32,579 nt of DNA, from contig SCTJ01000005.1 of assembly GCA_004297805.1 (NCBI GenBank), forward strand, positions 1-32,579. Reading direction: 5' to 3'. The translations under genes were made by a program, and so were the position numbers. Below, one piece after another: positions 1 through 32,579 of this stretch (position 1 is the stretch's first letter; each line of letters starts with the position of its first letter). The stretch is from Patescibacteria group bacterium. Its GTDB lineage: Bacteria > Patescibacteriota > Minisyncoccia > Moranbacterales > SCTJ01. The notes under the pieces are model-generated. The model made no database searches and was not told the origin of the DNA. It saw nothing but the letters and a program-made list of their open reading frames with translations.

Positions 1-1430
1 ACTTTTCCTTCTTCCCCTTCAGCACAGCTCACAGTAATGGGCCGCTTATCTTTGACCACCTGCGTGGCATTGCCCGTGCCCACAATGCAGGGAATGCCCA
101 ACTCACGACTGACAATGGCTGCGTGCGAAGTTCGTCCACCGCTATTGGTCACGATGGCGCTAGCAATCTTCATAATCGGTTCCCAGTCTGGGTCCGTCAT
201 CTCCGTTACCAATACCTCGCCTTTTTTGAAGTCAGCTATTTTGGAAACATTTTTAATCACATTGGCTTTACCCTGCCCGATCTTGCCGCCAACCGCCGCC
301 CCTACCGCCAACACTTTGCCTTTTTCTTTTAGGGTATATTCCTCCAGCACATTCTTGTCGCGACGCGATTGCACTGTTTCCGGACGAGCTTGCACAATGA
401 ACAGTTCGTCGGTTTTACCATCTTTGGCCCACTCAATATCCATCGGCTTGCGGTAGTGATCTTCGATTTCACAGCCCCATTTCGCCAGTTGCAAAGCCTC
501 ATCGTCGGTCAAACAGAATCGCTCACGATCCTCATCTGGCACTAGCACATTCTGCGTCGAAGTGTTGCCACCCACGCTATAGATTAATTTGTGTTCCTTG
601 CTGCCGATCTTTTTGCCAATAATCGGCCGGCTGCCCAAACGCAACGTCGGTTTGAACACCACGAATTCATCCGGATTAACCTTCCCCTTCACAATATTCT
701 CGCCCAGTCCCCAGGAGCCGTTGATGACTACCGCATTTTGAAAGCCAGACTCAGTATCGATGGTGAACATTACGCCGCTGGAAGCCTCGTCGGAGCGTAC
801 CATCTTTTGCACGCCCACTGACAGCGCGATTTGCAATTGGCCAAAGCCCTTGTCTTGCCGATAAGAAATCGCACGATCGGTAAACAACGAAGAAAAACAT
901 TTTTTGATTGATTCCAATAACTGATATTCACCCGACACGTTCAGATAGGATTCTTGTTGTCCGGCAAAAGAAGCGTCTGCCAAATCCTCGGCTGTGGCAC
1001 TGGAGCGCACGGCCACGTCCACCCAGCCAGCCGGATGCGTTGTATGATTACGGTTTTTCTTGAGCGTCAGTCGCTTCTTTTTAGTATATTCGCCAGAAAG
1101 CGTCGAGTAGGCTTCGATAATCTCCGTGCGCAAATCCTCTGGAAACTCAGCCGAGAGTACGGCTTCGCGGACTTTATAGCCCCGCTCGGAAAGATTGTGC
1201 ATGTTCCCCGTGTCGAGTCCCTTGAGAATATTCTCAATCGTGACTCCCAGATTGTTAAACTGGATGAAATGCCAATAGGCATCGGCTGTCACCGAAAAAC
1301 CATTGGGAACATTAATGCCTTGACTGCGCAACTCTGAATACATCTCGCCCAGCGATGCATTTTTTCCACCCACTTTAGGAATGTCACCAATTTTCGTCTC
1401 CTCGAACCAAAGAATGTTTTTCTTGTGCAT
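1..1430 (-). CDS. ppsA: Phosphoenolpyruvate synthase, N-terminal ~476 aa (truncated by window edge)
   Basis: Manual reverse translation from the ATG at 1430: MHKKNILWFEETKIGDIPKVGGKNASLGEMYSELRSQGINVPNGFSVTADAYW...VAVRSSATAEDLADASFAGQQESYLNV...TNSGGRTSHAAIVSRELGIPCIVGTGNAT. These are PEP-utilising and phosphohistidine motifs. Absent from the ORF track because no stop lies inside the window. Confidence 0.94.
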   Translation of the reverse strand, partial: MHKKNILWFEETKIGDIPKVGGKNASLGEMYSELRSQGINVPNGFSVTADAYWHFIQFNNLGVTIENILKGLDTGNMHNLSERGYKVREAVLSAEFPEDLRTEIIEAYSTLSGEYTKKKRLTLKKNRNHTTHPAGWVDVAVRSSATAEDLADASFAGQQESYLNVSGEYQLLESIKKCFSSLFTDRAISYRQDKGFGQLQIALSVGVQKMVRSDEASSGVMFTIDTESGFQNAVVINGSWGLGENIVKGKVNPDEFVVFKPTLRLGSRPIIGKKIGSKEHKLIYSVGGNTSTQNVLVPDEDRERFCLTDDEALQLAKWGCEIEDHYRKPMDIEWAKDGKTDELFIVQARPETVQSRRDKNVLEEYTLKEKGKVLAVGAAVGGKIGQGKANVIKNVSKIADFKKGEVLVTEMTDPDWEPIMKIASAIVTNSGGRTSHAAIVSRELGIPCIVGTGNATQVVKDKRPITVSCAEGEEGK

Positions 1431-1538
1431 ATCTATTTTAGTTTTAATTTTTGATGCTTGTATATTATACCAGGATTGAAAACATTTACCAAACAAAAAA
1501 CACCCACAAATTTGGGTGAGCAGCTAACAGGGAAGTTT

Positions 1539-1823
1539 CTACTTGTTCCCTCTGTAGATGTATATTTGCAAGAGAATAGCGCCGGTAGTAATAATGCCCA
1601 GACCCTGCCCCACAATCACCACTGTATCGTGAATCAAAATTCCATGGAGTGTCCAGGAAGTATAGGCCAAAAAAGAAAGCAAGATAAAGGCTGTTGAAAG
1701 TCCTTTAGTTGATTTGTCTCGATAATTCTTGCGAATTTGATCGGGAAATCCAATAACTTTAACAAGGATACCTAGCGTTACAGTAGTAATTCCAACTGCC
1801 GCAGCAAGAGTTAATGTGCCCAT
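1539..1823 (-). CDS. SemiSWEET / PQ-loop (MtN3-like) small membrane protein
   Basis: 94 aa, three hydrophobic segments, GFPDQIRKNYRDKSTKGLSTAFILLSFLAYTSWTLHGILIHD resembles the SemiSWEET PQ-loop pattern. Confidence 0.78.
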   Translation of the reverse strand: MGTLTLAAAVGITTVTLGILVKVIGFPDQIRKNYRDKSTKGLSTAFILLSFLAYTSWTLHGILIHDTVVIVGQGLGIITTGAILLQIYIYRGNK

Positions 1824-1837
1824 AAACTTAAAAAATA

Positions 1838-3268
1838 CTATGCGATCTCTTCAACTTTGACCAAGCTCATGTGTTCCTTTTTCACATGCGGTCGCCCAGC
1901 CACGACGATCACTTTGTCGCCGCGCCTCAAGGCTTTTTTGGACTTCAGAAGATTCATGGCCTTGCCAATGAGTTCGTCCATAGTTTTGCATTCTGGCAGC
2001 AAATAGCTTTCCACGCCCCGCACCAGGGCCATCTGATTTTGAGTCTTGCGATTGTTGGTTACCACGAAGACGCTCTGATCCGCTCGATGCCGCGCAATCA
2101 TCCGCGCGGTGAAGCCGCTCACACTGGCCACAATAATGGCTTTGGCCTTGCTATCCTTGGCCAGTTCGTGGGCCGATTGAGCCACGGCTGCTGAAATCGA
2201 TGACTGCTTGTCTTCCAAAAAGCCGTGGGGCAAGTCATCAAAATTAGATTTTTCAGTTTTTTCAATTATCTCAGCCATGATACGAACCGCCTCGACTGGA
2301 TATTTTCCGCTGGCCGACTCTCCAGAAAGCATCACCGCATCCGTGTGGTCAATTACTGCGTTGGACACATCGCTCACTTCAGCTCGCGTCGGTCGTGGGT
2401 TACGAATCATGGAATCCATCATTTGTGTGGCCACAATGACCGGCTTGGCTGAGCGCAAACATTTGCTGATCAAATCCTTTTGAATCAGCGGCAATTCGGT
2501 CTGCGGCATTTCCACTCCCAAATCCCCGCGCGCCACCATGACCGCATCCGTTGCCTTGAGAATGCTAGCGAAGTTCTGGACTGCTTCGCGCCGTTCGATC
2601 TTAGCTACTACCTGAGCCACACTCTTCCCGGCTGAATAGCGATTAATGAGACGCTTGAGATCCTGGATTTCCTTAGCATTGCGCACGAAAGAGATGCCTA
2701 CATAGTCGACGTCGTGCTTAATAGCAAACTTCAAAACTTTTTTGTCCTGTTCGGTCAGCGCTCCCAGCTTGCCCGAGATCCCTGGAATATTCACGCCTTT
2801 GCGTGGCTTCACCGCGCCGCCATCCACCACTACACATTCCAGCGCCTTGCGAGCCTTCTTGACCACACGCAACTTCAACAGTCCGTCTTCAATCAGAATT
2901 TCGTTGCCCACATTAACGAGCGACACAATCTTTGGCAAGTCAATCAGAATCACTTTTTTACTTTGGCCGCTGCTCGGCGCTTTGCCCGACCCCTCCATAA
3001 CCAAGACCGTTTCCTTCGGACTAATTGAAATTTCTTCATCGTTAGCAATTCGAATGCGCGGCCCCTGCAAGTCCGCCAGGATGCCCACTGGCACATCCAT
3101 CTTTTTCTCTAGATCACGAATAATCTTAATAACCCGTTCATGCCAGGCAAAGTCGCCATGCGAAAAATTTAGCCGGGCGACATTCATACCGCTCTCAATC
3201 ATTTTTTTTATCGTTCCCTTCGTCTCAGAGACAAGTCCGAGTGTGGCCACAATTTTAGTTTTCTTCAT
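1838..3268 (-). CDS. pyk: Pyruvate kinase
   Basis: KTKIVATLGLVSETKGTIKKMIESGMNVARLNFSHG, VMVARGDLGVEMP, KPVIVATQMMDSMIRNPRPTRAEVSDVSNAVIDHTDAVMLSGESASGKYPVEAV. Confidence 0.98.
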   Translation of the reverse strand: MKKTKIVATLGLVSETKGTIKKMIESGMNVARLNFSHGDFAWHERVIKIIRDLEKKMDVPVGILADLQGPRIRIANDEEISISPKETVLVMEGSGKAPSSGQSKKVILIDLPKIVSLVNVGNEILIEDGLLKLRVVKKARKALECVVVDGGAVKPRKGVNIPGISGKLGALTEQDKKVLKFAIKHDVDYVGISFVRNAKEIQDLKRLINRYSAGKSVAQVVAKIERREAVQNFASILKATDAVMVARGDLGVEMPQTELPLIQKDLISKCLRSAKPVIVATQMMDSMIRNPRPTRAEVSDVSNAVIDHTDAVMLSGESASGKYPVEAVRIMAEIIEKTEKSNFDDLPHGFLEDKQSSISAAVAQSAHELAKDSKAKAIIVASVSGFTARMIARHRADQSVFVVTNNRKTQNQMALVRGVESYLLPECKTMDELIGKAMNLLKSKKALRRGDKVIVVAGRPHVKKEHMSLVKVEEIA

Positions 3269-3360
3269 GATATCTACGAATTATCCCGCTTTAGCAGGAC
3301 CCCGCCGAGGCGGTGGCGAATAACTACGCATATACGAACGATCATCTTTCGGTAGTTTAA

Positions 3361-3403
3361 TTTAAAAAACAAAAACAGGCAAATCATCGATTCGCCCGTT
3401 TCT
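3361..3403 (-). terminator. Rho-independent terminator downstream of DUF4870-like gene
   Basis: Minus-strand AAACGGGCgAATCgatGATTtGCCTGTTT followed by TTGTTTTTT. Confidence 0.7.
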
Positions 3404-3423
3404 GTGAAATATTTCGACTTTGA

Positions 3424-3798
3424 CTATTTGATGAGCGTGAACCCACCAATGACCGGCAAAGGCTTCATCTCTCCGTTAGCCGCGTTGATCACACCCATAA
3501 CGATCAAGACTAGATCGGCAATCCACACTAGCATCGGAACGAAGAAAAGCATACCGAACGACACGGCCACCAACACCATTGAGGCAATGTAAGCTCCGGC
3601 TCCGAAAAGCAAGAGGTTCAATTGCTGATTAGCATGGAACTTGGCAAAGGGACTCTTTTTCCCGTCCTCAGTTACGAGCGGCACGAAAAAAAGGATTTGC
3701 ACAATGTAGCCCACAATCGCCATCGCTTTATTCTTCTCAACGTCGGCTGGGTCAGCCTTAGCAACTGTTGGTTGTTCAATTTTTTGTTCTTCTGTCAT
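3424..3798 (-). CDS. DUF4870/Tic20-like small membrane protein
   Basis: 124 aa; KNKAMAIVGYIVQILFFVPLV...SPFAKFHANQQLNLLLFGAG...VMGVINAANGEMKPLPVIG. Confidence 0.75.
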   Translation of the reverse strand: MTEEQKIEQPTVAKADPADVEKNKAMAIVGYIVQILFFVPLVTEDGKKSPFAKFHANQQLNLLLFGAGAYIASMVLVAVSFGMLFFVPMLVWIADLVLIVMGVINAANGEMKPLPVIGGFTLIK

Positions 3799-3868
3799 AC
3801 TGACACCTCCTTTCTGTTGACTGATATATGTCTATTCCAATCTTACCAGTTCCTGCTGAAAACACAAC

Positions 3869-4567
3869 CTATCTTTTTTCGGCGATTACCCACAAATTTC
3901 CTTGCTCAGTTTTTCCCGAACGACCTATGCGGAGCCCACCGGCTTGAAAAAAACGACGCAGTTCCCCCAGAGAAAAGGCATGATGAAAGCGATCAAATTG
4001 GCAGCGCTGATTATCCCGAAAGGCAATGAAACAATCCTTCCAATCTAACTGGCTTCGCCTAAATATTTTTCTCACCCAATTATTAATAAGCAACGGAACA
4101 TATTTTGGCTGCCACAAATTCCAAACAGTTGCCACCAAGGCACCGCCCGGCTTCAGGACTCGCTGCAGTTCTTGCACAGCTCGTGTCCTCGCCTCTCGGC
4201 CAGGCAGATGATGAAAAACCGCCACCGCGTACACGACATTGAAATAATTATCAGGGAATGGTAGAGTTTCCAAACCAGCTATCTTTTGAAACTGAACTCC
4301 CGGCTTAACATATTTAGCCTTCGCAACCTCAATTAACTTTTGCGAAACATCAACCCCAAAATACTCCGGTTGTTTGTCGCCAATCAATTCCAACAGCCGA
4401 CCATTCCCACAGCCAAAATCCAGCACTCGATCACCGTCTTTGACATAATCCCCGATAAACTCCAGTCCACGCCAAAAGTGTTTCCGAGTCGCCGAAAACT
4501 TGTCTGAAACCAAATCATAACCATTTTCGACATCCGAGATAATTTGTTTTGCCACCTGTTTGTCCAT
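3869..4567 (-). CDS. Class I SAM methyltransferase, Trm9/ALKBH8-like
   Basis: VLDFGCGNGRLLELI (SAM motif I), FHHLPGREARTRAVQELQRVLKPGGALVATVWNLWQPKY, C-terminus RFHHAFSLGELRRFFQAGGL...NLWVIAEKR. Resembles my recollection of the yeast Trm9 YHLYREGEL...NWWVVAEKK ending. Confidence 0.72.
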   Translation of the reverse strand: MDKQVAKQIISDVENGYDLVSDKFSATRKHFWRGLEFIGDYVKDGDRVLDFGCGNGRLLELIGDKQPEYFGVDVSQKLIEVAKAKYVKPGVQFQKIAGLETLPFPDNYFNVVYAVAVFHHLPGREARTRAVQELQRVLKPGGALVATVWNLWQPKYVPLLINNWVRKIFRRSQLDWKDCFIAFRDNQRCQFDRFHHAFSLGELRRFFQAGGLRIGRSGKTEQGNLWVIAEKR

Positions 4568-6158
4568 GCACTCAGCTTACGACAATTTCATCCGCGCCGC
4601 AATTCGCCATCTACCTGACACCCAGGCCGACTTTTTACACCTGAAAAAACAGCTCTCTGCTAAATTCAAAATCCAGACCCCAACTAACGCCAACTTACGC
4701 GAACGTTACAACTATCTTTTGGCTCAGAAAAAAATCAGGCGTAGTCCGAAACTGGAAAAATTGCTCCTTAGTCGAAGAGTGCGAACCGAGTCGGGCGTGG
4801 CCGTGGTGGCCGTCCTCACCAAGTCCTATCCCTGCCCAGGCCAATGCCTCTATTGCCCGACCGAGAAGGAGATGCCTAAAAGCTATCTTTCCAATGAGCC
4901 AGCGGTCATGCGAGCTATTAGCGCTAAGTTCAATCCCTACGCCCAAGTTCAGAGCCGTCTGCGCTCCTTGGAGCTTAATGGGCACCAAACCGACAAAGTA
5001 GAACTGATTGTCATGGGCGGAACGTTTTCGGCGTTACCCAAGGCTTATCAGCAAAAATTTGTAGCCGAGTGTTTTCGAGCGTGTAATGATTACCCGAAAC
5101 GTATAACTTGTAACGCAAAACGCATAGTGTCAGATAATTTGTCCGGGGAGCAGAAACGGAATGAGAAAGCGAAGCATCGGATTATTGGCCTAACCCTAGA
5201 AACTCGACCTGATTATATAGATGAAAAGGAAATTGTTAACTTTCGCGCCCTGGGCTGCACACGAGTGGAACTGGGCGTACAAAGTATTTTTGACGACGTA
5301 CTCAGAAAGAACAAGCGCGGACATGCGGTGAGCGAAACCATCCGAGCAACAAAATTGCTAAAGGACGCGGGCTTCAAGATCAATTATCACATCATGCCTG
5401 GTTTACCAGGGTCAAGCATAAAGAAAGATTACAAAATGTTTCAGGAGCTATTTTCGAGTCAGAATTTTCAGCCGGACATGCTCAAGATTTATCCGACAGT
5501 TGTCCTGAAAAACAGCGCTCTATATTCTTTGTGGAAGAGAGGCGAATATAAACCATTAACCGATCACCAATTCAAGAAGTTCATTGTCAAAGTGAAAAAC
5601 GAGATCATTCCTCCCTACGTCCGCATCCAACGACTCATTCGCGATGTGCCAGCCGCGTCCATCATCGCCGGACCGATTGTTTCAAACCTGCGTCAACTGA
5701 TTGCCACCGAATCCAAATGTCAGTGCATCCGTTGCCGAGAGGTGGGTGCTGATTTCAGAATAGACGAGCAAATTGTCCTAGACAGAACTGAATATGCCAC
5801 TCTGGGAGGCAGAGAGATCTTCCTGCAATACGTATCGCCCGACAAACACAAGCTTTTTGCTTTGCTGCGATTACGTCTCCCTGATAGCAGTCCACTGTCC
5901 CATTTTATTCCCGCCCTCCGAGGCGCCGCCCTGATTCGCGAAGTGCACACCTACGGGAAGATGACCGCTATCGATACCAAAGACAAAAAAAATCCCCAAC
6001 ATATTGGTCTTGGAAAAAAGTTAATGCTGGAAGCCGAAAAAATTGCCCGAGAATATGGTTTCCAGAAAATTGTAGTAATATCTGGGATAGGTGTGCGTGG
6101 TTATTACCGAAAGCTGGGATATAAATTGCAAGATACTTATATGGCGAAGGGTTTATAA
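4566..6158 (+). CDS. elp3: Elp3-family tRNA U34 carboxymethyl transferase (radical SAM + GNAT)
   Basis: KSYPCPGQCLYCPTEKEMPKSYLSNEPAVMRAISAKFNPYAQVQSRLRSLELNGH, ELGVQSIFDDVL, HIMPGLPGSS; C-terminal GNAT LIREVHTYGKMTAI...QHIGLGKKLMLEAEKIAREYGFQKIVVISGIGVRGYYRKLGYKLQDTYMAK. Track starts at TTG 4560; the ATG at 4566 is the alternative start. Confidence 0.95.
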   Translation: MHSAYDNFIRAAIRHLPDTQADFLHLKKQLSAKFKIQTPTNANLRERYNYLLAQKKIRRSPKLEKLLLSRRVRTESGVAVVAVLTKSYPCPGQCLYCPTEKEMPKSYLSNEPAVMRAISAKFNPYAQVQSRLRSLELNGHQTDKVELIVMGGTFSALPKAYQQKFVAECFRACNDYPKRITCNAKRIVSDNLSGEQKRNEKAKHRIIGLTLETRPDYIDEKEIVNFRALGCTRVELGVQSIFDDVLRKNKRGHAVSETIRATKLLKDAGFKINYHIMPGLPGSSIKKDYKMFQELFSSQNFQPDMLKIYPTVVLKNSALYSLWKRGEYKPLTDHQFKKFIVKVKNEIIPPYVRIQRLIRDVPAASIIAGPIVSNLRQLIATESKCQCIRCREVGADFRIDEQIVLDRTEYATLGGREIFLQYVSPDKHKLFALLRLRLPDSSPLSHFIPALRGAALIREVHTYGKMTAIDTKDKKNPQHIGLGKKLMLEAEKIAREYGFQKIVVISGIGVRGYYRKLGYKLQDTYMAKGL

Positions 6159-6164
6159 TTTCCT

Positions 6165-6191
6165 GTCATTGCGAGCGTAGCGAAGCAATCT
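6165..6191. repeat. REP-like palindromic repeat, left copy
   Basis: GTCATTGCGAGCGTAGCGAAGCAATCT; inverted relative to the copy at 6487-6520. Confidence 0.8.
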
Positions 6192-6199
6192 AGGATGCT

Positions 6200-6481
6200 A
6201 TGTCAAAACAATATTGGGTGTATATATTGACCAACAGAACTAACTCCGTATTATACACCGGCATAACCGGCAATCTATCGAGAAGGATGGAAGAACATAA
6301 GAGCGGAAAAATCAGAGGATTCACTAGCAGGTATAACGTGTTCCGATTAGTTTTCGCCCAAGCATTCGACAACGTCAACTACGCTATTTTGGCCGAGAAA
6401 AAAATCAAAGGTGGCTCTAGACAAAAGAAGATTGAACTAATAAAAAGTATTAATCCAGAATTTAAAGAATTAATATATTGA
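6200..6481 (+). CDS. GIY-YIG nuclease family protein (YhbQ/UvrC-N-like)
   Basis: WVYILTNRTNSVLYTGITGNLSRRMEEHKSGKIRGFTSRYNVFRLVFAQAF...AEKKIKGGSRQKKIELI; matches the compact GIY-YIG domain pattern. Confidence 0.93.
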   Translation: MSKQYWVYILTNRTNSVLYTGITGNLSRRMEEHKSGKIRGFTSRYNVFRLVFAQAFDNVNYAILAEKKIKGGSRQKKIELIKSINPEFKELIY

Positions 6482-6486
6482 ATTGC

Positions 6487-6520
6487 GAGATTGCCGCGTC
6501 GCTACGCTCCTCGCAATGAC
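6487..6520. repeat. REP-like palindromic repeat, right copy
   Basis: Reverse complement GTCATTGCGAGGAGCGTAGCGACGCGGCAATCTC, matching the left copy with small indels. Confidence 0.82.
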
Positions 6521-6531
6521 ATGATTATCAT

Positions 6532-6927
6532 ATGTCTAAAATTATCATTGCTTCTGGACCAGTTATTGTTGAAGATAATAAAGTGCTCCTCGATCAACAC
6601 GGAGACACGACTTTTTGGAAGTTTTGCGGTGGACGAACGGAAAATTTGGAATCCAGTTTGATTGATGTTGCCAAAAATAAAGCCAATGAAGAATTGGGCA
6701 TCGAATTGGAAATCACCAACCCTGAGCCATTCATAACCTACACCGTCAAAGAAACGCCCGAGGGGCCACTCGATGTCATTCTGGTTCACTTTCTGGCCAA
6801 AAGAATTGGTGAGGTTAAGCCCGGACCGGAGATCCGCGAATGGGCCTGGCTCGACATACAGAATCTACCGGACAACTTAGCGCCCAATATTATTCCAGTT
6901 CTAAAGCACTTTGGCTTTATACAATAA
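6532..6927 (+). CDS. Nudix hydrolase domain protein with atypical Nudix box
   Basis: ASGPVIVEDNKVLLDQHGDTTFWKFCGGRTENLESSLIDVAKNKANEELGIELEI; overall Nudix pattern. Confidence 0.82.
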   Translation: MSKIIIASGPVIVEDNKVLLDQHGDTTFWKFCGGRTENLESSLIDVAKNKANEELGIELEITNPEPFITYTVKETPEGPLDVILVHFLAKRIGEVKPGPEIREWAWLDIQNLPDNLAPNIIPVLKHFGFIQ

Positions 6928-8782
6928 ACGAAGTGATTGAGTTCAGAATTCCTTCTTCATCTAGGCCGGCTTCGGCCAAGACTTCTTCGCGCGTGCCGTG
7001 TCCCAAAAACTTGTCCGGCAGACCCAAGTTTTTCACATTCACCCCAATCCCCTCACGCAGAACAAATTCATTGATTGCGCTGCCTGCTCCGCCAGCCACC
7101 ACGTTATCCTCCAGCGTCACAAAATACTGATGCTTCTTGGCGAGCTCTTTGAGCAACGCTTCATCCAGCGGTTTTACAAAGCGCATATTCACTAGAGTAG
7201 CGTTTAATTTTTCCGCTGCTTTTTCAGCGTTAGTCGCCAATGTTCCGAAAGACAGGATCGCCACTCTTTTTCCTTCCCTCATTATTTTAGCCTTTCCAAT
7301 TTCTATCGATTCAGTCTTTTCACTATTATAGCGTCTCCGACTACTGCCGCGCGGATAGCGCACCACTACTGGGCCGCCGTGCTTGTATCCAGCTTCCAAC
7401 ATCGCATAGCTTTCACTTTCATCCACCGGCGCCATAATAATCAGATTCGGAACGACCCGCAAAAATGACAGGTCAAAGCTACCAGCATGCGTGGCCCCAT
7501 CCGGTCCCACAATACCCGCCCGATCAACAGCGAAGAGGACGTCCAAATTTTGCAACGCCACATCGTGAATCAACTGATCATAGGCCCGCTGCAAAAACGA
7601 GGAATAAATGGCCACCACTGGTTTTTTGCCTTCGCAAGCCAGGCCCGCCGCAAAAGTGACCGCATGTTGCTCGGCAATCCCCACGTCATGAAAGCGCTTG
7701 GGAAATTTTTTACCAAACTCAACTAATCCCGATCCTTCGCCCATGGCCGGCGTGATAGCATGTAGCTTCAGATCTTTTTCGGCTGCATGGCTAATCCAGT
7801 CCGCAAAGACATCCGTATAGGTGAGAACTTTTTTGCCCTGGCCATTATTTTTTCCCGTCACTGGATCAAAAGGCTTTACGGCATGCAATGAAAACTGGTC
7901 CTTCTCCGCTAAAGCATAACCTTTACCCTTGGTGGTGATGACATGCAAAATTTTCGGTCCCCTAATTTTTTTCAGATTAGCCAAAACTTCAACCAACGTT
8001 TGCGCGTCATGCCCGTCGATTGGGCCATAATAATCAAAGCCTAGCTCTTCAAAAAGTGTTCCGGGCGCAATAATGCCTTTGGTATAGGCTTCCGTCTGCC
8101 GCGCAAATTTCTGGATAGTCGGAACGCGACCCAAAATTTTCCTCCCCTTATTACGCAAACGCACATAGGTCGGCGAGGAAATCAAGCGTGTCAGATATTT
8201 TCCCATGCCACCCACATTCGGTGAGATGGACATTTTGTTGTCATTTAGAACCACCAGCATATCCACTTCGACATCGCCCGCGTGATTCATGGCCTCAAAG
8301 GTCATGCCGCCGGTCAAGGCACCATCGCCAATCACTGCCACCACCTGCGGCGCATTTTTCTTGTTTCGATTGGCGATAGCCATGCCCGTAGCCGCACTAA
8401 TCGAAGTGCCAGAATGCCCCACACCCAATGGGTCGTATTCGCTTTCTTCTCTTTTGGGAAAGGGACTGAGCCCCCCCTTTTTGCGAATGGTCAGCATTCG
8501 ATCTTTTCTACCTGTCAGAATTTTGTGTGGATAGGCTTGGTGCCCCACGTCCCAAATCAACAAGTCTTTCGGCGTATCAAAAACGTAGTGCAGCGCTACC
8601 GTCAATTCTACTACTCCCAAGTTAGACCCAAAATGTCCACCCGTTTGAGCCACACTCTCAATCAAAAACTGGCGCACCTCATCACAAAGTTGCGGTAATT
8701 TTTCCACCGGAAGATTTCTCACATCTTGTGGAAGATTGACAGAGTCTAGTAATTTTTTGGAGTTAGTTATTGTCATAGTCAA
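6917..8782 (-). CDS. dxs: 1-deoxy-D-xylulose-5-phosphate synthase
   Basis: GHFGSNLGVVELTVALHYVFDTPKDLLIWDVGHQAYPHKILTGR, GDGALTGGMTFEAMNHAG, DVGIAEQHAVTFAAGLACEG. Confidence 0.98.
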   Translation of the reverse strand: MTMTITNSKKLLDSVNLPQDVRNLPVEKLPQLCDEVRQFLIESVAQTGGHFGSNLGVVELTVALHYVFDTPKDLLIWDVGHQAYPHKILTGRKDRMLTIRKKGGLSPFPKREESEYDPLGVGHSGTSISAATGMAIANRNKKNAPQVVAVIGDGALTGGMTFEAMNHAGDVEVDMLVVLNDNKMSISPNVGGMGKYLTRLISSPTYVRLRNKGRKILGRVPTIQKFARQTEAYTKGIIAPGTLFEELGFDYYGPIDGHDAQTLVEVLANLKKIRGPKILHVITTKGKGYALAEKDQFSLHAVKPFDPVTGKNNGQGKKVLTYTDVFADWISHAAEKDLKLHAITPAMGEGSGLVEFGKKFPKRFHDVGIAEQHAVTFAAGLACEGKKPVVAIYSSFLQRAYDQLIHDVALQNLDVLFAVDRAGIVGPDGATHAGSFDLSFLRVVPNLIIMAPVDESESYAMLEAGYKHGGPVVVRYPRGSSRRRYNSEKTESIEIGKAKIMREGKRVAILSFGTLATNAEKAAEKLNATLVNMRFVKPLDEALLKELAKKHQYFVTLEDNVVAGGAGSAINEFVLREGIGVNVKNLGLPDKFLGHGTREEVLAEAGLDEEGILNSITSFIV

Positions 8783-9829
8783 CTATTTACCCGCCAACTG
8801 ACCGCACGCTCCTTGAATCTCCTCACCCAGACTCTTACGAATGGTCGCACTTATCCCCATTTCAGAAAGCATATTTTTGAAGTGTTCCGTTTTTTCGCGA
8901 GAAGAAGGTTGCAGCTCGTCACTTGTCACGTTATAGCGAATAAGATTTACATGCAACAACTGCAATTTTTCAATCGAACGAATGTAGCCGGCTAACTTTC
9001 GCGCATCCTCTGCCGAGTCATTAATTCCGGCCAGCATAATGTACTCCAAGAAAACCTGTCGGTTAGTAATTTGAAAATATTTTTTCAGCGCTTGCCTCAA
9101 GCTTTCCAGATTATCCTTCTTGTTCACCGGCATGAATTCAGAGCGCTTGGCATCATCCGCAAAATGGAGAGAAATCGCCAGGTTGACCTGCGGGAATTCC
9201 CGGGCCATTTTCTCAATTCCTTCCGTCACTCCCGAGGTAGAAACAGAAATTGCCCGCGAGCCAAAGCCAAACAAATTTTTGTCGATTAATATTTTGAGGC
9301 TCTCACTCACATTGTCCCAATTCAAAAACGGCTCCCCCATGCCCATATAGACGATGTTAGACACATCGTGATTTCTAATTTCTAATTCCGAATTTCTAAA
9401 CTTTTTTTTGAGCCACTGTTTCCAAAACAAAACCTGATCCACAATTTCTTCGGCCGTTAGGTTACGCTTGAGACCCAACTTGCCCGTGGCACAAAACCGA
9501 CAACCCATCGGACAACCCACTTGCGTAGAAACGCAAACCGACCACATTTCTGGCTTAGGCGAAATGAGAACGGTTTCGATGTGACTCCCATCTGCCAGCT
9601 TCAATAACGCTTTGGCAGACTGACCATTCTTGGCTTCCAAAATTTTCTCCGCTACAAAAGATAATATTGGCAACTTTTCGTTTAGCTCATCCCGCAGATT
9701 TTTTGGCAAGGAAGTTATCTCGGCGAATTCCGCCATACCTTCTTGGTAGACGGCGCGTAAAATTTGACCCAGTCGAAATTTGGGCTGGTCTTTCTGTATT
9801 AAAAATGCTTCCAATTTTTCAATATTCAT
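8783..9829 (-). CDS. rlmN: 23S rRNA (adenine2503-C2)/tRNA A37 methyltransferase
   Basis: VCVSTQVGCPMGCRFCATGKLGLKRNLTAEEIVDQV, NIVYMGMGEPFLNWDNV, LAISLHFADD, IRKSLGEEIQGACGQL. Confidence 0.97.
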   Translation of the reverse strand: MNIEKLEAFLIQKDQPKFRLGQILRAVYQEGMAEFAEITSLPKNLRDELNEKLPILSFVAEKILEAKNGQSAKALLKLADGSHIETVLISPKPEMWSVCVSTQVGCPMGCRFCATGKLGLKRNLTAEEIVDQVLFWKQWLKKKFRNSELEIRNHDVSNIVYMGMGEPFLNWDNVSESLKILIDKNLFGFGSRAISVSTSGVTEGIEKMAREFPQVNLAISLHFADDAKRSEFMPVNKKDNLESLRQALKKYFQITNRQVFLEYIMLAGINDSAEDARKLAGYIRSIEKLQLLHVNLIRYNVTSDELQPSSREKTEHFKNMLSEMGISATIRKSLGEEIQGACGQLAGK

Positions 9830-9924
9830 ATGATCCTAACGATACTGTATCAGCATTCTTTTATCAAATGAAAAAGTTTTCGCGGCCCATGCCACAAAAT
9901 TCAATAAGCCATTCTTACCACCCC

Positions 9925-11532
9925 TTAGTGTCCAAAAAATCCTCGCCCATTTTTGTCGGGAATGAGATAGAGGACGACGCCCCGTTCTTCGCAAAATTTA
10001 ATAACCTCCTTATCCCTCACCGAACCGCTAGTGGAAATGATGGCCTTGACACCTGCCTGCGTCAAAGCCTCAACCCCATCCGTCTCCGGGAAGAAACTGT
10101 CACTTGAAGCCACAGCCTCCATGGGAGAGTGCTGACTAGTTTCCGCTCGAGTAATTGCCAACTGAGATCCATATACTCGTGCCTGCTGTCCCACCCCATT
10201 CCCAAGAAGCACTCCATTTCGCACGATCACGATAGTATTACTGTTGGATGTGTCACCGATCGACTTGGCAAGCAGCATGTCATTTTCCTGCTGAAGAGTC
10301 GCTTGGCCAATTTTTGCAAGCTCCGGATCGTTAAGGTCAAGAATAAACGTGTAGTTCGGCTGGGAAAGAAGACCGCCCCGCACATAGCGGAAACGCGGAG
10401 CGACATCGAGGCTGTGACGATTGAGCTTCTCCAATGCCGGATTCGCGATCAATCGACACTTATCACCCTTGCGCCGCAGTACTTCAATGGTACGGTCGTC
10501 AAACGACGGAGCGATGATGCCATCCAGCAGCCTCCTTTTTCCTTCTGGCATGCCGTGAGTGAGAAGCGTATCCGCTACCTCCTCGGTGACTTGAAAGTTC
10601 AGCAGCACCAATCCACCAAAAATCGCCAGCGGGTCACCCATTACCATTTCGCGCACAAGCTCAATCGCATTGTGACCAATAGCTACTCCACAAGCATTGC
10701 CGTGCTTCACAGCGATGGCCATGAGCGGAACTTCTCCACGATTCACGTCAAACGTGGCTGCGATATGAGTGGCCGTCTGCAATAGACGCTCCGTATCGCA
10801 CAGATTGTTGAAACTCGGGTCTGTTCCGGCCACCAGCTGAAATCGGTGAATGGCCAGCGGATCTTCTGAATTCGCCTGATAAAGCGCCGCTGGAACCTGG
10901 TAACCGTTTTCACCGTATTTGCAAACCAGTGTCCGCTCTCCCACCATCCCCGTATACTTTCCTTGACCGTGATAGGTCGCCGAAGCTAAACAGTAATCGG
11001 CTACTGTCGCTTCGGCTTTGGCAGCTAGTTCGGTGAGAAATTCTTCAGCACTAGGTTCTCCAGCCTTTAACCACTCAATGACTCGCGGACGATCCGCCCC
11101 ATCACACACCACGATTCGGCGACTCTTGGCCGCTGAGCGAAGCATAGTTGGTCCGCCAATGTCCGTCTGTTCGATAATCGATTCCGAAGTACTTCCGTCT
11201 TTTTGAATCTCCTGCTTGAGAGGATACATATCCACACACACCAGACCCAGCCAAGGAATTCCCCGCTTTTCCAGTTCAGCCCAATCTTCCGCCACATCCC
11301 GCGCCAAGATTCCCGCATGCACTTCCCGCGAAAGCGTGACCACCCGATGACCGAGAATGGCTTCTCCACCCACCAGACTCGCCACGTCCTGCACAGGAAC
11401 CCCTGCCGCTTCGATAGCCCGAGCAGTTCCTCCGGAGGAATATAGCGTCCACCCAAGAGCCACCAGCTCGCGAGCGAAGTCCGCGATTCCATCTTTGTTA
11501 TACACCGAGATTAAAGCATTTTTTCTGTTCAT
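9925..11532 (-). CDS. purH: Bifunctional PurH (AICAR transformylase/IMP cyclohydrolase)
   Basis: ALISVYNKDGIADFARELVALGWTLYSSGGTARAIEAAGV, TDIGGPTMLRSAAKS, KHGNACGVAIG, YVRGGLLSQPNY, SDSFFPETDGVEALTQAGVKAIISTSGSVRD. Confidence 0.93.
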   Translation of the reverse strand: MNRKNALISVYNKDGIADFARELVALGWTLYSSGGTARAIEAAGVPVQDVASLVGGEAILGHRVVTLSREVHAGILARDVAEDWAELEKRGIPWLGLVCVDMYPLKQEIQKDGSTSESIIEQTDIGGPTMLRSAAKSRRIVVCDGADRPRVIEWLKAGEPSAEEFLTELAAKAEATVADYCLASATYHGQGKYTGMVGERTLVCKYGENGYQVPAALYQANSEDPLAIHRFQLVAGTDPSFNNLCDTERLLQTATHIAATFDVNRGEVPLMAIAVKHGNACGVAIGHNAIELVREMVMGDPLAIFGGLVLLNFQVTEEVADTLLTHGMPEGKRRLLDGIIAPSFDDRTIEVLRRKGDKCRLIANPALEKLNRHSLDVAPRFRYVRGGLLSQPNYTFILDLNDPELAKIGQATLQQENDMLLAKSIGDTSNSNTIVIVRNGVLLGNGVGQQARVYGSQLAITRAETSQHSPMEAVASSDSFFPETDGVEALTQAGVKAIISTSGSVRDKEVIKFCEERGVVLYLIPDKNGRGFFGH

Positions 11533-11622
11533 TTGTGTTGATCACTTTAAACTCAAATCACACTTTTGACTTCTCCTGCCTATATCCATACTTTAATCCA
11601 AATCCATATTGTTATCAAATGG

Positions 11623-11673
11623 AAAAGGGCTCGCCACTGTGCGCTTGTGCACACAGCTTTGAGCCCCTTTTTT
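11623..11673 (-). terminator. Hairpin terminator (possibly bidirectional) between the two IMPCH genes
   Basis: GGGCTC ... CTGTGCGC-ttgt-GCACACAG ... GAGCCC flanked by A4 on one side and T6 on the other. Confidence 0.7.
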
Positions 11674-11684
11674 CGCCCTCCCGG

Positions 11685-12278
11685 TTACGCTGCCTTCGGA
11701 GGGTTCTTCTCGAGCCACTCCAGGATACCCGCGTCGTAGGCGCTGGTCAGCTCGAACACCTTCTGTGCCAACTGCCACTTCCGCAGCGGGTCGACGTCGC
11801 CGGTCCGCTCGATCTCATCGACGACCCAGTCGTAGTCCTCCGGGTCGACGACCACGATCGCGCCGTTCTTGGCGGCCGCGCGCACCATGGTCGGGCCACC
11901 GACGTCCATCTTCTCGATCACCTCGGCGCGGGTGATGCCCGGCTTCTTGGTCTCCTCCTCGAAGAGGTAGAAGTTCACGAAGACGAGCGGAATCGGCTGG
12001 ATGCCATACTGCTGCATCTCCGCGTCGTCGACACCGACCTCGCCGATGATCCCGCCCATGACCCTCGGGTTGAGCGTCTTGAGACGGCCCCGCAGGATCT
12101 CGGGAAACCCGCTGTAGTCGGAGACCTGCGTGACCAGCACGCCTGCCTCCTTGAGCTCCCTGGCTGTGCCGCCGGTCGAGATGACCTGGATGCCCAGACC
12201 CTCAAGCCGCTTGCCGAGCTTGATGAGTCCGGTCTTGTTCGAAACGCTGACAATCGCCCTACTGATACGTTCCTTCAT
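11685..12278 (-). CDS. Standalone MGS-like/IMP cyclohydrolase-type domain
   Basis: AIVSVSNKTGLIKLGKRLEGLGIQVISTGGTARELKEAGV, GRLKTLNPRVMGGII, VEKMDVGGPTMVRAAAKN-type region (EKMDVGGPTMVRAAAKNGAIVVVDPEDYDWV); upstream AGGAGG. Lacks the AICAR transformylase domain. Confidence 0.9.
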   Translation of the reverse strand: MKERISRAIVSVSNKTGLIKLGKRLEGLGIQVISTGGTARELKEAGVLVTQVSDYSGFPEILRGRLKTLNPRVMGGIIGEVGVDDAEMQQYGIQPIPLVFVNFYLFEEETKKPGITRAEVIEKMDVGGPTMVRAAAKNGAIVVVDPEDYDWVVDEIERTGDVDPLRKWQLAQKVFELTSAYDAGILEWLEKNPPKAA

Positions 12279-12407
12279 GTGCGCCTCCTCCTGGCACCAG
12301 TTGACATTGCCTCATTGCTCCTTGATTTTCAGTCCTCCTTTCGCCACCCAGCCTAGACTAGCTGGCCAGAAAAATCAAGTCGCTCTCACGTTTTATTTTT
12401 GCCAACA

Positions 12408-12434
12408 AAAAGAGCGGGAATTCATCCCGCTCGC
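12408..12434 (-). terminator. Rho-independent terminator downstream of the PAS gene
   Basis: Minus strand GAGCGGGA-tgaat-TCCCGCTC followed by TTTTTG. Confidence 0.85.
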
Positions 12435-12446
12435 AAAGTACACTTT

Positions 12447-12956
12447 CTATAAACCTGCTTTTTTGATTTTGTCTTTCAATTCCTTTACTTCTCCTCCAGC
12501 CTCATCGATCTTCTTGAGATTTTGAATAGTGCGAATAACATCGGAAGACAAATCGCGGGAAATGTGAACAAATCCCACCACTTCATCTCGCACATCTTTG
12601 ATAGGATAGGCTGTCACTTCCGTATAGAAATGTTTACCTGCAGCGTCCTGATGCTTATGAATGAACCTTTCTGATTTTCCGCTTTCATAGAATTCAGCGA
12701 TTGGACACTTGTGATCCGGCGGACTACAGATATCATCTAGACCATGGGTAATTTTGTAGCAGCAACTACCAATCACGTCCTTGTTGTCCATGCCCAAAAC
12801 ACTGAGCAAAGTTTCATTAGCATAGGTTATCTTAAACTCCCGATCCACAATCATAATGCTCTCGGAGATATTGTTGAGTATATCATACATGAAATCCCCC
12901 ATCTCGAACGTTACACCTTCCATGTTGAATGTTCCACAGGGTGTGTCTTTTGCCAT
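12447..12956 (-). CDS. Standalone PAS domain protein
   Basis: MYDILNNISESIMIVDREFKITYANETLLSVLGMDNKDVIGSCCYKITHGLDDICSPPDHKCPIAEF...VTAYPIKDVRDEVVGFVHISRDLS; no recognisable output domain. Confidence 0.88.
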   Translation of the reverse strand: MAKDTPCGTFNMEGVTFEMGDFMYDILNNISESIMIVDREFKITYANETLLSVLGMDNKDVIGSCCYKITHGLDDICSPPDHKCPIAEFYESGKSERFIHKHQDAAGKHFYTEVTAYPIKDVRDEVVGFVHISRDLSSDVIRTIQNLKKIDEAGGEVKELKDKIKKAGL

Positions 12957-13003
12957 ATTCTCTGTCTCTAGAATATTAGTGCTCTTCCGAGATTATATCA
13001 CAA

Positions 13004-13082
13004 CTATTCAACCGTTACAGATTTGGCCGAGTTCCTCGGTTTATCGACCCCGTAAAGTCGCTGCGCACCAACGGGGCGGGCA
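13004..13082 (-). pseudogene. Relic of a second glmS 3' end
   Basis: Minus-strand in-frame translation ...VGAQRLYGVDKPRNSAKSVTVE* immediately downstream of intact GlmS ending VGRGYDVDKPRNLAKSVTVE*. Confidence 0.75.
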
Positions 13083-13093
13083 TCACCACAGTT

Positions 13094-14938
13094 TTATTCA
13101 ACAGTCACGGACTTAGCCAGGTTGCGTGGCTTGTCTACATCGTATCCACGCCCTACCCCGACATAATACGCCAAGAGTTGCAACGGAATGACTGAAAGCA
13201 AGGGAGTAAGCATTTCCAGTGTTTTGGGAATATAGATCACATCATCAGCAATTTTTTGAATAGCCTTGTCGCCCTCGGTCGCAATGGCAATGATTTTTCC
13301 GCCACGCGCCTTAATTTCCTGCATGCCGCTCAAGTTTTTTTCATAGACGCTGTCTTTGGGTGTCACAAAAATGGACGGGAAGTTTTTGTCAATCAAGGCA
13401 ATGGGCCCATGCTTCATTTCGCCCGAGGGATAACCCTCGGCATGCACATAGGCAATCTCCTTGATTTTGAGCGACCCCTCCAACGCGATCGGATAATTAT
13501 ACTTGCGTCCCATGTAGAGAAAATTCTGATACTTCAAATACTTCTTAGCAATCTTTTTGATGTCCTTGGAAGTTTTGAGCATTTTCTCGATTTGCTTTGG
13601 GATCTTGGCCATTTCCGTTGCGATACGCTGGCCCATCACAAAAGACATGCCCCGCTGCCGGCCCAACATGAGCGTCAGCAACACAAAAACTGATAGCTGA
13701 GAGGTAAAGGCTTTGGTTGAAGCTACTCCAATTTCTGGCCCAGCATGATTATAGGTCCCGGCGTCCGTTTCGCGTGCAATGGTCGAGCCAACCGTATTCA
13801 CGATGCCCAGCGTCAGCGCACCCTTTTCTTTGGCCTCCCGAATGGCGGCCAGCGTGTCCGCTGTTTCGCCTGATTGCGAAATCGCCAGCACCGCCACCTT
13901 GTCATTCAGGATCGGTTTACGATAACGAAATTCGGAAGCATATTCAACTTCCACCGGGATGCCGGCATATTCTTCCAACATATATTCGCCCACTAACCCA
14001 GCGTAATAGGAAGTGCCACAACTCACGATGACAATTTTTTCGATACCCCTCAATTGATCAGCCACATGACGCAATCCCCCGAGCTTGGCCCTGCCCTCAG
14101 GAACCACCAAGCGACCGCGAGTGGCGTTCTGAATAGTTTCCGGTTGCTCAAAAATTTCTTTGAGCATGAAATGGTCAAAGCCATGCTTTTGCGCTTTTTC
14201 AATTGACCAATCCAATTTGGTCACTTCTTTGCTCACTGCCCGATTTTTCACGCTAAACACCTCGTAGTTGTCAGGTGTGATTACTGCCACCTCTCCATCT
14301 TCAAGATAAACCACTTGATCCGTGTGACGAATGATGGCCGAGACATCCGAAGCGATCACATTCTCATTACTGCCCACGCCAATCACCAGAGGACTGCCGA
14401 GACGCGCTACGATCATTTTATTTGGCTCATCACGGTGAATAATGGCCAGACCATAGGTTCCCCGCAGAAGCTTCAGCGATTCCAAGACTGATTTTTTGAA
14501 ATCGTATTTTTTCCCGAACTCCTCAATCAAGTGCGCAATGACCTCACTGTCTGTTTCCGATTTGAACACGTGTTTCTTGCGAATGAGAATATCCTTGAGT
14601 TCTTGATAATTCTCAATGATACCGTTATGCGCTAGCCAAATCTTTCCGTTGCAGTCTGAGTGCGGATGTGAATTCCGATCACAAGGCTTGCCATGTGTCG
14701 CCCAGCGCGTGTGCGCAATGCCCACCACGCCCTCCAGTTGCTCACTCACTTTGTTTTCCAAATTAGCCACTCGGCCCACTGACTTCACCGCTACGATACT
14801 GGATCCATTCTTGCCACCCACTTGAGACACAATTGCCAGGCCCGCCGAGTCATAGCCGCGATACTCCAGACGCTTGAGACCTTCAATCAAAATCGGCGCA
14901 GCGTTCTGCTTGCCAATGTAGCCAATGATTCCACACAT
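13094..14938 (-). CDS. glmS: Glutamine--fructose-6-phosphate aminotransferase (isomerizing)
   Basis: MCGIIGYIGKQNAAPILIEGLKRLEYRGYDSAG, HTRWATHGKPCDRNSHPHSDC, SIS-domain SCGTSYYAGLVGEYMLEEYAGIPVEVEYASEFRYR, C-term DKPRNLAKSVTVE. Confidence 0.98.
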   Translation of the reverse strand: MCGIIGYIGKQNAAPILIEGLKRLEYRGYDSAGLAIVSQVGGKNGSSIVAVKSVGRVANLENKVSEQLEGVVGIAHTRWATHGKPCDRNSHPHSDCNGKIWLAHNGIIENYQELKDILIRKKHVFKSETDSEVIAHLIEEFGKKYDFKKSVLESLKLLRGTYGLAIIHRDEPNKMIVARLGSPLVIGVGSNENVIASDVSAIIRHTDQVVYLEDGEVAVITPDNYEVFSVKNRAVSKEVTKLDWSIEKAQKHGFDHFMLKEIFEQPETIQNATRGRLVVPEGRAKLGGLRHVADQLRGIEKIVIVSCGTSYYAGLVGEYMLEEYAGIPVEVEYASEFRYRKPILNDKVAVLAISQSGETADTLAAIREAKEKGALTLGIVNTVGSTIARETDAGTYNHAGPEIGVASTKAFTSQLSVFVLLTLMLGRQRGMSFVMGQRIATEMAKIPKQIEKMLKTSKDIKKIAKKYLKYQNFLYMGRKYNYPIALEGSLKIKEIAYVHAEGYPSGEMKHGPIALIDKNFPSIFVTPKDSVYEKNLSGMQEIKARGGKIIAIATEGDKAIQKIADDVIYIPKTLEMLTPLLSVIPLQLLAYYVGVGRGYDVDKPRNLAKSVTVE

Positions 14939-14959
14939 AGATTAACGCTCATTTTAGAA

Positions 14960-16477
14960 TTAAAATATCACTTTCATAAACAGCATGGTCAGAAGAGCCA
15001 TGGTCATGAAGAAAATAGCTAACCACCCAAAGATCCGTACCCAAATTGGATGCGTTTCGTCCCCCATGATTTTTTTGTTATCACCCGCGATCATAATCAG
15101 AAATAAGAGCGGCAAGGCAATGACTCCGTTCAGGAAAGCTGACCAATACAAAGCGGAGATGGGATTGATGCCCAAAAAGTTGAGCAGTAGGCCAACCAGG
15201 ATCGAAAAGGCAATCACCGCATAGAATCCCTTAGCCCGCGATAATTTTAGTTCTAGACCTTCGCGCCATTTGAGCACTTCACTCAAAGCATAGGCGCCCG
15301 AACCAGCTAGCACCGGAATACCCAAGAGTCCCGTGCCAATAATGCCTAGAGAAAACAAGAGATAGGCGTAATCCCCAGCTAGTGGCCGCAAGGCTAGCGC
15401 CGCCTCCTCAGCCGAACCAATGTCGTAGATTCCGTTTTTGAAAAACACCTGTGTCGTAGTCAGCACAATGAAGAAAAAAGCAATGTTGGCAAAGAGCATG
15501 CCAATCCCCACGTCATTGCGCATCTTGCCCATGCGATCATGCACTGTGCACGGATCGCATTTGGCATGCACCAATTTACCCTCTTCAACCTCTTCCGAGG
15601 TTTGCCAAAAAAACAGGTAAGGCGAAATGGTCGTTCCAAAAACAGCAATCATCGCAAAAACATAGGCCTGGCTATTTTCTACATGCGGGAGCAAGGCGAA
15701 GTTGAAAACTTCTCCCCAGGCCGGATGTACAATGAATCCGGTAATCACATAGGCAAAGAGCGAGACCGTGAGCCATTTGAGAAACTTTACATAGGTGTGG
15801 TATTTCACAAAAACTTCTAACAACAGAATAATCAACGCAAAGACAACTGCTGAGAAATAGAAGTTTAGGCCAGTGGACATTTGTGTCACGGCGGCCATAG
15901 CACCCAGATCCGCACCAATATTGGCAATGTTAGCCACAATCAGTAATAGCGTGGCGACTGTTACCACTTGCTTGGCATAGTGTTGACGCAAGACGTCGGC
16001 TAATCCTCGATTGGTAACAATCCCGATGCGCGCACAGGCCTCTTGCACGGCCAACATAACCGGCAGGAGCCATAGGGCCATCCAGATAATCGCTAGGCCA
16101 AACCTAGCCCCCACTGAAGAATAAGTACCAATACCGCCTGGGTCATCATCTGAAGCGCCCGTAACTAGTCCCGGCCCTAGCGCCCGCAAAAAGAGGCGCA
16201 ACTTCCGCCGAGGATGCATGACCAATTCTTTGGCCGCCAATAACTCGGTTGTAGTAATGCGCAGCGTTCCATCTAATGCCCATTCAGCCTCCACTTCCCC
16301 CCAAACAATCAATTTCTTGGCCAAGATGAGTGGCACACCTAACTCTCGTCGGAATTCAGACAAGGTGAATAGTCTTTGTTCGCCCGCCGGAATAGCAGTC
16401 GGAGAAACTATTGTTGGCTGACTATTTTTTTGATTCTGTTCGCCGCTTGCCATAAAGTTTTTATTTCGAAGTCGCAA
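14960..16477 (-). CDS. Nramp-superfamily divalent metal transporter with N-terminal HTH-like extension
   Basis: LRALGPGLVTGASDDDPGGIGTYSSVGARFGLAIIW..., ANIANIGADLGAMAAVTQM, FGTTISPYLFFWQTSEEVEEG, LGIIGTGLLGIPVLAGSGAYALSE; multiple TM segments. Start may be the internal Met at 16453. Confidence 0.9.
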   Translation of the reverse strand: MRLRNKNFMASGEQNQKNSQPTIVSPTAIPAGEQRLFTLSEFRRELGVPLILAKKLIVWGEVEAEWALDGTLRITTTELLAAKELVMHPRRKLRLFLRALGPGLVTGASDDDPGGIGTYSSVGARFGLAIIWMALWLLPVMLAVQEACARIGIVTNRGLADVLRQHYAKQVVTVATLLLIVANIANIGADLGAMAAVTQMSTGLNFYFSAVVFALIILLLEVFVKYHTYVKFLKWLTVSLFAYVITGFIVHPAWGEVFNFALLPHVENSQAYVFAMIAVFGTTISPYLFFWQTSEEVEEGKLVHAKCDPCTVHDRMGKMRNDVGIGMLFANIAFFFIVLTTTQVFFKNGIYDIGSAEEAALALRPLAGDYAYLLFSLGIIGTGLLGIPVLAGSGAYALSEVLKWREGLELKLSRAKGFYAVIAFSILVGLLLNFLGINPISALYWSAFLNGVIALPLLFLIMIAGDNKKIMGDETHPIWVRIFGWLAIFFMTMALLTMLFMKVIF

Positions 16478-17064
16478 TATTTATTCTTTTTATCATTATA
16501 CCGCCCCGCACGCTTTTTGACCAAGAACGTAACTACCTGGGGAAATTTTTGCTTCACATTCGTCAGTTGTTCCACCCGATCGTCCAGGAAAACTATGAGT
16601 TCGTCCAATTGGGCACCTCGCTTACCAATTATTTTTCCAATTGCGCTGGATTTCATGCGATCAGTCACGAAAACTTTTTTTGTCAGCTCGGCAATCCCGG
16701 AATTCTGAATTTTAAAATGTTGGAATTTCGTCTCGCCATATGAAACGACCATGATATTTTGCTTGCCCAACGTTTTCAAAAAACGTTTCGCCTCGGGGAA
16801 AACATAGCGCCGCGTGTCGCTCAACAAAGCACGGATATCATTTTCGATGGGTGCGGAGTCAATTCCGGCCTGTTGCAATTTCTGGAAGTGCACCCAAGGG
16901 TCATACTTTTTAAGTTTCTGTCCACGTCGTCGAATTGGATAATCCACGTATGATTTATTAAACAATTGCGCCGAAACTCCATAACGCGCAAACACCCGCT
17001 TGAAGTCCTGAATGAACTTGGCGGTGTTGAACAAGACATCATCAAAATCAACGAAAATTTTCAT
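16408..17064 (-). CDS. HAD-superfamily hydrolase-like protein
   Basis: MKIFVDFDDVLFNT (DxD motif) and ...LIVFLDDRVEQLTNVKQKFP (C-terminal DD motif). Confidence 0.75.
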   Translation of the reverse strand: MKIFVDFDDVLFNTAKFIQDFKRVFARYGVSAQLFNKSYVDYPIRRRGQKLKKYDPWVHFQKLQQAGIDSAPIENDIRALLSDTRRYVFPEAKRFLKTLGKQNIMVVSYGETKFQHFKIQNSGIAELTKKVFVTDRMKSSAIGKIIGKRGAQLDELIVFLDDRVEQLTNVKQKFPQVVTFLVKKRAGRYNDKKNKYCDFEIKTLWQAANRIKKIVSQQ

Positions 17065-18053
17065 GACTGCAAAATAGACATTAATGTTTTGGCCAGCTTC
17101 GCCCCGTCGTGGCGAATGAATGAACGCTGAGCCGCGATAGCATCCGCCGCACTAAATTTTGGTTTGGAATTACTCAGCAAATTGGCCATGATTATTTGAT
17201 AGTTGTGATCGCCTCGCAAATCCCGAACTTTCACCAACAAGTCCTTGGTCTTGGCATATTTCTTGATCAATTTCGCATCGGGCCGGCGTGAGTTGAAAGT
17301 CACAAAATCAATCCGCTCGGCCCCAATCAATCCATTCAAGGCGGTCACATAGTCCTCCAAAAAATATCCGTCAGTATGCGAGCTTTTATTGACCAGATTG
17401 CAATTATAAACCACCTTGGCTTTCGATTTCCGAATTGCCTGAGGGATTCCATCCACCAAGAAGTTAGGAGCGATGCTACAATAGTGATTGCCTGGACCGA
17501 TCACAATCAAATCAGCCGCTAGAAGTTGCTTGATCGCCTTGGAACTAGCCTTGGCCCGTGGCCGCAGATAAAACTTTTTGATCCCCGCCCGTTGCAAATC
17601 CCGATTGTGATTTATTTCCTCCTCACCGGCTAGTTTCACTCCATTCTGCAAATCCATGCACAAAACAATGTCTGTTTCAGTGACCGGAATCACCTCACCT
17701 CGCACATCCAAAATCCTGGCCGCTTTTTCCACCCCCTTGGAAAAACTGTGATTAATCTTTTCCAGAGCCGACAAGAACAAGTTGCCGAAGCTATGACCTT
17801 TCAAGCCCCCCTCCGCAAAACGATAGTTCATGAGTTCGCGCAACTCTTTGGAAGAATCAGACAGCGCCACCAAACATTGGCGCACGTCGCCTGGCGGCAA
17901 CACTCCCAGCTCATCCCTGAGCACTCCCGTTGAACCGCCATCATCGGTCATGGAAACAATAGCCGCCAAATTGACTGGATATTTTTTGAGACCGCTGAGC
18001 AGCATGAAGCTCCCCGTACCTCCACCAATGGTGACTATGTTCTTGCGACGCAT
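17061..18053 (-). CDS. yvcK: YvcK/CofD-family gluconeogenesis factor
   Basis: NIVTIGGGTGSFMLLSGLKKYPVNLAAIVSMTDDGGSTGVLRDELGVLPPGDVRQCLVALS, GHSFGNLFLSALEKI, DLIVIGPGNHYCSIAPNFLVDGI. Confidence 0.96.
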   Translation of the reverse strand: MRRKNIVTIGGGTGSFMLLSGLKKYPVNLAAIVSMTDDGGSTGVLRDELGVLPPGDVRQCLVALSDSSKELRELMNYRFAEGGLKGHSFGNLFLSALEKINHSFSKGVEKAARILDVRGEVIPVTETDIVLCMDLQNGVKLAGEEEINHNRDLQRAGIKKFYLRPRAKASSKAIKQLLAADLIVIGPGNHYCSIAPNFLVDGIPQAIRKSKAKVVYNCNLVNKSSHTDGYFLEDYVTALNGLIGAERIDFVTFNSRRPDAKLIKKYAKTKDLLVKVRDLRGDHNYQIIMANLLSNSKPKFSAADAIAAQRSFIRHDGAKLAKTLMSILQS

Positions 18054-18057
18054 ACGG

Positions 18058-18741
18058 TTAATTTATAAATTTAGCTAGCTCCTGTTCAGCTTGTTGCAAA
18101 TGATCCGGATAGCCTACTGGTTGCCAATGAGTAGCGCGAATGACTTTGATTGGGTGCTTATCTTGCATCTGCAGCATGGTCTGGGGCAAACCGAATTCGG
18201 TACCGTTAATCGGAACCAGTGGATAATCAAAAAAACCTTTGGTCAGCGCATAGGCACCAATGTTCGCCAATCTATTTTCCATAGTGGCTGGTTTTTCCAC
18301 GATGTCCGTCACGTTCCCATCCTTGTCTAACTGCACGATCCCAAACCGCGTGGGATCATCCACTTCGATTGCTAAGAGGGCTAGACGCTCCTGACTCAAC
18401 TTTTCCAAATCTTGGCGATAATACAGGTCGTCCCCCATGAGAACCAGAAAGCGATCTTGCAAAATATCCTGACAATCCCACACTGCCCCACCCGAACCAT
18501 TCAGTTCTTTTTGCCGAACGTAGCGAATTTTTTTTCCCGCGAAAGAATCACCAAAATATTTTTGAATCTGTTCTCCCAAATAGTTGATGGCGATAATTAC
18601 TTCGTCAATCTTGGCTGGCAGAAATTCCAGTGTGTAGGCTAAAATCGGCTTACCCTGAATGGGCAACATGGACTTGGGAATATCTTGAGTGAGAGGCAAC
18701 ATGCGAGTACCCTTACCCGCCGCCAGAATAACTGCTTGCAT
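18058..18741 (-). CDS. Sugar-phosphate nucleotidyltransferase
   Basis: MQAVILAAGKGTRMLPLTQDIPKSMLPIQGKPILAYTLEFL, LVLMGDDLYY. Confidence 0.93.
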   Translation of the reverse strand: MQAVILAAGKGTRMLPLTQDIPKSMLPIQGKPILAYTLEFLPAKIDEVIIAINYLGEQIQKYFGDSFAGKKIRYVRQKELNGSGGAVWDCQDILQDRFLVLMGDDLYYRQDLEKLSQERLALLAIEVDDPTRFGIVQLDKDGNVTDIVEKPATMENRLANIGAYALTKGFFDYPLVPINGTEFGLPQTMLQMQDKHPIKVIRATHWQPVGYPDHLQQAEQELAKFIN

Positions 18742-18744
18742 AAA

Positions 18745-19491
18745 CTAGAGTGAATTCCACAATTGTAAGAAAATAGTTTTTTGAGTTTCGTAGATCATTT
18801 GATTTTCAATAATCACGCCGACTGGCGATCGATTATTATCCAAGGAAATAAAGGCGCACTTGCCAGCATAGATAATGATATAGGTCATGTTTTCTTTGGA
18901 GCCATCCTTGGGAACAATCCATTTGCGTTCATCTAGCCCATAGGTCCCTCCGCCCTGTGACAGGGAAATAGCCATGGCTTTGACTCCGAGCTTAACGCGT
19001 TTTTTGTTGAAATCAGGATAAGCGGCATAGACATCCTCGCGCACTCCGGCAGCCGAATAGACATAATATTCTTTGGCCTTCTCTTCACTCGTCAATGACA
19101 ACACGTCATCCAAAATGAAACGAATTCCGTCTCGCCCTTCATAGAATTTGGTGACTGGCTTGCTGCCCTCTTTGTCTTGCAAGGATTTCAGTTCCGGAAT
19201 CAGTTCCTTCAATTTTTCCCCGGCATCTTCCAACTTGGCTTTTTCATTCTCTACCATCTTGAGAATTTTCTCCGGATCCTCGGCCACGAAACGCTGCTTG
19301 GTATCCTGATGGTAAAAGGACACAATTCCCAATTCTTGCAGTTTTTTCAAAATATCATAGGTCGTGCCACGATTAAGTTCCGTCAGCTCCGCTAGACTGC
19401 GCACTGAAACAGCTCCATATTCCAGGAGCTTGAGATAAACTTTGATTTCCTTGTCCGATAGACCTATTTTTTTGAAAACGGTGATGTCCAC
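18745..19491 (-). CDS. TrmB-family transcriptional regulator
   Basis: KIGLSDKEIKVYLKLLEYGAVSVRSLAELTELNRGTTYDILKKLQELGIVSFY; wHTH plus TrmB-like C-terminal region. Confidence 0.88.
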   Translation of the reverse strand: MDITVFKKIGLSDKEIKVYLKLLEYGAVSVRSLAELTELNRGTTYDILKKLQELGIVSFYHQDTKQRFVAEDPEKILKMVENEKAKLEDAGEKLKELIPELKSLQDKEGSKPVTKFYEGRDGIRFILDDVLSLTSEEKAKEYYVYSAAGVREDVYAAYPDFNKKRVKLGVKAMAISLSQGGGTYGLDERKWIVPKDGSKENMTYIIIYAGKCAFISLDNNRSPVGVIIENQMIYETQKTIFLQLWNSL

Positions 19492-19882
19492 ATTGTTTGT
19501 TTTAAACGATTTAACTCCTCGGCTAGAGGAGCTGTGGGTTGGGCTATAAAAAGTTGTTTGTGAGTGGGGGGAGAGGAGAGAGAAAAGATGGAATAGCGGG
19601 AAGGGAAGGCGCAGGGGTCTCTATATAGTTATATATAGAATGGGGGGTGAAGATGTAAGGCAGTGTATGAACATTTAGTGAGCCTGGGAGAATCTTGATA
19701 ACAAGATTTCCCAGACAAACACTACACTTACAGAGCTTCAAGATACAGTTGTATCATTCGCAGAATGCGAGTTAGCCGAAAGGCTAGATGGAACCCATAA
19801 TGTGATTATTTGGCTCACCAGACTCTGGCTAACAGGCATTCCGTGCGCCTATCTTTTCTCTCTCGTTGTAAATATACTTCTT
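19492..19882 (-). ncRNA. Candidate structured RNA / long 5' leader of the TrmB-NTase-yvcK operon (unknown class)
   Basis: No plausible ORF; multiple hairpins: CTGGGAgAATCTTG-ataa-CAAGATTtCCCAG (19684-19714), GATAC-agtt-GTATC (19742-19755), TCGCA-gaa-TGCGA (19758-19770), TAGCC-gaaa-GGCTA (19773-19786), a long-range GGUGAGCC (19819-19812)/GGCUCACU (19684-19677) pairing, TCTATATA-gtta-TATATAGA and CTCCTC..GAGGAG near the TrmB start; strong upstream promoter. Confidence 0.55.
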
Positions 19883-19888
19883 GTCTCC

Positions 19889-19916
19889 AGTATACACATT
19901 CTACAAAACTTGTCAA
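19889..19916 (-). promoter_or_regulatory. Sigma70-type promoter upstream of structured leader
   Basis: Minus strand TTGACA (19916-19911), 16-nt spacer, TATACT (19894-19889). Confidence 0.75.
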
Positions 19917-19970
19917 GTATTTTCCGACAACTTATGCTTAATTATATAATAATGCCTTATTAAAAGCACA

Positions 19971-19996
19971 AAAAGTGACATATTCTGTCACCTTTT
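19971..19996 (-). terminator. Terminator downstream of the 395-aa hypothetical
   Basis: GTGACA-gaata-TGTCAC followed by TTTTT on the minus strand. Confidence 0.8.
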
Positions 19997-20026
19997 ATAA
20001 CTATATACGATCCAGAAGGCCTAACG

Positions 20027-21214
20027 CTAGTCAATCGTGACTTCCAGATCTACATACAAAACATCCAGCAAAAACCGTTCTAGGTCCTTGTTTACAGCAT
20101 TTGTGTAGTCCTTGCCCTGGATAGCAATCTGATCCATAGTCTTGCCTTCGCGCTTCATTTGTTGGAAAAATGGTACAATTCCCTCTCCCTGAATGGTAGC
20201 CAAAAATTGGGCCATGAGCCTATTAGCCTTGAAATATCCTTCAATCTGATCTTCGGACAACCGCTCCCAATCGTCCTTTATCTTCTTGGCAAACTCCCTA
20301 AACTCAGATTCTTCCCGAGCTGATTCTTGTGTAATAGTTTTGAGAATAATTTTACCTCTTCGTTTAGCCGGCAAATAACGCTGCAAAAAATCTTCCACTG
20401 ACATTTCACCGACGGCCGACGTTAGCTCGACTCGACCACTAGTCATCAGGTGCTCTACCTTCTGAGCATTGAGTTGACCATTCTTGTCCATAAACTGCCA
20501 CCAGACCGAGCCGTGAGTCAGTGCCTCCTCTGGTGTATCAACCTTTGTAATCTGAAATCCTAATCGCTTTCCTAGCGGGTGAGCCATCAACCATGACTGG
20601 CCGCGCACTTTTTGGATTTGAGGATATCGATCAACTATTTCTGTGGCGATCTTGCCAAGTGACTCCCGAAGACCTTCAATGCCTAATGATTTGCCCTCGC
20701 TTTTGTATAACTCCTCCGCATGCAAATACAACTCACGACCAACTCCCCCATCCTCTCCATGTTTAATTTCATAATGAAAGACTCCCAAATCTTTCCGTTG
20801 GAGCCTCATGGCCTCGCGCCGTTCCTGATTACGCTGCAAGATACTGGCCGGAGCTGACTGGCGAATACGGCGTAACTCATCAGTGATATATTCCGCGACG
20901 GCACTCACTCCATCTTCACCTGCAGACGCAAATAACCCATTAACTTTAGCGCTGAACTGTTCAAAATAATCATTCAGTTCTATTTCAGATATTTTCTCGC
21001 TGTAATTTCTGAGCGATTCTTTCAGTTCGCTGCCGACTGCCGTGTATCGTTTGAGTGATTTAGCAAAAGTTGCCTCTGGATTTTCAGCTCTCATCTTCCC
21101 GAACATCTGCTCAGCGAAAACCACTTGCAAAGTAATCAATTTCTCCTTGAGTACCTGTTCATGTGATTCGACATCGCTAGTCTCGATATCTTGCAAAAGC
21201 CACTCTTGTTTCAT
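20027..21214 (-). CDS. Hypothetical protein, 395 aa, family unknown
   Basis: Long ORF with no antisense competitor of note; helix-rich; no recognised motif. Confidence 0.75.
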   Translation of the reverse strand: MKQEWLLQDIETSDVESHEQVLKEKLITLQVVFAEQMFGKMRAENPEATFAKSLKRYTAVGSELKESLRNYSEKISEIELNDYFEQFSAKVNGLFASAGEDGVSAVAEYITDELRRIRQSAPASILQRNQERREAMRLQRKDLGVFHYEIKHGEDGGVGRELYLHAEELYKSEGKSLGIEGLRESLGKIATEIVDRYPQIQKVRGQSWLMAHPLGKRLGFQITKVDTPEEALTHGSVWWQFMDKNGQLNAQKVEHLMTSGRVELTSAVGEMSVEDFLQRYLPAKRRGKIILKTITQESAREESEFREFAKKIKDDWERLSEDQIEGYFKANRLMAQFLATIQGEGIVPFFQQMKREGKTMDQIAIQGKDYTNAVNKDLERFLLDVLYVDLEVTID

Positions 21215-21322
21215 ACTGCTCGAGTAAAATTTTAGCTACACCAAATATTTTTGTTCTAACAATTTACCACAAGGAAACAGCTTTCTCTGAAAGATAGCGC
21301 AAATTTAATGAAAGGATCAATA

Positions 21323-21790
21323 CTAAACTGGCTGGGTTTTGTCAACTGATAGCAACTGCTTAACCTTCTCTCGAATTCCATGGCTCCTGGTAACATCGGC
21401 CAAGATATTCGTACCCCCTCTGACGCCAGCTATGATTTTTATCAATCTCTCAGCAGTAAACGATTCTTGCGATCCTTGAATTCCCCCGTTTCCATTTTCA
21501 CGTATCGCCCGATACAATCCGTCCCAATTTTCGGCCGCTTGAATTCGCTGATCAAGATCTCCTTGCTCTTCCGACCCATTCGCTGCCACCGGCAACCTCA
21601 TCCCCAGCGCTTCTATTTTAACATCGAGCTCCTCTATTATTTTCCGGTCTTCGGGAGTAATGTCGCTCCAACCCAAAATAACTCTTCTCCTCTCTCTAAG
21701 TTGTTCCAAGACCTTCCCAATATCACTGGCATCTCCTTCGGCCTCTGGCTGATTAATTTGACCCATTTCCGCTTTTTCTCTGAAACCCAT
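21323..21790 (-). CDS. Hypothetical protein, 155 aa, family unknown
   Basis: ORF with C-terminal NWDGLYRAIRENGNGGIQGSQESFTAERLIKIIAGVRGG...TRSHGIREKVKQLL, a domain-like end; family not recognised with confidence. Confidence 0.65.
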   Translation of the reverse strand: MGFREKAEMGQINQPEAEGDASDIGKVLEQLRERRRVILGWSDITPEDRKIIEELDVKIEALGMRLPVAANGSEEQGDLDQRIQAAENWDGLYRAIRENGNGGIQGSQESFTAERLIKIIAGVRGGTNILADVTRSHGIREKVKQLLSVDKTQPV

Positions 21791-21853
21791 ATCGTTTATG
21801 TTACGGCTTATGATTATTAAATTTTACCACAAAACAAAAGCAAACAGCAAAAA

Positions 21854-22507
21854 CTAGACACTCAGCTTGGTTAGCAATGCCAACGTTTCCTGGACTCCCA
21901 TAGTACTGGTGCGGAGGATTCTCGGTCGACTCGTGCTGAGGTCCACTACTATCGATGGGTGCGCGTCCTTGATCCTACCCGCATCCAGGAGCATATCCGG
22001 AAGATACTTCTCGCCACTAAAAGCATCTACAATTTTAAATGGATCGTTGAGCGGTTCAGCGCCTCCGATACTAACTGAGGTTGTGATGATCGGATTTTCA
22101 AAATGTTCCAAAAGGTTTCGAGTGACTATATTATCTGGCACACGAATGCCCACTGTCCCTGTATCCCCAATTACCACTTCCGAAAGTTTTTTGGCCCCCG
22201 GCATAATAAAGGTAAAAGCTCCGGGCAATAATTCATTCAGCACCTCCTTGTGCTTGGCTGACAGAAAGGCATATTTCATGATTTCTTCGACGCTTTTGAC
22301 CATCACCGACAGCGGCTTTCCGAGAACGCTCTTTTTTATTTTCTGAACCATCTTAACTGCTCGCTCGTTCAAGGCGTCGCAGCCCAAACCATAGAGCGTA
22401 TCCGTCGGATAGACGATTATTTTTCCAGCCCGAAGTGCCTCGACCGCTTCAGCTATTTGCGCGTCGAATCGGTTTTGGTCCTGAAGATCGACGGAAATTA
22501 CCCGCAC
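21854..22507 (-). CDS. tsaC: Threonylcarbamoyl-AMP synthase (Sua5/YrdC/TsaC family)
   Basis: AVEALRAGKIIVYPTDTLYGLGCDALNERAVKMVQKIKKSVLGKPLSVMV, LLPGAFTFIMPGA, GTVGIRVPDN, ITTSVSIGGAEPLNDP. Confidence 0.95.
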   Translation of the reverse strand: MRVISVDLQDQNRFDAQIAEAVEALRAGKIIVYPTDTLYGLGCDALNERAVKMVQKIKKSVLGKPLSVMVKSVEEIMKYAFLSAKHKEVLNELLPGAFTFIMPGAKKLSEVVIGDTGTVGIRVPDNIVTRNLLEHFENPIITTSVSIGGAEPLNDPFKIVDAFSGEKYLPDMLLDAGRIKDAHPSIVVDLSTSRPRILRTSTMGVQETLALLTKLSV

Positions 22508-22510
22508 AAA

Positions 22511-25003
22511 CTAAATGACAATATTTACCAACCGGCCTGGGACGAAAATGACTTTGCGGATTTCTTTGCCCGTGAGGAATGGTTGCACGCGTTCACTGGC
22601 AAGGGCACTAGTCTTGGCCTCTGCTTCAGCAATATCCGCCGCCACAGTGATGCGATCACGCAGCTTGCCATTCACCTGAACCACTAGTTCGATTTCCTCA
22701 TCGCGGATCAGTTTCGGATTCCACTTCGGCCACTTTTCCAAGAAGATTGATTTCTTGTGACCCAGACGCGACCAAAGTTCATCGGCCATATGCGGCGCGA
22801 ACGGACTAAGAATAACGGCTAACAGCTCATAATCAGCTGCGCGCAATTTTTCCTCCCTATCCATTTCGTTAACTAAAATCATCATCGACGAAACCGCCGT
22901 GTTGAAACGAAAGTTTTCAATATCCTCAGTCACCTTCTTGATGGTTTTGTGCAACAAGTTCTGCAATTTCTGATTGGCCTTATACTTCTTGCCACTAGTA
23001 ACCCTTTCTTGCAATCGCCAGACCTTTTCCAAAAACTTGCGCACCCCGCTCACGCCGGCCGTGCTCCAAGAAATGCTTTGGGTAAACGGCCCCATAAACA
23101 TTTCATAAAGCCGAATGGAGTCCGCTCCAAATTGACTAATGATGTCGTCCGGGTTGATCACATTGCCCCAGCGTTTACTCATCTTGCGCCCATCTTCGGC
23201 CTGAATGAGACCCACATGAATCAGCTTCTTGAACGGCTCCTTGGTGGACACGGCCTTGATGTCGAAAAGGAATTTGTGCCAGAAACGCGCATAGAGCAAA
23301 TGCCGCGTGGCATGTTCAATGCCACCGACATACAGGTCTACCGGCATCCAGTCTTTCTCCTTCTTCTTGTCGATCAGCGCTTTCTTGTTTTTTGGATCAA
23401 TATAGCGAAGGTAGTACCAGCTTGAGCCTGCCCACTGCGGCATGGTGTTAGTTTCACGTCGGCCTTTCTCGCCGCATTTCGGGCACCGGGTGTTTACCCA
23501 TTTGGTGATACCCGCTAGCGGTCCCTCGCCGGTGCCAGTTGTCTCATAGCTTTTCACCTTGGGTAGCTCCAATGGCAAATCTTTTTCACGCATCCCAATC
23601 CAACCAGGATTAAGCAGCTCGCCTTGGGAAAATTCGCCTTTTTTGAACTGGCCGCTCTTGATTTTGTCCGCACAATGCTGGCAAAAAACGAGTGGGAACG
23701 GTTCCCCCCAATATTTTTGACGTGAAAACACCCAATCGCGCATCTTGTAATTTATTTTCCTTTTGCCAAAACCTTTCTTTTCTATGTAATCCTTAATTTT
23801 TTCCTTCGCATCAAAAATATCCAGACCATTCAAGAAATCGCTATTAATCATTTTTCCTTCTTCCTCTTGAACTTGCTCTGCTCGCTCAATCGGAGAGACA
23901 TCACCATCACTACCAACAACTACTCGGATAATGTCTATCCCCATTGCCTTAGCAAACTCAAAATCGCGAGTGTCATGCCCCGGCACACCAACAACTGCAC
24001 CTGTTCCCACGGTAGCCAACACAAAATCACTCAGATACATCGGCATCTTTTTCCCATTTAAGTTATTCACGGCATAGAGTCCCGTGAATACGCCCGTCTT
24101 TTTTCTGCCCTCGGATATCCTATCTAATTCGGTCTTTTTGCTTGTTGCTTCAATATATTTCTTTACTTCCTCCTTATTTGGAAATATATCAACATTTTCT
24201 GCCACAAAATTACTGTCTGGGGCAAGCACGACAAAGGTTGCACCAAAATTAGTGTCAGGACGAGTGGTATAAACGGTGATTGTTTTGTCTATTCCTTTTA
24301 TTGTGTAGGCAATGTCAATGCCTTCGCTGCGTCCGATCCAATTCTTTTGCTGTTCGATAATTTGAGCTTCCCAATCTAATTTTTCTTTATCCAGATCATT
24401 CAACAATCTTTCCGCGTAGTCCGTCATCTTGAGCACCCACTGTCGCATTGGCCTCTGCTCCACGACTGTGCCACAACGCTCACACTCATTCCCCTCCAGA
24501 TCTTCATTTGATAGTACAGTTTTACAACTCGGACACCAATTAACCGGTTCATGAGATTCATAGGCCAGACCCTTCTCAAATAATTTCAAAAATATCCACT
24601 GCGTCCATTTGTAATAACCCGGGTCTGTCGTACTCACTTCCCTGTCCCAATCATAAGTGAAACCAAACATTTCCAGCTGCTTTTTGAAAACCGCTATATT
24701 TTTGTCGACCGCGATACGCGGATGCATTTTCATCTTGAGGGCGTAGTTTTCCGCTGGCAAACCGAAAGCGTCCCAACCCATCGGATGGAGCACACTATAG
24801 CCTTGCAGCATCTTGAAACGCGCCGTCACATCGGTGGCAATATAGCCCTTGGGATGGCCCACATGTAGCCCCGCTCCAGATGGATAGGGAAACATATCCA
24901 AGGCATAGAATTTCTTGGGACGGTTATATTTTTTGTAAACCTTGTTTTTCTCCCAATATTTCTGCCATTTTTTTTCTATTGCCTTTGGATTGTATTTATT
25001 CAT
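22511..25003 (-). CDS. leuS: Leucyl-tRNA synthetase
   Basis: MNKYNPKAIEKKWQKYWEKNKVYK, DMFPYPSGAGLHVGHPKGY, DLYVGGIEHATRHLLYARFWHKFL, DGRKMSKRWGNVINPDDI. Confidence 0.98.
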   Translation of the reverse strand: MNKYNPKAIEKKWQKYWEKNKVYKKYNRPKKFYALDMFPYPSGAGLHVGHPKGYIATDVTARFKMLQGYSVLHPMGWDAFGLPAENYALKMKMHPRIAVDKNIAVFKKQLEMFGFTYDWDREVSTTDPGYYKWTQWIFLKLFEKGLAYESHEPVNWCPSCKTVLSNEDLEGNECERCGTVVEQRPMRQWVLKMTDYAERLLNDLDKEKLDWEAQIIEQQKNWIGRSEGIDIAYTIKGIDKTITVYTTRPDTNFGATFVVLAPDSNFVAENVDIFPNKEEVKKYIEATSKKTELDRISEGRKKTGVFTGLYAVNNLNGKKMPMYLSDFVLATVGTGAVVGVPGHDTRDFEFAKAMGIDIIRVVVGSDGDVSPIERAEQVQEEEGKMINSDFLNGLDIFDAKEKIKDYIEKKGFGKRKINYKMRDWVFSRQKYWGEPFPLVFCQHCADKIKSGQFKKGEFSQGELLNPGWIGMREKDLPLELPKVKSYETTGTGEGPLAGITKWVNTRCPKCGEKGRRETNTMPQWAGSSWYYLRYIDPKNKKALIDKKKEKDWMPVDLYVGGIEHATRHLLYARFWHKFLFDIKAVSTKEPFKKLIHVGLIQAEDGRKMSKRWGNVINPDDIISQFGADSIRLYEMFMGPFTQSISWSTAGVSGVRKFLEKVWRLQERVTSGKKYKANQKLQNLLHKTIKKVTEDIENFRFNTAVSSMMILVNEMDREEKLRAADYELLAVILSPFAPHMADELWSRLGHKKSIFLEKWPKWNPKLIRDEEIELVVQVNGKLRDRITVAADIAEAEAKTSALASERVQPFLTGKEIRKVIFVPGRLVNIVI

Positions 25004-25018
25004 AAAATTTTCAGTCTA

Positions 25019-25096
25019 TTAAGCCAGTTTCGCCTTGCCCCGTACCAAGCTTCGCTTTGGTGCGGGGTCGATTTTCTGAGGGTTATATTTTTCCAT
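25019..25096 (-). other. Short leader ORF mimicking the LeuS N-terminus, carrying a GC-rich palindrome
   Basis: Translation MEKYNPQKIDPAPKRSLVRGKAKLA*; first 10 aa resemble LeuS MNKYNPKAIE; the remainder is the hairpin CCCCGcACCaAAGC-GAA-GCTTGGTaCGGGG. Confidence 0.6.
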
Positions 25097-25099
25097 AGC

Positions 25100-25130
25100 T
25101 AAAATAAAAAGCAGTTAAGTATACTTAACT
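25100..25130 (-). terminator. Perfect 18-bp palindrome plus T-tract; candidate terminator or operator
   Basis: AGTTAAGTATACTTAACT (25113-25130) followed on the minus strand by GCTTTTTATTTT. Confidence 0.55.
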
Positions 25131-25168
25131 TACTCTATTTGAGGCTTTTTTTCAACCCAAAGCCGCTT

Positions 25169-26008
25169 TTAACCGCGGGTTTGTTTTTTGAAAGCTAGAT
25201 AGACATTTTGCAAGAGGCAGGCAATCGTCATTGGCCCCACACCTCCCGGCACCGGAGAAATGGCCCGCGCTACCTTGGAAACTGACTTGAGATCAATGTC
25301 ACCGACCACTCTTTGACCAATCTTGGATACGCCACCATCAATTACCACCACGCCCTTTTTGAGCATTTTGCCTCGAATAATTCCGGGCTTTCCAATCGCA
25401 GTAATAACAATATCCGCCTCCTTTAACTTTGATATTTGATATTTGATATTTGAACTTAATACATATTCCGCTTTGATTTTTTTCCGTTGCAAAGTCTTGA
25501 CCATCATTTCGCCAAACATTTGCGAGTTGACTACCCCCACACCGCGCTTGCCTGCCAATTCCCGCTTGTCACTTTCAATCAATTGAAGGATAGCCTGCGG
25601 GAAGGCTGGTACAACTTTATTTTTTCCTTTCACAAACAGCTGGATGTTCTGCCAATGGAAACCATCCACATCTTTGCGAGGATCCACGGCGTTGACGATT
25701 TTCTGGGTATCAAACTTTTTCGGCAACGGCAACTGCACAATAATCCCATGAATATCACGGTCGCGATTCAAATCTTTGATAGCTTGCAAAACATCCTTCT
25801 CCGAATCTTGGGCGCTAAAACTTAACACCCAAAAATCCATACCAATCTCCCCGGCTGCCTTTTGCTTCAACGAAACATACAACTCCGAGGCTTTGTTGTT
25901 GCCTACCAGCACCGCGGCCAAAGCCGGCGCCCGCTGGCTTTTGGCAATGCGGCGCTTGAGATCAGCTAATATTTTGTCGGCGATCGGTCGCCCTTTGAGC
26001 AGTTTCAT
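25169..26008 (-). CDS. folD: Bifunctional methylenetetrahydrofolate dehydrogenase/cyclohydrolase
   Basis: LAAVLVGNNKASELYVSLKQKAAGEIGM, GIIVQLPLPKKFDTQKIVNAVDPRKDVDGFH, ADIVITAIGKPGIIRG, VVIDGGVSK, ISPVPGGVGPMTIACLLQN. Confidence 0.97.
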   Translation of the reverse strand: MKLLKGRPIADKILADLKRRIAKSQRAPALAAVLVGNNKASELYVSLKQKAAGEIGMDFWVLSFSAQDSEKDVLQAIKDLNRDRDIHGIIVQLPLPKKFDTQKIVNAVDPRKDVDGFHWQNIQLFVKGKNKVVPAFPQAILQLIESDKRELAGKRGVGVVNSQMFGEMMVKTLQRKKIKAEYVLSSNIKYQISKLKEADIVITAIGKPGIIRGKMLKKGVVVIDGGVSKIGQRVVGDIDLKSVSKVARAISPVPGGVGPMTIACLLQNVYLAFKKQTRG

Positions 26009-27291
26009 GCTTTGACCTTTTTACAAATCAGACTAAACGGCTTGATAGTTTTGAGACTTGTTTTGAGAAAGTAGCCTTTACCATGCCCGCCATGCGCCGA
26101 GGCTATTTTCTCCATCTTATCATTATATAGCGAATTGATACGAAATGGAATGTTGCGATTGGGCGTGACAACTTCAATCGAATCTTTGACGCGCAGCGCG
26201 TTGTGCACCTTGATTTTCAGTAGGCCTTTTTTGTTTTCCAACACCTCGCCCACAAATTGGCGTCGTGTGGCCACGTGCGAGTCGTCAAAGTTGTGTTCTG
26301 GCTCCTTGCCCAGCAGAAACCCAGTAGTATAGCCGCGATGCACCAAACTGTTCAGTTCCCGCTGTTGCGCCTGGATAACTTTACGGGCTTTTGATTTCGA
26401 GCCTTTGACTTGGATTTGATCTATCACCTTTCGATAGGCCCGCGTGGCCACCGCCAAATAGAACACGCTTTTGTTGCGCCCCTCAATCTTGAAAGATGTT
26501 ACTCCGGCTTTTTTTAGTTCATCCAAATGGGCCAGTAGGTTCAGGTCCTTGCTGTTGAAAAAATAAGTGCCCTTTTCATCTTCTTCTAAGTCAATTTCAA
26601 ATTCCCCCTTCTCATCCTCCACTGTCATCGCTAACGTTCTACGTTTTGCGCTATGCGCTCCACGATAGCGCCAGCGACAGGCCTGCACGCAATCACCCAG
26701 GTTCGCCGAGCGTCCCGTCATCCACTTGCTGAGGATGCAGCGGCCAGAATAACTCATGCACATCGCTCCATGCACAAAACATTCCAATTCCACGCCGGGA
26801 TTACTTTGGTGGATCTCTTTAATTTCCGACAAACTAACCTCCCGCGCCAAAATTATTCTTTTGATTCCCTGATTCGCCCAAAATTTGACGGCCTCAGCGT
26901 TGGTGGCATTGGCTTGCGTAGAAAGATGAATTTCAGCTTTCGGATAATATTGCTTCACCAAACTCAGAATGCCTGGATCGGAAAGAATAATAGCGTCCGG
27001 TTTGATTCGCCGCAGAAATTGAAGGTGCTTTTTAATCTTGGCCAGATGATGATTATGGGCGTAGATATTGAGCGTAACATAAAACTTTTTCTTTAAGCGG
27101 TGAGCTTCCCTGACCGCCTTTTCCAAATTCTCCTCCGTGAAAGCATTGATGCGCGCCCGCATGGAAAAATCCGGAATACCCGCATAGACCGCATCCGCTC
27201 CATAAACCAGGGCATAGCGCATTTTGTCTGGCGAACCTGCCGGTGCCAGAAGCTCAACCGCCTGATTATTTCGTTTCAGCATCTTTTTCAT
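26005..27291 (-). CDS. Peptidase U32 family protein, YegQ/TrhP-like (tRNA U34 hydroxylation)
   Basis: VELLAPAGSPDKMRYALVYGADAVYAGIPDFSMRARINAFT, STQANATNAEAVKFWANQGIKRIILAREVSLSEI, ELECFVHGAMCMSYSGRCILSKWMTGRSANLGDCVQACRWRY. Confidence 0.94.
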   Translation of the reverse strand: MKKMLKRNNQAVELLAPAGSPDKMRYALVYGADAVYAGIPDFSMRARINAFTEENLEKAVREAHRLKKKFYVTLNIYAHNHHLAKIKKHLQFLRRIKPDAIILSDPGILSLVKQYYPKAEIHLSTQANATNAEAVKFWANQGIKRIILAREVSLSEIKEIHQSNPGVELECFVHGAMCMSYSGRCILSKWMTGRSANLGDCVQACRWRYRGAHSAKRRTLAMTVEDEKGEFEIDLEEDEKGTYFFNSKDLNLLAHLDELKKAGVTSFKIEGRNKSVFYLAVATRAYRKVIDQIQVKGSKSKARKVIQAQQRELNSLVHRGYTTGFLLGKEPEHNFDDSHVATRRQFVGEVLENKKGLLKIKVHNALRVKDSIEVVTPNRNIPFRINSLYNDKMEKIASAHGGHGKGYFLKTSLKTIKPFSLICKKVKA

Positions 27292-27347
27292 ATATATAAC
27301 CTAGGTCGGGGGGCTCATTTAGTCAATCGATGCCGACTACCCTACGG

Positions 27348-27375
27348 TTGACTGAACAGCTATAATTGTTATAAT
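27348..27375 (+). promoter_or_regulatory. Sigma70-type promoter upstream of tRNA-Asn
   Basis: TTGACT (27348-27353), 16-nt spacer, TATAAT (27370-27375). Confidence 0.7.
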
Positions 27376-27500
27376 ACGCCTATTGTTTTCTTGAGAATTT
27401 ACACGCATAAAACACTATTCCACGATAGCTACCTGCCGGCAGGCAGGGTTCAACAAAATACGAAGAATGTTTTATTCTGCACAATAAAAAAGCATGAGGC

Positions 27501-27572
<72 letters not shown>

Positions 27573-27632
27573 CTTTGTGCTTTTATTTTTTGGCATAGGT
27601 TCTGCGCCCGAGGCGCATCCGCCTTTGGCGGA

Positions 27633-27650
27633 GAATCCTGGTCGCGGAGC
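27633..27650 (+). repeat. Partial duplicate of the tRNA-Asn 3' end
   Basis: 18-bp exact copy GAATCCTGGTCGCGGAGC of tRNA-Asn positions 27556-27573. Confidence 0.85.
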
Positions 27651-27660
27651 CAGATGCATG

Positions 27661-27686
27661 AAGCCACTTATTTTTAGTGGCTTTTT
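27661..27686 (+). terminator. Rho-independent terminator after tRNA-Asn
   Basis: AAGCCACT-tattttt-AGTGGCTT then TTT. Confidence 0.8.
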
Positions 27687-27781
27687 GCTTTTTATTAACC
27701 AAGAGTCGCGGTTTCAAAATAAGAAATAAGCCGATCCTTTGGATATCTGAATGAGATTAAAACTTATGATATAATTAATCT

Positions 27782-28343
27782 ATGGCAAACTTTCATTTAT
27801 TGCTTATTATCGCTTGCTTTCTAGTCATGGCTGTTACTTGGGTAGCAACTGCTTTTTCTACCAAGCGAGTGGCCAAAAAAATCCGGAGGATGGATTTTGC
27901 GTTTTATTTTCTATGTGACCATAATCTTGTTTATTTATCTGCAAAAGAATATTGATTTTTTAGCAATTAGTTTGTGGCCAAAAACATTGGCAACTTATAT
28001 CGTCGCTGACATTGCCACATTTGCAGGTTTACTTATGATGTTTTCGGGGCGGTTATCTCTAGGTAAAAACTGGAGTGCAAATATTGTAATAAAAGAAAGT
28101 CATGAACTAGTTACCAGTGGGCCATATGCCTATGTTCGCCATCCGATTTACAGCGGCTTAATTTTAATGGTTTTAGGAGTTGTTTTGTATGTTGATACGT
28201 TGGGCTGGCTAGCATTCTTTGTTATATTTTTCCTTGGTGCTTATTATAAAGCTCGGAAAGAAGAGAAAATATTAACAGATCATTTCCCGGGCTATCTTGA
28301 ATACAAAAATAAGGTTAAGGCGCTGATTCCATTCATATTTTAA
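27782..28343 (+). pseudogene. Isoprenylcysteine carboxyl methyltransferase (ICMT)-like membrane protein, apparent frameshift at an A7 tract
   Basis: Frame A MANFHLLLIIACFLVMAVTWVATAFSTKRVAKK ends in AAAAAAA (27875-27881); frame B continues SGGWILRFIFYVTIILFIYL...SGRLSLGKNWSANIVIKESHELVTSGPYAYVRHPIYSGLILMVLG. Conserved C-terminal part is the track ORF at 27897 (TTG start). Confidence 0.75.
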
Positions 28344-28487
28344 TCTTGCAATAACTTTTCCGGATATTTTAAGCAACATTCGGGCACCAGTCGAGAACCG
28401 TCCTCGATTTATATTGCTCTGAAATTCGGTTGAATTAAGCAGCGAGAGGTGGTAAAGTCGAGATGTAGCATAAATCATCTTAAAAGT

Positions 28488-29228
28488 ATGAAAGGATATA
28501 AAATTTTAGCCATAGATGAAACGGGCAAGGCCAGCCTAACGCACAAGTCAAAAAACTTCGTTTTGTCCGGAATAATAATTCCTGAAAGTTTTAAGCCCAG
28601 GCTAAACAAGGCTATGTGCAAACTAAAAAAGAAGCATTTCGACAATGAAGAGCTTGTTTTTCACTGCAGGGACATGATTCGCAAAAAGGGGCCCTTTGCT
28701 TGTTTGCGTGAAGATGCAAATAAGGAAATACAATTTTGGTCAGAGTTCACTGCCATTCTAAACGCCGATGCCATATCTTTGGCTTTCGTGATAGCGGACA
28801 AGACTAAAGCTAAAAAATTGGGATGGAACGAAATAGCAATACTTCGAAAAGCCTACAATAAAATTTTGGAAGAATTTGTGAAAAATCATCTGGATACTGC
28901 TACTAGCGGCAAAATAATAGTTGAGTCAGATTCATCCCAAGACAAATATCTGATAGAGGCACACGCGAGATTACAAGCAACCGGAATACCATCAGAAGGC
29001 ATCAGCGGTTCGGATTATCGTGGAAAAATAACCTCGCTGAGTTTGGTAAATAAGCTGAATTTGGATGACGATATACAGATAGCGGATAGTTTGGCCTTAA
29101 TGGCAGATATGATATATGAAATGAAAATTGGAAAACTGAAGAAACTTACAGCAGTTGAGCGGATGATGAAAAGACTAATTGAACGAAAAATGAAGAATAA
29201 GCTGGGAATATTTGAAATACTTGCCTAA
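28488..29228 (+). CDS. DUF3800-like protein
   Basis: YKILAIDETGKASLTHKSKNFVLSGIIIPESF (N-terminal D-E-S/T-G motif) and DDDIQIADSLALMADMIYEM (C-terminal acidic motif). ATG at 28488 preferred over the track start at 28449. Confidence 0.72.
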   Translation: MKGYKILAIDETGKASLTHKSKNFVLSGIIIPESFKPRLNKAMCKLKKKHFDNEELVFHCRDMIRKKGPFACLREDANKEIQFWSEFTAILNADAISLAFVIADKTKAKKLGWNEIAILRKAYNKILEEFVKNHLDTATSGKIIVESDSSQDKYLIEAHARLQATGIPSEGISGSDYRGKITSLSLVNKLNLDDDIQIADSLALMADMIYEMKIGKLKKLTAVERMMKRLIERKMKNKLGIFEILA

Positions 29229-29230
29229 AT

Positions 29231-29273
29231 AAAAAATCGGCCATGGCTATCCGCACATATACCGATTCTTTAT
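29231..29273. repeat. 43-bp direct repeat, copy 1
   Basis: AAAAAATCGGCCATGGCTATCCGCACATATACCGATTCTTTAT; contains AATCGG/CCGATT inverted ends. Confidence 0.95.
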
Positions 29274-29309
29274 ACACAATAATACACTGTTTTCATGAAA
29301 AATACAACA

Positions 29310-29352
29310 AAAAAATCGGCCATGGCTATCCGCACATATACCGATTCTTTAT
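29310..29352. repeat. 43-bp direct repeat, copy 2
   Basis: Identical to copy 1, period 79 bp. Confidence 0.95.
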
Positions 29353-29492
29353 CCCTCATAATATGCTTTTTTACATAAAATGTCAAGTAACCGGAATAAC
29401 CTGTCTCAGAAGGGTAAGCTTACTGATATCCCGGATAATAATAGGCCAATTTAAGGTTCTAGGTTCATTCACTAAGCGGAGCAAATTGCAAA

Positions 29493-29520
29493 CGATGGCC
29501 TATTATGGCCATTTTTTATT
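29493..29520 (+). terminator. Hairpin terminator
   Basis: ATGGCC-tattat-GGCCAT followed by TTTTT. Confidence 0.65.
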
Positions 29521-29582
29521 TGTGGAATTATTGTCACCAAAGAATGTATTAGCTTGTGTCAATAATAATTTATAAACAGCAT

Positions 29583-30179
29583 ATGAGAAAAATTATTGTT
29601 CTCGAGTTTCTTTCGCTGGACGGCGTGATGCAGGCGCCTGGCGGACCGGAAGAAGACACTTCGGGTGGTTTCAAATATGGTGGATGGACGGTTCCCTATT
29701 TCGATGACTTCGCGGGCAAACTCATGGGTGAGCAAATGAGCAAACCGGCTGATCTGCTTTTGGGCCGAAAAACATTTGAAATATTCGCCGCCTATTGGCC
29801 TCAGCATGAAAGTGGCTGGCCGGGCATCAACACGATGACCAAGTATGTTGCTTCAACTACCCTGACCAGTCACGAATGGCAAAACTCCGTCTTTTTTAAA
29901 GGAAATGTGGTGGAGAAAATAAAGAAACTCAAAGCGCAAACTGGCCCTGATTTTCAGGTGTACGGTAGCGGCAATCTCATGCAGACATTAATGCAGCATG
30001 ATTTGGTAGATGAATTTTGGCTCAAAATATTTCCGGTGACACTTGGCCAAGGAAAACGCTTGTTTGCAGAAGGCACTCTCCCTGCCGCCTTCACCCTGGA
30101 GAAATCGCAGACATCACCCAAAGGGGTTATCTTTGCCTCTTACAAACGGGCGGGGGAAGTTAAAACCGGGTCGTTTTGA
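29583..30179 (+). CDS. Dihydrofolate reductase family protein (RibD C-terminal-like)
   Basis: MRKIIVLEFLSLDGVMQAPGGPEEDTSGGFKYGGWTVPYFDD, LLLGRKTFEIFAAYWP, VYGSGNLMQTLMQHDLVDEFWLKIFPVTLGQGKRLF. Confidence 0.95.
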   Translation: MRKIIVLEFLSLDGVMQAPGGPEEDTSGGFKYGGWTVPYFDDFAGKLMGEQMSKPADLLLGRKTFEIFAAYWPQHESGWPGINTMTKYVASTTLTSHEWQNSVFFKGNVVEKIKKLKAQTGPDFQVYGSGNLMQTLMQHDLVDEFWLKIFPVTLGQGKRLFAEGTLPAAFTLEKSQTSPKGVIFASYKRAGEVKTGSF

Positions 30180-30201
30180 TAAAATAGGCTTTCCATAAAA
30201 C

Positions 30202-30429
30202 ATGGGCAAATCAACAATTACAGGACGCGTCAATGCAACAGCCCTCAGATTGCTGGAACAACATCCGGAAGGACTGCGCTGGTCAGAGCTGCTCTCGAAA
30301 ATCAAGGAAGCAGACCGCGGCTTGCATCCCAAGACAGTCAATGGTTGTGTCTGGAAACTGGTCCAGAGATTTCCTGACAAGGTTTACAAACCATCTAAGG
30401 GGCTTTTTCGTCTACTTAAGTATAAATAA
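30202..30429 (+). CDS. Small winged-helix-like protein
   Basis: 75 aa; ATALRLLEQHPEGLRWSELLSKIKEADRGLHPKTVNGCVWKLVQRFPDKVYKPSKGLFRLLKY, a wHTH-like pattern. Confidence 0.65.
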   Translation: MGKSTITGRVNATALRLLEQHPEGLRWSELLSKIKEADRGLHPKTVNGCVWKLVQRFPDKVYKPSKGLFRLLKYK

Positions 30430-30480
30430 AAAAATATTAGGGGTAAATTCCACGAAACAATTGCGAAGTAAGGCGGAACA

Positions 30481-30506
30481 AGCACCCGATAAAGCGGGTG
30501 TTTTTG
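30481..30506 (+). terminator. Rho-independent terminator
   Basis: CACCCG-ataaag-CGGGTG followed by TTTTTG. Confidence 0.88.
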
Positions 30507-30618
30507 TTTACCATATTGCCAATTTGCAGGCCCTAATACCCTAAAAAGCTTATGGTGCATTTTTAAACCACTTGAACATTAAATGATTTGTTGGCCAAAA
30601 TGTGCTAAAGTTAGCCAT

Positions 30619-31200
30619 ATGACAAGTGAATTCGAAAAAAACCAATTTGAACAAAATCTCCTGGCCGAAAAGGAACTGGAGAAAATAAATATTGTAGAAG
30701 AAAAACTGGTTGATAAGTACAAAAAGTACGAAGAATTAAAATCCTTTGTGATTTATCTTTCGGCCATGGAAAGAATTTTTACCCAATTCAGAATCTTTGA
30801 GTCAACTCCAACCGTAATCAAGGAAGAAATCATCAAGACGGAAACCTATCTTTTCAGCCAGGATGTGGCCCTAGATGAATCCGTGTTTCATTCTATCAGA
30901 GACGACTTCAGCTCAGTGTATCTTACGGTCTCTCAGATTTGCGACATCGCAGAAAAACTGCTGCAAAAATTTGGCGATAATGAAGACTGCCAGAATTTTA
31001 TCAAATCTCTCCGAGATATTTCCCTCATTCTTGTAGAAGCACAGAAAGAACATTTTTCCATTGATGCGATTCAGGAACGAGTTTGCCGGTCCAAAATGAA
31101 TGCTCTTTGCGCCGATGGCGATCCGGAGCTGGTGGTCTTGGAGAACATTTATGTAGAATTTAAGGCTGAGATTGAAAAAATAAGGAATATTCCAGTCTAG
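30619..31200 (+). CDS. Hypothetical helix-rich protein
   Basis: ~193 aa from the ATG at 30619 (MTSEFEKNQFEQNLLAEKELEKINIVEEKLVDKYKKYEEL...); no recognised family. Confidence 0.65.
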   Translation: MTSEFEKNQFEQNLLAEKELEKINIVEEKLVDKYKKYEELKSFVIYLSAMERIFTQFRIFESTPTVIKEEIIKTETYLFSQDVALDESVFHSIRDDFSSVYLTVSQICDIAEKLLQKFGDNEDCQNFIKSLRDISLILVEAQKEHFSIDAIQERVCRSKMNALCADGDPELVVLENIYVEFKAEIEKIRNIPV

Positions 31201-31345
31201 AGTCCCGATATCGTCCCCTCCAAAGGCGGGCGGGCAGTCCCCGGAGTAGACGAAAATAACATCCCTATTGGATTATTTTTACGCCTGAGTATGACCGTTG
31301 GTGTTAAGCTATGCCCTGGACAATAAGCCTTAATTAAAAAGATCT

Positions 31346-31897
31346 ATGCATCCAATTGAAGATCTAACCAAAGAACACGGTCCGATTAAATTAATGCTCC
31401 GCATTTTGGAAAGGATTAACGAGAAGATTGTAAATGGTGAACCAATCGCAACCGCTGATCTAAACGATGGAGTCACCTTTATCAAGGAATTTGCGGATAA
31501 GTGCCACCACGGCAAGGAAGAAGCCTTATTGTTTCCGGCGATGAAAAAAAATAATATCCGGAAGGAAATTGAACTCATCGATATTCTTGTGGCAGAACAC
31601 GCCGAGGGCCGGGGCTATGTCAAAAATATAGTCGAGGCAATCTCCCAAAAGGGAGACAACCTCAAAAATTTCGCGGAAGTTTTTGTGGATAATTCCAAAA
31701 AATATATCACTCTTCTAGATCAGCACATAGACAAGGAGAATGTAATTCTTTTTCCCGAAGCCAATGCTTCCCTCTCTGAGGCACAACTCAAAGAGTTGGC
31801 GAGTGGCTTTGAGAATGTAGAAAAAAATATTATCGGAGAAAAAAGACACGAGGAACTTTACGGCATCGTCCATAAGCTAAAGGCAACCTACCTCTAG
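31346..31897 (+). CDS. Hemerythrin HHE cation-binding domain protein
   Basis: MHPIEDLTKEHGPIKLML, KCHHGKEEALLFPAM, LVAEHAEGRGYV, LLDQHIDKENVILFPEA: His/Glu ligand pattern of hemerythrin. Confidence 0.93.
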   Translation: MHPIEDLTKEHGPIKLMLRILERINEKIVNGEPIATADLNDGVTFIKEFADKCHHGKEEALLFPAMKKNNIRKEIELIDILVAEHAEGRGYVKNIVEAISQKGDNLKNFAEVFVDNSKKYITLLDQHIDKENVILFPEANASLSEAQLKELASGFENVEKNIIGEKRHEELYGIVHKLKATYL

Positions 31898-32129
31898 CAA
31901 GCAGCCCCAGTAGCGTCGGGGCTAACTAAGGCAGCCCTCTATTCGCAGGGGGACTATTTTTTTATAACCGAATAAACTATAGAACTTTTTATGATCATGG
32001 AAAACTGGCCCAGAGGCGAACCGAAAACAGCTAACTAAGCAGAGCTATTACCATAACACAGGCTGAAATTAATTCTCATGGATAGTTGTATGTTATTGTG
32101 TAGTTAATAATTTGCATAAGATATCCCCT

Positions 32130-32579
32130 ATGGAAACGAAAAAGATAATCGGTGTCGTAGCGATCGTCGTCATCCTGACCGCAGGCGGTTTTTATTTCTT
32201 CAGAAAAAGTTCCCCCGTAGACACTCCAAAAGATTCCGCTGTGAGCGTCGACAAGTCAGCCCAGTCCAACGCTAACCTAGCGCTAAATACCGCTACTGAT
32301 CCTAATCTGGGTACATATCTAGTCGCCCCCAATGGTATGACTCTGTATCTGTATACCAAAGACACGCCGGGAACAAGCAACTGTTACGAGCAATGTGCTG
32401 TAAACTGGCCTCCACTTATCGTTGAGTCCGCTTCATCCTTGAAAGCTGCAGCATCTGTTACCGGAACGATCGCTACCACTACACGTACGGATGGAAAATT
32501 ACAATTAACCTATGATGGAATCCCTCTTTATTATTGGATCAAGGATACCAAGCCAGGCGACACGACCGGACAGAATGTT
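32130..32579 (+). CDS. COG4315-like secreted/lipoprotein repeat protein (truncated by window edge)
   Basis: METKKIIGVVAIVVILTAGGFYFFRK signal/TM; GTYLVAPNGMTLYLYTKDTPGTSNCYEQCAVNWPPLIV and LTYDGIPLYYWIKDTKPGD (Y-x-aromatic-xxD repeats). No stop before the window end. Confidence 0.88.
   Translation, partial: METKKIIGVVAIVVILTAGGFYFFRKSSPVDTPKDSAVSVDKSAQSNANLALNTATDPNLGTYLVAPNGMTLYLYTKDTPGTSNCYEQCAVNWPPLIVESASSLKAAASVTGTIATTTRTDGKLQLTYDGIPLYYWIKDTKPGDTTGQNV

What the first reader, a model, noticed from the sequence alone, without database searches (positions are those of the whole stretch)
19492..19916. Unassigned hairpin-rich ~390-nt leader or small RNA with its own strong promoter
A TTGACA-16-TATACT promoter on the minus strand precedes ~390 nt without a plausible ORF. 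The region shows a multibranch-like layout: a GGUGAGCC/GGCUCACU closing stem enclosing TAGCC-UUUC-GGCUA, UCGCA-UUC-UGCGA, GAUAC-AACU-GUAUC and a 13-bp bulged hairpin CUGGGAAAUCUUG-UUAU-CAAGAUUCUCCCAG, then a pyrimidine-rich tail, a perfect UCUAUAUA/UAUAUAGA hairpin, and CUCCUC/GAGGAG just before the TrmB start. I do not recognise a known riboswitch or RNase P, 6S, tmRNA or SRP signature. Candidate new structured RNA (riboswitch, regulatory leader or independent sRNA).
Basis: partly seen in the sequence, partly recalled or inferred. Interest (0 to 1): 0.75.

Follow-up and report, generated by a model that had tools for sequence, protein, structure and literature searches.

The report
Strongly folded leader of trmB gene
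In an uncultured ultra-small (CPR) bacterium, the stretch between a conserved promoter and a sugar-regulator gene (trmB) would make a very strongly folded, non-coding RNA leader that matches no known RNA family; relatives have leaders at the same spot with quite different sequences, and most of them begin with a motif resembling the ribosomal-RNA antitermination signal boxA.

Summary
A TTGACA-16-TATACT promoter on the minus strand precedes about 390 nt without a credible ORF. This stretch has the strongest fold (z about -10) of 214 gene-upstream segments from CPR genomes. It has no Rfam match and no sequence homologue.

The proposed closing stem GGUGAGCC/GGCUCACU has pairing probability 0. The favoured fold is one ~290-nt domain closed by a perfect 14-bp stem (19864-19851 / 19589-19576) plus 7 bp.

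The best explanation is a cis-acting 5' leader of trmB, not a conserved riboswitch. The promoter/operator is conserved across trmB orthologs, whereas the leader is hypervariable: 0-41 nt in half of 26 orthologs, 70-394 nt in the rest. One related leader pair (L040/L079) keeps a ~55-bp hairpin through 15 two-sided pair changes.

Eight of 11 long non-coding leaders carry a boxA-like motif just after the -10 box, against 10% of control promoters. The window's own copy is weak.

NusB is present and Rho was not found in all ten genomes tested, so a Rho/rut mechanism is unlikely. I propose that the leader folds, possibly while tethered by the Nus complex, and tunes trmB expression after initiation. 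That mechanism is inferred, not shown.

The parts
19911..19929 (-). Inverted repeat TGTCGGAAAATACTTGACA overlapping the -35 box; the window's version of the ortholog element TGTAGAAAAATAnTTGACA; inferred TrmB autoregulatory operator
   Evidence: Aligned in trmB orthologs; operator role inferred
19889..19916 (-). Promoter TTGACA-16-TATACT
   Evidence: 11/12 consensus; the string ACTTGACAAGTTTT-n-TATAYTGGA occurs in 3 of 131 genomes of the order, upstream of trmB each time
19865..19878 (-). Weak boxA-like element AGTATATTTACAAC, 10 nt after the -10 box
   Evidence: PWM built from rRNA leaders of the same order; window score 5.7, shuffle p=0.068 alone; set-level enrichment 8/11 vs 10% of control promoters
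19851..19864 (-). 5' arm of the closing stem, GAGAGAGAAAAGAU
   Evidence: 14 bp perfect, pairing probability 0.96-1.0
19576..19589 (-). 3' arm of the closing stem, AUCUUUUCUCUCUC
19844..19850 (-). 5' arm of the second closing helix, AGGCGCA
   Evidence: Mean pairing probability 0.96
19607..19613 (-). 3' arm of the second closing helix, UGCGCCU
19761..19843 (-). Sub-domain 1: long bulged hairpin (CGGAAUGC/GCAUUCUG, GUUAGCC/GGCUAAC, inner helices)
   Evidence: Mean pairing probability 0.88-1.00
19742..19755 (-). Small hairpin GAUAC-AACU-GUAUC
19648..19740 (-). Sub-domain 2: long hairpin including GUCUGGGA-AAUCUUG-UUAU-CAAGAUU-UCCCAGGC
   Evidence: Mean pairing probability 0.94-0.99
19620..19639 (-). 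Perfect hairpin UCUAUAUA/UAUAUAGA
   Evidence: Mean pairing probability 0.97
19513..19533 (-). Hairpin AGCUCCUC/GAGGAGUU just before the start codon
   Evidence: hairpins this close to a start codon are common in control genes
18745..19491 (-). trmB: TrmB-family regulator, 248 aa, GTG start
   Evidence: Pfam PF01978, E=1.9e-13; orthologs up to 71% identical

Best explanation
It is the 5' leader (untranslated region) of the trmB mRNA. It starts about 7 nt after the -10 box of a conserved, probably TrmB-autoregulated promoter and runs about 390 nt to the GTG start. The leader folds into one compact ~290-nt domain closed by a 14+7-bp long-range stem. It acts in cis, after initiation, on how much trmB is made (and, in most relatives, glmS immediately downstream). 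The most likely route is co-transcriptional: the 5' end, where most long trmB leaders have a boxA-like NusB/S10 motif, is held near RNA polymerase while the downstream arm is made, so that the long-range helix forms. Shown: promoter conservation, extreme predicted fold, lack of sequence conservation, pair-preserving change in one related leader pair, boxA-like enrichment in the set, NusB present, Rho not found. Inferred: that the leader is transcribed, that the fold forms in cells, that TrmB binds the promoter, that Nus factors act on it, and any effect on expression.
For: The promoter/operator is conserved upstream of nearly all close orthologs, whatever the leader length. The window leader is the most structured and the L040 trmB leader the second most structured of 214 gene-upstream segments. 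The L040/L079 leaders are homologous and keep a ~55-bp hairpin, with 15 of 49 aligned pairs changed on both sides and 14 of 19 5'-arm substitutions still paired in both. A boxA-like motif lies 7-15 nt after the -10 box in 8 of 11 long non-coding leaders, against 10% of 157 control promoters; the summed score exceeds all 1000 shuffles. rRNA leaders of the same order carry a clear boxA. NusB is above its curated cut-off in 10 of 10 genomes. Nus complexes are published to regulate a non-rRNA gene (suhB) through a 5'-UTR boxA (PMC5725501), and tethering of boxA has been proposed to promote the rRNA leader-trailer helix (PMC10250234).
Against: The window's own boxA-like element is weak (4 mismatches to GYTCTTTAANA; shuffle p=0.068). 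No homologue of the window leader exists for a covariation test. Close orthologs have short or no leaders (L036 0 nt, L038 8 nt), so the leader is not needed for trmB function in general. The sense and antisense MFEs are equal (-129.2 and -129.8), so the fold itself does not prove an RNA. The two-sided changes in L040/L079 could also come from quasi-palindrome correction. Related leaders share ancestry, so the boxA-like statistics are inflated.
Confidence: 0.5

Rival explanations
1. Neutral, fast-evolving spacer: repeat expansion and inverted duplication lengthened the gap between promoter and trmB in some lineages, and the fold is a by-product without function.
For: Simple-repeat expansions lie in related leaders ((TTCTC)n in L067, CCTTCTC and TTAATTC repeats in L047); no sequence conservation; leader absent in close relatives; about 5 gains or losses on the tree; sense and antisense MFE equal.
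Against: The window and L040 leaders rank first and second of 214 upstream segments; L040/L079 keep the hairpin through 15 two-sided pair changes; the boxA-like motif sits at a near-fixed offset.
Confidence: 0.22
2. Discrete small RNA made from this promoter and ending before trmB, acting elsewhere; trmB is read only by leak-through or from another promoter.
For: In several relatives a hairpin with a U-rich tail lies just before trmB (L035, L041, L050, L067); the window's fold is a closed, self-contained domain.
Against: No terminator-like site was found in the window leader on the minus strand; hairpins near start codons are equally common in control genes (61% at or below -5 kcal/mol); the promoter is the same one that in short-leader orthologs drives trmB directly; the sequence is not conserved as expected for a trans-acting RNA.
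Confidence: 0.14
3. Riboswitch or ribozyme sensing an amino-sugar metabolite (trmB neighbours glmS in most orthologs).
For: glmS follows trmB in most orthologs; glmS leaders in Firmicutes carry the glmS ribozyme (general knowledge); the leader is strongly structured.
Against: No Rfam hit in the window leader or in any long-leader relative's leader; no shared aptamer-like core between leaders; many orthologs lack any leader.
Confidence: 0.07
4. Rho-dependent attenuator: the C-rich, G-poor part of the leader is a rut site.
For: Pyrimidine-rich, G-poor leaders in L047, L049, L050 and L067 (L047 and L049 are among the most pyrimidine-rich of 214 segments).
Against: Rho was not found in any of 10 genomes: the TIGR00767 hits are far below cut-off and look like ATP-synthase subunits, while 8 of 14 control genomes pass the cut-off.
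Confidence: 0.02

Closest known systems
boxA-dependent suhB leader of Enterobacteriaceae (Baniulyte et al. 2017, PMC5725501)
   Same: boxA in a non-rRNA 5' UTR that controls the downstream gene through the Nus complex; an RNA loop between boxA and polymerase is proposed
   Different: suhB regulation ends in Rho-dependent termination, whereas Rho was not found here; the window's boxA match is weak; the leader is far longer and more folded; SuhB was not looked for
Pre-16S rRNA leader-trailer helix with boxA (Warner et al. 2023, PMC10250234)
   Same: A boxA-like element directly 5' of one arm of a long-range helix (21 bp here in two stacked parts; more than 17 bp needed in E. coli) that closes a large folded domain
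   Different: No rRNA inside; the domain is only ~290 nt; the helix is followed by a protein-coding gene
glmS ribozyme/riboswitch (Rfam RF00234)
   Same: Structured leader linked to amino-sugar synthesis genes
   Different: No Rfam match; no conserved core; glmS is not the first gene after this leader
Intrinsic-terminator attenuators and T-box-type leaders
   Same: Promoter, long folded leader, then gene
   Different: No terminator-like site inside the window leader; no Rfam match

Membership tests
boxA / Nus-factor leader | boxA sequence near the 5' end of the transcript | tested here: inconclusive
   Set-level enrichment (8/11 vs 10%; 0 of 1000 shuffles), but the window's own site is weak (p=0.068)
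boxA / Nus-factor leader | NusB encoded in the genome | tested here: met
   TIGR01951 above cut-off in 10/10 genomes including the window's own
boxA / Nus-factor leader | NusB-S10 binds the leader and expression depends on it | not testable with these tools
   Needs binding and reporter assays
Rho-dependent leader (rut) | Rho present | tested here: not met
   No TIGR00767 hit above cut-off in 10 genomes
Riboswitch (known class) | Match to a curated family | tested here: not met
   window; relatives
Riboswitch (new class) | Conserved aptamer core across leaders of orthologous genes | tested here: not met
   Leaders share only short 3' hairpin or 5' segments within small clades; many orthologs have no leader
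glmS ribozyme | RF00234 match | tested here: not met
Intrinsic-terminator attenuator | Terminator hairpin with U tract between promoter and gene | tested here: not met
   None in the window leader on the minus strand (only a -1.9 kcal/mol candidate); present in L035, L041, L050 and L067, but near-start hairpins are not enriched over controls
RNase P, 6S, tmRNA, SRP RNA | Match to the family model | tested here: not met
   Rfam scans; ARAGORN found only a tRNA in the window
Structured mRNA leader of trmB | Same promoter drives leader and gene; leader structure under selection | tested here: inconclusive
   Promoter conservation met; pair-preserving change only for the L040/L079 relatives, not testable for the window for lack of homologues

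The most novel reading that the evidence does not exclude
A pre-rRNA-like leader on an mRNA: in Rho-less CPR bacteria a boxA-like element recruits the Nus complex to a long non-coding leader, tethers its 5' end and drives formation of a long leader-trailer-type helix that sets expression of a trmB(-glmS) operon. The sequence of the folded part would be almost free to change as long as the long-range pairing is kept.
Probability: 0.15. Interest if true: 0.75.

Novelty: new variant of a known kind. Interest (0 to 1): 0.45.

Why it matters
In the papers I searched I found no account of leader-RNA regulation in CPR bacteria. A leader that keeps promoter, position and foldedness but not sequence would escape homology-based RNA discovery, which relies on conserved cores. 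If the boxA-like element works, it would show Nus-factor control of a protein-coding gene in organisms without Rho, separating the RNA-folding role of the Nus complex from its Rho-related role. It would also point to a regulated trmB-glmS unit for amino-sugar synthesis in Falkowbacteria-like CPR.

Tried and rejected
Rfam at gathering threshold and at E<5 gave no family for the window leader, nor for the leaders of 11 relatives. DNA homology of the leader in 96 order-level and 384 class-level genomes gave only itself plus short chance-level hits of 19-29 nt. A search of viral contigs for TrmB relatives found none. The Rho/rut idea, suggested by the pyrimidine-rich leaders, was rejected because Rho was not found. 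The idea that a terminator-like hairpin before the start codon defines these leaders was dropped: hairpins within 50 nt of the start are equally common in control genes (61% at or below -5 kcal/mol). Strand assignment from folding was dropped because sense and antisense MFEs are equal; strand rests on the promoter. In L039 and L054 the long 'leader' holds a shared small ORF (MPKNNKVRAITC... in L039), so these were treated as coding and left out of the non-coding set. A mobile or repeat origin was not supported: the leader is single-copy in its own genome.

Full report
WHAT IS THERE. The window is contig C38 of a 1.4-Mb, 250-contig genome. The trmB orthologs with names come from Falkowbacteria, Parcubacteria and other Patescibacteria. 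The promoter TTGACA-16-TATACT lies on the minus strand at 19916-19889. Downstream, 19882-19492 has no ORF of 80 aa or more; the longest ATG reading I noticed is 33 codons (19839-19738). The gene that follows (18745-19491) is a TrmB-family regulator (PF01978, E=1.9e-13). The next gene is a GlmU-like sugar-1-phosphate nucleotidylyltransferase.

THE FOLD. The 390-nt RNA has an MFE of -129 kcal/mol, z -10.8. Among 214 segments upstream of genes in related CPR sequences it ranks first, and the trmB leader of relative L040 ranks second. These segments come from loci chosen for trmB or rRNA, so they are not a random sample of genomes. The closing element is a perfect 14-bp stem, 19864-19851 with 19589-19576, stacked on AGGCGCA/UGCGCCU; inside are two long hairpin sub-domains and two small hairpins, nearly all with pairing probability above 0.9. 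The antisense strand folds to the same MFE, so the fold alone does not name the strand.

RELATIVES. 32 close trmB orthologs were found in GTDB genomes (L079, a further partial copy, was recognised later) and four within the window's order. Nearly all share a promoter with an inverted-repeat element TGTAGAAAAATAnTTGACA over the -35 box, and a second conserved AT-rich element about 40 nt upstream of the TTGACA. The first is probably the TrmB operator, which is inferred. The distance from promoter to gene falls into two groups: 0-41 nt in 13 of the 26 orthologs placed on the tree, 70-394 nt in the other 13. The tree needs about five gains or losses of the long state. In most orthologs with an identifiable downstream gene this is glmS. 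The leader sequences themselves are not conserved, apart from short blocks within small clades (L049/L050/L067 at the 3' end, L040/L079 at the 5' end). The window leader has no homologue in 384 class-level genomes.

IS THE STRUCTURE UNDER SELECTION? For the window this cannot be tested. For the L040/L079 pair it can, weakly, with two sequences: both fold into a ~55-bp hairpin at the homologous place (L079 z -10.05). Of 49 aligned pairs 30 are unchanged, 4 changed on one side and 15 on both, and 14 of 19 5'-arm substitutions remain paired in both. Quasi-palindrome correction is the non-selective alternative.

THE boxA-LIKE ELEMENT. rRNA leaders of the same order carry a boxA of the form G[AC]AC[TC]TT[GA]A[AC]AA, mostly 125-310 nt upstream of 16S. 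A matrix from these finds a similar motif 7-15 nt after the -10 box in 8 of 11 long non-coding trmB leaders (score 4.5 or more), against 10% of 157 control promoters; the summed score exceeds all 1000 shuffles (that sum also included the two coding leaders). Against the published gamma-proteobacterial consensus GYTCTTTAANA (PMC5725501), L047, L049 and L050 have one mismatch, L041 two and the window four. The window's site is therefore weak on its own (p=0.068). Shared ancestry inflates these figures. NusB is present in all ten genomes tested and Rho was found in none, which argues against a rut-type explanation and leaves the RNA-folding role of the Nus complex. In E. coli, tethering of boxA has been proposed to help the leader-trailer helix form (PMC10250234). 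In the window the boxA-like element (19878-19865) directly abuts the 5' arm of the long-range stem (19864).

VERDICT. A real, extreme, unassigned structured leader, best read as a cis-acting 5' UTR of trmB. A known riboswitch, a known ncRNA and a Rho attenuator are not supported. The Nus-tether mechanism is a lead supported by the set of relatives and not by the window alone. A neutral spacer remains a serious rival.

Noticed in passing
G000:C160:7758-9574 (L125): A second SSU rRNA hit in the window's genome whose start reads TACCTGGTTGATCCT, as in eukaryotic 18S rRNA; likely contamination of the assembly.
   Followed up: no
window 19967-19999: Palindrome AAAAGGTGACAGAATATGTCACTTTTTG between the upstream gene and the trmB promoter; terminator-like on both strands, or a second operator.
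   Followed up: no
L037, L041, L042, L047, L054 upstream of trmB: trmB lies within about 2 kb downstream of 23S-5S rRNA genes in several relatives with long leaders (5S read directly in L054).
   Followed up: partly
L035, L036, L037, L038, L041, L045, L046 and others, downstream of trmB: glmS (MCGIVGYIG...) directly follows trmB in most orthologs, suggesting TrmB control of amino-sugar synthesis. The window has glmS at 13094-14938 (SIS plus glutamine amidotransferase domains).
   Followed up: partly
L039 and L054, between promoter and trmB: A shared small ORF of about 55 aa (MPKNNKVRAITCAICTKFCQ... in L039) of unknown function sits between the trmB promoter and trmB.
   Followed up: no
L067 and L047 leaders: Tandem repeats in the leader: (TTCTC)n in L067, CCTTCTC-type and (TTAATTC)n repeats in L047.
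   Followed up: no
Ten genomes (G000, G131-G135, G137-G140): No Rho above the family cut-off; only hits that look like ATP-synthase subunits, while NusB is always present.
   Followed up: partly
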